Positions 1 through 64,000 of a stretch of 64,000 bases of DNA are shown here, in pieces. The stretch's first letter is position 1. Each line of letters begins with the position of its first letter. The notes under the pieces are model-generated. The model saw nothing but the letters and a program-made list of their open reading frames with translations. It ran no database searches and was not told where the DNA came from. This DNA is from Tildeniella nuda ZEHNDER 1965/U140. GTDB lineage: Bacteria; Cyanobacteriota; Cyanobacteriia; Leptolyngbyales; Leptolyngbyaceae. The stretch covers positions 248,001 to 312,000 of the forward strand of contig JAHHIG010000001.1 of NCBI GenBank assembly GCA_019358895.1. Reading direction: 5' to 3'. The position numbers were made by a program, and so were the translations under genes.

Positions 1-2
1 GT

Positions 3-359
3 GACGATCGTCGGGGCGCAAATCCCTTTGGGCTATTGTTTCTCATCGTTCTGGCTCCCCTGTCTGCGATGTTGATTCAGCTTGCCATTTCTCGGACACG
101 TGAATTTTCGGCTGATCAGGGTTCTGCCACCATTACAGGCAACCCGATCGCGCTGGCTCATGCCCTTGAAAAACTGGAAGCCGTCGGTCATGAAATTCCC
201 ATGCACGGCAACCCAGCGATGTCGCCGCTGCTGATTGTGAATCCACTGTCAGCGCAAGGACTACAGGCACTCTTTCGGACTCACCCGACGACAGAAGAAC
301 GCATTCGACGCTTAACCGAGTTGGCACAGCAGCAGCCTGTTGATCCAGCGTTTGCTTGA
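3..359 (+). CDS. htpX: HtpX-like M48 zinc metalloprotease, C-terminal part
   Basis: The reading frame is already open at the left edge (it begins Asp-Asp-Arg-Arg-Gly), so the gene starts outside the window and only about 118 C-terminal residues are present. A hydrophobic segment (LLFLIVLAPLSAMLIQLAIS) is followed by SRTREFSADQGSA, the conserved stretch after the last membrane helix of HtpX proteases that carries the third zinc ligand (the Glu of REFSAD), and by the family end motif LFRTHPTTEERIRRL. HtpX is an inner-membrane protease that degrades misfolded membrane proteins. The HEXXH active site would lie upstream and cannot be checked. Confidence 0.85.
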   Translation, partial: DDRRGANPFGLLFLIVLAPLSAMLIQLAISRTREFSADQGSATITGNPIALAHALEKLEAVGHEIPMHGNPAMSPLLIVNPLSAQGLQALFRTHPTTEERIRRLTELAQQQPVDPAFA

Positions 360-791
360 GATGCTTAGGTTTGCTGACGGCGGCTCATGCGCGGCAAAAA
401 CTGGTTAGAGAGGTCATCTACGCTGCTTACAGCGGCTTTCTTTCACTTGAGCAGACCACAAATAGTAGGGTGGGCAATGTCTACCCTACTACTGTATAGA
501 ACTCTTTAACGTTGAAACCCTTTGGCAAGAGGTGAACCAAACCGATCGCTCCTTGAGTTAAACTCAGCCACCTCACGAAACGCCGAGAAAAACGCGTTCG
601 CAGGCAACTGAGGTGCTGGTAACCTGTCTCGTAAAGCAACCCGGTTTCTGCGTCAGCCCTGACATTTCCTGACCTTTAATAAATTTCGTATCGTCTGGTG
701 TGAAATCACAGGTATTTAGCATCACACCTGCTTAGGATGATCTCAGTAATTAAACGTTTCCTGAGCCACTGTTGCTTCCTAATCAAACACT
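360..791. other. 432-bp stretch without a gene
   Basis: No convincing coding frame. It holds a hairpin at 463-491 with a 9-bp perfect stem (TAGTAGGGT / ACCCTACTA) and an 11-base loop. It has no T-run and lies about 100 bases past htpX, so it reads as a dispersed palindromic repeat rather than a clear terminator. A CCCGGTTTCT fragment near 640 resembles half of the palindromes at 7506 and 7558. Confidence 0.5.
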
Positions 792-998
792 ATGACCCAG
801 CTTGAATTGACGCAGTGCCTGCATTTGGCTAAAACGCTAGATTTAATTGTGTCGAGCCGCATGATTAATGGGGTCTTGTATGTCTACAATGCCGCTGGGC
901 AAAAAAGACCGTGGGATAGCTTCGTGTCTGACTATCCGTTAGAACGGCTGCGAGCCATGATCGATCGGATGCAGATACGTCCTAAAGCAGCTAGCTAG
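792..998 (+). CDS. small conserved-looking hypothetical protein
   Basis: A 68-residue protein of unrecognised family with balanced composition, probably cytosolic: an N-terminal helix ([19 protein letters not shown]), a strand-like centre ([15 protein letters not shown]) and a C-terminal basic helix. No signal peptide or membrane segment. Its stop overlaps the pheS stop by 4 bases (the palindrome CTAG read on both strands), so the two genes converge with no space for a terminator. No strong ribosome binding site is seen before the ATG. It could be spurious, but the frame is well filled. Confidence 0.5.
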
Positions 999-1996
999 AA
1001 TTGTTGCAAAAAGCGCAAATCGCTGGTGTAGAGGCGGCGAATGTCATCAATTTGGTGCAGCACCATTGCCAGACGTTCAACGCCCATACCAGCCGCAAAG
1101 CCTGTATAAACTTCAGGGTCATAACCAACGGCTTTTAAGACATTGGGGTCTACCATACCGCAGCCCATAATCTCTAGCCAGCGTCCTTTCCATTGCACAT
1201 CCACCTCGGCGGATGGCTCTGTAAACGGAAAGAAGCTGGGACGAAAGCGGATCGGCACTTCGCCAAACAGTTGCTCTAAAAATACTTTGATGGTGCCCTT
1301 TAAGTCAGTGAAGGTCAGCCCTTCATCGACTGCCAGGATCTCAACCTGGTGAAAGACCGCAGAATGGGTTGCATCCACCGTATCGCGTCGATAGCAGCGC
1401 CCCGGCATCACAATCCGCACAGGTGGATCGTTGGTTTCCATGTAGCGAATCTGTACAGAAGACGTGTGCGTTCGCATGATGTTGCCATCGGGCAAATACA
1501 GCGTGTCCTGCATGTCGCGCGCGGGATGATCGGGCAAAAAGTTCAACGCCTCAAAGTTGTAATAGTCCGTCTCCATTTCTGGACCTTCGGCGATGGTGTA
1601 GCCCAAACCGACAAAGATGTCATTGACGCGATCCATCATGCCGTTGATTGGGTGAATGCGCCCCTGGGGACGATACACACCGGACATGGTAATATCCAGG
1701 GTTTCCGCCTCAAGCTGTGCTTGAATCTGGGCAGTTTGCAAGGTGGTACGACGACGATCGAGATCGTTCTGAATTGCCTCTTTCACCTCATTTGCCAATG
1801 CCCCAATGCGGGGGCGATCGCTGGCATCAAGCTTGCCCATCCCACCTAGCACTTGAGGAATCGGTCCTTTCTTGCCCAAATACTTCACCCGAAGCTGCTC
1901 CAGTTGCTCCAGCGAGTCCGTCGCTGCCAGAGCCTGTTGTGCTTCCTGCCGAATGGATTCTAATTGTGCTGCAAGTTCTTGAAGCTGAACAGTCAT
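995..1996 (-). CDS. pheS: phenylalanine--tRNA ligase alpha subunit
   Basis: 333 residues, the normal length for bacterial PheS. It charges tRNA-Phe with phenylalanine in an alpha2-beta2 enzyme in the cytosol. The N-terminal coiled coil (about 1-90) includes KYLGKKGPI. The class II catalytic core follows with motif 2 around [13 protein letters not shown] and [22 protein letters not shown], and motif 3 at the C-terminus ([13 protein letters not shown]). pheT is not adjacent, which is common in cyanobacteria. The start ATG is followed by the usual [20 protein letters not shown]-type heptamer repeat lies just upstream at about 2007-2035. Confidence 0.97.
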
Positions 1997-2242
1997 ACTG
2001 ATGAAGTTATTAGTTGTTAGGTTTTAGTTGTTGGTCTAGTTAGGCTCATAACCACTGGCTGTTAGCTCACTAGACCCTACAGTTTGGCAAGAATCTGAAG
2101 TGGAATTGCTAGTTTTGATGAGACTCAAATAACCGCGCTCAAGCGACCGTCTTTGCTCTTCAGTTTAAAGGCTGAATGGGTATAGATGTGCGATCGCTTG
2201 CCAAAATTTCCCACTCCCGTTCGGCTGAGCTCACGTCGAAGC

Positions 2243-2271
2243 CACTCCCCACTCCCTACTCCCCACTCCCT
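2243..2271. repeat. STRR array, ACTCCCC type, before surE
   Basis: About four units of the heptamer CACTCCC with one variant unit. It ends about 10 bases before the surE start codon and occupies the place where a ribosome binding site is expected. Confidence 0.8.
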
Positions 2272-2280
2272 AACCGACCA

Positions 2281-3087
2281 ATGAAACTACTCATCAGCAA
2301 CGATGACGGCATTTTCGCTCTGGGTATTCGCTCTCTTGCGAACCGTTTAGCAGAAGCAGGACATCACGTAACAGTTGTGTGCCCCGATCGAGAGCGATCG
2401 GCGACCGGGCACGGACTCACGCTGCATCAGCCGATTCGCGCTGACATCGTCGAGTCTGTCTTTCATCCCAGCGTGAAAGCCTGGGCTTGCTCTGGCACCC
2501 CTTCAGATTGCGTTAAACTAGCGCTGTGGGCGTTGTTGGATAGTCCTCCAGATCTGGTGCTTTCTGGCATCAATCATGGGTCTAACCTCGGTACGGACGT
2601 GCTTTACTCAGGCACAGTATCAGCCGCGATGGAGGGTGTCATTGAGGGCATTCCTGGTATTGCGTTTAGTCTTGCCAGTTCTGCGTCATCCGAGTTTCAG
2701 CCAGCCGCCGCGTTTGCTGCCTCGCTGGTGGCGCAATTAGCTAAACAACCGCTGCCAGAACTGCTGTTATTAAACGTGAATGTACCAGCAGTGAAAGCAG
2801 GGGCGATCGCGGGTGTAAAAGCCACTCGTCAGGGCATTCGCCGCTACATCGACGTGTTTGAAAAGCGACTTGACCCACGCGGCAAAACCTACTATTGGCT
2901 GGCTGGTGAATTGCTAGAAGAGGTAGATGATGCTTCTGAGCTAACCGAGCAAACCCTAACGGATGTCCAGGCGATTCGCCAAAACTACATCACACTGACT
3001 CCCTTGCAGTACAACTTGACGGCTGCTTCTGGGCTGGCAAGCTTGAAGAACTGGAAATTTGATCTTCCCGTTGAGTATGCTGAGTAG
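2281..3087 (+). CDS. surE: 5'/3'-nucleotidase SurE
   Basis: 268 residues from the ATG at 2281. This start is chosen because SurE proteins begin [10 protein letters not shown]; an in-frame extension back to 2176 would translate the repeat array and is rejected. SurE is a cytosolic metal-dependent phosphatase acting on nucleoside monophosphates, linked to stationary-phase survival. Visible motifs are NDDG (residues 7-10, metal ligands), the Ser in [12 protein letters not shown], and [25 protein letters not shown], the diagnostic central block. There is no Shine-Dalgarno sequence: the STRR array abuts the start. Downstream is a 400-bp gap. Confidence 0.95.
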
Positions 3088-3493
3088 ACGCAGAACGTTA
3101 GCAGTTCACAAGCAATGGAGCAGAGTGTGACATCGCATCAGTGATTCAGCAAGGAGGCTTGACCGCGCTCACTACGAGGACACAGTATGGTAAAAACTTC
3201 CAGCCATTCTGTGCGTATGTGTTGCTGAATGGGTACTGTAACTCAAAGCCCTATGAAAGACAGAGGATATTTGTTACTGTTGCACCGTTTGGGATGATCA
3301 AACGCTACAACCTTGATGAAGAGATCACTGAGTAATGCGATCGCGATCACTGACATAGACGACGATTTTTATAAAGCTGCCTGGAAGGGGCAAATTAGGT
3401 ATCGTTTTTAACATTGTATTCGTCCAGGTTTAGCTTTCTGGTTACCGAGAGCGCTGTTTCTGGAAACTCGATCGAATCTTGCAAGAAATACCC
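3088..3493. other. 406-bp stretch without a supported gene
   Basis: A 64-codon open frame at 3141-3335 (+) has no recognisable homology and no good ribosome site; I do not call it a gene. HIP1 octamers occur near 3338-3350. No terminator was seen after surE. The promoter of the MBL gene presumably lies in the last 100 bases, but no clear element stands out. Confidence 0.4.
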
Positions 3494-4399
3494 ATGTCCA
3501 ATACAGAAAATCAGTTCACAGCCACCTTCTGGGGCGTTCGGGGAAGTATTGCTAGTCCAGGCTCCGCCACGGTTCGCTATGGGGGCAACACTCCTTGCGT
3601 AGAAATGCGAGTAGGGGGCGATCGCCTGATTTTTGACGGCGGCACGGGCATTCGAGTGTTGGGTCAGTCCCTGTTGTCCCAGATGCCACTCGAAGCGCAC
3701 ATGTTTTTTACGCACTCCCACTGGGATCACATTCAGGGCTTTCCGTTTTTTGTGCCAGCGTTTGCGAAGGGTAATCGCTTTAATATTTATGGGGCGATCG
3801 CGCCCAATGGTTCCACGATGGAGCAGCGTCTGAATGATCAAATGCTGCATCCAAATTTTCCGGTGCCGCTACAGATCATGGGCGCAGACCTGAAATTTAA
3901 CGATATTGAAGTCGGACAATCGGTGCAAATCAACGACGTTCTGGTCGAAAATGCCCTGCTGAATCACCCAGGGCAGGCAGTCGGCTACCGGGTTAGCTGG
4001 CGAGGTCATGCAGCCGCTTATGTGACCGATACAGAACATTTTCCAGACCATTTGGATGAGAACGTCTTGTTCTTGGCTGACCAGGCTGATCTGCTGATCT
4101 ATGATGCGACGTATACCGACGAAGAATATTACTCCAAGCAATCTAGTAAAGTCGGTTGGGGGCACTCGACCTGGCAAGAAGCCGTCAAGATTGCCAAAGC
4201 CGCTAACGTGAAAACGCTGGTGATCTTTCATCACGACCCCTTGCACAGCGACGACTTTCTCGATCAAGTAGGAGCTGAAGTTGCCGCCGCTTTTCCTAAC
4301 AGCGTGATGGCGCGGGAGGGTTTAGTGATCCAAATTTCGCCGCCAGCCGCCAGGTTAGACCCGATGTCGATCGAGGCTGAAGTTGGGGTATCGGTGTAG
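3494..4399 (+). CDS. MBL-fold metal-dependent hydrolase
   Basis: 301 residues from the ATG at 3494; the frame opens at a TTG five codons earlier, but ATG with MSNTENQFTATFWGVRGSI is the natural start of this family. The metallo-beta-lactamase signature is FTHSHWDH (an HxHxDH metal site), followed by later ligands at DTEHFPD and IFHHDPLH. The opening TFWGVRGSIASPG and YGGNTPCVEM is typical of the RNase Z / PhnP-like branch that hydrolyses phosphodiesters, but the substrate cannot be read from sequence. Cytosolic, no signal peptide, stands alone on its strand. Confidence 0.85.
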   Translation: MSNTENQFTATFWGVRGSIASPGSATVRYGGNTPCVEMRVGGDRLIFDGGTGIRVLGQSLLSQMPLEAHMFFTHSHWDHIQGFPFFVPAFAKGNRFNIYGAIAPNGSTMEQRLNDQMLHPNFPVPLQIMGADLKFNDIEVGQSVQINDVLVENALLNHPGQAVGYRVSWRGHAAAYVTDTEHFPDHLDENVLFLADQADLLIYDATYTDEEYYSKQSSKVGWGHSTWQEAVKIAKAANVKTLVIFHHDPLHSDDFLDQVGAEVAAAFPNSVMAREGLVIQISPPAARLDPMSIEAEVGVSV

Positions 4400-4482
4400 A
4401 TAAGGTGCTGGGGAGACTGGGAGGCAGCGGGAGCAATACAACACTTAAACCGCCCTTCAGTTCGACTCAGCGAGAGTAAGAC

Positions 4483-4565
4483 TTCCTCTGCTTCCTCCGC
4501 TCCTCTGCTTCCCCCACTCCCCCTGCTTCCCCCACTCCTCCTCTCTTCTCACCCATCTCTCCATC
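4483..4565. repeat. polypyrimidine repeat tract before ribF
   Basis: A degenerate CT-rich tract built from CTGCTTCCCCCACTCC-like and CCTCTGCTTCC units. It fills most of the 206-bp gap between the MBL gene and ribF and belongs to the same family of simple repeats seen elsewhere in the window. Confidence 0.6.
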
Positions 4566-4605
4566 CACTAATCTCGCCGTCCCTTTGTGTGTCAAGATGT
4601 AAAGC

Positions 4606-5553
4606 GTGTGGGTTACTTCGTCGCCAACTACTATTCTGACTCCAACTGCCGTTGCCCTGGGAAACTTTGATGGTGTGCATCAAGGGCATCGACAGGTCAT
4701 TGCACCTGTTCTTTTGGACTCAGACACCGGGCGAGACGATCGCAGCCATGCAACGGTGGTAACGTTTCACCCTCACCCGCAAGAGTTTTTTACCGGACAA
4801 ACGCGCCTTTTGCTGACACCTTTACCTGAAAAGGCGGCACAGCTTAGCGCGATCGGAGTAGAGCAGCTTGTTTTATTGCCCTTTGACCAAACGCTTGCCA
4901 GCTTAAGTCCAGAGCAATTTGTTGAAAATGTTCTTCTAAAGCAACTCAGGGCAACGAAAGTGAGCATTGGCTCCGATTTTTGTTTTGGGCGGCAGCGATC
5001 GGGCACCGCAGAAACCTTGCAGGCGATCGCGGCTAAACACGGCATTGCTGTTAGCATCGCCCCGCTGAAAAATTTGGGAGCCGATCGCATTAGCAGTTCT
5101 GCGATTCGTCAGGCGCTACAGCAAGGAGATATGCAGCGTGCCAACCAGCTCTTGGGGCGATCGTATAGGCTGATTGGCACAGTCGTTCAAGGGCAGCAGC
5201 TTGGGCGGACGATCGGGTTTCCAACAGCAAACTTGCACCTTCCTCCAGACAAATTTTTGCCTTGTTCCGGCACTTACGCTGTTCACGTTCACTGTTGTGA
5301 TCAAGGGAGTGAGGTCGATTTGTCAGTAGTGCCTAAGCTACCTGGCGTGATGAATATTGGCTATCGTCCCACGGTGAACGGTACGACGCAGACGATCGAG
5401 GTGCATCTATTTGATTGGTCAGGTGATTTATACGACCAGACCCTCACGGTCAGCCTGGAAGCGTTCTTGCGATCGGAACAAAAGTTTCCCTCTCTGGATG
5501 CTCTCAAAGCCCAGATTCAGGCAGATTGCGATGCTGCTCGTTTGTTGCTTTAA
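4606..5553 (+). CDS. ribF: bifunctional riboflavin kinase / FAD synthetase
   Basis: 315 residues, normal for RibF. It phosphorylates riboflavin to FMN and adenylates FMN to FAD in the cytosol. The N-terminal FAD-synthetase domain (about 15-185) shows GNFDGVHQGHR (nucleotidyltransferase HxGH-type motif) and the ISSSAIRQAL block. The C-terminal flavokinase domain (about 190-310) shows GRTIGFPTANL, PGVMNIGYRPTV and the end motif QIQADCDAAR. The start is a GTG (4606) with no strong ribosome binding site; no internal ATG precedes the conserved region. Confidence 0.95.
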   Translation: MWVTSSPTTILTPTAVALGNFDGVHQGHRQVIAPVLLDSDTGRDDRSHATVVTFHPHPQEFFTGQTRLLLTPLPEKAAQLSAIGVEQLVLLPFDQTLASLSPEQFVENVLLKQLRATKVSIGSDFCFGRQRSGTAETLQAIAAKHGIAVSIAPLKNLGADRISSSAIRQALQQGDMQRANQLLGRSYRLIGTVVQGQQLGRTIGFPTANLHLPPDKFLPCSGTYAVHVHCCDQGSEVDLSVVPKLPGVMNIGYRPTVNGTTQTIEVHLFDWSGDLYDQTLTVSLEAFLRSEQKFPSLDALKAQIQADCDAARLLL

Positions 5554-5654
5554 GCGGCACTGCCAAACTGCTACTGACCTCTAGGTAACTGGGCACACTA
5601 AGCAAGTAGAGGTTATGACTATTCGCTTTAAGCCACACCTAGAGGATCAACTAA

Positions 5655-6611
5655 ATGGCAAACGAGGGGCACCTTGCTTTGCTCAAGCAGGGTGTAACAA
5701 CCTGGAATGAGTGGTGGTCGCACAATCCGAAGACGATTCCTAATCTTGAAGGTGCAAACCTACAGGGCACCAACCTGCGAGAAGCCAATTTTTATAGGGC
5801 TGACCTTAGAGAAGTCGCCTTCCAGCAAGTTGATCTGAGCATGGCAAACCTGGAAGGGGCAGATCTTGGGGTTGCGATGCTTGAAGGAGCGACCTTTTAC
5901 ACGGCAATCCTTTACAAAGCCAACCTGCGCGAAGCGAACCTTTACAAAGCTGACCTGCGCGAAGCCGATTTGAGCCATGTTGACTTGAGCATGGCAAACC
6001 TGCGTGAGGCAAACCTGAGCACAGCAATTCTGGAAGGCGCAACGCTTTACACGGCGCTCCTCTACAAAGCCAACCTGCGCGAGGCAAGCCTCTACAAAGC
6101 CGACCTGCGCGAGGCGGACTTTAGTATGGCAAATTTGCGCGAGGCTAACCTCAGTATGACCAACCTGAGTATGGCTAACTTGAGCATGACTAATTTAGTT
6201 GGGGCAACTCTTTACGAGGGAAACCTGCGGCAAGCAAACCTGAGCCTGGCAAACCTCTGCATGGCAAATCTCATCGGTGCCACACTGGAGAAAGCCAATT
6301 TAGTCGGTGCCACCCTCATCGGAGTGAACCTCTACAAGGCAAAACTAATCGGCGCAAACTTACGAGAAGCCGACTTGCGAGAGTCTACCCTCAGCATGAG
6401 CGACCTGAGTCATGCCAGCCTGCACGGTGCAAATTTGACCATGGCAAACCTTCAGGGAGCGAACTTGAGCAAGGCGAATTTGACCCTGGCAAATTTTCAG
6501 GATGCCAATTTACATCGGGCAAACCTGGCAGGTGCTAACCTACGGGAAACAAATCTTGCCGGAGCTTACCTGAAAGAGGCTACTATGCCGGATGGCACCG
6601 TGCAGGCTTAA
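5655..6611 (+). CDS. pentapeptide-repeat protein
   Basis: 318 residues, nearly all made of pentapeptide repeats of the form A(D/N)Lxx, for example ANLREANLYKADLREADL. These fold into a right-handed quadrilateral beta-helix. A short non-repeat N-terminus (about 1-30, containing TWNEWWSHNP) precedes the helix. No signal peptide, so probably cytosolic. Such proteins are very common in cyanobacteria and most have no known role; the DNA-gyrase-mimic function of MfpA/Qnr should not be assumed. The near-identical coding repeats make this locus prone to length change by recombination. Confidence 0.9.
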   Translation: MANEGHLALLKQGVTTWNEWWSHNPKTIPNLEGANLQGTNLREANFYRADLREVAFQQVDLSMANLEGADLGVAMLEGATFYTAILYKANLREANLYKADLREADLSHVDLSMANLREANLSTAILEGATLYTALLYKANLREASLYKADLREADFSMANLREANLSMTNLSMANLSMTNLVGATLYEGNLRQANLSLANLCMANLIGATLEKANLVGATLIGVNLYKAKLIGANLREADLRESTLSMSDLSHASLHGANLTMANLQGANLSKANLTLANFQDANLHRANLAGANLRETNLAGAYLKEATMPDGTVQA

Positions 6612-6721
6612 CGTTTGCGTCATTGACCCTTAGCGATCGCCTGACTTAGGAATGAGGATTCGATAAGAACTCTGTAACCAGTGTTAGCCATTAGCCGTAA
6701 CACATTAAAGCAGGGGAGTCG

Positions 6722-6820
6722 ATGCATTACACCACTCGTTTCCTAGACGACGGAACGGCTATTCAGCATCCTACAGAGGGAGAGGCTCAGGTTCTTAAAG
6801 ACGCGCTCCTTGAGACTTAG
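6722..6820 (+). CDS. possible 32-residue small protein
   Basis: A short open frame starting MHYTTRFLDDGTAIQHP and ending in TAG, with a good purine-rich site (GGGGAG) four bases before the ATG. The composition is protein-like (acidic, no low complexity). It could be a genuine small protein or the remains of a longer gene. It lies between the pentapeptide-repeat gene and the DUF308 gene. I do not recognise the family. Confidence 0.3.
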   Translation: MHYTTRFLDDGTAIQHPTEGEAQVLKDALLET

Positions 6821-6843
6821 ACAGGCGTATTAGCCATCCATCA

Positions 6844-7407
6844 CTAACCAGGTTGTGATGCATTGAGCGAAGAACGGGCAGCGATCGCCAAAAAGATTCT
6901 GGAAACACCTGTAAAGATAATGCTGATGCCAACCAGCAGCCCGATCGCAAAAGGACCATTGAAGGGCCACTCAAACCAGATTAAACCGCCCAGAACAAGC
7001 GTCGTGATGCCGTTAGCCAGCGACCAGATCCAGTTTGGTTGAGAGCGCCGTTGAAACGCATACACAATTTCAAACACACCTTCTGTCAGCAAAAACGCAC
7101 CCAGTGCCAGTGTGAGCGTCAGGATGCCTTGCAGTGGATACACCAGCAGTAGTACAGCAGTGCCAATGTAGAGAAGGCTCAATAAAAGCTGCCACACGAA
7201 GCCGCCTTCCTGTCGCGTTTGAAAGGTGTAAACCAGTTTGGAAACACCGCTAAAGAGAATAATCCACGCAATCCAGCTTTCGGCAGCGAGTGTGCTGAAA
7301 AAAGGAAAGGCGATCGCGGCGATTCCTAATAAGATCAGCAGCACGCCAACCACGATCGACCCATTTAGACGACTTTTAACGTCGTTGGTCGAAACCCCAG
7401 TACTCAT
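6844..7407 (-). CDS. DUF308 / HdeD-like membrane protein
   Basis: 187 residues with about six transmembrane helices, for example VVGVLLILLGIAAIAFPFF, SWIAWIILFSGVSKLVYTF and FAIGLLVGISIIFTGVSRIF. Duplicated helical pairs with G-hinges and the pattern LxGxxxLVxxFQxR are typical of the HdeD/DUF308 family, linked to acid resistance in enterobacteria; its role in cyanobacteria is unknown. Inner membrane. The frame starts at ATG 7407 with CGAGG upstream. Divergent neighbours are more than 100 bp away. Confidence 0.8.
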   Translation of the reverse strand: MSTGVSTNDVKSRLNGSIVVGVLLILLGIAAIAFPFFSTLAAESWIAWIILFSGVSKLVYTFQTRQEGGFVWQLLLSLLYIGTAVLLLVYPLQGILTLTLALGAFLLTEGVFEIVYAFQRRSQPNWIWSLANGITTLVLGGLIWFEWPFNGPFAIGLLVGISIIFTGVSRIFLAIAARSSLNASQPG

Positions 7408-7505
7408 CGATATACCTCGTTACTTGCCTAAGTTATTTCCTCAAATTGTAGGACTGTCGTCTCTACCTTGAGATCCTTCGTTTGGAGGAATTGAATCGCC
7501 TGGAC

Positions 7506-7572
7506 AGAAACCGGGTTTCTCTATCAGACGATGCCGTTGAACCTCCAGATTGGGTCTAGAAACCCGGTTTCT
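7506..7572. repeat. pair of AGAAACC-n-GGTTTCT palindromes
   Basis: Two 15-bp palindromes, AGAAACCGGGTTTCT at 7506-7520 and AGAAACCCGGTTTCT at 7558-7572, each seven bases, one spacer, seven bases. They differ only at the centre. The second directly abuts the MITE-like element that begins at 7573. Partial copies occur near 640 and 18483. Confidence 0.75.
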
Positions 7573-7748
7573 CTTAGGAGTTGTACAGAAATAACAGCAT
7601 GGTCTGTAGCCGTCAGCCGTCAGCGAAAAGCTGATAGCTGATAGCTGATAGCTGATAGCTGATAGCTGATAGCTGATAGCTGATAGCTGATAGCTGATAG
7701 CTGATAGCTGATCCAAAAGTGTGCAGTTATTTTTCAGCAAGCTCTTAA
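7573..7748. mobile_element. MITE-like element, copy 1, with 12-unit AGCTGAT core
   Basis: This 176-bp element shares both ends with the copy at 19591-19724. Its outer ~27 bases (from CTTAGGAGTTG at the left to AGCTCTTAAG at the right) form imperfect terminal inverted repeats, about 21 of 27 matching with one gap. The core 7629-7712 is a perfect tandem array of 12 heptamers AGCTGAT. It has no coding capacity. It fills the gap between the DUF308 gene and the end of glcF. Calling it mobile is an inference from the inverted ends and the two copies. Confidence 0.65.
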
Positions 7749-7763
7749 GGCTGGTCGATGTGT

Positions 7764-9209
<1,446 letters not shown>

Positions 9210-9212
9210 GAC

Positions 9213-10604
9213 TTAAATTTTGCCTACAAAGCGGTGAGGGCTTAAACGATCGTCTGGATCAAAGTGGTGTTTTAATTGGCGCATTAGGGGCAGCGCGTTG
9301 CCAGAGTAGCCCCATACATCGATCGCCTGTTTCATTGCGATCGGAGCCTGCAAAACAGACAGAAAGCCACCCTTTGCCTGACAGAGCGATCGCACTTGCA
9401 AGAGATCTGATGGGGTGACAGCATCGAATACCAATCTGCCCAGTCCACTAGCTATATGAATTTGTCCAAACCAGGGCACGATCGCCAAGTCCTTGATCGC
9501 CAAGTCCTTAAGGGTTGTCAGCAGCGCTACGGCTTCGGAGGGGCGTATTCCTATTTTGCAAGTAATCGCGTCGGTCTGGTTGTTCACCGTCATGCGTTTT
9601 TGTAAGCGTTGCCATAGAGCGGTGTCATCAGCAGCAGCAAAACAGGAGCAAGCTAACCCCAACGCTTGACCGACTTCAATCATGCGCTTGGTTTGCTCCT
9701 GGACATTGGGCAAGCTGCTCTGAAATCGCACTGCCAGGGCAGTACCCGCGATCGCCAGTTCTCCAGCTACCGACTCGGACAAGATATCTGCACTAGCGGG
9801 TGTTAGCGCTGAACTCAGGAGCGTTTGAGTCGCTTGAGCGATCGCGCCTGTAGCACCGCTCAGCACAATGGTTTGTGACGCTTCGGGCAACGGGTAAACG
9901 CGAAAGGTTACTTGCGTGATGATGCCCAAAGTGCCGTAGGAGCCAGTGAAAAGCTTCATCAGGTCATAGCCTGCGACGTTTTTTACGACCCGTCCACCTG
10001 CTTTAGCAACCTGTCCATCGGCGCGGACAAACGACAGCCCTAGAAGCATATCTCGCACACTGTTATACCGCTGACGCAGTGAGCCTGTGTCTGCGGTTGC
10101 CACAATGCCACCGATCGTCGCCTGGTCTGGATAAGCAGGATCGATCGCCAAAAACTGTCCCGCTTTTGCCAATGTTGCCTGCAAGTCAGCGAACCGCATC
10201 CCTGCTTCGACTGTCACCGTCAAATCACCCACTGCATGGTCAATCAATTGATTTAGCCGCTCTGTACTCACCATCAGCAAAGGTGGAAGGTTTTCTTCCT
10301 CCTGCCTTCTGCCCTCTGCCCTCTGCCCTCCCACCAATCCGCCCCAGTGCAGCTTACTCCCCGCACCACAGGGTAAGAGAGGTTGGCGATCGGTGGCTGT
10401 TACCACTGCGGACAGAGCGGTTGGCGTGTTGGGATAAGTGATACTACTGGCAAGCGTTTCGGGCGTGACTGATCGCCGAATCATCGCTTTTTGGCTCAGA
10501 GGTAGTGTGTCCCAGCCATGTAGCTCGATCGCCTCAACTGGGCGCGCTGAGAATTGGAGCGTATGCTGGAGATCGGCACCATTTTTTGCAGAAGGCATTC
10601 CCAT
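9213..10604 (-). CDS. glcE: glycolate dehydrogenase FAD-binding subunit GlcE
   Basis: 463 residues of the FAD-linked oxidase (VAO/PCMH) fold. FAD-binding motifs are visible: PCGAGSKLHWGG, VEAGMRFADLQATLA, YPDQATIGGIVATADTGSLR and GGRVVKNVAGYDLMKLFTGSYGTLGIIT. The length and the short C-terminus (HHFDPDDRLSPHRFVGKI) fit GlcE rather than the longer GlcD. It lies 3 bases before glcF. Between the FAD-binding motifs sits the stretch VGGQRAEGRRQEEENLPP, encoded by a GGCAGAAG-type repeat array, which reads as an insertion. Acts at the membrane or in the cytosol with GlcF and GlcD. Confidence 0.88.
   Translation of the reverse strand: MGMPSAKNGADLQHTLQFSARPVEAIELHGWDTLPLSQKAMIRRSVTPETLASSITYPNTPTALSAVVTATDRQPLLPCGAGSKLHWGGLVGGQRAEGRRQEEENLPPLLMVSTERLNQLIDHAVGDLTVTVEAGMRFADLQATLAKAGQFLAIDPAYPDQATIGGIVATADTGSLRQRYNSVRDMLLGLSFVRADGQVAKAGGRVVKNVAGYDLMKLFTGSYGTLGIITQVTFRVYPLPEASQTIVLSGATGAIAQATQTLLSSALTPASADILSESVAGELAIAGTALAVRFQSSLPNVQEQTKRMIEVGQALGLACSCFAAADDTALWQRLQKRMTVNNQTDAITCKIGIRPSEAVALLTTLKDLAIKDLAIVPWFGQIHIASGLGRLVFDAVTPSDLLQVRSLCQAKGGFLSVLQAPIAMKQAIDVWGYSGNALPLMRQLKHHFDPDDRLSPHRFVGKI
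10297..10332. repeat. STRR array inside the glcE coding region
   Basis: About five units of CTGCCCT/CTGCCTT on the plus strand. The reading frame of glcE stays open through it. The same heptamer type occurs outside genes at 31134-31182 and 53338-53365. Confidence 0.8.
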
Positions 10605-10782
10605 ACGATGAATAGCTGATGACTAACGCCTACTCTAGCAGCCGCAGAGGGATCGAAGTTGGCTAAAACACACTGGAGCGAACTGAGTCACGCTCTAGAT
10701 CGGTTAGTCTCAGCTGTAAAAGTGAGATAAACCACTCGACCCAACGCAAAACGCTTGTGAAACACTACCGCTCTGACGAACG

Positions 10783-11895
10783 ATGAAAAAAATTCTGGTG
10801 GTTGAAGACGAGCCTTCCATTCGTGAGTCGCTTTTAGAGTTGCTTACAGTTGAAGGCTTTAGCGTCTTGGGTGCAGCAAACGGTAACGTTGGTGTGCAGT
10901 TAGCGCAGCAGCATTTGCCTGATTTGATTTTGTGCGATGTGACCATGCCTCAGCTTGATGGCTACCAGGTACTCACCAGCCTGCGTCAACAGACGGCAAC
11001 GGCAGCTATTCCCTTCATTTTTTTGACGGCACGGGGAACAAAGGACGATTTTCGGCAGGGGATGGAACTTGGAGCCGATGACTTTTTGACCAAACCTTGC
11101 ACGGCAGATGAGTTGCTGGCTGCGATCGCTAGTCGTTTTGACAAACAGGCAACAGTATTCAAGCAGTCACAGAAACAGCTTGACAGTTTGCGGAGCAGTA
11201 TTGCACTGTCGCTGCCCCACGAATTGCGATCGCCTTTAAATGGCATCTTGGGGCTGTCTGAAGTGCTCATCGACGACTATCAAACGATCAGCCAGCAGGA
11301 AGTGTTGGAGCTTGCGGAGGGCATTCATGGCGCTGCCGAACGACTATACAGACTCATTCAAAACTTTCTACTCTATGCGGAACTGGAAATCACAGCCCGC
11401 GATCGCGATCGTCTCGCTGCCCTCCGCAATGATGAAACACTTTATCCGAGCTTTCTGATTACCGAAGTGGCAACCGCGATCGCCAAGCGAGAAGGACGCG
11501 AAACCGATTTGCAACTGGATTTGCAAAATGCCAGAATTCAAATCTCTGAGCAGAAGCTAAAAATTATTGTAGAAGAGCTGACTGACAATGCGTTCAAGTT
11601 TTCGACAGCAGGTACATCGGTGCGAATAGCGACCGCAATGATGAACGATCGCCTGCTGTTGACAATCGTTGATCACGGGCGGGGCATGACCCCAGAACAA
11701 CTCGTCAGTTTGGGTGCTTATATGCAGTTCGAGCGCAAATTTTACGAACAGCAAGGCTCTGGTTTAGGTTTCATTATTGCCAAGCGTTTAGTGGAATTGC
11801 ATGGTGGAACATTGACGATCGCTAGCACGTATGGACACCAAACAATGGTGCAGATTACATTTCCAGACAACGAAGGCAGTTTAGACTCTAATTAA
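10783..11895 (+). CDS. response regulator-histidine kinase hybrid (REC-HisKA-HATPase)
   Basis: 370 residues. The N-terminal receiver domain (about 1-120) has VVEDE, the phospho-acceptor Asp52 (LILCDVTMP) and the Lys of FLTKPC. A HisKA domain follows with His146 in LPHELRSPLNG, then an HATPase_c domain with the N box EELTDNAFKFS, VDHGRGM and GSGLGF. There is no sensory or membrane region, so this soluble kinase is probably governed by phosphorylation of its own receiver, an arrangement common in cyanobacterial networks. Its 3' end overlaps the convergent TPR gene by 15 bases. Its partner is unknown. Confidence 0.9.
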   Translation: MKKILVVEDEPSIRESLLELLTVEGFSVLGAANGNVGVQLAQQHLPDLILCDVTMPQLDGYQVLTSLRQQTATAAIPFIFLTARGTKDDFRQGMELGADDFLTKPCTADELLAAIASRFDKQATVFKQSQKQLDSLRSSIALSLPHELRSPLNGILGLSEVLIDDYQTISQQEVLELAEGIHGAAERLYRLIQNFLLYAELEITARDRDRLAALRNDETLYPSFLITEVATAIAKREGRETDLQLDLQNARIQISEQKLKIIVEELTDNAFKFSTAGTSVRIATAMMNDRLLLTIVDHGRGMTPEQLVSLGAYMQFERKFYEQQGSGLGFIIAKRLVELHGGTLTIASTYGHQTMVQITFPDNEGSLDSN

Positions 11896-14670
11896 TTTTT
11901 GGAACCAATCATCGTTCCAGAGTTCGTCGAAGGCAACATCTGTTTCTGCTTCAGCGCGATAGCTGGGATTGAGTTCGATCGCTTTTTCTAAACTTTCCAG
12001 CGCAAAATCAGCTTCGCCCAAAAAGGCATGACTGATGGCGCGATTGTAATACGCGCTGGCATAGTCTGGTTTTAGATCCAGTGCTTTGTTAAAGCTAGTG
12101 ATGGCATCTTTGTGACGACCCAGTTGAGCCAATGCATAGCCGCGTTTATCGAGTGCTTTGTAAGAGTCGGGATTAAAGTGAATGACCTCATCAAACGAGG
12201 CGATCGCGTCTTTGTGTCGTCCTAACGTTTCGAGCGCCAAGCCACGATTCATCCAGGCAACGGCATCATCAGGTTTGAACTGCACGGCACGATCGAACAC
12301 ATTAAACGCATCCTGGTGTCGTCGTAAAATGCCGAGCGCTACGCCTTTATTCACCAGTGCTTCGTGATAGTCAGGCTTGCTATCTAGCGCATGATCATAG
12401 GACTCGATCGCGTGCTCGTAGCGCTTGATCCGTGCCAGACTGATCCCCCGACTAAACCAGCCTTTATCGTCTTTGGGCTTGAGTTTTAGCATGTGGTCGA
12501 AAGACTCGATCGCAGGTTCGTGGCGCTGAATTTTTTGGAACACTAGCCCACGCTGGTACCAGATATCTGCATTTTCTGGCTGAAGCTCAACCACTTTGTC
12601 GTAGCGCAAAATCGCTGCTTCATAGTTCTCTTCAGCAAAGAGTTCGTGTCCCTGATTGATGTATTTATTCACATCAATAAAGAGTTCGGGACGATTCGCT
12701 TTGAGCAGTTCCAACTGTGCCATCAAGTCTTGCAGCTTTTGTTGCAAGGCTGCGACCGCTGCTTCAGAAACCGGAGACGCTTCTGCCAGTTGTTTGAGAA
12801 TATCAGCTTTTTGAGTTTGAGCAGTGGATTGAAGTGCTGTAAGCTGTGTAACTAGCTCAGACTGTAACGCTTCAATCGTTTGTAAGCTGTCGTCTTTCTG
12901 CCCTGAAACGGTTGCTTTGAGTTCACTAATTTGAGTGGTGAATTCGGTTTCTAATGTTTCTAATTCCGCGAGAATGCGATCGCGCTTTTGCTGGGTTTGC
13001 TGTTGGGCATCAAGCTGAAAACTAGCAATTTGAGGTGCGAGTTCGGTCTTAATTTGTTCCAAATCACTTAAAATCGTTTGCTTTTGCTTTTGAGCGTTTG
13101 CTTGCAACGTTTCTAACGTCTCTGTAAATTCGCGATCGACCGTTTCCAGCTTTTGCAAGATGCGATCGCGCTGTTGTTCAACGCCTGTTTTTAAGTCGGA
13201 AAGCTGAGGCGAGAAATCGGCTTTTAGTTGTTCTAAATGCTCCAGAATGCGATCTTTTTGTTGCTGTGCGATCGCCTGCAAATCGACTAATTGAGCTGTA
13301 AATTCGCGTTCGGAGGCTTCCAACCGTTGTAAAACTTGCTCTTGTCGATCGTGCACATCCAGGCGGAAATCAGACAGTTGTGGTGTGACTTCGGCTTTAA
13401 GCTGTTCCAGGTTTTCGAGGATGCGCTCTTTTTGCTGCTCAGCGATCGCCTGTAGCTCGACTAACTGGGTAGCGAACTCGCGTTCGGAGGCTTCTAAACG
13501 TTCCAGTAGGTTGCGTTGCCGCTGCTGCGCGTCTGTTTGAAGCTGAGTCAACTGTGGTGCAAACTCGGTTTTGAGGTGGGTTAGCTCTTCGAGAATGCGA
13601 TCGCGCTGTTGTCTGGCAGAAATCTGCAAATCAAGCAATTGACCCGCAAAATCCCGTTCCGATACGGTGAGCTTCTGCAACACATCCTGCTGCCGCTGTT
13701 GCGCATCAGAGTGAAGTTGAGCCAACTGTGGCGAGAATTCGGCTTTGAGGGTTTCTAAACTTGCGAGGCTGCGATCGCGCTGCTGTTTGGCAGACACCTG
13801 TAACGCCGCTAACTGTGCAGCAAAGTCTTGCTCGGCGGCTGCTATGGTTATCAGCGTTTGTTCTTTTTGCTGCCGCACGTCTGACTGCAACGCATCTAAA
13901 TGTGGTTCCACATCGGTTTTAAGCTGCTCCAGGTGCCCAATCATCAATGTTTGCTGCGCGACGGCTGCCGACTGAAGTTTGGCAAGATGGGCGGCAAAGT
14001 CTTGCTCGGATGCGGCAAGTTTTTCTAGCGCGTCTGTTTGTTGCTGCTGAATGTCTGACTGAGAGCCAGAAAGCTGCGCTACGAGTCCAACGCCCAATGC
14101 CTCAAGAGCCTGTTTGGAGTCGTGAAGTTGTGCCTCCAGCGTGGCAATCATTTGTGCTTTGGATTGCGCTAATTCAGCCACCAAACCTGCCAGCGCATCA
14201 CGTTCTCTGGTCACGTCTTGCTGAAACTGCTCGGCTTCATCGGCAACGTCGTCCGCGATCGTCTCCACTTCTGCCAGCACAGTCTTGGCGTTCTCGCGTG
14301 TCCGGGCAATCTGACTTTCGAGTTCTTGCAAGCCTTCTAGCTGTTCTTTGGCACGGGTGGCAATCTCTTGAATGACCGCACGACGAAGCAACCACAGTGC
14401 CGCGATCGTCGCTGCCAGCAGCAGCACTAAAATGCCCAGCAGAATGTTGAACAGCGTCGTCATACGCACCAGGGAGCGATCGACCTCACTCTGATTCGCA
14501 TTGCGTGGCTCCCCCGACGATGGCTGTAGTTGCGCCAGTAGGGGTGTAGACAGTGACTGAGGGTGCGATCGCGCAGGCTGCACTATCCCACCCAGCGATA
14601 GCAGTAAGACCGAGAGCATAAGCCCACTGCGGGACAAGACGAAAACTTCTGGGTGCTGGCGCTTCATCAC
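11881..14670 (-). CDS. large membrane-anchored coiled-coil/TPR protein
   Basis: 929 residues. A signal-like N-terminus (about 1-37, SGLMLSVLLLSLGGIVQPARS) is followed by a transmembrane helix near 70-95 (LFNILLGILVLLLAATIAAL). Residues about 100-620 form a long coiled coil with about seven copies of a 58-residue unit, each starting like LEASEREFATQLVELQ and continuing QQKERILENLEQLKAE. The C-terminal third (about 660-915) is a series of TPRs (YDKVVELQPENADIWYQRG, and YNRAISHAF near the end). It probably spans or tethers to a membrane as a scaffold. Function unknown. It overlaps the kinase gene by 15 bases at the 3' end. Confidence 0.85.
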   Translation of the reverse strand: MMKRQHPEVFVLSRSGLMLSVLLLSLGGIVQPARSHPQSLSTPLLAQLQPSSGEPRNANQSEVDRSLVRMTTLFNILLGILVLLLAATIAALWLLRRAVIQEIATRAKEQLEGLQELESQIARTRENAKTVLAEVETIADDVADEAEQFQQDVTRERDALAGLVAELAQSKAQMIATLEAQLHDSKQALEALGVGLVAQLSGSQSDIQQQQTDALEKLAASEQDFAAHLAKLQSAAVAQQTLMIGHLEQLKTDVEPHLDALQSDVRQQKEQTLITIAAAEQDFAAQLAALQVSAKQQRDRSLASLETLKAEFSPQLAQLHSDAQQRQQDVLQKLTVSERDFAGQLLDLQISARQQRDRILEELTHLKTEFAPQLTQLQTDAQQRQRNLLERLEASEREFATQLVELQAIAEQQKERILENLEQLKAEVTPQLSDFRLDVHDRQEQVLQRLEASEREFTAQLVDLQAIAQQQKDRILEHLEQLKADFSPQLSDLKTGVEQQRDRILQKLETVDREFTETLETLQANAQKQKQTILSDLEQIKTELAPQIASFQLDAQQQTQQKRDRILAELETLETEFTTQISELKATVSGQKDDSLQTIEALQSELVTQLTALQSTAQTQKADILKQLAEASPVSEAAVAALQQKLQDLMAQLELLKANRPELFIDVNKYINQGHELFAEENYEAAILRYDKVVELQPENADIWYQRGLVFQKIQRHEPAIESFDHMLKLKPKDDKGWFSRGISLARIKRYEHAIESYDHALDSKPDYHEALVNKGVALGILRRHQDAFNVFDRAVQFKPDDAVAWMNRGLALETLGRHKDAIASFDEVIHFNPDSYKALDKRGYALAQLGRHKDAITSFNKALDLKPDYASAYYNRAISHAFLGEADFALESLEKAIELNPSYRAEAETDVAFDELWNDDWFQKLIRV

Positions 14671-14810
14671 GAATCATCCTTCGCTGTCATCGATGATTGC
14701 AGTATATCGAAGACGATGCAGAGCAATGGTGTCTCTTTTCCAGAGTAATCAAAATTGGGTTTAGTCGTCTAAGGTAATTTCTAAGAAAGGCGTTGCTGAA
14801 TGCACATGTG

Positions 14811-14906
14811 AATTGCCCTCATCCCGACCCTTCTCCCCAAGGAGAAGGGCTTTCGGACATTTCTTGTCCCCTCTCCCGATGGGAGAGGGCTAGGGTGAGG
14901 GCAATT
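14811..14906. repeat. compound inverted repeat
   Basis: The outer arms (AATTGCCCTCATCCCGACCC and its near-complement ending GGTGAGGGCAATT) form a long imperfect inverted repeat. Inside lie two perfect hairpins, CCCTTCTCC-ccaa-GGAGAAGGG at about 14828-14849 and CCCTCTCCC-gat-GGGAGAGGG at 14869-14889. The layout, two hairpins within a larger palindrome, is that of a dispersed REP- or MITE-like repeat. It lies between the divergently read TPR gene and the next reverse gene, with no coding capacity. Confidence 0.7.
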
Positions 14907-14940
14907 GCAGACATTTCAGGAAAGCCGTATATCGCGTTTG

Positions 14941-15558
14941 TTAATTACCAGCAACGACAGTCAGCTTTGCGCCCGTCTCGGTGACGACCTTGAGCGGTAG
15001 AGACGATCGCGCCTCACGGCGGGGAAATTGGATAAACTGCACACCCGTTTGAGCAGGCTGCACAACCATCACGTACTGCTCACCAGTCCATTTGATGCGA
15101 GTCACACGATGCGATAGCACCCAAACTTCAGCAGTTTTACCCGCGTTGATCTGGGTCACATTTTTGGCGTTGTAGCACTTCCAGAGCGTCTCTTGTACTG
15201 TCCACAGTCCCGAAAGATAGATGGGTTCCATTCGCAGGCTGAGACCATACTGTGTAAACGAAAAGACCTCTTGCTGCCAAAACCGTTGGGACAGTCCTTT
15301 GAGCGGTTGGGTTGTCAGGTCGCCACCATAGCGCGGCAGACTTCGCAGCTTTTTGGTTTGATCGGCTTTCGTTGGACGCACCCAGGTCTGTGCTTCACCA
15401 CACACCTCAAAGGGAACATCGACCGTTGGCTGAGCCGCGATCGCGACAGCGCCAGACGGTTGGGCATTGGTTGTGAGCGGCGCGATTGCTATCCCAACGC
15501 TGCTAGTAGCCAGAACGACTAAACTGCACTGAAAGAGTTTGTAAGAGAAAGAAGACAT
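14941..15558 (-). CDS. exported protein of unknown function
   Basis: 205 residues with a signal peptide (about 1-32: FQCSLVVLATSSVGIAIAP then TTNA). The mature part is beta-rich, with WVRPTKADQTKKL, LWTVQETLWKCYN and VWVLSHRVTRIKWTGEQYVMVV. It has two cysteines (in FEVCGEA and WKCYN). No family recognised. It lies upstream of another small secreted protein on the same strand; both may be periplasmic. Confidence 0.65.
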   Translation of the reverse strand: MSSFSYKLFQCSLVVLATSSVGIAIAPLTTNAQPSGAVAIAAQPTVDVPFEVCGEAQTWVRPTKADQTKKLRSLPRYGGDLTTQPLKGLSQRFWQQEVFSFTQYGLSLRMEPIYLSGLWTVQETLWKCYNAKNVTQINAGKTAEVWVLSHRVTRIKWTGEQYVMVVQPAQTGVQFIQFPRREARSSLPLKVVTETGAKLTVVAGN

Positions 15559-15629
15559 AGCTAGTTACAGCGCAAGGACGGGCTTTTAGGTCATGCTTCG
15601 GGCGCACAGTTCATCAGGGAAAGCGCTTG

Positions 15630-16118
15630 CTAGTCTGTACCGCCCCAACTCCAGAAGGCATTTCCATTACGGACACCCTTGCGGAGGATCACAGTTGTAA
15701 AATCGTTGGCATCGCGCATACCTGTCATATCGAGAATGAGGTAAACCTTGCCACCTGTAAATCTCAGACGTAGATACGAATGATCTGCATACGCTTCGTT
15801 ACCATTCTTCACCATACGAGCAGTGGCTTTGCACTGTCTGTAGGCAGGTTTTAATGTGCCCACCCAGGTGACGCTAAAATCATCCACTGCGGCAACGGTC
15901 AAGCGATCAGTAAGCTGGGTTAAACTGGCGCTGCCATCGATCGTATAGCCACCCTCACGGTAGGGCTGTGATTGTTCGTTCACCATGACTTTTTCAGGAC
16001 AGCGGATCGTTTGGGCATCGATCGCCTTGAATACCTGTAGCGCGATCGGTGCTGCCTGAACGGGCGCAGCGATTAATAGTGTCAATGCCAACGCACCCAA
16101 TCCAACCCACGATCGCAT
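15630..16118 (-). CDS. small exported protein of unknown function
   Basis: 162 residues from the ATG at 16118, chosen because MRSWVGLGALALTLLIAAP followed by VQAAP is a clean signal peptide (cleavage after VQA) and GGAG lies about 11 bases upstream; a longer frame to 16196 adds residues without such support. The mature protein has two cysteines (TIRCPEK, YRQCKAT) that could form a disulfide, and beta-strand-rich sequence ending FWSWGGTD. Probably periplasmic; no family recognised. Confidence 0.65.
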   Translation of the reverse strand: MRSWVGLGALALTLLIAAPVQAAPIALQVFKAIDAQTIRCPEKVMVNEQSQPYREGGYTIDGSASLTQLTDRLTVAAVDDFSVTWVGTLKPAYRQCKATARMVKNGNEAYADHSYLRLRFTGGKVYLILDMTGMRDANDFTTVILRKGVRNGNAFWSWGGTD

Positions 16119-16445
16119 CTTCACAACGGAACTCCTTTTGTGCCACAGAGCAGTATCTACAGCAGCAACGAGCAGCATTCCGGGCAACGGTAGCAAGTTT
16201 TGTTGTCATGCTAAACTCACTGCGTTGACATGCGAAGGTTGTCAACACTTCGGTACTGTCTCAATGGCAGTCGTTTTTTGCAGTCTGTTTTAATCGCTTC
16301 TCGGCTACGTTCAAGCGCCAAACCCATGCTTCATGTTGCCCAGTCCTTGACAGACTATTGCATTCATAGAAGCATACTAAAGCGCGATCGAGCACGATGA
16401 CCAGCGCCCTTTAACTACCGTCTCTGTGGGAGATTTTAAACCGAC

Positions 16446-17882
16446 ATGATGAAAACATTATTACTCAATCCGCCCTCATTTGAAGGGTTTGATGGGGGTG
16501 CTGGTTCTCGATGGCCCGCCACTCGTGAGATTGAATCCTATTGGTATCCAGTCTGGTTGGCATATCCGGCTGCGATGATCCCCGAAAGCCGAGTGCTGGA
16601 TGCACCGCCACATGGGGTGTCGCCCCTGGAGACGATCGAGATTGCCAAAGACTACGATTTTGTGGTTGTCTTCACCAGTACACCTGGATTTAGTAGTGAT
16701 GTGCGGCTGGCAGAGATGATGAAGGCGACAAAGCCAGAGCTGAAGATTGCCTTTGTGGGACCGCATGTGACGGTGCAACCAGAGGCAAGCCTGATGGCAA
16801 GTGAGGCGATCGACTTCATCACCCATCGTGAGTTTGACTATACGGTGACAGAATTTGCGTCAGGAATGCCCCTGGAGCAGATTAAAGGCATCAGCTATCT
16901 TCAAGACGGCAAGGTGGTTCACACCGAACCCCGACCTCAAACCGAAGATCTGGATGCGCTGCCCTGGGTGACACCCATTTACGAACGGGATCTAGACATT
17001 ACGCGCTACACCATCCCGTTCCTGCTGTATCCCTATATTTCCTTCTACACCACGCGCGGTTGCCCCGCTAAATGCACGTTTTGCTTGTGGCCCCAAACGT
17101 TTGATGGTCATGCCTGGCGGCAGCGATCGGTGGATGATGTGGCTAACGAAGTCGAGCAAGCGCTCAAACGGTTTCCCAACATCCGAGAAATCTTTTTTGA
17201 TGACGATACGTTTACGATCGGTAAAGAGCGGGTGCTGGCGCTATGTGAGCGCTTCAAGAAATTGAACTTTACCTGGTCATGTACCTCTCGTGTGCATGTT
17301 GATTTAGAAACGCTACAGGCGATGAAAGCAGCGGGCTGCCGCCTGTTTATTGTCGGTTTTGAATCTGGTAATGCTCAGATTCTCAAGAATATCAAGAAAG
17401 GGGCAACCGTGGAGCAAGCCCGCACCTTTGTCAAAAACTGCAACAAAGCGGGCATCGTCATTCACGGCGACTTCATTGTAGGACTGCCGGGTGAGACGAA
17501 GGAGACGATCGCCGAAACCCTGCAATTTGCCAAAGAGCTTGACTGCACCACCATTCAGGTTTCCATTGGTCATGCCTATCCCGGCACCGAGTTTTACGAT
17601 TACGCCGCCCGCAATAATTTCCTCAGAGTTGATCAGGACATGACCGATGAGACAGGGCACCAGTTGCCGCATATTGAATATCCTGGTCTATCCCGTTCTG
17701 AAATGATGGAGGCAGTAGAACACTTCTACGGTAGTTACTACTTCCGCCCCCGCGTGGTCGTCCGCATTGTCAAGAACGCGATCTTTGACGGTGGCGAACG
17801 CAAGCGCCTCTTTAAGGAAGCGAAGGAATACCTCAACCTGCGGGCGAAGCGGAAAGAGTTTGTCACTAGCTCGAAAAGCTAA
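16446..17882 (+). CDS. hpnJ: hopanoid biosynthesis radical SAM protein HpnJ
   Basis: 478 residues. An N-terminal B12-binding-like domain (about 1-150, FEGFDGGAGSRWPATREIES and LDAPPHG) is followed by a radical SAM domain with the 4Fe-4S motif CPAKCTFC in YTTRGCPAKCTFCLWPQ. The block FFDDDTFT and the stretch ESGNAQILKNIKKG match HpnJ as I know it. HpnJ is assigned to forming the cyclitol ether head group of bacteriohopanetetrol from its glucosaminyl precursor, modifying outer or thylakoid membrane hopanoids. No other hpn gene is in the window, so hpnI and hpnK, which make the precursor, must be elsewhere. Confidence 0.85.
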   Translation: MMKTLLLNPPSFEGFDGGAGSRWPATREIESYWYPVWLAYPAAMIPESRVLDAPPHGVSPLETIEIAKDYDFVVVFTSTPGFSSDVRLAEMMKATKPELKIAFVGPHVTVQPEASLMASEAIDFITHREFDYTVTEFASGMPLEQIKGISYLQDGKVVHTEPRPQTEDLDALPWVTPIYERDLDITRYTIPFLLYPYISFYTTRGCPAKCTFCLWPQTFDGHAWRQRSVDDVANEVEQALKRFPNIREIFFDDDTFTIGKERVLALCERFKKLNFTWSCTSRVHVDLETLQAMKAAGCRLFIVGFESGNAQILKNIKKGATVEQARTFVKNCNKAGIVIHGDFIVGLPGETKETIAETLQFAKELDCTTIQVSIGHAYPGTEFYDYAARNNFLRVDQDMTDETGHQLPHIEYPGLSRSEMMEAVEHFYGSYYFRPRVVVRIVKNAIFDGGERKRLFKEAKEYLNLRAKRKEFVTSSKS

Positions 17883-17950
17883 AAGCAACTGGCTCCCAAG
17901 TGGTTGAACGTTTGTTAAATGTCACTGCACATAGTGCTGAGAGTGGGCTG

Positions 17951-18382
17951 ATGATCACCTTTCACCATTTGAACAACTCCCGCTCTCAGCGAGTGCTTTG
18001 GCTGCTGGAGGAATTTGGGCTACTGTATGAAATCAAGCGCTATGAACGCGACCCGGAGACGATGCTGGCACCAGAGTCCTTGCGTGCGGTTCATCCCCTT
18101 GGCAAGTCGCCAGTGATTACCGATCGCGCACTAACCCTGGCAGAGTCGGGTGCCATTGTCGAATATCTGGTCGATCGCTATGGCGAGGGACGACTGGTGC
18201 CTGCACCGGGTACACCAGAGCGCCTGCAATACACTTACTGGCTGCATTACGCGATCGTGATTTATTCGGGCTACAGGCTCAAGCATTCAGTCGTTGCTTG
18301 GCTGAGTGCAAGAGCAGATAGCTGGCAAATCTTACCCTGCTACACTTTCGTACGCCTCTCTTCCGCCTACTTTCTGGTCTAA
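17951..18382 (+). pseudogene. truncated glutathione S-transferase
   Basis: From the ATG at 17951 the first ~102 residues are a GST N-terminal thioredoxin-like domain: FHHLNNSRSQRVLWLLEEFG, HPLGKSPVITD (cis-Pro) and LAESGAIVEYLVDRYG. After LQYTYWLHYA, at about 18252, similarity to GST stops and the remaining ~40 codons are unrelated, so most of the helical C-terminal domain (normally about 110 residues) is missing. A working GST needs both domains, so this is most likely a relic. It follows hpnJ by about 70 bases. Confidence 0.7.
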
Positions 18383-18636
18383 CGCAAGTAGGGCGGACGC
18401 TTGACATCTGCTGGTTTGCTCTTCATCACGTCATCAATGAACCGCTTGAGGGCGCGATCGCGATTTTTCATAAACGCTGCCCAAAAACCGGGTTGAAATT
18501 CATCCATCGTTTTGGCAAGCGCCCAGACATCCACAGCCAGAATGTTGTTGAGCGTCTCATCTTCTCGCTTTAGTGCGTTGATCTGCTCCAGTAATGAATC
18601 TTTCTCGCCAGCACGTCGATTTTCATTCTTAGACAT
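18379..18636 (-). CDS. small hypothetical protein
   Basis: 85 residues from the ATG at 18636 (the frame extends to a TTG at 18648). Charged and helical: MSKNENRRAGEKDSLLEQ, DETLNNILAVDVWALAKTM and a basic C-terminus ending DVKRPPYLR. No signal peptide or membrane segment. Well-filled frame with a plausible amphipathic fold; family not recognised. It overlaps the end of the GST relic by 4 bases in convergent orientation. Confidence 0.55.
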   Translation of the reverse strand: MSKNENRRAGEKDSLLEQINALKREDETLNNILAVDVWALAKTMDEFQPGFWAAFMKNRDRALKRFIDDVMKSKPADVKRPPYLR

Positions 18637-18648
18637 AGAAGCGCCCAA

Positions 18649-19034
18649 ATGAGGAAACTAAAATCAGCGATCGCGTCTAGCCCACGCTTGCTACAGTTAT
18701 GAGAACTGGTATGAGAACTGATGCCGAAGCGATCCTCCAACCCTTTGCTAAGGCAGTTCTACTTATGACACGAATCCAACGCTGCGATCGTGGTTGCTCT
18801 TACCATGACAGACTTCTGCCATCAAATTGCACAACCGTCAGCGCTTTATCACTGTTTGTGCCGCTGCTTACTGCTCAGAATGCTTTGCAACACCAGCCAT
18901 AAGCCTGCGATCGTATGATGGCACGGGGTTGGAGTTCAAACTAGAACAGCACTAATGCCAGCCGTTGCACAGACCCTAAGAGAAGGATAATGAACTTAGA
19001 ATGAATGCTCACGAATCTGTCAGACTTTTAATCT
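18649..19034. other. 386-bp stretch without a supported gene
   Basis: A 67-codon frame at 18699-18902 (+) has low-quality composition and no ribosome site, so I reject it. HIP1-like octamers are present. The last 100 bases should hold the promoter of the DUF2854 gene; I see no diagnostic element. Confidence 0.4.
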
Positions 19035-19595
19035 ATGTTACGTCAAACTTCTCTGGGAACGTTGGGTCTTAGCGTTGGTGGTGTTCTCACCATCATTGGC
19101 TTTTGGGCATATTTTATTACCGACAACGCCACGCTGAATTTGGTCGGCTTTTTCTATGGCATTCCACTTTTGTTAGGTGGGCTGGCGCTCAAAGCGTCTG
19201 AACTGAAGCCCGTACCGTTGATGCAGCCAACGGCTGACGGCATACTTGCCCTGCGAGAACAGCAAGCAACAGCGACTCAAAATCAGATTCGTAAAGACGT
19301 GACCCGCTATCGTTATGGTCAACGAGCACATCTTGACAGCTCACTGAGCCACCTTGGCTTAAGCCCTACGGATGAAGAGTGTCCTGTTTTAGTAGGCGTG
19401 CAAGAGGTTGAAACGGCAGGTGCCTATACTCTAGTGCTGGAGTTTGAGTCGCCTCTGGTGCCCCTTAAGGTGTGGCAAGAAAAACAAGAGAAGATTGCAG
19501 GCTATTTTGGACCGGGTGTTAAGGCAACTGTCAGTCAAGCAGATGATCAGAGGGTGGATGTATCTCTGATTGCGGCACCACCAGAAAAGGCTTAG
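19035..19595 (+). CDS. DUF2854 membrane protein
   Basis: 186 residues. Two transmembrane helices at about 10-30 (LGLSVGGVLTIIGFWAYFI) and 37-52 (LVGFFYGIPLLLGGLALKA) are followed by the conserved block SELKPVPL and a soluble domain with YRYGQRAHLDSSLSHLGL and CPVLVGVQE. This matches DUF2854, found in cyanobacteria and plant chloroplasts; the function is not known to me. The TAG stop codon lies within the terminal bases (CTTAGG) of the downstream MITE-like element, so the element supplies or overlaps the end of this gene. Confidence 0.85.
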   Translation: MLRQTSLGTLGLSVGGVLTIIGFWAYFITDNATLNLVGFFYGIPLLLGGLALKASELKPVPLMQPTADGILALREQQATATQNQIRKDVTRYRYGQRAHLDSSLSHLGLSPTDEECPVLVGVQEVETAGAYTLVLEFESPLVPLKVWQEKQEKIAGYFGPGVKATVSQADDQRVDVSLIAAPPEKA

Positions 19596-19724
19596 GAGTT
19601 GTACAGAAATAACAGCATGGTCTATAGCCGTCAGCAAAAAGCTGATAGCTGATAGCTGATAGCTGATAGCTGATAGCTGATAGCTAATCCAAAAGTGTGC
19701 AGTTATTTTTTAGCAAGCGCTTAG
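19591..19724. mobile_element. MITE-like element, copy 2, with 7-unit core
   Basis: This 134-bp copy shares its left (CTTAGGAGTTGTACAGAAAT) and right (AAAAGTGTGCAGTTATTTTT) ends with the copy at 7573-7748. Its core at 19640-19688 has six AGCTGAT units and one AGCTAAT, so it differs from copy 1 mainly in repeat number. It overlaps the stop codon of the DUF2854 gene and ends about 70 bases before pdxH. Confidence 0.65.
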
Positions 19725-19796
19725 AGGAATGCAGCTTGTTGGGTGGTTAGTCCAACACTCAGTTGGGAGTTGAGATGACTACCCTCCGATCGATCT

Positions 19797-20438
19797 TCAA
19801 GGTGCGAGGCGTTCAAGCAGCCAGTTGTCCTGTTCCAGACGATAGCGGAGGCGATCGTGTAAGCGACTGGTCCGTCCCTGCCAAAACTCAATCTGATGCG
19901 GTATGACCCGATAGCCGCCCCAATGTGGCGGACGGGGAACCTTTTCGTCTGCATACATTGCCTTTAGCTCTGCAAAGCGTTGTTCCAGCACCTCACGACT
20001 GGCAATCACGCGACTTTGGTTGGAAGCCCAGGCACCCAGGCGGCTTTCTAGGGGACGGCTCTGAAAATAAGCCTCGGTTTCTGCCGCTGCTACGGTCTCA
20101 ACCCGCCCTTCGATGCGAACCTGCCGCTCTAGCACTGTCCACAAAAAGACCAGCACCGCCTGGGGATTTTCTGTTAGCTCCTGACCTTTACGGCTCTCGT
20201 AGTTGGTGTAAAATGCAAAGCCGCGCTCATCTAAGCCTTTGAGCAAGACAATGCGGGCAGATGGGATGCCATTGCTGGTTGCTGTTGCGAGAGTCATGGC
20301 GTTCGGTTCGGGTAGCTCAGCCGCGATCGCCTGGTCAAGCCAACGTTGAAATTGTTTGATGGGATCAGGATCAACGTCTGTCTCGTTAAGCTGCTCCAGC
20401 GTGTAATTGTGGCGAAGATCGGCAAGGGGTTGAGTCAT
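19797..20438 (-). CDS. pdxH: pyridoxamine 5'-phosphate oxidase
   Basis: 213 residues from the ATG at 20438 ([13 protein letters not shown]); the frame extends five codons further. It oxidises pyridoxamine- or pyridoxine-phosphate to PLP with FMN in the cytosol. Family blocks: [60 protein letters not shown] and the end motif [14 protein letters not shown] with WLLERLAP. It is divergent from the GH116 gene, with about 118 bp between the two starts. Confidence 0.96.
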
Positions 20439-20556
20439 TGTGGTTGCACACACAGATCGAATGCAGTATTCTCCACTGCTTTTGTATGATAGGTCGTTTG
20501 CTCAAGCGATCGCCAAAGACGCGATCGCGCTTCCCGTTCACCCGTAAAATCAGGGA

Positions 20557-23481
20557 ATGCAAAAACCGCGATCGTCTGTCGAAATTCCCACTTGCGCCTG
20601 GAGCCGTCCGATCGGGCTGGGCTGGGAAAAGCCGTATACCGTCCGTTACACCAGCAATCTGGACGATGGTCCCTGGCACGGGATGCCATTGGGCGGTTTT
20701 GGAGCAGGCTGCATTGGGCGATCGCACCGGGGCGACTTCAACCTGTGGCACATCGACGGCGGCGAACACCTCTTCAAACGCCTGCCTGCCTGCCAGTTCA
20801 GCGTGTTTGAGCAAGGCAGCGAAAAAACGCAAGCATACGCCCTTTGTACAGAACCACCGGCGGATAGAACGTTAGGAGCCTGGCAGTGGTATCCGGCGAG
20901 TCGGGAGGTAGAAGGGGAGGAGGGGGGAACCGCAGAGACGCAGAGGCGCGGAGAAAGGGAAAATCAAAACTTCTCCCCTACACCCCACACCCCACACCCC
21001 ACACCCTCTACAGGCACCTACCATGCGCTTTATCCCCGCAGTTGGTTTGTCTACGAAAACGTCTTTCAGGCAGAGCTGACCTGTGAACAGTTTTCGCCGA
21101 TCTGGGCGCACAACTACCAGGAAAGCAGCTATCCGGTTGCGGTGTTTCGCTGGACGGCGCATAATCCCACTGACAAGCCGATCACTTTGAGCATCATGCT
21201 GACCTGGCAGAATATGGTGGGTTGGTTTACCAATGCCCTGAAGTCGCCAGAGGTGCAGTTGCGCGATGATGGCAGCCCGTTTTACGACTATCAGCCACGA
21301 TTGGGGGAAAGCGTTGGGAACTTCAATCGGCTGATGGGGGACGAGCAGCGGTTGGGGGTGGTGATGGGGAGAGAGGCAGAAGGCAGAGGGCAGAGGGCAG
21401 AAGGGCAGGGAGCAGGGGAGGCAGAGGGAGCAGGGGAAGCAACCGCAGAGACGCAGAGATACGGAGGGGTGAGTGATTCTGAGTCCGATTCTTCTAGTCA
21501 GAACTCAAAACTCACCCCACACCCTACACCCCACACCCCACACCCCGCCGAAGGCTCTGGACAATGGTCGATCGCCACGTACCTCGATCCCAACCTGCAA
21601 GAAGTCTTCTACCATACGCGCTGGAATCCTGCTGGCGATGGCGCAGATGTGTGGGATACCTTTGAGCAAGATGGGTCGCTGGTGGATTTGGATGATGAGA
21701 TGCCAGCAACAGAGGGAGAACAGATTGGGGCAGCGATCGCCGTCCGCTTTACTTTGCAACCGGGGCAAACACGCCAGATTCCCGTTGTGTTGACGTGGGA
21801 TTGCCCGGTGACGGAGTTTGCACAGGGCATCGAATACTTTCGGCGCTATACAGACTTTTTTGGGCGGAATGGACAGAATGCGTGGGCGATCGCGCGCAAT
21901 GCCCTGAAACATCACCAAACCTGGCGAGAGAAGATTCAAGAGTGGCAGCAACCCATCTTAGAACGAGAGGACTTACCCGACTGGTTCAAACTGGCGCTGT
22001 TCAATGAGCTGTATAACCTGACGGATGGTGGGACGCTGTGGAGCGCTGCCGATGAACGCGATCCGGTCGGGCAATTTGCCGTACTGGAATGTCTTGACTA
22101 CCGCTGGTACGAGAGTTTGGATGTGCGGCTCTACGGATCTTTTGCGCTGTTGATGCTGTTTCCCAAACTCGAAAAAGCGGTCATTCGTGCGTTTGCGAGA
22201 GCCATTCCTGCCAGCGACGATCGCACACGCATCATCGGCTACTACACCACGATCGGCTCCGAAAGTCCCGCAGCCATTCGTAAAATCGCAGGCGCAACAC
22301 CCCACGACCTCGGCGCACCGAACGAACACGTCTGGGAGCAAACCAACTACACCAGTTATCAAGACTGCAACCTCTGGAAAGACCTGCCCAGCGATTTTGT
22401 CCTGCAAGTCTATCGGAATTACCTCCTCACAGGTGCAACCGATGTGGAATTTCTTACCGAGTGCTGGGAGGCGATCGTTCAAACTCTCACCTACCTCAAA
22501 ACCTTTGACCTTGATGGCGACGGCATTCCTGAGAACTCCGGTGCGCCTGACCAGACCTTTGATGATTGGAAGTTGCAAGGGGTGAGTGCTTACTGTGGTG
22601 GGCTGTGGATTGCGGCGTTGGAGGCGGCGATCGCGATCGGGAAGATTCTGGAGGCAGAAAGCAGAAGGCAGAAGGCAGAAAGGGAGCAAGGGGAGCAAGG
22701 GGGGCAGGGGGAGGTTAATCTTTCATCCTTTATCCTTTATCCTTTATCCTTTATCCTTCAATGTCAGTCCTGGCTCGACCAATCGCGTCCTATCTATCAA
22801 GCAAAGCTCTGGAACGGTCATTACTATCGCATTGACAGCAACAGTGGCTCGGATGTAGTGATGGCAGACCAACTCTGCGGTCAGTTCTATGCCCGACTGT
22901 TGGGATTGCCCGATGTGGTGCCCGATGAGTGTGCAAGGACGGCACTAGAGACGGTCTACGAAGCTTGTTTTGTCAAGTTCAATCAATACCTGGCATCGGG
23001 TGCGCTCAGTGCTCAAACGTTTACTTCGGTGCAGGAGGCGAGGGCGGCTGAGGAGGGGAGCAGGGGGGCAGACGGAGCAGGGGAGGCGGAGGGAGCAACC
23101 GCAGAGGCGCAGAGACGCGGAGACGAAAGTTCTGAATCCAGTTCCTCCCCACACCCCACACCCCACACCCCACACCCCACACCCCACCCGATCGGCGCTG
23201 CCAATGGTGTTCGTCCCAACGGTGCCCCTGAAAATCCAAACGCGACCCATCCGCTAGAAGTTTGGACAGGCATCAACTTTGGGCTAGCGGCGTTTCTCGC
23301 GCAGATGGGCATGACGGCTGAAGCAATGCAGCTTACCGAAGCAGTAGTGAAGCAGATTTACGAGAATGGGCTACAGTTCCGTACACCAGAGGCGATTACG
23401 GCTAGCGGTACGTTTCGTGCCTGTCATTACTTGCGGGCAACAGCAATCTGGGCAATCTACAGAGAGTTGATTGCCGAGTAA
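20557..23481 (+). CDS. GH116 (GBA2-type) glucosylceramidase-like glycosidase with repeat insertions
   Basis: 974 residues, about 150-200 longer than usual bacterial GH116. The N-terminal beta-sandwich (GMPLGGFGAGCIGRSHRGDF, LSIMLTWQNMVGW) precedes an (alpha/alpha)6 barrel. By family alignment Glu511 in FAVLECLDYRWYES is the nucleophile and Asp669 in DQTFDDW the acid/base, just before GVSAYCGGLW. Four in-frame low-complexity stretches interrupt it (about residues 118-152, 273-331, 699-736 and 828-878), all made of the STRR sequences found outside genes. No signal peptide. The substrate (glucosyl lipid or beta-glucoside) is unknown. Whether the protein still folds is open, but the catalytic sites are not hit. 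Confidence 0.85.
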   Translation: MQKPRSSVEIPTCAWSRPIGLGWEKPYTVRYTSNLDDGPWHGMPLGGFGAGCIGRSHRGDFNLWHIDGGEHLFKRLPACQFSVFEQGSEKTQAYALCTEPPADRTLGAWQWYPASREVEGEEGGTAETQRRGERENQNFSPTPHTPHPTPSTGTYHALYPRSWFVYENVFQAELTCEQFSPIWAHNYQESSYPVAVFRWTAHNPTDKPITLSIMLTWQNMVGWFTNALKSPEVQLRDDGSPFYDYQPRLGESVGNFNRLMGDEQRLGVVMGREAEGRGQRAEGQGAGEAEGAGEATAETQRYGGVSDSESDSSSQNSKLTPHPTPHTPHPAEGSGQWSIATYLDPNLQEVFYHTRWNPAGDGADVWDTFEQDGSLVDLDDEMPATEGEQIGAAIAVRFTLQPGQTRQIPVVLTWDCPVTEFAQGIEYFRRYTDFFGRNGQNAWAIARNALKHHQTWREKIQEWQQPILEREDLPDWFKLALFNELYNLTDGGTLWSAADERDPVGQFAVLECLDYRWYESLDVRLYGSFALLMLFPKLEKAVIRAFARAIPASDDRTRIIGYYTTIGSESPAAIRKIAGATPHDLGAPNEHVWEQTNYTSYQDCNLWKDLPSDFVLQVYRNYLLTGATDVEFLTECWEAIVQTLTYLKTFDLDGDGIPENSGAPDQTFDDWKLQGVSAYCGGLWIAALEAAIAIGKILEAESRRQKAEREQGEQGGQGEVNLSSFILYPLSFILQCQSWLDQSRPIYQAKLWNGHYYRIDSNSGSDVVMADQLCGQFYARLLGLPDVVPDECARTALETVYEACFVKFNQYLASGALSAQTFTSVQEARAAEEGSRGADGAGEAEGATAEAQRRGDESSESSSSPHPTPHTPHPTPHPIGAANGVRPNGAPENPNATHPLEVWTGINFGLAAFLAQMGMTAEAMQLTEAVVKQIYENGLQFRTPEAITASGTFRACHYLRATAIWAIYRELIAE
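20908..21012. repeat. repeat insertion 1 in the GH116 gene
   Basis: About 105 bases: a purine-rich GGGGAGGAGGGGGG part, then the module CCGCAGAGACGCAGAGGCGC, a short unique part, then about four ACACCCC heptamers. It encodes the stretch between WYPASRE and TGTYHALYPRSW, two pieces that are contiguous in homologues as I know them. The frame remains open. Confidence 0.8.
21373..21551. repeat. repeat insertion 2 in the GH116 gene
   Basis: About 180 bases: GGCAGAGGGCAGAAGG-type heptamers, a purine-rich part, ACCGCAGAGACGCAGAGATA, a TTCTAGTCAGAACTCAAAAC part and about five CACCCCA heptamers. Same order of parts as insertions 1 and 4, plus the extra GCAGAGG array at the left. Confidence 0.8.
22651..22765. 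repeat. repeat insertion 3 in the GH116 gene
   Basis: About 115 bases with a GCAGAAG heptamer array at the left, a GGGGAGCAAGG purine-rich middle and about five TTTATCC heptamers at the right. Composition differs from the other three insertions and resembles the tract before murQ at 53338-53408. Confidence 0.8.
23038..23190. repeat. repeat insertion 4 in the GH116 gene
   Basis: About 153 bases with GAGGGGAGCAGGGGGGC purine-rich sequence, CAACCGCAGAGGCGCAGAGA, AGTTCTGAATCCAGTTCC and about six CACACCC heptamers, the same order as insertions 1 and 2. Confidence 0.8.
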
Positions 23482-23748
23482 TCCACCTACAGTAGATATA
23501 CTCTTGACGTTTGAGCCTATGACCGCTTTCACTAGCGCCACTGGATCAACCCTCACCTGACCTGACCACACGCAGTTGCCAGGTCAGACGGTACGTTTGT
23601 GGAAAATTTTCAGGAGCATCCTCACAGTGCCTTGCTGACGGATTCCATTAAACCCGTTTTAGATCGACAGCATCCAGACAGTCAGTATGCCATTGGTCAA
23701 GATTCAGGCATTGACTGGCGGTTGTGACTGGCGGTTGACCGACGGTAA
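23482..23748. other. gap after the GH116 gene
   Basis: Contains an 8-bp perfect inverted repeat (CTGACCTG at 23557-23564, CAGGTCAG at 23580-23587) with a 15-base loop and no T-run, so only a weak candidate terminator. The rest appears to be decayed sequence leading into the toxin relic. Confidence 0.4.
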
Positions 23749-23922
23749 GGACTCCCACCAGCCTTGTGCGACCCCCATAAGCTGAGCGGCAAGCTAGACG
23801 GTCTTCAGTCGTGCTCTTGTGGCTATGACTGCCGTATTGGTTTCTCCATCGAATACGATATGGAAACGAATAGCGAAGTGATTGTTCTGCTTGATGTCGG
23901 TACGCATGACGAAGCTTATTGA
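23749..23922 (+). pseudogene. relic of a RelE/YafQ-type toxin gene
   Basis: The plus frame reads PHKLSGKLDGLQSCSCGYDC and continues RIGFSIEYD, then EVIVLLDVGTHDEAY before a TGA. This is the C-terminal half of type II mRNA-interferase toxins of the RelE/YafQ superfamily, where HKLxGKL, GYDxRIxF and DIGTHDxVY are characteristic. A TAA stands immediately upstream (23746-23748) and no start, N-terminal half or antitoxin gene is visible. It is a decayed remnant without expected activity. Confidence 0.65.
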
Positions 23923-23994
23923 CTGCGATGCTGGTTTGCAACGGCAGTTTAAGATGACATCTTCGATCGTAGTTTTTGTTTTTCTACTGAATAT

Positions 23995-25107
23995 ATGGCA
24001 AAGGTTCGACTAGAGGGCATTACGCGGCAGTTTGGTGGTGTGGCACCTCGCGCAACTGTAGCCGCAGGCATTACAGACATCACCTTTGAAGTGCCTGATG
24101 GTCAGTTTTGGGTGCTGATTGGTCCCTCTGGTTGTGGGAAGTCCACGATTCTCCGCACGATCGCAGGCTTAGAAACGGCAACCTCTGGCGATCTCTACAT
24201 TGGCGATTGCCTTGTCAATCAGATCCCAGCACGTCAACGCGATGTGGCAATGGTGTTCCAAAACTATGCGCTCTACCCACACATGAGCGTGGCAGAGAAC
24301 CTTGCGTTTGGGCTGCAAATGCGGCGGGTAGATGCGAAGACCACGCAGGAGCGGATCGAAACGGTGGCAGAAATGCTGGCGATCGACCATTTGCTCGATC
24401 GCAAACCGGGTCAACTGTCGGGCGGACAGCAGCAACGGGTGGCATTGGGGCGGGCGATCGCCCGACAGCCGCAGGTCTTTTTGCTCGACGAACCACTGTC
24501 TAATCTGGATGCCCAGTTGCGCGATGAGACTCGTGCTGAGCTGAAACGCCTTCATCAGCAGGTAGGCATCACTACCATTTACGTCACCCACGATCAAGTA
24601 GAGGCAATGACTTTGGCAGATCAAATTGTGGTGTTGGATCAAGGGCGAATTCAGCAAATTGCCGACCCTCAGACGATCTACGGCAGTCCTGCAAATCGAT
24701 TGATCGCTACGTTTTTAGGCAGTCCACCCATGAATATCCTGGCGGCTACTTACGATGGCACCGCGTTTCAGATCGGTGGACAAACGCTACCTTGCCCAGA
24801 ATCAGTGCAAGCCAAACTTCAGCCGCTTCAAGGACAACATTATGACTTGGGCATCCGTTCAGAGCATCTTCAAATCAGTGCTGATGTTGACCATCTCAAG
24901 GTAGAAATCAGTGTAGTCGAGCCACTCGGTCGAGAAGTGTTGGTGCGTGCTGTATTGCCAACATCGTCGTCTCGATCGCCAGAAGTTGCTTTCCAGTGCC
25001 GCCCCGATCAATGTCCTCGTGTGGGCGATCGTCTGTCTCTCACGCTAGATTTGAAGCAGCTCTTTATCTTCGATCAGCAGACGGGCAACACGCTGCATCC
25101 CTCTTGA
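23995..25107 (+). CDS. ABC transporter ATP-binding protein, MalK/UgpC type
   Basis: 370 residues. The ABC domain (about 1-240) has Walker [11 protein letters not shown]-loop FQNYALYPHMSV, signature [16 protein letters not shown], Walker B VFLLDEPLSNLDA and H-loop YVTHDQVEAMTLAD. The C-terminal TOBE/MalK regulatory domain (about 245-365, LGIRSEHLQI) places it in the CUT1 branch that powers uptake of di- and oligosaccharides, glucosylglycerol or glycerol phosphate. It stands alone, without permease or binding-protein genes, so it may serve several distant transporters. Start ATG 23995; poor ribosome site. Confidence 0.9.
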   Translation: MAKVRLEGITRQFGGVAPRATVAAGITDITFEVPDGQFWVLIGPSGCGKSTILRTIAGLETATSGDLYIGDCLVNQIPARQRDVAMVFQNYALYPHMSVAENLAFGLQMRRVDAKTTQERIETVAEMLAIDHLLDRKPGQLSGGQQQRVALGRAIARQPQVFLLDEPLSNLDAQLRDETRAELKRLHQQVGITTIYVTHDQVEAMTLADQIVVLDQGRIQQIADPQTIYGSPANRLIATFLGSPPMNILAATYDGTAFQIGGQTLPCPESVQAKLQPLQGQHYDLGIRSEHLQISADVDHLKVEISVVEPLGREVLVRAVLPTSSSRSPEVAFQCRPDQCPRVGDRLSLTLDLKQLFIFDQQTGNTLHPS

Positions 25108-25159
25108 TCATCTGTAAAGCACACGTTTCCTGAAGTGAATCCGGCAATGCTCTTATTCC

Positions 25160-25723
25160 TCACAGCACAATTTCCTGTCCTTTCTCAGTAAACTGCACTG
25201 ATTTGATCTGCCACTGAGAGTTATTAACCAGCGTCTTGCGGATGCCGCCGAAGAGGGCGAGTTGTTCGCAGCTTGAGAGAGAGTAGAAGCTCCGTTTGGC
25301 GTTGGCAGGCAGGCGGAGATCGACGATCGCCTGCTGCCCTTCTTTACTAACTCGATAGCCCGCAATGCTGAAGTCGCCGCTATCGGTTTCTTCTAACACT
25401 TTGGCGATCGCGCCTTCGAGTGATTGTTTCGCCGCGATCGTGATTTTTTGGGGCACCAAATCTTTGCAGAGACCATCAACTTTATAGACATTGATCGTTG
25501 TCTGTGGGGTTGCTTTGGTGGCTGTGGTCAGGCGATCGACCGAAGCGCTCGGAGATGCTACTGGTTGGCGGGCGATTGGTGCAGGTGTGCTAGGGGATGG
25601 CGTGAGGGGATTAATAGACGCAGGGCGCTCACTCACAGGCGATGGTGGAGTGCTGCAACTGCTCAAACTCAACACCGTTAGGCTCATTAAGCACGTCGTT
25701 AAAGACGTAGTGGCGACATTCAT
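25160..25723 (-). CDS. GerMN-domain lipoprotein
   Basis: 187 residues. The N-terminus MNVATTSLTTCLMSLTVLSL followed by SSC gives a lipobox (LSSC), then a Pro/Ser/Ala-rich linker (about 25-75). The C-terminal domain (about 78-187: TINVYKVDGLC, LEGAIAKVLEETDSGDF, AIVDLRLPANA, LFGGIRKTLVNN) fits the GerMN (sporulation/germination) fold found in many cyanobacterial lipoproteins. Function unknown; presumed periplasmic and membrane-anchored. It ends close to the convergent ABC gene. Confidence 0.75.
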   Translation of the reverse strand: MNVATTSLTTCLMSLTVLSLSSCSTPPSPVSERPASINPLTPSPSTPAPIARQPVASPSASVDRLTTATKATPQTTINVYKVDGLCKDLVPQKITIAAKQSLEGAIAKVLEETDSGDFSIAGYRVSKEGQQAIVDLRLPANAKRSFYSLSSCEQLALFGGIRKTLVNNSQWQIKSVQFTEKGQEIVL

Positions 25724-25789
25724 AGCTAGATGGCTGTAATTCTATGGGTGGATTTTTAATGAAGTGCCCTTCTTTACATTGTGTACTGG

Positions 25790-25945
25790 GCTGATAGACG
25801 TTAGCATAGGCTCAGCGGTACTTATAACTGGTACCGATGTCGCATTGTGTGGATTTCATGGACCCCAGTCCATCACCTTACAGTAATATCCTCCCCTAGC
25901 CAGGCAGCCTAAATCTTCCAGCGTGGGGGAGATTTAGGAGACGCT
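25790..25945 (+). promoter_or_regulatory. structured 5' leader of mgtE, candidate RNA switch
   Basis: Three hairpins in the last ~130 bases before mgtE. CGGTAC (25816-25821) pairs perfectly with GTACCG (25831-25836). ATGGAC (25858-25863) pairs with GTCCAT (25868-25873). CCTAAATCTTCC (25908-25919) pairs with GGAGATTTAGG (25928-25938) by 11 base pairs and one bulge over an 8-base loop. The last stem contains the AGG of the AGGAG ribosome site (25936-25940), 5 bases from the ATG, so it could block translation. GCTGA (about 25792-25796) could also pair with TCAGC (25812-25816), competing with the first hairpin. I do not recognise the known M-box. Confidence 0.5.
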
Positions 25946-27295
25946 ATGCTAACCCAGGAAGGTCGTGCTTCGCTGTCGGGTATTGCCGACTTAAATCGTT
26001 TGAAGTTAGAGCTGAATCAGCTTCAGCCTGTTGATATTGGTGATTACGTCGCCGACTTGCCACCCGAAGAACGAGCAATCGCCTTTCGCTTGTTGAATAA
26101 GGGTCAAGCAACGGAAGTCTTTGAGTATTTGGATCAAGACGTGCGCGAAGAGCTGATTGGGTACCTGCACGATGCTCAGGTTTGTCAGCTTGTAGAGGCA
26201 ATGCGCCCCGACGATCGCGCTGAACTGTTTGATGAGCTGCCTGCTGGCGTGGTCAGACGGCTGATTCAACAGCTTAGCCCTGTAGAGCGACAGGCGACCG
26301 CTACCATTCTAGGCTACCCCGATGGTACAGCTGGACGGGTGATGACGACGGAGTATGTGCGGCTGCGTCAAGGCTTGACCGTGGCAGAAGCTCTCAGCAA
26401 AATCCGCCTGGACGACCAGGATAAGGAGACGGTTTACTATGCCTACGTGACCGACGATAACCGCAAGCTGGTGCAGGTGGTTTCACTGCGGCAATTGGTG
26501 TTTTCGCTGCCGGATGCGCTCATTAAAGATCTTGCGAGCGATCGTGTCCTTAAAGTGCGTACCGATACGTCTCAAGAAGAAGTGGCGCAATTGATGAAGC
26601 GCTACGACCTGCTGGCATTGCCTGTCGTCGATCGCGAAGATCGTCTGGTTGGCATCATCACGATCGATGACGTGATCGACATTTTAGAAGAGGAAGCCAC
26701 CGAAGACATTCAGCGTCTGGCAGGGGTCGGCAACGGCGATGAATCCTCTCTCTCTCGCCCCCTGGACAAGCTGCGGAATCGGTTGCCTTGGTTGCTGGGC
26801 ATTATGGCGCTTTATATTGGTGCCTCCAGCGCGATCGCGCCTTTTCAGACGACGATCGCTGCGGTTCCCGTCCTGGCGGTGATTATGCCGTTGTTTTCCA
26901 ACACAGGTGGGACGGTTGGCATTCAGGCATTGACCGTGACGATTCGATCGCTGGGTGTAGGCGAAGTCACTCCGTATGATACGCTCAAAATTCTGCGAAA
27001 AGAGCTGCTGGCAGGCGTGGGCGCAGCTTTGGCATTGGGAGCCACAATGGTTCTGCTGGCGCTGATTTGGACACCACCACAGGAACGCTGGGTTGCTCTG
27101 GTAGCAGGTGTAGTGATGGCAACCAATACACTCGTTGCGGTGACTTTAGGCACCTTGCTGCCAATGGGTTTGAAGCGTCTCAAGCTTGATCCAGCGCTGG
27201 TCAGTGGTCCGTTGGTAACGACCATGCTAGACACGATCGGGTTTATTCTCTTTCTCACGCTGATCACCCTTACATTGCGATTTGTTTCACCGTAA
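25946..27295 (+). CDS. mgtE: magnesium transporter MgtE
   Basis: 449 residues, full length. The N-terminal MgtE helical domain (about 20-130: EERAIAFRLLNKGQATEVFEY, DRAELFDELP), tandem CBS domains (about 135-255: AYVTDDNRKLVQVVSLRQL, LALPVVDREDRLVGIITIDD) and a five-helix membrane domain (from about 280: LPWLLGIMALYIGASSAIAP, MPLFSNTGGTVGIQALT, MGLKRLKLDPALVSGPLVTT) are all visible. It carries Mg2+ across the inner membrane, gated by Mg2+ binding to the CBS region. It follows a structured leader that may regulate translation. Confidence 0.95.
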   Translation: MLTQEGRASLSGIADLNRLKLELNQLQPVDIGDYVADLPPEERAIAFRLLNKGQATEVFEYLDQDVREELIGYLHDAQVCQLVEAMRPDDRAELFDELPAGVVRRLIQQLSPVERQATATILGYPDGTAGRVMTTEYVRLRQGLTVAEALSKIRLDDQDKETVYYAYVTDDNRKLVQVVSLRQLVFSLPDALIKDLASDRVLKVRTDTSQEEVAQLMKRYDLLALPVVDREDRLVGIITIDDVIDILEEEATEDIQRLAGVGNGDESSLSRPLDKLRNRLPWLLGIMALYIGASSAIAPFQTTIAAVPVLAVIMPLFSNTGGTVGIQALTVTIRSLGVGEVTPYDTLKILRKELLAGVGAALALGATMVLLALIWTPPQERWVALVAGVVMATNTLVAVTLGTLLPMGLKRLKLDPALVSGPLVTTMLDTIGFILFLTLITLTLRFVSP

Positions 27296-27413
27296 GAGCG
27301 ATTCCTGTCGCTGCCTAACTGATTCACTTCACGTCTTATCGGTCATGTTCCTGGCGTTTCGCTACCAAGCCAAGTAAAATACAACCTGCGACGATCGCCC
27401 ACGGGCAACTGAT

Positions 27414-28439
27414 ATGGATTATCGAGAGGCGGGTGTAGACGTGGAGGCGGGGCGGGCGTTTGTGCAACGTATCCGCGGCATGGTGAACAGCACAACGCGA
27501 CCAGAGGTTTTGGGCAACTTTGGCGGGTTTAGTGGACTATTTCAACTTCCTGCTGGCTATCGGGAGCCTGTGCTGGTGTCGGGCACTGACGGGGTAGGGA
27601 CGAAACTTAAGCTGGCGCAGAGTCTCGATCGCCACGATACGGTTGGCATTGATTTAGTCGCCATGTGTGTGAACGATGTTCTGACCTGTGGCGCAGAACC
27701 GCTCTTTTTTCTGGATTATTTGGCAACGGGCAAACTCAATTCGGAGCAACTGGCAGCGGTTGTAGAGGGCATTACAACCGGTTGTCGGCAGGCAGGCTGT
27801 GCCTTGTTGGGTGGCGAAACGGCAGAAATGCCAGGGTTTTACCAGGCAGGAGAATACGATCTGGCGGGTTTCTGCGTTGGCATTGTGGAGAAGAGCGCGA
27901 TTCTGGATGGGTCGCAGGTGCAGCTTGGCGATGTGGCGATCGGGCTTGCTAGTCAGGGAGTCCACAGCAACGGCTTTAGTCTGGTACGCAAGATTGTGAG
28001 CGATCGCGGCTATGACTGGGGCGATCGTCCAGGTCTATTCAACGGCAAACGGCTAGGTGATGTGCTGCTGACATCCACCCAAATCTACGTGAAACCCATT
28101 CTGGGGGCGCTAAAGCAGGGATTGCCAATTCACGGCATGGCGCATATTACGGGCGGCGGACTACCGGAAAATTTACCGCGCTGTTTAGGCACAGGACAGG
28201 CTGTTAAAGTTGATCCAACTGCCTGGACAGTGCCGCCTATTTTTCAGTGGTTAGCCGCCGCAGGCGATGTCTCTCCAGCAGCAATGTTCCAAACGTTTAA
28301 TATGGGCATTGGCTTTGTCGTGATCGTACCAGCCGATCAGGTTGCTCTAACGCTCCAGTATTTTGCTGCTCAGGATCTGGCAGCGTCTGCGATCGGTGAA
28401 GTGATTCCCGGCGCTGGCGTTGTGGGTTTACCGGAGTAA
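27414..28439 (+). CDS. purM: phosphoribosylformylglycinamidine cyclo-ligase
   Basis: 341 residues, normal for PurM (AIR synthetase), the fifth step of purine synthesis. Visible: [86 protein letters not shown], and the C-terminal [13 protein letters not shown]. Cytosolic, ATP-dependent. It is followed after 4 bases by rsmA, probably on one transcript. Confidence 0.97.
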
Positions 28440-28443
28440 CTCT

Positions 28444-29262
28444 GTGCCCCACCCCCGTAAAAAGTTTGCCCAACACTGGCTCCGCAGCGAAAAAGCACTC
28501 AACAGCATTGTGAACGCCGCCGAGTTGATGGAGAGCGATCGCGTCCTCGAAATTGGTCCCGGTACAGGCATCCTCACCCGACAGTTATTGGCACTGGCTC
28601 AAGTCGTCGTTGCCGTTGAAATCGATCGAGATTTATGTGAGCTATTAGTAAAAAAGTTTGGCAAAGTCGAGCATTTTCTGCTGCTGCAAGACGACTTTCT
28701 CGTTGCCGATCTCGATCGCTTACTGATCCTATCTCCAGAGTTTCAAATGCCCAACAAAGTTGTGGCAAATATTCCGTACAACATTACCGGACCCATTATC
28801 GAAAAACTGCTGGGCACGATCGCCGCTCCCAATCCACACCCGTTTGATGCGATCGTCCTCCTGGTACAAAAAGAAGTCGCCCTTCGCCTTTGCAGCAAAC
28901 CCGGCTCCACCCATTTCGGCGCACTGTCCGTGCGAGTGCAATATCTCGCCGAGTGCCAGTTTATTTGTGATGTTCCCGCAAAGGCATTTCAGCCACCACC
29001 CAAAGTTGATTCTGCCGTGATTCGCCTGCGCCCTCGCCCTGTTGTTACACCTGCCCAAAATCCTCGCCATTTGGAAACTATTATCAAGGCGGGCTTTGCC
29101 AGCAAACGCAAAATGCTCCGCAACAATCTGAAAAGTCTGGTGGATGGCGATCGGCTCACCCACTTACTGGAACAATTAAACGTAAACCCCCAAGTTCGTG
29201 CCGAAGACCTGAGCGTCGAACAGTGGATTTCGCTGAGCAACGAACTGCAAGAAAGTTGTTAG
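28444..29262 (+). CDS. rsmA: 16S rRNA dimethyladenosine transferase
   Basis: 272 residues from GTG 28444 (MPHPRKKFAQHWLRSEKAL); a frame start at 28420 would overlap purM and add residues not in the family. It dimethylates two adenines in the 3' hairpin of 16S rRNA with SAM during 30S assembly. Motifs: EIGPGTGILTRQL (SAM binding), NKVVANIPYNITGPI (catalytic NIPY), LLVQKEVALR and PPPKVDSAVIRL. Known as ksgA. Directly follows purM. Confidence 0.97.
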   Translation: MPHPRKKFAQHWLRSEKALNSIVNAAELMESDRVLEIGPGTGILTRQLLALAQVVVAVEIDRDLCELLVKKFGKVEHFLLLQDDFLVADLDRLLILSPEFQMPNKVVANIPYNITGPIIEKLLGTIAAPNPHPFDAIVLLVQKEVALRLCSKPGSTHFGALSVRVQYLAECQFICDVPAKAFQPPPKVDSAVIRLRPRPVVTPAQNPRHLETIIKAGFASKRKMLRNNLKSLVDGDRLTHLLEQLNVNPQVRAEDLSVEQWISLSNELQESC

Positions 29263-29336
29263 TTGTTGGTTGTTAGCAGAAGTCAGAAGTCAGGAGTCAG
29301 AAGTCAGAAGGCTAAAGGCTAAAAGCTAAAAGCTTA
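29260..29336. repeat. STRR arrays after rsmA
   Basis: Three heptamer types follow each other: TTAGTTG/TTGGTTG, then AGTCAGA (about four units), then GGCTAAA/AGCTAAA (about four units). The first begins in the rsmA stop region. Confidence 0.7.
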
Positions 29337-29399
29337 AAAACTGTACTCAAAGCTCTCTAGCGTAGCGGCGCAAGGTGCTATTCCAAACTCAAAACTTCC

Positions 29400-29451
29400 C
29401 CTGCCTCACCCCTACTCCCCACTCCCCACTCCCCACTCCCCACTCCCTTCC
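29400..29451. repeat. STRR array before ispE
   Basis: About six units of ACTCCCC, ending two bases before the ispE ATG, preceded by AACTCAAAACTTCCCC as seen inside GH116 insertion 2. Confidence 0.8.
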
Positions 29452-29453
29452 TC

Positions 29454-30422
29454 ATGCGCTCCTACTCCCTTCTTGCTCCCGCCAAAATCAATCTCTACCT
29501 CGAAATTCTGGGCGACCATGTAACGGGTGGCGAAGACTCTCGACCGTCTGGCTTTCACGAAATGGTGATGGTGCTTCAGAGTATCAGTTTGACTGATCAG
29601 ATTGATTTACGCGCTAATGGAACCGATGCCATCCGTGTCTACTGCACCCATCCACAAGTGCCGAATGACGCTAGTAACCTGGCGTATAGGGCAGCCGCGC
29701 TGATGAGCAAGCAGTTTCCTGATCGGTTTGCCCGTTACGGTGGCGTAGATATCACGATTCACAAGCAGATTCCAGTGGGGGCAGGGTTAGCAGGTGGATC
29801 AAGCAATGCCGCGGCAGTATTGGTGGGGCTGGGCTTGCTATGGGAGCTAGGCTTGACGCGGGACGAACTACAGCAATTAGGGGCAGTACTTGGTTCCGAC
29901 GTGCCGTTTTGCATTGCGGGAGGCACTGCCCTTGCAACAGGTCGTGGTGAACAGCTTGACGTACTACCTGCGTTGACCGGTCGCTATGTCGTGCTGGCAA
30001 AATATCGCAGTTTGTCGGTTTCGACTGCCTGGGCGTATCAAACCTATCGACACCAGTTTGGCTCATCGTATTTGCGTCGGGGTCAAGACCTAGAGCAACG
30101 CCGTCAGCAAATCCATTCGGGTGACATGATGGCGGCGATCGGGCAACGAGATGGCACCAAAATTGGTCAACTGCTGCGAAACGATTTGGAAAAAGTCGTG
30201 TTGCCAGCACATCCTCAGGTCTTACAGCTACGGGAAGCGTTTCAGCAGGCAAACCCACTGGGCACAATGATGTCTGGTTCTGGTCCTACCGTTTTTGCGC
30301 TGACAGCATCGCAGGCACAGGCAGAAGCAATTCAAGAACGAGTGAAAGGGACGATCGCCAACCCCGATCTAGAATTTTGGATCGCCACCTTCAACCCATC
30401 TGGCATTCGGATAGTAAAGTAA
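29454..30422 (+). CDS. ispE: 4-diphosphocytidyl-2-C-methyl-D-erythritol kinase
   Basis: 322 residues. It phosphorylates CDP-methylerythritol, the fourth step of the MEP isoprenoid pathway. GHMP-kinase motifs: SLLAPAKINLYLEI near the start, PVGAGLAGGSSNAAAVLVGL (ATP-binding loop), GSDVPFCIAGGTALATGRGE, and the end motif MMSGSGPTVFAL. The ATG at 29454 gives the correct N-terminus; the STRR array takes the ribosome-site position and no Shine-Dalgarno is seen. dxr of the same pathway is at about 49 kb, not linked. Confidence 0.95.
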   Translation: MRSYSLLAPAKINLYLEILGDHVTGGEDSRPSGFHEMVMVLQSISLTDQIDLRANGTDAIRVYCTHPQVPNDASNLAYRAAALMSKQFPDRFARYGGVDITIHKQIPVGAGLAGGSSNAAAVLVGLGLLWELGLTRDELQQLGAVLGSDVPFCIAGGTALATGRGEQLDVLPALTGRYVVLAKYRSLSVSTAWAYQTYRHQFGSSYLRRGQDLEQRRQQIHSGDMMAAIGQRDGTKIGQLLRNDLEKVVLPAHPQVLQLREAFQQANPLGTMMSGSGPTVFALTASQAQAEAIQERVKGTIANPDLEFWIATFNPSGIRIVK

Positions 30423-30507
30423 GGAAATCAAGGGATTTTGGCTTGCAGATTAAGCATCCCTACCTCTAATTAACTCAACTTCACCAAGCCAACCAGCCAT
30501 TAATCCT

Positions 30508-30849
30508 ATGAGTGAGCCAATCTCTGATCCGGTTGTACAAGTCTCTAAAGAAGGCGCACCCGCACCCAGTCCACTACGCTGTATTGGTGGTTCGATCGTC
30601 GCTGGTGGTATTGCAATCGTGCTTTACAGACTGACCAGCTCGATCGCGATCGCCTTTGCCACCAAACCCCTTCAAACCGATAATTTCACTACGCAGCGCA
30701 TTTCTGCCGCCGTCCGCACCTTAATTGTCGGTTTAAGTTCGCTAGGAACGGGCATCTTTGCCTTAGCAGCCTTCGGGCTTTTCGCTTTGGGCATCCAACT
30801 CTTGCTTCAGCGATCTAAGGAAGAATCGGCACCACCTACAGATTCTTAA
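30508..30849 (+). CDS. DUF3082 membrane protein
   Basis: 113 residues with two transmembrane helices, about 25-50 (GGSIVAGGIAIVLYRLTSSI) and 72-100 (LIVGLSSLGTGIFALAAFGL). A polar N-terminus and acidic tail flank them. The pattern RCIGGSIVAGGIAIVLYRLT fits the cyanobacterial/chloroplast DUF3082 family of unknown function. Inner or thylakoid membrane. Follows ispE by about 85 bp. Confidence 0.8.
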   Translation: MSEPISDPVVQVSKEGAPAPSPLRCIGGSIVAGGIAIVLYRLTSSIAIAFATKPLQTDNFTTQRISAAVRTLIVGLSSLGTGIFALAAFGLFALGIQLLLQRSKEESAPPTDS

Positions 30850-31199
30850 TTCACGTTAGAAAGACGCAAGTTGAAAGAACGTAGGAAATGGATGATGAAA
30901 CAGTAGACAGAGAATTTAAGGACTGGTCTAGAGAGCGTAAGTTTGAATTAAACTTACAGCGGCTTGTAGTCCGATAGAGGACAAGAGAACGTTTAATCTC
31001 AAGCATTTTCAGCGTATCCCTGAACGACAAATTCAAAATTGGCTACAGCGGTATAGCGGTTCCCATGAGAGTGCGGTACAAGGGCTGAAGTTTTAAGATA
31101 GGAGGCAGAAGGAAAGCCGCCGTGCTCTTTAACTTCTGCTTCTGCCCTCTGCCTTCTGCCTTCTGCCTTCTGCCTTCTGCCTATAGAGAATCACTCCGC
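30850..31199. other. 350-bp stretch with repeat array and possible relic
   Basis: A 29-codon frame at 30888-30977 (MDDETVDREFKDWSRERKF) and a later open piece (KHFQRIPERQIQNWLQRYSG, ending near 31096) look protein-like but lie in different frames, so they may be a decayed gene; I cannot name it. A CTTCTGC heptamer array at 31134-31182 lies just past the stop of dapF. Confidence 0.4.
31134..31182. repeat. STRR array, CTTCTGC type
   Basis: About seven units of CTTCTGC/CCTCTGC just downstream of the convergent dapF. Confidence 0.85.
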
Positions 31200-32036
31200 C
31201 TACCGCGTTCCAACAAACGCTTTTTCTGCGGGTCCTGTCATGTAGAGGCGATCGTCCGCTTCAGACCATTCGATTTGAAGAGAACCACCCGGAAGTTCAA
31301 CCGTTGCACGTCGATCGCACTTGCCATTCAACACGCCTGCTACCAAAGACGCGCAAGCACCTGTACCACACGCCAGAGTAATCCCAGCAGCTCGTTCCCA
31401 GACACGCATTTTCAAGTAGTCCGATCGCACTACTTGAATAAACTCGGTGTTGATCTTCTGGGGAAACGCGGGATGCGTCTCAAACTGGGAACCGAGTGTT
31501 TCTAGTGCAACGGCTGCTACATCGTCAACAAAGGCGATGCAATGCGGGTTGCCCATGTTGACACAGGTGACCTGCCAGGTTTCTCCGGCAACCTGTAATG
31601 GTTGATTCACTACTTTCTGATCGGCTGCCACAAGTGTTGTAGGAATTTCGGCTGCCAGCAGACGGGGTTTGCCCATATCAACGGTAATCAACCCGTCTGC
31701 TTCAAGCCTGGGTGTAATCAACCCACCTAACGTGTGGATTTTGTACGATCGGGGTTCAGTTACGCTTTCTAGTTCCGCAATGAATTTAGCAAGACAGCGA
31801 ATGCCGTTGCCACACATTTCTGGCTCCGAGCCGTCGTTGTTGAAGATTCGCATGGTGTAGTCGGTGCCATTCTGTCCCGGCAGGGCGAAAATGACACCAT
31901 CAGCACCGATGCCAAAATGTCGATCGCACCACTGCACAGCGTCCTCTGGGGTCAAACGTGGCTCTGCTGAGGCGCGATTGTCGATCAGAATGAAATCGTT
32001 ACCCAAACCGTGATACTTGGTGAATGCAACTGCCAT
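31200..32036 (-). CDS. dapF: diaminopimelate epimerase
   Basis: 278 residues. It converts LL- to meso-diaminopimelate for lysine and peptidoglycan synthesis. The two catalytic cysteines are seen in [12 protein letters not shown] and [12 protein letters not shown]. The N-terminus ([17 protein letters not shown]) and [14 protein letters not shown] are diagnostic. The divergent neighbour is hfq, an arrangement also known from other cyanobacteria. Start ATG 32036. Confidence 0.97.
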
Positions 32037-32096
32037 AGATTCTGCAAATGTGTGGTGTGAAAAAGGCTCAGGTGAGGAATGATAGAAGGGAAAAGA

Positions 32097-32182
32097 AAAG
32101 GATAAAGGATAAAGGATGAAAAAGGCAGGAATGGTGAGTGTTCTGCTGCCTGTTTCAACTTTAGCCTTTAGCCCTTAGCCTT
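32097..32182. repeat. STRR fragments before hfq
   Basis: AAAGGAT units (about three) near 32097-32117 and TTTAGCC/CTTAGCC units near 32158-32182 in the dapF-hfq intergenic space. Confidence 0.6.
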
Positions 32183-32199
32183 CAAGAGGGACGAACACA

Positions 32200-32415
32200 A
32201 TGGCGATCGAACTAGAGACCGGGCTACCGAGCGTACGTCAAATCCAGAATCTAATTCGGGAGGAGACAGAAGTAGAGCTAAAGCTTGTGACGGGTGATCT
32301 TTTGGCTGGTAAGGTACGCTGGCAGGATAGCGATTGTTTGGCGATGGTAGACCAATACGACCAGAGCACGATTGTGTGGCGACAGGCGATCGTTTACCTC
32401 AAACCGAGACCATAG
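32200..32415 (+). CDS. hfq: cyanobacterial Hfq-related RNA-binding protein
   Basis: 71 residues, the short cyanobacterial Hfq type (Sm fold). The sequence LPSVRQIQNLIREETEVELK, VTGDLLAGKVRWQDSDCL and the Sm2 region IVWRQAIVYLKP match it; it lacks the YKHA motif and the C-terminal tail of enterobacterial Hfq. In Synechocystis the homologue affects motility through the type IV pilus motor rather than general sRNA pairing (known for the family, not shown here). Ribosome site AGAGGGA precedes the ATG. Divergent from dapF. Confidence 0.88.
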   Translation: MAIELETGLPSVRQIQNLIREETEVELKLVTGDLLAGKVRWQDSDCLAMVDQYDQSTIVWRQAIVYLKPRP

Positions 32416-32473
32416 ACTCTAGTCAGTGAGTCACAGCTTAGAATGAACCCGCTCCGAGTGTAAACCTGTGGGC

Positions 32474-34540
32474 TTAAGCTAATCCCCATTGGTCAAAGAG
32501 AAACGCATACTCAAAGGCAGTTTCTTTCAAGCTATCGTACCGTCCCGACGCGCCACCATGCCCAGCACCCATGTTGGTCTTGAGCAGCAGGCAGTTGTGG
32601 TCAGTTTTGAGCGATCGCAGCTTTGCTGTCCACTTCGCTGGCTCCCAGTAGGCGACGCGAGAGTCGTTTAAGCCTGCTGTGATCAACAGATTAGGGTACG
32701 CTTTCGCCTCAATGTTGTCGTAGGGCGAATAAGACTTCATATAGTCGTAGAACATCTTGTCATTCGGGTCGCCCCATTCTTCCCGCTCAATTACAGAAAG
32801 CGGTAGATGATCGTCCAAAATAGTGGTCACGACATCGACAAACGGTACGTGCGCGACGACGGCTTTGAACAAATCAGGACGCAGGTTAATCACTGCACCC
32901 ATTAGCAACCCACCAGCGCTGCCGCCCAAAATCGCCAGATGGTCGGGTGATGTCCAACCCTGAGTGATGAGCTGTTCACTACAGGTGATGAAGTCAGTGA
33001 ACGTGTTTTTCTTATGTAGAAATTTGCCGTCTTCGTACCACTGGCGACCCATTTCAGAACCACCACGAATATGGGCGATCGCCACCACAACGCCTCGTTC
33101 TAACAGTGACAGGCGCGCAGACGAAAACGTCGCTGGATAGCTGAAGCCGTAGGAGCCGTAGCCCGTGAGGAGAAGGGGATTAGCACCGTTTTTCGCCATC
33201 CCTTTTTTATAGACAATCGAAATCGGCACCTGAGTCCCGTCGGTTGCCGTTGCCATCAGCCGTTCGCTCACGTACTGGCTGCGATCGTACCCACCCAGCA
33301 CGGGCGTTTCTTTCTTCAGTTCCCGTGTTCGCGTCTCCAGGTTGTAATCGAAGACCGATCGAGGCGTTACTAAAGACGTGTAATTGAATCGCAGTGTATC
33401 GGTCTCAAACTCTGGGTTGCTACCCTCATCCACGCTGTAGGTTGGGTCTGGAAACTGGATGTAGTGCTCCTCACCATTGTCAAGCTGACGCACGCGAATC
33501 GTCGGTAGCCCTGCCTCACGTTCGTAAAGCACCAGATGCTTGGCAAAGGCACTGACACCCTCTAGCAACACCGACTCACGGTGGGGAATCACCAAACGCC
33601 AGTTGTCCTTTGCAGGAGCCGCAACGGGCGTTTGCATCAGCTTAAAATTGAGCGCCTCATCGTTGGTCGTGATGTAGAACGAATCGCTGTGATGTTCAAC
33701 CTGGTACTCAATGCCGGACGATCGCGGCTGAATGACCTGAAATTTGCCCTCCGGCTGGTTGGCATCTAGATAGTGAATTTCGGAGGTAATCTTGCTTTGA
33801 AGTTCCAGGAGAATGTAGGCATCGCTACGCGTTTTGCCTACGGTCAGATAATAGGACTCATCTGTTTCGTGATAGACCAATTCATCATCGCTCACGGCAC
33901 TTCCCAACTGATGCCGCAGAAGCCTAAACGGACGATTCGCATCATCTACCAGCGTGTAAAACACGGTTTGGTTATCGTTACCCCAGGCGAACCCATAGCC
34001 AGTTTCAAGAATTTTTTCAGGATAAAGCTGCCCTGTGACCAGGTTCAGAAACAGTAGGGTATGTCGTTCTGAGCCAGTTGTATCGACTGAGTACGCCAAA
34101 ATTTGATGGTTCGGGCTGACCGAAAACAGCCCTAGCCCAAAGAAATCGTGTCCGTTCGCTAAGTCGTTCTGGTCGAGGAGCAATGCCTCCGGCGCGTCTA
34201 AACTGCCTTCTTTGCGGCAGTAGATGGGATAAGCCTTGCCTGTTTCTGTACGTGAGTAATAATAAAACTGACCTTTGCGATACGGCACTGAGAGATCCGT
34301 TTCTTGGATACGAGCGAGCATCTCGTCATACAGCGCGGTTTGCAGCGCTTCTGTATGCGCCATCATGGCTGCGGTGTAGGCATTCTCCGCTTCGAGATAG
34401 GCGATCGTGCTTGGTTCGTCGCGGTGACACAGCCAGAAATAGTCATCGACGCGATCGTCTCCATGCAGTGAGAGGATTTCTGGCTGTTTGTCGGCGATCG
34501 GTGGTGATGCAATTGGAGCCACAGTGCGATTTTGATCCAT
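32474..34540 (-). CDS. ptrB: oligopeptidase B, S9A family
   Basis: 688 residues, typical. An N-terminal seven-bladed beta-propeller (about 80-400) precedes the alpha/beta-hydrolase domain with the catalytic Ser in GGSAGGLLMGAV, the Asp in GLNDSRVAYWEP and the His in GAGHGGASGR. It cleaves small peptides after Arg or Lys in the cytosol. The stretch FLHKKNTFTDFITCSEQLI precedes the catalytic Ser. Start ATG 34540 (MDQNRTVAPIASPP). It stands alone on its strand, convergent with hfq. Confidence 0.93.
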   Translation of the reverse strand: MDQNRTVAPIASPPIADKQPEILSLHGDDRVDDYFWLCHRDEPSTIAYLEAENAYTAAMMAHTEALQTALYDEMLARIQETDLSVPYRKGQFYYYSRTETGKAYPIYCRKEGSLDAPEALLLDQNDLANGHDFFGLGLFSVSPNHQILAYSVDTTGSERHTLLFLNLVTGQLYPEKILETGYGFAWGNDNQTVFYTLVDDANRPFRLLRHQLGSAVSDDELVYHETDESYYLTVGKTRSDAYILLELQSKITSEIHYLDANQPEGKFQVIQPRSSGIEYQVEHHSDSFYITTNDEALNFKLMQTPVAAPAKDNWRLVIPHRESVLLEGVSAFAKHLVLYEREAGLPTIRVRQLDNGEEHYIQFPDPTYSVDEGSNPEFETDTLRFNYTSLVTPRSVFDYNLETRTRELKKETPVLGGYDRSQYVSERLMATATDGTQVPISIVYKKGMAKNGANPLLLTGYGSYGFSYPATFSSARLSLLERGVVVAIAHIRGGSEMGRQWYEDGKFLHKKNTFTDFITCSEQLITQGWTSPDHLAILGGSAGGLLMGAVINLRPDLFKAVVAHVPFVDVVTTILDDHLPLSVIEREEWGDPNDKMFYDYMKSYSPYDNIEAKAYPNLLITAGLNDSRVAYWEPAKWTAKLRSLKTDHNCLLLKTNMGAGHGGASGRYDSLKETAFEYAFLFDQWGLA

Positions 34541-34842
34541 CGTTCAGTTGTTTCAGGGCTTGTTTAAGTGGTTGGTCTATGTTTCTCTTTCAGATCTGGA
34601 GAGAAAACGTGAGTTAGGAGCATGGCTTTTTGCTTCACATTGCGTGATCACTCGCATCAGAAATCGAGTGCCTTCCCCTTAGAAGACCATAAAGCCATAA
34701 GTAGATTAAATAGTAATTTTTACTTATTATGAGGCTTAAGCGTCTAGATCTTGATCAATGTGGAGCAGAAAGTATCTTAAGATTATCGTAAGAATTAAGC
34801 TGAATTGCAAAAGCTAATCACCAATCACCAGGAGGACTGTCT
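34541..34842. other. 302-bp intergenic region before fbaA
   Basis: AT-rich between about 34690 and 34810, as expected for the promoters of a highly expressed Calvin-cycle gene. No coding frame. An AGGAGG ribosome site at 34830-34835 serves fbaA. I see no certain -10 or -35 pair. Confidence 0.5.
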
Positions 34843-35922
34843 ATGGCGCTCGTACCACTGCGGTTGCTGCTCGACCACGCAGCAGAGAATGGTTACGGCA
34901 TCCCTGCCTACAACGTCAATAACATGGAGCAGATTCGTGCAATCATGAACGCTGCTGACGAAACCGATAGCCCTGTTATTTTGCAAGCGTCTCGTGGTGC
35001 GCGCACCTACGCAGGCGAAAACTTCCTCCGTCATTTAATTCTGGCTGCGATCGAAACCTATCCGCACATTCCCATTGTGATGCACCAGGATCACGGTAAT
35101 GCCCCATCCACCTGCTATTCCGCCATGAAGAACGGGTTTAGCAGCGTGATGATGGATGGCTCATTAGAAGCCGATGCCAAAACTCCCGCCAGCTTTGAGT
35201 ATAACGTCAGCACCACCCGCGAAGTGGTTAAAGTGGCTCACTCGATCGGCGTGAGTGTTGAAGGCGAGCTGGGCTGCTTAGGTTCTCTCGAAACGGGTCA
35301 AGGTGAAGCCGAGGATGGTCACGGTGCTGAAGGCGTTTTATCGCACGATCAACTGTTAACCGATCCTGATGAAGCGGTTGAGTTTGTGGAACAGACGCAG
35401 GTTGACGCTCTTGCAGTGGCGATCGGCACCAGTCACGGTGCTTATAAATTCACCCGCAAACCCACGGGCGAAATTTTGGCAATCAGCCGCATTGAAGAAA
35501 TCCACCGTCGTCTGCCCAACACCCATTTGGTCATGCATGGTTCTTCCTCTGTGCCTGAAGACTTGATTGCCATCATCAACCAGTATGGTGGTGCCATTCC
35601 TGAAACCTACGGTGTACCGGTCGAAGAAATTCAGAAAGGCATCAAGAGCGGTGTGCGGAAGGTGAACATTGACACCGACAACCGTTTGGCAATTACCGCT
35701 GCTGTGCGTGAAGCATTGGCATCGAACCCTAAGGAATTTGATCCCCGTCACTTCCTGAAACCGTCGATCAAGTACATGCAGAAGGTTTGTGGCGATCGCT
35801 ACCAGCAATTCGGCAGCGCAGGCAATGCCAGCAAGATCAAGCAAATTGGCTTGGATGAGTACGCTGCTAAATATGCCAAAGGCGAACTTGCAGCCATCAC
35901 AAAGAAGGCTGTTGGTGTTTAG
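34843..35922 (+). CDS. fbaA: class II fructose-bisphosphate aldolase
   Basis: 359 residues, Zn-dependent class II. It condenses DHAP with glyceraldehyde 3-P or erythrose 4-P, serving both the Calvin cycle and glycolysis in cyanobacteria. Motifs: [28 protein letters not shown] (Zn ligands), [29 protein letters not shown] and [14 protein letters not shown] strong ribosome site (AGGAGG) lies 7 bases before the ATG. A perfect 15-bp terminator hairpin follows. Confidence 0.97.
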
Positions 35923-35950
35923 CCTCTTCCTCTAGCGCGATCGTTGCGTG

Positions 35951-35990
35951 AAAGAGCCGGGTAGCTAACGCTACCCGGCTCTTTGCTTTC
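35951..35990 (+). terminator. intrinsic terminator of fbaA
   Basis: AAAGAGCCGGGTAGC (35951-35965) pairs perfectly with GCTACCCGGCTCTTT (35970-35984) over a TAAC loop. The T-tract is short (CTTTGCTTTC), so its strength comes from the 15-bp stem. Confidence 0.85.
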
Positions 35991-36071
35991 GTTGTCCATA
36001 ATCTACCCATTGGCTGAACGCCTGACAGCCCCAGACGTATAATAGAAGCGATCCCCTATTTCTACAGGCTT

Positions 36072-37328
36072 GTGACTACAACGCCCCGCCCCGCTAGTCT
36101 TCTGCAAACGGCAAATGCTCTACCTCACGATCGTCCTGATGTGCTCGGGCGGTTTGGCAAATTCGGTGGCAAGTATGTGCCCGAAACCTTGATGCCTGCC
36201 TTGAGTGAATTGGAAACAGCATTTTATCAGTACCGCGCTGATTCAGACTTTCAGCAGGAACTCCAAGGGCTGTTACGCGATTATGTCGGACGACCCAGTC
36301 CGCTTTACTTTGCTGAGCGCTTGACGACTCACTATGCTCGACCAGACGGTTCGGGTGCGCAAATTTACCTGAAACGCGAAGATCTAAACCACACGGGCGC
36401 TCACAAGATCAACAACGCGCTGGCGCAGGTGCTGTTGGCAAAGCGTATGGGCAAACAGCGCGTGATTGCTGAGACAGGTGCAGGTCAGCATGGCGTGGCG
36501 ACTGCAACCGTCTGTGCCCGCTTTGGCTTGAAATGTGTCATCTACATGGGCGTGCAGGATATGGAGCGGCAGGCGCTCAACGTCTTTCGGATGCGGCTCA
36601 TGGGCGCGGAAGTATCGCCTGTAGAAGCCGGAACTGGAACACTGAAGGATGCGACCTCAGAAGCCATTCGAGACTGGGTGACAAATGTAGAGGACACCCA
36701 CTATATCTTAGGTTCTGTTGCTGGACCGCACCCCTATCCCATGATCGTGCGAGATTTCCATGCCGTCATTGGGCAAGAAACTCGCGTGCAGTGCCAGGAA
36801 AAATGGGGCGGTTTGCCAGACCTTTTGCTGGCATGTGTGGGCGGTGGCTCAAACGCGATCGGGCTATTCCACGAATTTATTGATGAGCCAACGATACGCA
36901 TGATTGGCGTTGAAGCAGCGGGCGAAGGCGTAAACACAGAAAAACATGCAGCTACCCTGACACAAGGACGCGTTGGCGTTTTGCATGGTGCCATGAGTTA
37001 CCTGCTACAAGATGCAGATGGGCAGGTGACAGAAGCACATTCCATCAGCGCTGGGCTAGATTATCCCGGCGTTGGACCAGAACATAGCTACCTCAAAGAT
37101 TGGGGGCGGGCAGAATACTACAGCATTACCGATGCAGAAGCTCTTGGAGCCTTTCAACGACTATCGCAGCTAGAAGGCATCATTCCGGCGTTAGAAACGG
37201 CACACGCGATCGCCTACCTTGAAACACTCTGCCCTCAGCTCCCTGGCAGTCCTCGCATTGTCATCAACTGCTCTGGACGCGGCGACAAAGATGTGCAAAC
37301 CGTTGCGAAGGTTTTGGATTTGACCTAG
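36072..37328 (+). CDS. trpB: tryptophan synthase beta chain
   Basis: 418 residues. It joins indole and serine with PLP, with TrpA as partner (not nearby). PLP Lys is in [14 protein letters not shown]; other blocks are [44 protein letters not shown] and the end motif [12 protein letters not shown]. The start is a GTG at 36072 with [12 protein letters not shown]; the conserved region begins about 25 residues in. Convergent with rplY. Confidence 0.97.
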
Positions 37329-37443
37329 CTACGACGATCGCGCGTTACGGTCGATGACTGTGTAACCAATTAGTTAAATCAGTTGGCTTCGAGAAATCGT
37401 GGGGATATGTATTCAAAAGAAGTAAGGTTTAGTGCCTTTAACA

Positions 37444-37475
37444 ACCTAAAAGGCACCCCTAGTGGATGCCTTTTG
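37444..37475. terminator. bidirectional terminator between trpB and rplY
   Basis: AAAAGGCA (about 37447-37454) pairs with TGCCTTTT (about 37467-37474) with further CC/GG pairing, giving a T-run on both strands. It lies between two convergent genes, so either may use it. Confidence 0.75.
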
Positions 37476-37499
37476 ATCACTGAACAAGGCTGGTTAGGG

Positions 37500-38123
37500 T
37501 TAAGCCCCTGAAGTCGAAGCAGCGGCAGCGGCGGCTTCTTCTGCTGCCGCCTCGGCTGCCACAGAACTCGACGGTGCTAGAACTGTGACAACCACGCGAT
37601 CGGGTTCACCTAATGCCACAACCCCATCTGGTAAAACAAGCTCATGGACATGGAGTGCTGCGCCAACATCCAGCCCAGTCACATCAATTTCAATGGATTC
37701 TGGAATCCGATCGGGCGCACAGCGAACCTGTAGTTCGTTCAACCCCTGGTCGAGCGAGCCGCCGCTGTTTTTCACACCCGTGGCTTCGCCCACTAGATGA
37801 ATCGGCACGTCTACATCCAACGACTCTTGGGAGCCGACTGAAAAGAAGCTTAGGTGATAGACATACCCACGCCAGGGATGAGAATGAACCTCTCGCAAAA
37901 GCGCTTTGCCCTTCCACGGCAGTTCTGGCACATTCACCTGAATCAGCGTGTTGTTCACTGAAGCGTCGCGGATCAGCAGTTCAGCCGTTTTTGCTTTGAC
38001 GGTTAGCGAAACCGATTCTGCACCTTTATGACCGTATAGCACGGCGGGGATCAAGCCAGCGCGACGGAGTGCATTTGCCTTGCTGCCAGCAGGGCGTGTT
38101 TGACATTCGAGCGTGAGTTCCAT
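37500..38123 (-). CDS. rplY: 50S ribosomal protein L25 (Ctc type)
   Basis: 207 residues with an N-terminal 5S-rRNA-binding L25 domain (about 1-90: ECQTRPAGSKANALRRAGLIP, AVLYGHKG) and a TL5/CTC C-terminal beta domain (about 95-185: LDVDVPIHLVGEATGVKNSG, VDVGAALHVHELVLPDGVV). It ends in an alanine-rich tail (EAAAEEAAAAAAST). It binds 5S rRNA in the large subunit. Downstream of purA by about 98 bp on the same strand, with STRR sequence between. Confidence 0.93.
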   Translation of the reverse strand: MELTLECQTRPAGSKANALRRAGLIPAVLYGHKGAESVSLTVKAKTAELLIRDASVNNTLIQVNVPELPWKGKALLREVHSHPWRGYVYHLSFFSVGSQESLDVDVPIHLVGEATGVKNSGGSLDQGLNELQVRCAPDRIPESIEIDVTGLDVGAALHVHELVLPDGVVALGEPDRVVVTVLAPSSSVAAEAAAEEAAAAAASTSGA

Positions 38124-38145
38124 AGTGAGTCAAGGGGAGTAAGGG

Positions 38146-38216
38146 GAAAGGCTAACGGCTAAAGGATAAAAACTAAATAACGGGTTTTACCCCTTAGCCT
38201 TTATCTTTTAGCCTTT
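38146..38216. repeat. STRR fragments between purA and rplY
   Basis: GGCTAAC/GGCTAAA units at one side and TTAGCCT/TTTATCT units at the other, partly complementary, so the transcript could form an imperfect hairpin. Confidence 0.6.
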
Positions 38217-38221
38217 CAAAT

Positions 38222-39583
<1,362 letters not shown>

Positions 39584-39839
39584 TCAGTACTAGAGTTTGC
39601 ACAAACGTTGATTATCACCAGAAAGAGACACTCGTGTCAATGCTTTAGTACGAAAGATAGTTCGCTACAACACTCAGCCGTATGGCTGAATTCAACCCGG
39701 TCGCACTTTCTGATTACCGTACGACTTCAGTAGATTCGCTAGGATATCACAAATGAGCGATCGACATGCTGCCTAGTCTTTGTGACTTGCGCCTGCTTTT
39801 AGACTGAAACCCTTTAATTTTTACCCTAAAGAGGTGCTT

Positions 39840-40898
39840 GTGACTTTATATGCTGAACTACACCGTCACCTTGGAGGATCGGTCGTTCCTCGGGTTCTAT
39901 GGCGGTACTTACAACGGAATGATGCTGATCTGGCACAACGGTTTCCCGCCTATCCTGAGTTTGAGGATTTCTACACGCGTCCCCGCAGCACTCTAGATGA
40001 ATATTTGGAGCTGCATACGTTGGTGGAATCGGTGCAAACAGCAGAGGCGCTGCCTTACTTTATTTACCGCTTAATGCGAGGCGCTTACATTTTTGAGAAT
40101 CTGGCTTACCTGGAGCTGCGCTATACGCCGTATCTCCGTACGCCCGACCACCTCACGCAAGCGCAGCGGATTGATTTGATGGCAGAGATTGTGTCGATCG
40201 TGGGCAAAGCGAGTCGACTCAACGAGTACCCGATCGTAACCAGTCAAATCTTATGTATGCACACGCGGTTGCCGTATGCAGTGAACCGAGCGATCGTTGA
40301 TTTGGCGGCACAATCGCGGGACTATGTCTGTGCGATCGATGTAGCGGGTGGTGATAATCACTACGGTGAGCGGCTGGACGAGTTTGTTGAACTCTACGCG
40401 TACGCGCGATCGCTGGGGATCAATACGACAGGGCACCTTTATGAAACTAGAGAGGGTTGCTACCCGGAACTGCTACCGTACTTGATGCGCATTGGGCACG
40501 GTATCCAGATCCCCCTGCACTATCCGCATCTGCTAAAAGAGGTTGCCGAGCGTGGACAATGCCTCGAAGTTTGCCCCACAACGTACCTGCAAACCGGGAC
40601 ATTGGACGATATTTCGCAATTGAAGGCAGTGTTCGATCGCTGCTTTGATGCAGGTGTTGACATTGCCATCTGTACTGATAACGCTGGCTTACACAACGTT
40701 CGTCTGCCGTTTGAGTACGAAAATCTACTCACGCACGACATCATTGGGTTCGAGGAACTGCAAGCCTGTCAGGAGGCAGCATTCCGTCATGCCTTTGCCT
40801 GGCCTCATAGTCAACAACCAACCTCACTGCTCAATGGTTTGCTAAAGGTTGAACCCGATCGAGACAGTAGCAGTGCTTACGAGATTGCTCAGCGTTAG
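39840..40898 (+). CDS. adenosine deaminase-like amidohydrolase
   Basis: 352 residues from the GTG at 39840, with AAAGAGG ending five bases before it; a second GTG two codons upstream lies in that ribosome site. The metal-binding HxH is in LHRHLGGS, the region equivalent to the HAGE motif is GHLYE (His and Glu kept), then RIGHGIQIP, EVCPTTYLQ and ICTDNAGL (TDN in place of the usual TDDP). It therefore belongs to the adenosine/AMP deaminase superfamily but is not a standard adenosine deaminase. The product may deaminate another purine or modified nucleoside. Cytosolic, divergent from purA. Confidence 0.75.
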   Translation: MTLYAELHRHLGGSVVPRVLWRYLQRNDADLAQRFPAYPEFEDFYTRPRSTLDEYLELHTLVESVQTAEALPYFIYRLMRGAYIFENLAYLELRYTPYLRTPDHLTQAQRIDLMAEIVSIVGKASRLNEYPIVTSQILCMHTRLPYAVNRAIVDLAAQSRDYVCAIDVAGGDNHYGERLDEFVELYAYARSLGINTTGHLYETREGCYPELLPYLMRIGHGIQIPLHYPHLLKEVAERGQCLEVCPTTYLQTGTLDDISQLKAVFDRCFDAGVDIAICTDNAGLHNVRLPFEYENLLTHDIIGFEELQACQEAAFRHAFAWPHSQQPTSLLNGLLKVEPDRDSSSAYEIAQR

Positions 40899-40902
40899 AC
40901 AC

Positions 40903-40944
40903 AAAAATGCCTGTAGGTCGTGCTTGCCGCGTGTTCCTACAGGC
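40903..40944 (-). terminator. terminator, best oriented for psb27
   Basis: GCCTGTAGG (40909-40917) pairs with CCTACAGGC (40936-40944) over an 18-base loop. Read on the minus strand the stem is followed by ATTTTTG, a T-run, directly after psb27. Confidence 0.7.
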
Positions 40945-40968
40945 GCTCTAGTACTCAGACCGCTTTGA

Positions 40969-41376
40969 CTAGGAACCTCGACTGAGGGAAAGCTCGATCT
41001 GCTTAAACTCTTGCTCCAGCCGATCGCGTAGCTTCTGAGGCACAGGGCGATTTTGATACGAGCTGTAGTGACCCGCTAGCGAATTCAACGCCGTTCGCAT
41101 AGTGGTATAAGAATTTAACTTTGCCACAGAACCGTCACGCCGATAGCGAGCCGTAAAATCACCGATCAGCTGACGTGCTTCTGCCTGAGCAGCACTTCGC
41201 GCAGGAGAATCGTCGGGTAGCTGAATGGATTCTCTCAAATTGTTAACCACTGCCGCCGTGTCCTGGCGATAGTCTCCAGTTAAAACTGTCGCTGCTCTTG
41301 CGGCTGGGACAGCACCCGTCAGACCGATCAAAACGACTAGGATTAGAGAAAAAAAGCTTGATAGATAGCGCTTCAT
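40969..41376 (-). CDS. psb27: photosystem II assembly factor Psb27
   Basis: 135 residues from the ATG at 41376 (MKRYLSSFFSLILVVLIGLT); another ATG lies two codons upstream. It aids photosystem II repair by binding CP43 and keeping the Mn cluster from assembling too early. The four-helix region DYRQDTAAVVNNLRESIQLP, ARQLIGDFTARYRRDGSV, TTMRTALNSLAGHYSSYQNR and LEQEFKQIELSL is typical. Most cyanobacterial Psb27 are lipoproteins, but no cysteine follows the hydrophobic segment (it reads LTGAVPAARAA), suggesting signal peptidase I cleavage and a soluble lumenal form. Confidence 0.93.
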   Translation of the reverse strand: MKRYLSSFFSLILVVLIGLTGAVPAARAATVLTGDYRQDTAAVVNNLRESIQLPDDSPARSAAQAEARQLIGDFTARYRRDGSVAKLNSYTTMRTALNSLAGHYSSYQNRPVPQKLRDRLEQEFKQIELSLSRGS

Positions 41377-41639
41377 AAGCATTAACGAAGAGGAGTAAAT
41401 AACCTTCTAGCCTGCTCTCGAAAGTGCAGACAAGAATCATCCTACCGCGATCAAGCGTAGGGATCATGCGTCTTCCGAAGGGGACACTAGCAATTGCAAG
41501 TCGCTCAACCCTTGGCTGGGTCGATTAAAGCCTTCGCTCAAACCCTTAGGCTGGCAATCAGCGATTTGAGTAGGGCTGAGCAAGCATCGCTAATGGCTGC
41601 TGGTCTCTCCGTGAAACAAGGTTCTTCCTCGACAAGACC

Positions 41640-42449
41640 CTAGCCGAAGCGACCGCTGACATACTCTTGCGTTGCTTGATGCTGAGGGGTTTGGAAGATC
41701 ACTTCAGTGCGATCGTATTCGACGATGTAGCCTGTGCGCTGACCCTTCGCATTTGCCTCCACGTTATAGAAGGCAGTGAAATCAGAGGCGCGCGATGCCT
41801 GTTGCATGTTGTGGGTCACGATGACGATCGTGTAGCGCTCTTTCAACTGTTGCAGCAGATCCTCAACTTTCAGCGTCGAAATAGGGTCAAGTGCCGCACA
41901 GGGTTCATCCATCAAAATCACATCGGGCTGCACCGCTACTGCACGGGCAATACAAAGTCGCTGCTGCTGACCACCGGAAAGATCAGTGCCCATAGCGTTG
42001 AGCTTGTCCTTCACGTCATCCCAAAGGGCTGCTTGCTTGAGTGCCCGTTCTACCAGTTCATCCATGTCACCCTTATAGCCAACTAGCCGAGGACCGAACG
42101 CAATGTTCTCGTAGATAGATTTTGGAAAGGGATTTGGCTTCTGAAACACCATCCCAATCTGCCGCCGCACTTCTACAGGGTCAATCTCTGGCGCATAAAG
42201 ATCTTGGTCGCGGTAAAAGATTTTGCCATCAAGATGAAAGATCTTAATCAAATCATTCAATCGGTTAAAGCACCGGAGCACGGTACTCTTACCGCAACCG
42301 GATGGACCGATGAAAGCGGTAATGCTGTTTTTGGGGATCTCGATCGAGACATTCTTTACTGCCAGAAAACTACCGTAGTAAATATTGAGATCCTGAGTAC
42401 GAAAGATCGTTTCAGTTTGGCGGGCGGTGCTCTGGATGTCCGTCGTCAT
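41640..42449 (-). CDS. pstB: phosphate ABC transporter ATP-binding protein
   Basis: 269 residues. Drives high-affinity phosphate import. Walker [10 protein letters not shown], signature [16 protein letters not shown], Walker [15 protein letters not shown]-loop IVTHNMQQA; the family features [13 protein letters not shown] and [12 protein letters not shown] are PstB-specific. Last gene of the pstSCAB series, cytosolic face of the membrane. Confidence 0.97.
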
Positions 42450-42625
42450 AAATCTAAAGGGGGTGAGTGGTTACTATTTCAATAAGACTTGAAGTTACTA
42501 AGATTAAAAGCGGCGCGGCGGCAGCAAACGACCAAGACTGCTAAAGCATGACGATCGCCGATCACAAAAAGTTAGGACTGTATGAGCCAGCGATCGCTCA
42601 CAAACTCAACACACCGCCTTAAACA

Positions 42626-43564
42626 TTATTTACGCCGCCTCGTAATCCAGCGCGAGAGGATGCTGGTCACTAGAACCAATGCCACAAGCACTAGTGAACC
42701 AGCCCAAGCAAGCTCTTGCTGGTTCTTGTAAGGCGCTGTCGCAAAGTCAAACACCAATCTCGACATTGTAGCGGTCGGCTCCCAGATGCCGTTAGTGAGG
42801 TAAGTAGCGGGATTCACGTTGACCGGACTCAAACTCAACCCTGAATTCCAGTAACGACTGAAAGAGGCTGTAAAGAGAACAGGCGCTGTCTCTCCAGCAG
42901 CACGAGCCACAGCCAACATGACCCCAGTCAAAATTGACGGTACTGCCGCTGGTAGAACAATCTTCAACGTTGTTTGAATGCGTGTGGCTCCCAACCCCAC
43001 TGCTGCCTGTCGGTAGTCATTGGATACTGCCTCTAGCGCTTCTGCTGACGTACGTACGATCGTCGGTAGCATCAACACCGAGAGCGCTATGCCGCCAGCT
43101 ACCGCTGAAAACCGACCAGTCGCTAAAACCACCAGAGAATAAGCAAAGGCTCCCACGACGATCGAAGGCACACCGCTGAGAACATTCGTGAAAAAATCGA
43201 TCACGTCTGCCAGCTTCGTTCCTCTGGCAAATTCAGACAGGTAGATGGCTGCCAGCACACCAAAAGGAATACTCAGAGCCGCAGAAATACCAACGGTGGT
43301 CAGAGTCCCAACAAAAGCATTGCCAAAACCGCCGCCTGTGAGACCGGGAGCGGGCGGCAGTTGGACAAAAAGAGCCGGACTTAACCGGGCGAAGCCGTTG
43401 ATCAGCACGTAAGAAAGCACCGCAACCAGTGGAACGAGGGCGATCGCAGCGCAGATATAGGCGACAACGGTCATCGCTGACGAAAACAACGTCCGGGGTG
43501 ACGTTGGAACGCGTCTCATATTGCGCTCTACTAGAGGGGTATTCGCCAAGTCTGGATTCGTCAT
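42626..43564 (-). CDS. pstA: phosphate ABC transporter permease PstA
   Basis: 312 residues, six transmembrane helices. The permease loop LEAVSNDYRQAAVGLGATRI with TLKIVLPAAVPSILTG contacts PstB. Membrane segments include YICAAIALVPLVAVLSYVLI. It forms the channel with PstC. About 107 bp after pstC, 176 bp before pstB. Confidence 0.96.
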   Translation of the reverse strand: MTNPDLANTPLVERNMRRVPTSPRTLFSSAMTVVAYICAAIALVPLVAVLSYVLINGFARLSPALFVQLPPAPGLTGGGFGNAFVGTLTTVGISAALSIPFGVLAAIYLSEFARGTKLADVIDFFTNVLSGVPSIVVGAFAYSLVVLATGRFSAVAGGIALSVLMLPTIVRTSAEALEAVSNDYRQAAVGLGATRIQTTLKIVLPAAVPSILTGVMLAVARAAGETAPVLFTASFSRYWNSGLSLSPVNVNPATYLTNGIWEPTATMSRLVFDFATAPYKNQQELAWAGSLVLVALVLVTSILSRWITRRRK

Positions 43565-43671
43565 CTCAACCTTTTCTTAACTTCTATCAACTGATTGATT
43601 CGTTAGTCCAGTCACGTCATGGCAGATTGAGGCAGGCTTGATGCCACCGCGTTTAAGCGTACGATCGCACC

Positions 43672-44625
43672 TTAAAGCTTCAAGCTAAAGCGACGCACGA
43701 TAATCTCAGCCAAGACATTCACCACAAGCGTCAAGGCAAACAGCACCAGCGCCGCATACATCAGTGAAGCCACTTGTAGTCCGCCCGCTTCAGCAAATTG
43801 ATTTGCCAGCAATGAGGCAACCGTCGAGCCTTGAGACAAAATCGAAGCTGACTTAATCGTGTCCGAGTTACCAATCACCATCGTGACCGCCATCGTCTCA
43901 CCCATAGCCCGCCCTAGCGCCAGCATGATACCGCCGACAATACCAGAGAACGCAGCAGGCAGCATGATTTGAAAGATTGTTTCCCAACGGGTTGCACCCA
44001 GCCCGTAAGCAGCTTGCCGCAGTTCCGCAGGTACTGCTGTTAAAGCATCCCGAGAGATGGCGGCAATAATGGGCAGGATCATGATTGAAAGGATGATGCC
44101 AGCAACATAAATGCCCGGACCGGAGGGTGTCGTGCTGAAGATAGGAATCCATCCTAAATTGCTATTCAGAAAACCGCCGATCGGCGTCAAAATTGGAATC
44201 AACACAAAAATTGCCCACAGCCCGTAGACCACGCTAGGAATTGCAGCCAGAAGCTCAACGAGAAACACGATCGGCTGTTGAACATGCGGCGGCAAAAAGT
44301 CTTCGCTTAGAAAGAGAGCAACACCAATCCCGATCGGCACCGCAATCAGCAAGGCGATAAATGACGTGACCAGCGTGCCGTAAATCTGAGTTAGCGCGCC
44401 AAAAATCTCATCGTTAACGCTCCAACGGCTGGTAACTAAAAAGCCAGCACCAAACTTTTGAATCGCTGGGAGTGCATCGGTTCCAACTCTGGTGGCGATC
44501 GCTACCAGTACCAACGCAACCCCAATACCAAAGGCGGCTGTAAGCCAGACAAAACCCTGATCAATCCAGCGTGAGGTTTGAGAACGCTGCCACGACATGG
44601 GCAAAGGCTGATTGGTTGGAGTCAT
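43672..44625 (-). CDS. pstC: phosphate ABC transporter permease PstC
   Basis: 317 residues, six helices. The coupling loop is DALTAVPAELRQAAYGLGAT, then RWETIFQIMLPAAFSGIVGG and GRAMGETMAVTMVIGN, which is the PstC signature. Forms the membrane channel with PstA. It follows pstS by about 190 bp with a stem-loop between. Confidence 0.96.
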   Translation of the reverse strand: MTPTNQPLPMSWQRSQTSRWIDQGFVWLTAAFGIGVALVLVAIATRVGTDALPAIQKFGAGFLVTSRWSVNDEIFGALTQIYGTLVTSFIALLIAVPIGIGVALFLSEDFLPPHVQQPIVFLVELLAAIPSVVYGLWAIFVLIPILTPIGGFLNSNLGWIPIFSTTPSGPGIYVAGIILSIMILPIIAAISRDALTAVPAELRQAAYGLGATRWETIFQIMLPAAFSGIVGGIMLALGRAMGETMAVTMVIGNSDTIKSASILSQGSTVASLLANQFAEAGGLQVASLMYAALVLFALTLVVNVLAEIIVRRFSLKL

Positions 44626-44706
44626 AGGTAGTCAACTGAAGTAGTAAGCTAAACAACCCGCAAATGAAAATTTAGAATAGACCCTTCAATGCTCAAAAAA
44701 GGAGAG

Positions 44707-44750
44707 GCTGATGTCTATAACCACAAATTTCTCTGAAGCTAGACATCAGC
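44707..44750 (-). terminator. stem-loop between pstS and pstC
   Basis: GCTGATGTCTA (44707-44717) pairs perfectly with TAGACATCAGC (44740-44750). The 22-base loop and absence of a strong T-run suggest partial termination or protection of the pstS message, a common way to make more binding protein than permease. Confidence 0.55.
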
Positions 44751-44816
44751 ACTTCCACATACGCGCAACAAACGATCCAAACCAGTCAGACTTAGTTGAA
44801 TTCATCAACAGGTCAG

Positions 44817-45932
44817 CTACTTGGCAGAGCTAACTTTGATAGTGTCAACTGCCGTCGTGACTTTGGTGGAGATTGGATCAGGTAAGGGGATGTAGCCTAG
44901 TTCGCTAGCGTACTGCTTGCCATCCTTCAGCGCCCACTTCACAAAATCGTTAATTGCTTTTGCTTTTGCCGGATCTTTGGGGGTTTCGTACAGCAGCAGA
45001 TAGGTCAGGCTCACGATCGGATAGGCACCTTTTTGAGCGGGATCAGGAACCTTCACTGCAAAGTCAGTAGGCACAGTAGCACCGTCAAGCGCTTTTGCAG
45101 CCGCGTCTGGCGCAGGGACAATAAATTCACCTGCTTTGTTTTGCAGAGCAGCGACCTTCAGTTTGTTTTCATTGGCGTAAGAGTACTCGGTATAGCCGAT
45201 CGCGCCTTTAGTTTGTTGAACCTGGGCAGTTACACCTTCGCTACCTTTACCACCTGTACCAACGGGCCACTCAATGGTCTTGCCAGCACCCGCTTTCCAG
45301 GTCGGGCACGCCTTCACAATATGGTTGGTGAAGATGGCAGTTGTACCGCTACCGTCCGAGCGGTGAACAAAAGTAATCGGAGTACTTGGCAGGTTCGTCC
45401 CTGCGTTGTCTTTCGCAATTTTAGGGTCGTTCCAGGTCTTGATCGACCCATCTACAATCCCACAGATGGCGGAACGCGACAGCTTGAGCTGGTCTACACC
45501 GTCCAGGTTGTATGCCATGACCACGAAAAGCCCGGTTGAAGGAATCTGAACCGCCTTGCCGCGATCAGCCGGAACTTTTGCCTTATCAGCGTCTTTAAGC
45601 GGATCATCGCTTGCAGCAAAGTCAACTGTCTGATCCAGAAAGCGCTTGACACCTGCACCGCTACCAACGGAGTCATAGCTGATTTGAATGTTTGGATTAG
45701 TTTTGTTGTATTCCTGGAACCAGCGCTGATACAGCGGGTTAGGAGCAGTTGCACCAGCACCACTAATGGAAACCGTGCCGCCAGCAGCCGAGGAGGCAGC
45801 AGGACTGGCACTGGTGTTCTCACTTGGAGGAGTATTCGTCGTCGTTTGAGGAGCACAGGCTGCCAGACTCGCCGCTAGGGCGATCGCTGAAGCCGAGAAC
45901 GCCCAACGGGCTGCTTTTAGAGAGGAGATCAT
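44817..45932 (-). CDS. pstS: phosphate-binding lipoprotein PstS
   Basis: 371 residues. Signal sequence with lipobox LAAC (residues 23-26 in SLAACAPQ), then a Thr/Ser/Ala-rich linker and a PBP fold: ISGAGATAPNPLYQRWFQEY, DSVGSGAGVKRFLDQTVDFA, FVHRSDGSGTTAIFTNHI and GAIGYTEYSYAN. These are the phosphate ligands of PstS (TGAGAT-, SGAG-, RSDGSGT-type). Periplasmic, tethered. First gene of pstSCAB, with a Pho-box-like site upstream. Confidence 0.96.
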   Translation of the reverse strand: MISSLKAARWAFSASAIALAASLAACAPQTTTNTPPSENTSASPAASSAAGGTVSISGAGATAPNPLYQRWFQEYNKTNPNIQISYDSVGSGAGVKRFLDQTVDFAASDDPLKDADKAKVPADRGKAVQIPSTGLFVVMAYNLDGVDQLKLSRSAICGIVDGSIKTWNDPKIAKDNAGTNLPSTPITFVHRSDGSGTTAIFTNHIVKACPTWKAGAGKTIEWPVGTGGKGSEGVTAQVQQTKGAIGYTEYSYANENKLKVAALQNKAGEFIVPAPDAAAKALDGATVPTDFAVKVPDPAQKGAYPIVSLTYLLLYETPKDPAKAKAINDFVKWALKDGKQYASELGYIPLPDPISTKVTTAVDTIKVSSAK

Positions 45933-45975
45933 AAATTCTGCAACTTAACACATCTGCACTAACGCTACCGTGCAT

Positions 45976-45994
45976 CAGTAAAGAAGAGGTTAAG
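45976..45994 (-). promoter_or_regulatory. Pho-box-like site upstream of pstS
   Basis: On the minus strand, CTTAACCT and CTTTACTG stand 3 bases apart about 45-60 bases before the pstS ATG. Direct 8-bp repeats of the type PyTTAAPyPyT with 3-bp spacing are the cyanobacterial SphR/PhoB binding pattern. Phosphate-starvation control of pstSCAB is inferred. The second repeat deviates at two or three positions. Confidence 0.6.
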
Positions 45995-46181
45995 TAATCA
46001 GGATTACATCTCCTTTTGCAGAACCCTACGGTCTCAACGAATCATGCCTGCTGGCGAAAGTAGCTGTGATCGATACCCGGTCAACGGCTGCTGGACTGCT
46101 ACAGCGGTCAAAAAACTGCGTGGTTTAGCGAGTGGAAACGATCGAAGCGTTATGCTGTGTGCCAGCCGACCAAGCTCAGCG

Positions 46182-46793
46182 CTAACGGCAAAGCACCCGA
46201 CGCATGGTTTGCATATTGTCTGGCAGATCCATTTGAATCGCTTGCTGGATTAACATTGAAGGGACTGGAATGGTAGGCGTTGCCTGTACAGAATAGGTTA
46301 GTAATGTGCCGTTGTTGTAGTCTTGCAGCGTCAAATCAGCCGCAAAGTCATGAAAATTGCCTGACTCCAACCGAAATTGAATCTGCTGCTGTGCGATTTC
46401 GATCACCTTTAAGTAGATATCAACTTGCGCTGTGAGAAACAAAAAGGCTTTACTTGCCACCTGGTACAGTCGCTTGTAGCCATCCAGAGATTTTTGGTTG
46501 CTTAGCCTGGAGTCATTGCGCTGAAGGATTTCGCTCCGGGTCAACGCAGGAAAGTAATGCACCCACCGGGGATAGTCTGTCAACTGTTGCCATGCGATCG
46601 CCCGTTCTAACGGCAGGTACATCTGAGCCGTTACTGCACCACCCCACGCAGAATAGGTTCGGGTCTTCAACAAAATTTCACCGCTCAAAAGCTGTTTAGC
46701 GCGTGGTTCGTGGCACTGTTTCGCTAAAAGGTCAGTGACAGTTGTTGAAAGCGTCGTTGTACGGGTGAGCGTTGGTGCAGTAGAGGTCATCAT
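46182..46793 (-). CDS. SRPBCC-fold (START/cyclase-dehydrase type) protein
   Basis: 203 residues. After a Thr-rich N-terminus, the pattern VTAQMYLPLERAIAWQQLTD, YPRWVHYFPALTRSEIL and LTAQVDIYLKVIE fits the helix-grip SRPBCC fold, which binds hydrophobic ligands. The C-terminus IPVPSMLIQQAIQMDLPDNM is typical of cyanobacterial members. No membrane segment. Ligand unknown. Between pstS and uspA genes on the same strand but well separated. Confidence 0.7.
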   Translation of the reverse strand: MMTSTAPTLTRTTTLSTTVTDLLAKQCHEPRAKQLLSGEILLKTRTYSAWGGAVTAQMYLPLERAIAWQQLTDYPRWVHYFPALTRSEILQRNDSRLSNQKSLDGYKRLYQVASKAFLFLTAQVDIYLKVIEIAQQQIQFRLESGNFHDFAADLTLQDYNNGTLLTYSVQATPTIPVPSMLIQQAIQMDLPDNMQTMRRVLCR

Positions 46794-46973
46794 TCCAGTC
46801 CAGCAACTCCTAAGCGATAAGAACGTGTCGAAACCTTGTTTGGCACCCTTAAGGCAGCGGCAGGAGCCAAGCGTTCCGTGTTACAGAAAGCATAACTCCA
46901 TAACTGCAAAGAAAGGTTACGGAAGGGCATGAAGATTCGGCTAAGTTCGTGCAGGCTGCTGGTAGATGGACGG

Positions 46974-47822
46974 TTAGCTGGTGCGCGCTAACAAAACGGG
47001 GCAATTAGCGTAAACCCTCACATAGTCGGAGAGGGATGAACCAAGTAACCGATCGAGGTCAGGTAGCCCTTTAGCGATGGTTGGACGGCGATCGGGCGAA
47101 CCCACCAGCAGCAAGCCGACGTTCAACTCATCGGCTAGGCGGCATAGCTCTTCGGCAGGTTTGCCAACACATGACAGGCAACGGTAGGCGATGCCCAGTC
47201 GTTTTGCCTCTGCCACTGCTGTGGCAAAAACAGGGTCTTGTTCAGACGCTTCACCGCTGGCACAGTAAGATTTGCCGCTCAGATCTGGATTAATGTGCGT
47301 CAGGATGAGTTCTCCATCCTTAAAATCGCGTAGTAGAAACAGCGCTAGCTTGAGGCTTTGACTCGCCGCTTCCGATCGGTCTAGCGCTACCATGACGCGG
47401 TTGATTTTCTTGATGTAGATGTCGTCTCTTACCAACAACATGGGGTGCGATGAGAGCTGGAAGACGTACTGACTAACCGAATTTTCCAGAATGGAGACTA
47501 GACGCTTTAAGCCTCTAGAACCCATGATGATTAGATCTGCGTCAATCTCGTCGGCGACTTTACAAACCACATCTTTGGGATCGCCTTCGCGGAGCAGCCT
47601 AGAGACACGCGCTGGATCAAGATTCAAGGCTTGAATGGCATGAGCTAAAATTTCGCTCCCTTTTTCTCGCTGCTCAACCATTTCAGCCGCAGTAATCTGA
47701 GGCGGAACGACATGTAGAACCGTAACAGAGGCTCTTTGCATAGAAGGAATACTTGCCAGAGCTTTGAACATTTCCTCGGACTGTCCGGTTCCAGAATCAG
47801 CTAAAAGAATTTTTTCGATCAT
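46974..47822 (-). CDS. tandem universal stress protein (UspA type)
   Basis: 282 residues made of two UspA domains, about 1-140 and 143-282. Domain 1: KILLADSGTGQSEEMFKAL, VTVLHVVPPQ and LIIMGSRGLKRLVSILENSV (the G-rich nucleotide loop). Domain 2: NRVMVALDRSEAASQSLKLA and GLLLVGSPDRR with LGSSLSDYVRVYANCPVLLA. Both carry the ATP-binding-like loop. Cytosolic stress-linked protein of unknown specific role. Confidence 0.88.
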   Translation of the reverse strand: MIEKILLADSGTGQSEEMFKALASIPSMQRASVTVLHVVPPQITAAEMVEQREKGSEILAHAIQALNLDPARVSRLLREGDPKDVVCKVADEIDADLIIMGSRGLKRLVSILENSVSQYVFQLSSHPMLLVRDDIYIKKINRVMVALDRSEAASQSLKLALFLLRDFKDGELILTHINPDLSGKSYCASGEASEQDPVFATAVAEAKRLGIAYRCLSCVGKPAEELCRLADELNVGLLLVGSPDRRPTIAKGLPDLDRLLGSSLSDYVRVYANCPVLLARTS

Positions 47823-48316
47823 GAATTTGTCTCACGCTTTCCGTTTTAAACAGCACAGAGTTTCTGACCCTCAGGGTTGGGTCGCTGGCAAGATGCAAGG
47901 CTGCGATCGCCCTCGCGCTTGATTGACCGACTGAAGGTTAAGCAATCAAAGCGGTGCTTGGTCAACTCTTGATAATCAGAATTCTACCTTTAACATTCGC
48001 CAAACTGATGCTCTCTGTTACTCATTGTTGTGTTTGTAATCGTGAAGAGCTATTAAGTAAAGCGGACAAAATCCCTAAAGTTTAAACAGTCATTTTAAGG
48101 ATATGTTTTTTAATGCTTTATGAAGCGTTTAGCGCCTGACAGCCTTAGCTGGCTTACTTTTATAGTATTGATCCCTATACGATTAAATCTGCTGTAAAGA
48201 AACTAATTGCGAATGTGACACAAGCAACCGTTGATTGAGTTAACTAACGTAAACAAGTGGCAGAATGATTGAGATAAAATAAAACAAAAACATCGATCGC
48301 TGAAGCATCTGACTGT
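47823..48316. other. 494-bp stretch without a gene
   Basis: No convincing frame on either strand. AT-rich with runs such as AAAATAAAACAAAAACA near 48274. It should contain promoters for the divergent uspA and thioesterase genes. A single HIP1-like octamer lies near 47905. I see no diagnostic RNA motif. Confidence 0.5.
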
Positions 48317-48808
48317 ATGACGAACGACCAACCTGATCAACGTCAATTACCTCCCACTGGAGCCATCCAAAATCCGCTGCACGTTTCTCCTGGAAACTGG
48401 TTTGATTATTTAGTCAGAGCACAACCGCACCATACCGACTATGCAGGCATCGTCTGGCACGGCTCTTATGTTGCCTGGATGGAGGAAGCCAGAGTTGAGT
48501 GTTTGCGCTCGATCGGTATTGAATTTGCTGATCTCGTGGCGCTGGGTTGTGATTTGCCTGTCGTAGAACTGTCGATTCGCTACCATCAGCCTGTTCAGAT
48601 GGGTATGGCAGCCGTTGTGCGAAGTCGGATGGCAGATACGGAGGGGGTTCGCATCAATTGGGATTATCAAATCCAGTCAACCGATGGGCAGGAATTGTTT
48701 GCTACGGCTCGTGTGGCATTAGTAGCGGTCGATCGCGACAAAGGTAAAGTGATGCGACAGTTACCTCCTGTCGTCAAAGAGGCATTAGTCAAGCTATCGG
48801 CACGTTGA
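48317..48808 (+). CDS. acyl-CoA thioesterase (4HBT family)
   Basis: 163 residues, hot-dog fold. The catalytic block HTDYAGIVWHGSYVAWMEEA has the Asp and the GIVxHxxY pattern of the YbgC/4HBT branch. The later block LPVVELSIRYHQPVQMG fits as well. In cyanobacteria a member of this group hydrolyses DHNA-CoA in phylloquinone synthesis, which is possible here but not shown. Cytosolic. Convergent with dxr, 12 bp apart. Confidence 0.85.
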   Translation: MTNDQPDQRQLPPTGAIQNPLHVSPGNWFDYLVRAQPHHTDYAGIVWHGSYVAWMEEARVECLRSIGIEFADLVALGCDLPVVELSIRYHQPVQMGMAAVVRSRMADTEGVRINWDYQIQSTDGQELFATARVALVAVDRDKGKVMRQLPPVVKEALVKLSAR

Positions 48809-48820
48809 GGAGCGTTACAG

Positions 48821-50008
48821 CTATCGGATAGAGATGACCGGGACTGGCATTTGGCTCACCGTCAGGATTTCTTGTCGTGCCCAGCGATCTGCCGCAAGGA
48901 TGTCTTCCAGACTGGGGTTGGAACGGTTGTGGCTCTGGTAGCGATCGCAGACTTGCTCAATCAAGCGAGGAATGTCTAGAAATTGAATTTTTTCGTCTAG
49001 AAACAGTGCAACTGCCTGTTCATTTGCTGCATTTAAGACCGCAGGCATACAGCCTCCAGCCCGCCCTGCTGCATAGGCTAACTGCATACAGGGGTATTTT
49101 TGATGATCGGGTTCCCGGAATGTGAGCGTGCCAGCCTTGACCAGATCGAGCGGTTCCCACCTGGTAGCAAGGCGCTCTGGATAAGACAGCGCGTAAAGTA
49201 ACGGCAGGCGCATATCTGCCCAACCTAATTGCGCTAACACAGAGGTATCCTGCAACTCAATGAGCGAATGAATGATACTTTGGGGATGGATGACGATCGC
49301 GATCTGGTCGTAGTCTGCCCCAAACAAATAATGCGCTTCGATGACTTCTAACCCTTTGTTCATCAAAGTGGCAGAGTCGATCGTAATTTTTCGACCCATC
49401 GACCAGTTGGGATGCTTAAGGGCATCAGCCACGGTGACGTGCGCTAGTTTATCGACGGGCAGATCGCGGAAAGCCCCACCCGAAGCGGTGAGCAGAATGC
49501 GGCGCAAGCCACCATCCGGTACGCCCTGGAGACACTGGAAAATTGCCGAATGCTCTGAATCGGCAGGCAGCAGTTTCACACCATGCTTTTGCACGAGCGG
49601 TAGCACAACTGGCGCACCCGCTATCAGCGTTTCTTTGTTTGCCAGAGCAATATCTTTGCCCGCTTCGATCGCCGCGATCGTTGGCAACAGTCCTGCACAA
49701 CCGACGATGCCTGTCACGACCACGTCGGCTGTACTCCAACGAGCCACTTCAATAACTCCAGCTTCATCGGCTAAAAGAGTGGGTTGTGGATCGATATCGG
49801 CGATCGCAGCCTGAAGATCGGGCAACAGTTCTGATTCACACAGCGCCACGATCGCGGGACGAAATTGGCGAATTTGCTGTGCCAGAAGCGCTACATTGCG
49901 TCCTGCGGCTAACCCAACAATGCGAAATTCGTCTGGGTGCTGGGCAACAATATCAAGCGTTTGAGTGCCAATGGAGCCAGTTGAGCCGAGGAGAGAAATT
50001 GCTTTCAC
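48821..50008 (-). CDS. dxr: 1-deoxy-D-xylulose-5-phosphate reductoisomerase
   Basis: 395 residues. Second step of the MEP pathway (DXP to MEP with NADPH and Mg/Mn). NADPH fold [16 protein letters not shown]; metal and substrate site [15 protein letters not shown] and LTASGGAF; then [20 protein letters not shown] and [21 protein letters not shown]-terminal helical domain follows. Start ATG 50008 with no clear strong ribosome site. Confidence 0.97.
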
Positions 50009-50141
50009 GATCGCCGAAGTCCAGTCACGCCTCCCCTATCTTACGCTTGCCGCGCACTTAACCTGGAAGAAATTCTTAAGCAGAGTGAGAATAATCCTGC
50101 AATTGTCAAAACGATCGCGCCTTGATTAAAGGCTCCAACGT

Positions 50142-50429
50142 TTATGGCTCGCCTGCATTGCGTTGCAGTATATCCAGAATGCGACGGTTTTCAGTTTGCA
50201 GTCCTCGGATGTCGGATTCCATGATTTCCATGCGTTGAAGGCTTTGCTGCATAATCTGCACGATCGCTTCAACATTCTGATTCGTGCGATCGGCATTAAT
50301 GCGAAAGGCTTCCATGTCGCGCTGGTGAATTTCAACGGTGCTGAGTAGAACGCTGACTGCCATTTTGATGTCGATCGAGTCGTTTTCAAGGCGATCGACT
50401 CGATTGGGTAAGTCATTCGATTGAGCCAT
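50142..50429 (-). CDS. small coiled-coil protein
   Basis: 95 residues, mostly one coiled coil: RVDRLENDSIDIKMAVSVLL, RTNQNVEAIVQIMQQSLQRM, ESDIRGLQTENRRILDILQR. No membrane segment. Cyanobacteria often carry such short heptad proteins of unknown role. A competing frame at 50126-50416 on the same strand has less natural composition and is rejected. Confidence 0.6.
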   Translation of the reverse strand: MAQSNDLPNRVDRLENDSIDIKMAVSVLLSTVEIHQRDMEAFRINADRTNQNVEAIVQIMQQSLQRMEIMESDIRGLQTENRRILDILQRNAGEP

Positions 50430-50500
50430 GATCTTGTTCTATCAGTGTTTACCAGTTTAGGCGATCGCCATTGGAGAGGCGATCGCTCAGCTCAGAAAGC

Positions 50501-50540
50501 AAACAGCGATCGCCTTTCTAATGAGACGATCGCTGTTTTT
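50501..50540 (-). terminator. stem-loop after atpC, HIP1-rich
   Basis: AAACAGCGATCG (50501-50512) pairs perfectly with CGATCGCTGTTT (50527-50538) over a 14-base loop. The stem is made of two HIP1-like sites, with further HIP1 copies just outside. The T-run is clearer on the plus strand, so terminator function for atpC is likely but not certain. Confidence 0.55.
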
Positions 50541-50585
50541 GACAGATACAGAGTCAGGTTTTTTGTCTCTCAATGGTTCACGCGA

Positions 50586-50993
50586 TCAAACTGTACCACC
50601 AGCAGCTTGCAGACGAGCACGGGCACGCTTAAACGCCTGTGTTGCCTGAATGCTTGCCGAGCGATCGTCGTTTTGCAGCGACTGGTTATACTTCGCTTCT
50701 GCTTCTGTAAACGCAGCACGTGCTTTTTCTTTGTCGATCGTGTCGCCACGTTCGGCTGCATTGACCAGCACCGTGACTTCGTTACTATCCACTTCGGCAA
50801 ACCCGCCTGAGAGGGCGATCGGTACCCAAGTTTTGTCTGACCGAACTCGCATCACTCCAGTATCCAGAGCGGTCAACAAAGGTGCGTGCCCTGTCAAGAT
50901 GCCTAGTTGCCCGGTGGTGCTGGGCAGAATCACTTCTTCTGCTTCTGCATCCCAGATGGTTTTATCGGGTGCAATGACACGAACAGTTAGCAT
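50586..50993 (-). CDS. atpC: ATP synthase F1 epsilon subunit
   Basis: 135 residues. N-terminal beta-sandwich ([40 protein letters not shown]) and C-terminal helices ([20 protein letters not shown]). Central-stalk subunit that inhibits ATP hydrolysis. It follows atpD, as in other cyanobacteria where beta and epsilon form a separate operon. Confidence 0.96.
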
Positions 50994-51042
50994 AGATAAT
51001 TTTTCCTAAAGGCAGGACGGTTAACTGAGAGAGTTTTTAGTC

Positions 51043-51087
51043 ATTGGTTGTTAGTTGTTAGACCGTTACTAACAACTAACAACTAAT
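51043..51087. repeat. 19-bp inverted repeat of TTGTTAG heptamers between atpD and atpC
   Basis: ATTGGTTGTTAGTTGTTAG (51043-51061) and CTAACAACTAACAACTAAT (51069-51087) are complementary at 18 of 19 positions with a 7-base loop. The arms are tandem heptamers of an STRR type, so this hairpin arose from two opposed arrays. Confidence 0.8.
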
Positions 51088-51095
51088 CGCTTTAC

Positions 51096-52919
<1,824 letters not shown>

Positions 52920-53339
52920 ATGCAGGTGTTTGTTTTACTGTTTAATGCTGACACGGAAAATGAAGGCATCCACACGATTCGGATTGGCGATCGCAATCTG
53001 GTGCTGATCTTTGAGCAGGAAGACGATGCGACCCGCTACGCACTATTGCTAGAGGCGCAAGATTTTCCGGTGCCAACGGTTGAAGTAATGGAGCAGGCTG
53101 ACATTGAGGGGTTCTGTGCAAGTGCTGGCTATGAGGGTCAGTTTGTGCCTGCTGGTTTTGTGCCTCAAACCGATGCCGATCGGCTGCTCTTGGCTCCCCC
53201 TGAAACTAATTTGGTTGAAACCGACTGGCAGGAAGACCAGAAGACAGAAATATCAGAATTAGAGCCAGAATCCAAAGGGGACGCGATCGCCGATGCAGAG
53301 TTGGAGCGCCTTCGCCGCCAACTGGAGGGGCTGCTGTAG
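52920..53339 (+). CDS. DUF3110 protein
   Basis: 139 residues. The DUF3110 domain (about 1-85) is visible: MQVFVLLFNADTENEGIHTI, LVLIFEQEDDATRYALLLEA and VPTVEVMEQADIEGFC. The C-terminal part is acidic (LVETDWQEDQ, EISELEPESKGD) and low in order. Family restricted to cyanobacteria and plastids; function unknown. The stop is directly followed by an STRR tract. Confidence 0.85.
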   Translation: MQVFVLLFNADTENEGIHTIRIGDRNLVLIFEQEDDATRYALLLEAQDFPVPTVEVMEQADIEGFCASAGYEGQFVPAGFVPQTDADRLLLAPPETNLVETDWQEDQKTEISELEPESKGDAIADAELERLRRQLEGLL

Positions 53340-53408
53340 AAGGCAGAGGGCAGAGGGCAGAAGGCTAGACTCGAATGCCCTTTTATCCTTTATCCTTTAT
53401 CCTTTAGA
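53338..53408. repeat. STRR tract between the DUF3110 gene and murQ
   Basis: GCAGAGG/GCAGAAG heptamers (about four) followed by TTTATCC heptamers (about four), ending about 16 bases before the murQ ATG. Its left-to-right order is that of GH116 insertion 3. Confidence 0.8.
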
Positions 53409-53424
53409 CCTTCTTTTTCTCCCC

Positions 53425-54339
53425 ATGCCCAATCTAGACGAACGTGGACATCTACTGACGGAGCAGGCAAATCCAAAGAGCGAACATCTGGATCAGTTGA
53501 CGACGCTGGAACTGGTGGATCTGTTTAACCAGGAAGATGCTCGAACGATCGTGGCGATCGCGGAGGCACGAGAGCAACTGGCAACAGCGATCGACCTCAC
53601 CGCAACCTCACTACGGCAAGGTGGACGGCTATTCTACATCGGAGCCGGGACAAGTGGACGACTGGGCGTGTTGGATGCGGCGGAATGTCCGCCTACATTT
53701 TGCTCTGATCCAGAACAAGTACAGGGCATCATTGCCGGGGGAGCCGAAGCATTAGTCCGCAGTTCGGAAGGGTTGGAGGATCGAGTAGATGATGGGGCAG
53801 CGGCGATCGCCGATCGACACATCACCGCTATCGATGTCGTTGTTGGCATCACCGCGGGTGGCACGACCCCCTACGTTCACGGGGCGTTACAGGCAGCGCG
53901 TCAGCGAGGAGCCACCACCATCTTGATCGCCTGCGTTCCTGCCGATCAGGTGAGCGCTCAGGTCGATGTGGACATTCGCTTACTGGTGGGTGCTGAAGTG
54001 CTGGCGGGTTCAACGCGTCTCAAAGCTGGCACCGTAACAAAACTGGCACTCAATATTCTCTCTACAGGTGTGATGGTGCAGTTGGGCAAGGTCTACGGCA
54101 ATCGCATGGTAGATGTGGCGGTTACGAACAAAAAGCTGCACGATCGCGCCCTCCGCATTCTGCAAGACCTGACTGACTTGAACCGTGAGGCTGCTGATTA
54201 TCTCTTGGAACAGAGCGATCGCAGTGTCAAACTCGCGCTCTTGATGCATTGGACGGGATTAGGGAAAGAAGAGGGCGATCGGCTTTTGGCGGATTATCAA
54301 GGCAACCTGAGAAAGGCGGCTATGGCATCGCATGAGTAG
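53425..54339 (+). CDS. murQ: N-acetylmuramic acid 6-phosphate etherase
   Basis: 304 residues from the ATG at 53425 (MPNLDERGHLLTEQANPKSE); the open frame to 53293 reads through the repeat tract and overlaps the DUF3110 gene, so is not used. It cleaves the lactyl ether of MurNAc-6-P in cell-wall recycling. SIS fold with FYIGAGTSGRLGVLDAAECP and VVGITAGGTTPYVHGAL. Blocks GSTRLKAGTVTKLALNILST and GNRMVDVAVTNKKL are family-typical. Cytosolic. Confidence 0.95.
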   Translation: MPNLDERGHLLTEQANPKSEHLDQLTTLELVDLFNQEDARTIVAIAEAREQLATAIDLTATSLRQGGRLFYIGAGTSGRLGVLDAAECPPTFCSDPEQVQGIIAGGAEALVRSSEGLEDRVDDGAAAIADRHITAIDVVVGITAGGTTPYVHGALQAARQRGATTILIACVPADQVSAQVDVDIRLLVGAEVLAGSTRLKAGTVTKLALNILSTGVMVQLGKVYGNRMVDVAVTNKKLHDRALRILQDLTDLNREAADYLLEQSDRSVKLALLMHWTGLGKEEGDRLLADYQGNLRKAAMASHE

Positions 54340-54492
54340 CGTTCTCAATCACCCGTCACAAGTAACCTCGAACTTGACGGAGAATCTCCCAATGGTCGGG
54401 TGTATTGGGGTTGTTGGGCGGCTATCGTGTAGCGATCGAACAGATAGGGAGTTTGCTAGCTAAAGCACTTATTGAAACAGTGGAGTTCCATT

Positions 54493-55099
54493 ATGGCAGA
54501 AGCAAAGTCCACACAAAACACTTCATCACGACTGAGTGTCAAGCATTGTACGACTGAAATTGACGGCACAGAGATCTTTTATCGGGAAGCTGGCTCATCG
54601 GATGCGCCCGTGCTGCTACTACCGCATGGTTATCCTTCCTCATCGTTCCAGTTTCGCAATTTTATACCTGTGTTGGCTGACCGCTGGCACTTGATTGCAC
54701 CGGATTATCCGGGTTTTGGCTATAGCGACACACCCGATCAGACACACTTCAATTACACTTTCGAGGGCTATGCTGACTTTCTTGAGCGGTTTACTGTGGC
54801 GATGAACCTAACGCGATATGCGCTCTACCTGCATGACTACGGCTCCCAGATCGGGCTTCGCCTTGCTATGAAAGATCATGATTGGTCTAATGGAGGGCTT
54901 ACGGGAAAATCTTAATTGGTTCCCCAAGTGCCAAGGCTATCTACGCGAACACCAGCCACCGACACTGATTGTCTGGGGTTCTCAAGATGGTTATATGCCT
55001 GAAGGCGCGGCGCAAGCATATCTCAGAGATTTACCTCACGCTGAACTGCACATCTTGGACGGTGGACACTGCCATCATCCCTCTGCGCGATTGACTCAC
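54493..55099 (+). pseudogene. decayed alpha/beta hydrolase (haloalkane dehalogenase-like)
   Basis: The ATG at 54493 begins a normal alpha/beta hydrolase: LLLPHGYPSSSFQFRNFIP (oxyanion HGxP), LIAPDYPGFGYSDTP and YLHDYGSQIGLRLAMKD, where the nucleophile position reads HDYGSQIG. The frame then ends at 54915 in unrelated residues. In a different frame from about 54890 the C-terminal part continues: GYLREHQPPTLIVWGSQDGY, LPHAELHILDGGHC (catalytic His region). About 100 residues of the cap and core are missing between them. Deletion plus frameshift: not functional. Confidence 0.75.
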
Positions 55100-55255
55100 T
55101 CGGTGGTCACTGCGGTCATGATAATTTGGTGTAGGGGTTTTGGCTCCGACTCTGAAAGTTCGTTTAGCGTAGGTTCCTCGTGTAAACTAGCAATGCACTG
55201 GCAACCCGCCTAAACCCAAAAACTTTCGCAGCACAGATCGTCGAGGCAGAACTTC

Positions 55256-55771
55256 ATGGCTATCGTAGACTCTAAAGGTCGCTTGTTTGGCAAAGTCAGC
55301 ATTTTAGATCTTGGCGCTGCCCTGGTGGTTTTGTTGGTCATTGTGGGTGTCCTGCTGCCTAGCTTTACGGGTGCCCAACTTAGCTCCAACGTCAAACCCG
55401 TTGAGGTGGATGTGGTCATTCGCAGCGTTGGCTCTCAAGACCCTAAGACCCTGCTGAAAGAAGGGGATAAAACCAGCCTGATCATTCGGAATCAGCCCTT
55501 TGGCGATATCAAAATTAAAGCGGTGAGAGAACTGCCCCGCAATGTCGCAGTCCCTCAGCCCAATGGCTCTCTTAAAGCCCTGCCTGATCCTCGACCTGAA
55601 GCAGCCCTCACGAAGGATTTTCTCGTGACGGTTGCGGGCGATGCCAACATGACCAAGAATGGTCCTCTGCTGGGCAACAACAAGATCAAAACGGGCACCA
55701 AGATTGAGCTTGAAGGCTTTACTTACGATTTTTCAGATCTATATGTGATTGATGTTCGCGTTGGTGCCTAG
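55256..55771 (+). CDS. DUF4330 protein
   Basis: 171 residues. MAIVDSKGRLFGKVSILDLG is the typical start, followed by a transmembrane helix (about 20-38, AALVVLLVIVGVLLPSF) and a beta-rich domain (PVEVDVVIRSVGSQDPKTLL, PKNG-like TKNGPLLGNNKIKTGTKIEL). This matches the cyanobacterial DUF4330 family of unknown function. Single-pass, with the domain probably outside the cytosol. Confidence 0.8.
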   Translation: MAIVDSKGRLFGKVSILDLGAALVVLLVIVGVLLPSFTGAQLSSNVKPVEVDVVIRSVGSQDPKTLLKEGDKTSLIIRNQPFGDIKIKAVRELPRNVAVPQPNGSLKALPDPRPEAALTKDFLVTVAGDANMTKNGPLLGNNKIKTGTKIELEGFTYDFSDLYVIDVRVGA

Positions 55772-55781
55772 ATGGCAAGCG

Positions 55782-56669
55782 CTACTTCAGCAGTGCGAGA
55801 AATCTGCGGATCAGGGCGATCGACACCGCTGGCAACTCCAACTGAGGGGTCAAACCAACGTCATCAATCACCTCCAGTGCCCGAATCGCTTGCGGGTTAA
55901 GTGCTGCCAGCCGATAGCCAATGTCGGGTTCTGTGAATTGCGATCGCTTGCCCCATAGCATTGCCGTCGGTACCGTCAACTGAGCAATGAAGAGCGCAAG
56001 ATCGAAGGACAAATCTCCCCGCACGAACGAAAGCGCCGCATATTCAGCGTTTGGCTGTTGGGCAGATTCCAGGTACGCTTCGACGATTTCGGGAAAGATG
56101 CGGTCTGCCTGTGCAAACTGTCGCTGTTCGAGAAAGTTGCGGATGCCCCAACTGGCGGCAATGCCTGTGCTGTAGAGGACGCGATCGAGCACTGGCGTAC
56201 TGACCAGTTGGGCAAAGAAACTGCGCGTGTAGTCTTCGCCAAAATCAGAAAGCCCCGCTGGTGCGGTCAAAATCAGAGAGTGGAACAACTCTGGACGGAC
56301 GATCGCGGCGCGAATGACGATCGCGGCGGTTAGCGATGATGCCACCACAGTCACAGCGCCTTCACACGTCTGTTCCAGGAACTCAATGATCGTCGTGATG
56401 TAGTCCTCTACTTGATATTGCCGTTCTGGGTGTTCCGATCGCCCCCATCCAATCAAGTCGGGTGCCAGGATGCGATACTCTGACGCAAACGCAGGATAGA
56501 CCTTCGACCATTCATATGCCGAGGAACCACCCCCAAACCCGTGAAGAAACACGAGCGTGGGCAGATCGCGATCGTTGGCTACCCAGGGCGGTGCGTCAGC
56601 CGTGTAGTAGACCATTTTGCCGAGTGACGTAACGGTAGAGTGTTGATCAAAACCAGGTGGGAGAAACAT
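55782..56669 (-). CDS. alpha/beta hydrolase without the usual catalytic His
   Basis: 295 residues. The fold is clear: LPTLVFLHGFGGGSSAYEWS (oxyanion), YRILAPDLIGWGRSEHP, the nucleophile elbow VVASSLTAAIVIR (Ser in ASSLT instead of the common GxSxG) and a late Asp. In the strand before the C-terminal helix, where GHxPxxExP is expected, the text is VIDDVGLTPQLELP, so the catalytic His is missing or shifted. It may be inactive or use another base. Cytosolic; convergent with the DUF4330 gene. Confidence 0.75.
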   Translation of the reverse strand: MFLPPGFDQHSTVTSLGKMVYYTADAPPWVANDRDLPTLVFLHGFGGGSSAYEWSKVYPAFASEYRILAPDLIGWGRSEHPERQYQVEDYITTIIEFLEQTCEGAVTVVASSLTAAIVIRAAIVRPELFHSLILTAPAGLSDFGEDYTRSFFAQLVSTPVLDRVLYSTGIAASWGIRNFLEQRQFAQADRIFPEIVEAYLESAQQPNAEYAALSFVRGDLSFDLALFIAQLTVPTAMLWGKRSQFTEPDIGYRLAALNPQAIRALEVIDDVGLTPQLELPAVSIALIRRFLALLK

Positions 56670-56725
56670 GCGCTTTGGTGAGAGTAGGACAGAGTGAGCG
56701 GCATAGAACGCTGTAGCAGTGTGGT

Positions 56726-57244
56726 TTATCTGCGTACAACGACTGACGTACCAATTCTCGCCCAGTTAAACAACCAGCGAGCATGGTCAACTGCAAGATT
56801 AACGCACCCATGACTGACTGGCGTACCAAAGCGACGATGCCAATAGGCTCCATGAATGGCATAGCTACCGCTGTAGTACATCGTGTAGGGCACATCGGCA
56901 ATGTCATAATCATCGCCTCTCATACGGGCATAGCGATCGCGCGTTTGAATGGCAAAGACTCCGGTTCGGGTGGGCGTTGAAGCTTTGCCTGTAGAGATCA
57001 GAATCGCGTAGACAGGCGCTTTGCCTTCCCAGGCAATGAGTCGCTGGCTGGACAGCTTGATCTCAATCCAGCGCTGTTTTGATTGTTCCAAGCGACGAAT
57101 TGCAGTTGCAGTAGTGTCAGTTCGTGCCACGACCGTTGGTGCTGTGACAGAGAATTGCGCGATCGCCTGCGACGGCAATAGACCGACAGCACCCGCTAAA
57201 ATTAACAAACCCAGGCTTTGCTTGAAACCGCGAAGCAGCAACAT
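56726..57244 (-). CDS. L,D-transpeptidase (YkuD family)
   Basis: 172 residues with a signal peptide (about 1-29: SLGLLILAGAVGLLPSQAIA). The YkuD domain spans about 55-172 with the catalytic block AIHGAYWHRRFGTPVSHGCV, containing the HxX14-17-SHGC(V/I)N signature (catalytic Cys). Such enzymes cross-link peptidoglycan or anchor proteins in the periplasm. Start ATG 57244; upstream sequence ends in AAAGGAGTAAACGACG, a good ribosome site. Confidence 0.93.
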   Translation of the reverse strand: MLLLRGFKQSLGLLILAGAVGLLPSQAIAQFSVTAPTVVARTDTTATAIRRLEQSKQRWIEIKLSSQRLIAWEGKAPVYAILISTGKASTPTRTGVFAIQTRDRYARMRGDDYDIADVPYTMYYSGSYAIHGAYWHRRFGTPVSHGCVNLAVDHARWLFNWARIGTSVVVRR

Positions 57245-57369
57245 CGTCGTTTACTCCTTTTATTGTTTTCTACACTCCTCTCTACGATTTTTCCCGCCTC
57301 AAAGCTGATCATTAAGCCAACGTTCAAAGCGGCTTTACAGTTGACTGTCCCTCCAGGTTCTAAGCTTCA

Positions 57370-58020
57370 TCATCTTCTGGCAGAGGGGATCGCAAGGCGC
57401 TGCACCAGCGTTTTTGCTTGCTGGGCGATCGCGTCCCAATTGCCTTCAACCACTGCCTGCTTTGGAAATAGATTGCCCGAAAGCCCAACCGCGATCGCCC
57501 CAGCGGTCAAAAGTTCAGCAGCATTATCCAGCGTCACACCACCTGTTGGAATGAGCGGAATATGACCCAACGGTGCTTGCAGACTTTGAATGTAGGCTGC
57601 GCCGCCTAATGCCTGTACCGGGAAAACTTTGACGCTGCTTGCCCCTGCCTGCCACGCGCTGACGATTTCTGTAGGAGAAAGCGCACCAGGGGTGATGGGC
57701 ACGTTTTGTGCGGTAGCAAACTCGATCAGGTTAGTAGCAACATGAGGCGTGAAAAGGAATTGGGCACCTGCCGCGATCGCCTCCTGCAAGTGTGCTTCCT
57801 GCAACAGCGTACCTGCGCCGATCGTACAGTGGGGCAAGTGTAGACGCAGTTTTTGGATTAACGCAGGAGCACGATCGCTGTTCCAGGCAATTTCGATGAG
57901 CCGGATGCCTCCAGCCGCTGCTGCCTTTGCCATCTGGTAGCCGCTTTCAAAGTGTGGCGCACGAATGACCGCGATCGCGCGAAACTGTTGTAAGAGGGTG
58001 TACCAGTCTTGAGGGGTCAT
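57370..58020 (-). CDS. eda: KDPG/KHG aldolase
   Basis: 216 residues, class I aldolase. It splits 2-keto-3-deoxy-6-phosphogluconate (Entner-Doudoroff) or 4-hydroxy-2-oxoglutarate. The Schiff-base Lys is in ASSVKVFPVQALGG; FTPHVATNLIEFA precedes it; phosphate site IPTGGVTLDNAAEL. The pathway use (ED in cyanobacteria) is known for the family, not shown here. Start ATG 58020; the gene stands between LDT and a hairpin-rich repeat. Confidence 0.9.
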   Translation of the reverse strand: MTPQDWYTLLQQFRAIAVIRAPHFESGYQMAKAAAAGGIRLIEIAWNSDRAPALIQKLRLHLPHCTIGAGTLLQEAHLQEAIAAGAQFLFTPHVATNLIEFATAQNVPITPGALSPTEIVSAWQAGASSVKVFPVQALGGAAYIQSLQAPLGHIPLIPTGGVTLDNAAELLTAGAIAVGLSGNLFPKQAVVEGNWDAIAQQAKTLVQRLAIPSARR

Positions 58021-58419
58021 GATGGAGATAACGCACGTACTAAGGATTGTGGATTAAATGACCTGTAATTCTGTGTAGGATGCCGTCAGCGTAGCGTAAC
58101 GCATCGCTTCCGGGGCTTTGATGCGTTACGGCTAGCGTCTTTAGCGAAGCCATGCCGTAGCTTGCTTCTCGAAGAGTAGGCTATACGCATCCTATAAAAT
58201 TCGGTGTGATTGAATTCTTATGCCTAAGTGCGATCGTCAATGCATGGAAGCGTCGCTTAATGAGCGAAAATTACTAAACTAAAAGCAACCGCTAACGATA
58301 CGTTTGCTGAACGCGCTACAAACGAAGGAATCGCGCTGTTCTATGATGTGATTGCGTCCTGTCGCCGCCGCGTTGCCAAGTTTCATCTCAGTCGTTGCTC
58401 AAGAGGTTAGCACTAGCCA
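58021..58419. other. 399-bp stretch without a supported gene
   Basis: Holds the hairpin-rich repeat element at 58076-58194. A short open piece at about 58279-58410 (+) reads LKATANDTFAERATNEGIAL and ends with a TAG; it looks coding-like but has no start or recognisable family and may be a relic. Confidence 0.4.
58076..58194. repeat. hairpin-rich repeat element
   Basis: Terminal inverted repeat TAGGATGC / GCATCCTA encloses an inner perfect 11-bp hairpin, CGTAACGCATC (58095-58105) with GATGCGTTACG (58120-58130), and a GC-rich remainder with several GCTAGCG/CGAAGC pieces. About 119 bp, no coding capacity. It resembles the dispersed palindromic repeats of cyanobacteria. Confidence 0.6.
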
Positions 58420-59055
58420 ATGAACTATGCGTCACCAGAAAAACTCGCTCAATTGGCAGACAGCAAGCAGCGACTGAAACGCCTGCTGCGAAACAGAATT
58501 GAGGTGCTGAAAGAGAAGCTAGACAACTTTACTGTGGTTGATATCAATGGCAAACCTGTTGGTGAGGTGAGAAATTTGCTTCTTAACCAGCGGCAGCTAT
58601 CGCTGTTGATTGTGCGACCTGATATCCACCGATATTGGCATTTTGTACTGCTGAGTAGCCGCTTGGTGCAACAGATCAGTCTGCGCGATCGCGTCGTTTT
58701 GGTACAAACCACTCAGGCAGACATGAGCTACCTACCAGAACATCAAGCCACTCAGCATTCTGCTCATCTTAGCGACGAGACCAGCGCACAGACTGACTTT
58801 AAGGCACCCGTTCATCAGTTGCCTGCCTCTTTGCTCACCGATCGCCGCCATCGTTTAAAGCCTGCAAATGGAACAATGACTTTTCTAGGTCAGGCGATCG
58901 CTCAGAGCGCGACTCCAACGCCTGGAAATGCGAAGCCGTTATGGGATGTTCCTGAACGACCGAAAGTACTCGCAGATGCCGTTGACGCTATGCCCCGATC
59001 GGCTCACTCTCAAACATCTGACCCTCAAACGCAGACAAGTACAAGCAAAAATTAA
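58420..59055 (+). CDS. PRC-barrel-like protein of unknown function
   Basis: 211 residues. Residues about 33-105 (FTVVDINGKPVGEVRNLLLN, QLSLLIVRPDIHRYWHFVLL, DRVVLVQTTQADMSYLP) fit a PRC-barrel-like beta domain. The C-terminal half is polar and rich in Ser/Thr/Gln, probably disordered. No signal or membrane segment. An inverted repeat follows the stop. Confidence 0.65.
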   Translation: MNYASPEKLAQLADSKQRLKRLLRNRIEVLKEKLDNFTVVDINGKPVGEVRNLLLNQRQLSLLIVRPDIHRYWHFVLLSSRLVQQISLRDRVVLVQTTQADMSYLPEHQATQHSAHLSDETSAQTDFKAPVHQLPASLLTDRRHRLKPANGTMTFLGQAIAQSATPTPGNAKPLWDVPERPKVLADAVDAMPRSAHSQTSDPQTQTSTSKN

Positions 59056-59083
59056 GGTGGCTCTAGCGCACTAGAACCACCCT
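59054..59083. terminator. hairpin between convergent genes
   Basis: AAGGTGGCTCTAG (59054-59066) and CTAGAACCACCCT (59071-59083) pair at 11 of 13 positions over a CGCA loop, just after the PRC-barrel gene and about 35 bp before the ftsH stop. No T-run, so a weak bidirectional terminator. Confidence 0.55.
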
Positions 59084-59117
59084 AAACCCGTTGAGTAAGC
59101 GTCGAATGCGACTAATG

Positions 59118-60953
59118 TTACGCGATCGAAGCCATTTTCACATCACTATTTGCCAGCAGTTCCTGAAGTTCATCAGAATCCACTGTCTCTTTCTCAATGA
59201 GCATTGCTGCTAACTGATCCAGTACGTGGCGGTTGCCAATCAGAACTGCCTTTGCCCGACGGTATGCCTGTTCAACCAGATTGCGTACTTCGTCGTCGAT
59301 CGCGGCTGCTGTCTCTTCCGAGAAGTCACGCTCAGCAGCGATGTCACGTCCGAGGAACATATTGCCCTGCTGACGACCGAGTGCAACGGGACCCAGGCGA
59401 TCGCTCATGCCGAACCGCGTCACCATTTGACGGGCAACACGAGCCACTTGCTGAAGGTCATTCGATGCACCTGTGGTTACTTCTTCTTCACCAAAAATGA
59501 TCTCTTCCGAGATGCGACCACCCAGAGCAACTGCCATTTGGTTTTGCAGGTAGGAACGCGAGTATAAACCTGAATCCATCCGATCTTCGCTGGGAGTAAA
59601 CCAGGTCAGACCACCCGCACGACCGCGTGGAATAATGCTGATTTTCTGCACCGGATCGTAATCAGGCATCAGTGCACCGACCAACGCATGACCCGCTTCG
59701 TGGTAGGCGACCAACTCTTTACGCTTTTCGCTCATGACTCGATCTTTCTTCTCTGGTCCAGCGAGAACGCGATCGATCGCATCGTTCACTTCATCCATCG
59801 CAATCTCGGTCAAGTTGCGACGCGCTGCCAAGATTGCCGCTTCGTTCAGCAGGTTAGACAGGTCGGCACCTGTAAAGCCCGGTGTCCGACGCGCAATTTT
59901 CTCCAAATCCACATCTTTCGACAGCGTTTTGCCGCGCGCGTGGACATTGAGGATTTCGAGACGACCCGCATAATCGGGACGATCGACCACTACTTGGCGG
60001 TCAAAGCGACCAGGGCGCAACAGTGCCGCATCCAGAACATCAGGACGGTTGGTTGCCGCGATGATGATAATGCCTGTATTGTCCTCAAAGCCATCCATCT
60101 CAGTCAGCAACTGGTTGAGGGTTTGTTCCCGCTCATCGTTACCGCCACCCAGACCCGCACCCCGTTGACGACCCACTGCGTCAATTTCATCAATGAAGAC
60201 AATACACGGCGCATTGGTCTTCGCTTGCTCAAACAGGTCACGGACACGGGACGCACCGACACCCACAAACATTTCTACAAACTCAGAGCCGGAGATCGAG
60301 AAGAAGGGTACACCCGCTTCACCTGCAACCGCACGAGCCAGCAACGTCTTACCCGTTCCAGGAGGACCCACCAGCAGTACGCCTTTAGGAATCTTGGCAC
60401 CGACAGCCGTAAAGCGATCGGCGTTCTTCAGAAAGTCCACCACTTCACTCAGTTCAAGCTTTGCCTGATCAATGCCTGCGACATCGCCAAAGGTCACTTG
60501 AGTCTGCGGCTCCATTTGTACTCTAGCTTTCGATTTGCCAAAGTTCATTGCCTGACTACCCGGACCGCTCTGAGCGCGGCGCAGTAGAAAGAACAAGCCA
60601 ACCAGCAACAGAACTGGGAAGAAGAGGCTGCTCAGTGCCTTCAACCAGAAGCCATCGTCTGTTTGTGGCAAGACAGCAATATCGACTTTGTTAGAGGTCA
60701 AGATGTTGATCAGCTCAGGATCGTTGGGCAAGTTAACCACGATGCGGTTATTACCATCCTGCACAACCGCAATGCTGCGATCGGCACTAATTCTCACTTT
60801 CTCAATCTTGCCTTCTTGAACCTTCTCAATAAACTGGCTATAGCGCCAGGTTTCTCTGCTTGGGGGTTGCTTATCAAAAAACGCTGTCGCTAAAGAAACG
60901 ACAACGATCGCCAGCAACGTATACAGTCCAACATTTCTCCACCGCTTATTCAC
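59118..60953 (-). CDS. ftsH: ATP-dependent zinc metalloprotease FtsH
   Basis: 611 residues from the GTG at 60953 ([20 protein letters not shown]), with AAAGGAGG 10-15 bases upstream; an ATG 16 codons earlier is less likely. Two transmembrane helices (about 6-25 and 107-127) flank a lumenal/periplasmic domain. AAA module: [23 protein letters not shown], second region [20 protein letters not shown]; zinc site HEAGH. It closely resembles Synechocystis Slr1604 (FtsH3), a partner in heterohexamers that degrade membrane proteins. Confidence 0.95.
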
Positions 60954-61145
60954 CGGGATTTGTCCTCCTTTTATAGGGGTGCGGAGTCTTTCACTATGCA
61001 ATCGATGTTAACTAATATTAACGTACTCTCAGGAATAGCGGATCGCGGGTCGGGCAGTAAGTTTTAGCGCACTGCCTGTCTCCATGATGCGAAAACAGGG
61101 ATGACTAGATCCTGTTAGTGTCCTTGCGTCTCCTCATCCTAACGA

Positions 61146-61571
61146 ATGACTCGCCGTGGTGAAGTGCTAATTGCCGTGATGAACAGTTGGGCAGATTGGG
61201 ATATTGTCCGCACACAGTGCTGGTATCGCATTCCTACTGTGCAAGTTGCAAAGTTAAAACAGCAGGGCTACTGGTCGCCTCAGTGGCTAGCGTTCTACCA
61301 AACCAAAGTGTTTGGTGCCGAAGCCTATGCCGTCAATGCTTACGCTCAAGTCAACCAGGTTTACGAGGTTTACCGCTGGGAACTCTTTCCTGATCAACCC
61401 AGAGATGCCAAGAGTGAACAACGCTACTGCAAGCTAGAGCTATCGCCGTTAGAAACGTTACCGCAGCCGATCGTCAGTCAACGCCTGCGCCGAATCGCTT
61501 TTATCGCCACAACTTGGGAGCAGTTCACTACAGCGAGAGCGATTGAGGATTTACTGACTTACCACAGCTAG
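61146..61571 (+). CDS. hypothetical protein, N-terminal part of a DUF559-linked family
   Basis: 141 residues. IAVMNSWADWDIVRTQCWYR, WLAFYQTKVFGAEAYAVNAY and RLRRIAFIATTWEQFTTA recall the N-terminal domain of proteins that, in other bacteria, continue into a DUF559 (Vsr-like nuclease) domain. Here the protein ends after AIEDLLTYHS without it. No signal peptide. It could be a short form or a truncation; I am unsure. Confidence 0.55.
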   Translation: MTRRGEVLIAVMNSWADWDIVRTQCWYRIPTVQVAKLKQQGYWSPQWLAFYQTKVFGAEAYAVNAYAQVNQVYEVYRWELFPDQPRDAKSEQRYCKLELSPLETLPQPIVSQRLRRIAFIATTWEQFTTARAIEDLLTYHS

Positions 61572-61649
61572 AGGCACTAAGGTAGCGGCACCGATTTTGT
61601 CAAAACGGACTCCATCGTCTCTCGCAGTAAAGCCGCTGCTGGCAAATGT

Positions 61650-62156
61650 CTACTTCAAGTTGAGCTTTTCGTTCTCGCCGCCGTTTGCCTTCTCGCCAGT
61701 CGTAACTGCTTTGACAAACCCAACGGTTTTGGCTACCCAACCTGCTGGCGCATCCCAATACTCTGCGGTTTCGACGGTCACTTTGAGCAACGCGATTTCT
61801 GGCTCGTCGAGCGCTTGAGGAAACCAGGCTTTGAGTTCCGGCTTCCACAGGTCTTGCATTTTGGCACGATCGCGCACCAGTTGAGCCGTTCCAGCGAGGG
61901 AAACATAGCGCTGTTGGCTTGGCTCAGAGAAGCTGACGTTCACCTGCTCAACGCGATCGACCTCCACTATTTTAGGAGTATTCGCATAGGTGAAGAACCA
62001 GAGATCCCCGTTCGGCTCAATTTGCCCGTTGGTTGACATGGGACGGCTATGCAAGCTGCCATCTGCTGTAAGAGTGGTGAGCATACAAAAGTCAATCTCC
62101 TTGATCAGCTCTCGCAATTTCGCTAATTGGGCATCATTTGTTGTTGCTGTAGCCAT
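61650..62156 (-). CDS. pyridoxamine 5'-phosphate oxidase-fold general stress protein
   Basis: 168 residues from the ATG at 62156 (MATATTNDAQLAKLRELIKE), with GGGAGA 8-13 bases upstream. The FMN-binding split-barrel pattern is FCMLTTLTADGSLHSRPMST, LWFFTYANTPKIVEVDRVEQ and VSLAGTAQLVRDRAKM. It matches the general stress protein 26-type branch, binding flavin. Cytosolic. The frame continues upstream to 62246 without further support. Confidence 0.85.
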   Translation of the reverse strand: MATATTNDAQLAKLRELIKEIDFCMLTTLTADGSLHSRPMSTNGQIEPNGDLWFFTYANTPKIVEVDRVEQVNVSFSEPSQQRYVSLAGTAQLVRDRAKMQDLWKPELKAWFPQALDEPEIALLKVTVETAEYWDAPAGWVAKTVGFVKAVTTGEKANGGENEKLNLK

Positions 62157-63033
62157 TTTGTCGGTCTCCCTTAACTGCTTACGCTCATTCGACTGCTTAA
62201 TTTCCTGTCTTTTGATAACACCCCATTCCTTTACTGGTGTAATCACAACTTCGGTAACTCAATGCCCTATCTCGCCGCGCGTTTGAGCAGCAGTCGTTTC
62301 AGACACGGGGATTTGATACGCTCGATGACTCAAATAAAGCTCACCTGCTTCAACTTGTTTCTTGATGCAACCAAATATCGGCAAGCTGCTCTGAACACAG
62401 ATTCTATCGATCGCCTGATGTCTCTTTATCCCTCTCCAGACGTAATCGGGCGAAGCTAGCTTCTGCTCAATATGCCCGTAATGCTTTGCGTCTGTTGCTG
62501 CAAACAGAAGCTGGACGTGAGCAACGATCGCCGGACAATGGTGCGGTTAAGCTTACCGACGATCTGATTCGATTGGAGCGAGAGGCATTTTATCGGGAGA
62601 CATTTGGGAACGAGGTGCTCTTTACCGATATACGACCGGACGGGTGATGGAGGGCGCAACCAACATTGACATTCATTTAGGTGCGCTGCTTGCTCTAGCA
62701 AGTAATGCCACCACCTCTTCCGTCAAACCGATGTGAATCCCAGCCGAATTCCATCGGATCGGCACACTTTGCGTACTTGCTGGCATTTTTAGAATATCCA
62801 AGTGGGGAAACTCTCAACAGAGACAGTGGTGATCGAGTGATGCAACCTTTTTGTTTAGCTCACGATCGCTCACAGGAACTTCATGATGGGCTTACGGATT
62901 TTCTCTGAAGACTGAGAACTTCTTAAACAGAACGTCCCTGGTGTGATCACGAGAGTTTTGCTTTGAGCTACATAGCACTGCACCCTTACTCTTGCTAACG
63001 CCACGAGAATGCCGAGTAATCGAGAAGAGAAAC
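62157..63033. other. 877-bp stretch with a decayed gene
   Basis: Between the PNPOx-fold gene and the PilP-like gene no intact gene is supported. A frame at 62262-62459 (+) is not convincing. The pseudogene 62441-62792 occupies the centre. The rest, including about 62793-63033, holds nothing I can name beyond a few HIP1-like sites. Confidence 0.5.
62441..62792 (+). pseudogene. decayed c-type-cytochrome-like cyanobacterial protein
   Basis: Three reading frames carry successive parts: AQYARNALRLLLQTEAGREQ and REAFYRETFGNEVLFTDI; then GRVMEGATNIDIHLGALLAL; then FRQTDVNPSRIPSD. These match the order of blocks that I recall from a cyanobacterial family with a CxxCH heme site, but here the heme block between FTDI and GRVMEGATN is gone. 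At least two frameshifts and a deletion: a pseudogene. The family assignment rests on memory of such blocks and is moderate. Confidence 0.45.
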
Positions 63034-63870
63034 ATGCATAAGTTTGTGTCTGCTGGGCTGGCTGGGTCGATCGCTTTGACAGTGGGTAGTTGCTCATCCA
63101 ATGCTGATAAGAATGTAGTAATCACGCTTCCTCCAGAACCCTTTAGCACAGCAGAAGCGCCTGCTACAGAACAACCTTTTGATGCAAAGACAGCGCCGTT
63201 GGTGCCTCAAGTGGCAGCCCCTGAATACATTCCAGGTCTTATCCAAGCGACCAACGGTGACGAGCGGGCAAGGCAAGTACAGAGAGGCATTGACAGTCAA
63301 AAAAGAAGTGATCCGTTTGCAAGCTTGCCACTAGAGCGACAACAACCAAGTACTGACACCTATCGTCCAAGTGCCCCTCCCATCAGGCGATCGCCAACGC
63401 AAACCAAGCGCATCCCACGCTTGATACAACAGCGACCGACTATTGCCTACAGACCGAATTTCCCCTTTAGCAGGCAGTTTCCAGTTAAACCTGATGTAAC
63501 TGTGCCCCCATTGACTCCCCGAACGCGCATTACTGCTGTGAAACCCAAGAGAACCACACCCTTGCTGCCAAACCAAAGCACTCCTTTTGTTCGCACATTG
63601 CCGCCATTACCATCGGCAAATTTAGCGAATGCGGTGGAAGTCAGTGGTGTTGTAGTGGTAGGAAGCGTGGTTCACGCGATCGTTAAAGCCCCAAATGAAG
63701 CAAATAGTCGCCATATTCGGGTGGGACAACGCCTTTCGGATGGACAGGTATTGGTCAAGCGCATTGAGCTAAACGCTCGCACTGAACCCGTTGTCATTTT
63801 TGAAGAAAATGGTGTTGAAGTTTCAAGAGCGATCGGGGAAAGTGGAACTTTCCCGTCAGCGATCCTTTAA
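63034..63870 (+). CDS. PilP-like lipoprotein
   Basis: 278 residues from the ATG at 63034 (MHKFVSAGLAGSIALTVGSC), an earlier start being possible at 62992 but outside the lipobox context. Lipobox TVGSC, then a long Pro/Arg-rich linker (about 45-200: PPIRRSPTQTKRIP, PRTRITAVKPKRTTPLLP). The C-terminal domain (about 205-278: VSGVVVVGSVVHAIVKAPNE, HIRVGQRLSDGQVLVKRIEL) resembles PilP of type IV pilus assembly. Periplasmic, tethered. The link to pili is an inference from the fold. Confidence 0.6.
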   Translation: MHKFVSAGLAGSIALTVGSCSSNADKNVVITLPPEPFSTAEAPATEQPFDAKTAPLVPQVAAPEYIPGLIQATNGDERARQVQRGIDSQKRSDPFASLPLERQQPSTDTYRPSAPPIRRSPTQTKRIPRLIQQRPTIAYRPNFPFSRQFPVKPDVTVPPLTPRTRITAVKPKRTTPLLPNQSTPFVRTLPPLPSANLANAVEVSGVVVVGSVVHAIVKAPNEANSRHIRVGQRLSDGQVLVKRIELNARTEPVVIFEENGVEVSRAIGESGTFPSAIL

Positions 63871-63899
63871 CGCCTCAATACGTGGGTTAATAAGGGCGA

Positions 63900-63938
63900 A
63901 CTGTTTCTACGCTGACGTAAAGTCAGTGTAGAAACAGT
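63900..63938 (+). terminator. terminator-like hairpin after the PilP-like gene
   Basis: ACTGTTTCTACGCTGAC (63900-63916) pairs with GTCAGTGTAGAAACAGT (63922-63938), 17 bp with one G-T pair, over a 5-base loop GTAAA. It follows the stop by 30 bases; the T-run after it is weak (GTTGTTCG). Confidence 0.7.
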
Positions 63939-64000
63939 GTTGTTCGTCTCACTGCTACAAGTTGCCCTAAACTCTGTGTCAGGTTTATGTCAGTAAAGCT

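Follow-up and report, generated by a model that had tools for sequence, protein, structure and literature searches.

Dispersed heptamer repeats in frame at four loop sites of a cyanobacterial GH116 glycosidase gene

The GH116 glycosidase gene of Tildeniella nuda raises the question of how a conserved enzyme came to carry four tracts of simple-repeat DNA in a single reading frame, and whether one gene was invaded four times. The gene lies within a 64,000-nucleotide window (the whole stretch of DNA analyzed), and an ORF check of its frame (20557-23481, plus strand) found 974 codons and no internal stops, confirming the earlier claim, made from the letters alone, that the frame is unbroken despite four heptamer-rich stretches. 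Both the N-terminal and catalytic GH116 domains were present (PF12215, E 2.4e-110; PF04685, E 1.2e-124), and both the sequence and the fold of the protein matched PDB 9vmj and TxGH116. The features are as follows.

20557..23481, plus strand: GH116 glycosidase gene (Glyco_hydr_116N + DUF608 by Pfam), 974 aa; PDB 9vmj is the best sequence match
~20902..21012, plus strand: insert 1, aa 116-152; purine-rich arm, ACGCAGAG core, CCCCACA array (TRF, anchor motifs)
~21370..21552, plus strand: insert 2, aa 272-332; GGCAGAA-type arm, ACGCAGAG core, AACTCAA, CACCCCA array (TRF, anchors)
22087..22089, plus strand: Glu511 codon, aligned to TxGH116 nucleophile Glu441; invariant in 40 sequences
22561..22563, plus strand: Asp669 codon, aligned to TxGH116 acid/base Asp593; invariant in 40 sequences
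~22651..22761, plus strand: insert 3, aa 699-735; GGCAGAA arm followed by a TTTATCC array that encodes the hydrophobic peptide ILYPLSF (TRF, anchors)
~23035..23190, plus strand: insert 4, aa 827-878; GGGAGCA-like arm, ACGCAGAG core, CCCCACA x5.9 (TRF, anchors)

The stretches measured 111, 183, 111, and 156 nt between conserved anchor motifs, close to the sizes (105, 180, 115, and 153) given in the sequence-only reading. Heptamer arrays were detected by TRF in all four, including CCCCACA at 23147-23187 (5.9 copies, 100%) and CTTTATC at 22720-22758, and the core GCAGAG[A/G]CGCAGAG was common to three. None of these in-frame stretches is present in the solved homologue TeGH116. When compared by phmmer with Tlr0193 (PDB 9vmj, 809 aa), the alignment split into five blocks, as expected of stretches that fall between family blocks, and the residues without a match (116-151, 265-323, 701-736, and 810-878) were the four stretches with short margins. 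A few residues of each stretch correspond to the native loop, the median length of which was 9, 10, 18, and 2 aa in 108 homologues. Glu511 and Asp669 aligned with TxGH116 chain positions 425 and 577, which a constant offset of 16 converts to Glu441 and Asp593, the nucleophile and acid/base according to PDB titles; by this alignment, both residues indeed lie outside the stretches. In the AlphaFold model, pLDDT was below 50 at aa 118-148 (insert 1), 276-326 (insert 2), and 842-876 (insert 4), and only at aa 723-725 within insert 3; this model (40 rows) was poor (mean pLDDT of 63.7) and inadequate for judging loop exposure or active-site distance.

Period-7 arrays were counted in 1,924 kb of the genome, using dicodon-scored ORFs made for the analysis as called genes (no annotation was used) and excluding 14 targeted regions (~103 kb) from every count. 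Among 394 arrays, 293 were intergenic, 62 internal, and 39 at gene edges, the internal ones being spread over 31 of 1531 called genes (1.92 Mb sampled). The same DNA contained 1-14 arrays at each of periods 4, 5, 6, 8, 10, 11, 12, and 13, 33 at period 9, 277 at period 14, and 50 at period 15, while shuffled DNA (one mononucleotide shuffle per stretch, two stretches, 464 kb) contained none at any period from 4 to 15; the abundance of heptamer arrays exceeds chance. In 464 kb, intergenic DNA held units also seen in the GH116 stretches, so the proposed sharing of heptamers with intergenic DNA was borne out. These dispersed 7-nt tandem units, present in many copies and mostly intergenic, fall within cyanobacterial repeats of the STRR type. 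The data supported the view that the stretches are additions to loops, built from the dispersed repeats of the genome.

The cyanobacterial homologues comprised 110 frames, reduced to 108 by removing two under 700 aa and to 99 by removing nine identical twins. In these 99 distinct sequences, 71 of 73 short-period arrays (periods 5, 7, 8, 10, and 11; one stretch may count at both period 7 and period 8) fell at the same four sites, and the other two lay upstream of the probable start methionine; all arrays found inside GH116 proteins were thus confined to these sites. The loops contained 38 distinct units, e.g. GGAAGAA, ACCAATT, GGGGAGCA, and CTCCCTCA. Parsimony on a quick tree gave at least 13, 6, 5, and 5 presence changes at sites 1-4, respectively, and distant genera held unrelated units at identical sites, with short loops between them on the tree. 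Since the units differ (38 kinds), colonization of the four sites recurred. The CCCCACA pattern had 146 matches in the genome under study versus 0, 0, 8, and 0 in four others, and ACCAATT had 803 in the Kamptonema genome with an ACCAATT loop, 130 in Nostoc linckia (none in its GH116 loops), and 0 in three others. GGGGAGCA had 5 matches in the Nostoc genome carrying it in a loop versus 27 in Kamptonema. One comparison genome (L050), whose GH116 loops are minimal, had zero matches to all three patterns. Loop units therefore followed the repeat dialect of the genome in two of the three patterns tried.

Within the genus, each site was repeat-filled in at least three of the five other full-length members, and sites 3 and 4 were filled in all six members seen in full; judged by these homologous sequences, the stretches predate this strain. 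Assembly error, which had been named as a possible refutation, was rejected as an explanation for the set because further genus genomes carry such inserts at the same sites. Translational bypass or splicing was also rejected, being unnecessary for inserts that preserve the frame. Among six genus members and one from a neighboring genus, 9-mers were shared between species more at the same site (0.146) than at different sites (0.058, p 2e-10), indicating that the inserts are largely inherited in the genus; sharing between different sites was hardly greater within one species (0.079) than between species (0.058, p 0.08), which speaks against rewriting by the repeats of the host genome. The earlier picture of one gene invaded four times was consequently not sustained: genus members share the inserts largely by descent, and distant genera hold other units at these sites.

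The GH116 body is under strong purifying selection, with dN/dS outside the loops of 0.039-0.070 in all 15 pairs of six species. Seven is coprime to three, and each reading frame of a 7-nt array yields the identical cycle of 7 aa; a unit that is stop-free on one strand therefore leaves every frame open, and the sole requirement is a total length divisible by three. The sense strand was stop-free in 61 of 62 internal arrays and 69 of 71 GH116 arrays, a count that is partly circular because a stop-bearing array could not occupy an open frame. Of the 24 GH116 loop units that lack stops on either strand, 21 used the more hydrophilic direction (p 2.8e-4), as did all 19 of those with a contrast of more than 1. 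The TTTATCC arrays of site 3, the peptide of which has a mean hydropathy of +1.6, were tolerated, so the hydrophilic filter is not absolute. Intergenic high-contrast arrays were also oriented (38 of 54 on the strand of the nearest gene), and part of the strand bias thus needs no translation. The suggestion that selection filtered the repeats nevertheless appears sound, given the open frame, the mostly hydrophilic peptides, and the low dN/dS outside the stretches.

We consider it probable (roughly 0.7) that permissive GH116 loops have been repeatedly colonized and rewritten by heptamer (or octamer) repeats dispersed in the host genome, the mostly hydrophilic results being kept by selection. Repeats would enter these loops repeatedly, possibly when short seeds expand by slippage and when the loops recombine ectopically with copies elsewhere in the genome, and selection would then retain those that keep the frame open and encode a peptide that is tolerable and mostly hydrophilic. 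The loops are presumably on the protein surface, and the protein with its inserts may be active, the low dN/dS of the body being an indirect sign.

An alternative is that each site received one insert before the family radiated, and that these old inherited loops then drifted by mutation and slippage. The excess of same-site 9-mer sharing and the filling of sites 3 and 4 in six of six members favor it, and the question of whether distant genera have the same stretches at the same sites received a divided answer: the sites are shared, but the stretches differ. Unrelated units at one site in distant genera, separated by short loops on the tree, argue against it, as do events inside the genus, where the site 2 unit is GGCAGAA here, GGATAAA-like in FACHB-321, and CCCCACA alone in another member, and where sites 1 and 2 of Stenomitos frigidus are near-empty. 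We regard this reading as unlikely. A mobile cassette, i.e. a palindrome-like element (purine arm, core, pyrimidine arm) inserted by a transposase-type process as in Rickettsia palindromic elements, appears equally improbable. Adjoining arrays did follow a purine-then-pyrimidine order in the first 1,264 kb (21:3 intergenic; 5:0 genic, two of the five in GH116), the folds of the 21 intergenic pairs were on average more stable than those of shuffles (mean z of -2.3), and the core recurs in three of the four GH116 inserts. However, the GH116 inserts folded like shuffles (z of 0.11, 0.79, -0.55, and 0.65), by which a hairpin element inside the gene was rejected; complementarity between arm units did not exceed that of re-paired arms (permutation 0.255), the 38 units have no fixed sequence, their contents varying by species, and no target duplication was noticed in passing.

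Strand choice may alternatively reflect avoidance of G-rich, quadruplex-prone mRNA rather than peptide quality, which we find more doubtful still. Internal CCCCACA arrays are C-rich on the coding strand, as this would predict, but in all ten internal cases of high contrast, purine units (e.g. GGCAGAA) are read G-rich, which there is the hydrophilic direction. Intergenic purine arrays also lean G-rich (31 vs 10), an observation that weakens this objection. A contingency locus, in which changes in heptamer copy number throw GH116 out of frame and back again and so act as an on-off switch, is very improbable. One gene does contain six arrays with a unit length indivisible by three, but the arrays are mostly short and impure by TRF, dN/dS is low, and the sole split GH116 frame among the matches listed (G013) breaks outside the repeats; no frame break at arrays occurred among these matches, which are those under the E-value set, with short blocks missing.

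Four other array-bearing genes were compared with relatives, with shorter-looped outgroups for the GH57-type gene (as for GH116) and within the genus only for ArsP and a histidyl-tRNA-synthetase-like gene. The fourth, GyrA, showed no insertion and was rejected as an essential-gene case: its array lies in a linker common to six genus relatives and nearly equal in length. The loop pattern of the GH57/DUF3536 enzyme was found in 20 of 32 loci, corresponding, as two pairs overlap, to seven genus members and 11 genomes from other genera. Its loop consists of repeats of the CCCCACA, GAGAGGG, or ACTCCCC type, and in the genomes from other genera it measured 8-24 aa; from these sequences, the enzyme behaves like GH116. 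A more tentative idea, which we hold to be possible at best, is that ectopic gene conversion of dispersed repeats into low-complexity loops swaps units while keeping length and frame, such that conserved cyanobacterial enzymes show a lineage dialect at matching loops. The clearest hint of such rewriting is the GH57-type loop, for which five of the seven genus members share a length of 17 aa although three repeat types are involved.

STRR and other small dispersed repeats of cyanobacterial genomes were reportedly described by Elhai et al. in 2008 and in older work; the likeness lies in being small, spreading repeats. According to the available text of Rehm et al. 2015 (PMC4692102), heptamer repeats in Nostoc PCC 7120, e.g. 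GGGGA(T/C)T, are intergenic in 68% of 89 cases, and more lie inside genes than in xanthomonads. The GH116 repeats are likewise dispersed 7-nt tandem units, whereas that text describes neither same-loop recurrence nor a comparison of encoded peptides. Rickettsia palindromic elements, as outlined in the accessible part of the literature, are repeated DNA of ~150 bp that sits in frame within unrelated genes, the proteins of which probably still function. The GH116 inserts resemble them as short repeat DNA in frame within a protein gene; however, the Rickettsia elements are portrayed there as defined families, each with a conserved peptide, while in GH116 the units change from lineage to lineage, with neither a fixed element nor a hairpin signal in the inserts, and the same loops are refilled. 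REP elements (GTAG/CGTC families), which PMC3733652 mentions in genes whose proteins are known, are palindromes of 20-40 bp with tags, in contrast to tandem heptamers. Among the titles and abstracts listed by the literature searches, none described in-frame heptamer loops in GH116 or same-loop recurrence, which is not proof of absence.

GH116 thus offers a natural replicated experiment on the passage of repeat DNA into protein, with dozens of repeat peptides in the loops of one enzyme. Within a single family, it can be tested what the loops tolerate, whether orientation is filtered, and how low-complexity loops originate. It also carries a warning for annotation: much of the length variation of GH116 in cyanobacteria can be repeat DNA, not new domains.

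The GH116 gene and the repeat stretches in its four loops (sites 1-4) were located in the window as follows, with stretch lengths measured from fixed motif to fixed motif.

20557-23481 (+), GH116 gene, 974 codons
about 20902-21012, insert at site 1, 111 nt
about 21370-21552, insert at site 2, 183 nt
about 22651-22761, insert at site 3, 111 nt
about 23035-23190, insert at site 4, 156 nt

The frame was unbroken, as the sequence-only reading had stated for a gene carrying four repeat stretches, and both GH116 domains were matched in Pfam. Alignment to the closest solved relative, Tlr0193/TeGH116 (PDB 9vmj), split into five blocks with gaps coinciding with the stretches, confirming that the insertions lay between family blocks. 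Glu511 and Asp669, both outside the stretches, aligned to the nucleophile Glu441 and acid/base Asp593 of TxGH116 (chain positions 425 and 577, with a constant offset of 16; roles read from PDB titles), and were invariant among the 40 sequences compared. AlphaFold confidence was low over most of inserts 1, 2 and 4, as flexible loops would give, in a model that was weak overall (63.7), with many conserved segments also scoring low.

A sample of 1,924 kb from the 6.08-Mb genome (the window and parts of contigs C9, C11, C24, C27 and C28) contained 394 period-7 arrays; for each of the remaining periods between 4 and 13 the count was 1 to 33, and it was 277 for period 14 and 50 for period 15. The period-7 arrays were intergenic (293), at gene edges (39) or gene-internal with coding sequence flanking on both sides (62), the last spread over 31 of 1531 called genes. 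The GH116 gene, with six, ranked second after a 1526-aa WD40 protein with seven (G000:C11:346547-351124 (-); locus L199:6547-11124), several of which lay, by eye, between blade matches. In the first 1,264 kb, Pfam families were found in 13 of 15 other array-bearing genes, including GH57/DUF3536, an AcrB-type transporter, ArsP permease, AMP-binding, M48 peptidase, histidyl-tRNA-synthetase-like and FAD proteins. An array in GyrA was rejected as an insertion, as it lies in a linker of nearly equal length common to six genus relatives. Within the window, a heptamer array (10298-10330) lay in the FAD-binding domain match of the gene at 9213-10604 (-), and the ORF at 53293-54339 carried a purine and a TTTATCC array in its N-terminal part (53338-53406). 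Perfect AGCTGAT arrays were present at 7629-7712 (12 copies) and 19640-19685 (6.6 copies); this unit type had 18 intergenic occurrences and none inside called genes (1,264 kb), although one strand is open.

GH116 was present in 50 of 58 genomes (own genome counted). Genus members carried repeats at these four sites too, differing in length and unit: site 2 held GGCAGAA plus CCCCACA in Tildeniella nuda, mainly CCCCACA in another member, and a GGATAAA-like stretch too short for the array score in Leptolyngbya FACHB-321. In Stenomitos frigidus, site 2 was 9 nt long and site 1 only 27 nt. By array score, sites 1 to 4 were filled in 4, 3, 5 and 5, respectively, of the five other members seen in full. 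Between seven species (six of the genus and one of a neighbouring genus), 9-mer sharing was 0.146 for same-site inserts (67 pairs) versus 0.058 for different sites (199 pairs; p 2e-10); different sites of one species gave 0.079 (34 pairs; p 0.08). This higher same-site sharing indicates that, within the genus, the inserts were for the most part passed down and subsequently modified. The earlier proposal that intergenic heptamers invaded this gene held in that the repeats are those of the same genome, but the process does not seem peculiar to one gene and the inserts are largely inherited. The GH116 frame was broken outside the repeats in G013 (locus L026), possibly by sequencing error or decay.

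Among 99 distinct homologues scanned at periods 5, 7, 8, 10 and 11, all 73 arrays found were of period 7 or 8 (not all separate, since one stretch can score at both); 71 lay at the four sites and the other two preceded the probable start methionine. A long AATCTCC-type array lay directly ahead of the probable start in Microseira wollei (L108). Median loop lengths were 9, 10, 18 and 2 aa for sites 1-4 (108 homologues), and the minimum presence changes on a quick tree were 13, 6, 5 and 5. Units included ACCAATT (Kamptonema, site 3), GGAAGAA (a Richelia MAG), ACTCCCC (Scytonematopsis), GGGGAGCA octamers (Nostoc) and CTCCCTCA (Brasilonema). In five genomes, two of the three patterns tried matched the repeats of the host genome: CCCCACA gave 146 matches in the own genome versus 0, 0, 8 and 0 in the four others, and ACCAATT gave 803 in Kamptonema, 130 in Nostoc linckia and 0 in three others. 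GGGGAGCA did not track the genome (own 6, Nostoc linckia 5, Kamptonema 27, Brasilonema 19, and 0 in L050, a genome with minimal GH116 loops). Flanking array density was 0.31 per kb at 18 loci with inserts versus 0.16 at 62 without (p 0.014; p 0.06 when scored as yes or no).

Outside the loops, the GH116 gene gave dN/dS values between 0.039 and 0.070 in every one of the 15 pairs among six genus members. This shows strong purifying selection and speaks indirectly for a functional enzyme. A heptamer array arithmetically encodes an identical 7-aa cycle from every reading frame, and a stop-free unit is therefore open in all frames. The sense-strand consensus was stop-free in 61 of 62 internal arrays of the own genome (1,924 kb; none open on antisense only) and in 69 of 71 GH116 arrays (the other two had a stop on both strands), counts that are partly circular. 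The direction of reading, a less circular test, was the more hydrophilic one in 21 of the 24 different units from GH116 loops that lack stops on either strand (p 2.8e-4), and in 19/19 at a hydropathy contrast above 1. For internal arrays of the own genome open on both strands, the values were 31/35 and 23/23, respectively. Intergenic arrays were also biased (38/54 at contrast above 1; Fisher p 0.0075 versus internal arrays without GH116; at any contrast, 26/30 internal without GH116 versus 44/68 intergenic, p 0.03), and part of the orientation bias therefore has a cause other than the peptide. At site 3, TTTATCC and TTCATCC arrays persist although they encode hydrophobic peptides; their opposite strand has stops.

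In a GH57/DUF3536 gene (L155:1880-4660 (-); compared in L282-L313), one loop was filled within the genus with CCCCACA-, GAGAGGG- or ACTCCCC-type repeats, five of the seven members having it at 17 aa. The loop pattern was also found in 11 genomes from other genera, where the loop measured 8 to 24 aa and was in some cases repeat-filled too. Frame breaks in this gene, outside the repeats, occurred in G014 (L309/L312) and G010 (L310/L311), perhaps by sequencing error or decay. ArsP and the histidyl-tRNA-synthetase-like gene had similar unit differences in comparisons within the genus.

Adjacent arrays followed purine-then-pyrimidine order in 21 to 3 cases between genes and 5 to 0 in genes (1,264 kb). 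On average, the 21 intergenic pairs had more stable folds than shuffled sequences (mean z -2.3), which was true of neither the five in-gene pairs (mean z -0.1) nor the four GH116 inserts. A hairpin-like cassette may therefore be what seeds the genome, and the loops would hold modified derivatives of it. Repeats would most likely reach loops through slippage and ectopic recombination; no insertion event was caught in the sequences compared. The palindromic elements of Rickettsia work alike, as repeats within reading frames, but the GH116 inserts lack two of their defining features, a hairpin and a conserved element sequence. Loop filling extends the known cyanobacterial heptamer repeats (Rehm et al. 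2015, PMC4692102). GH116 is probably a single instance of something broader, the filling of permissive loops with repeats dispersed through the host genome.
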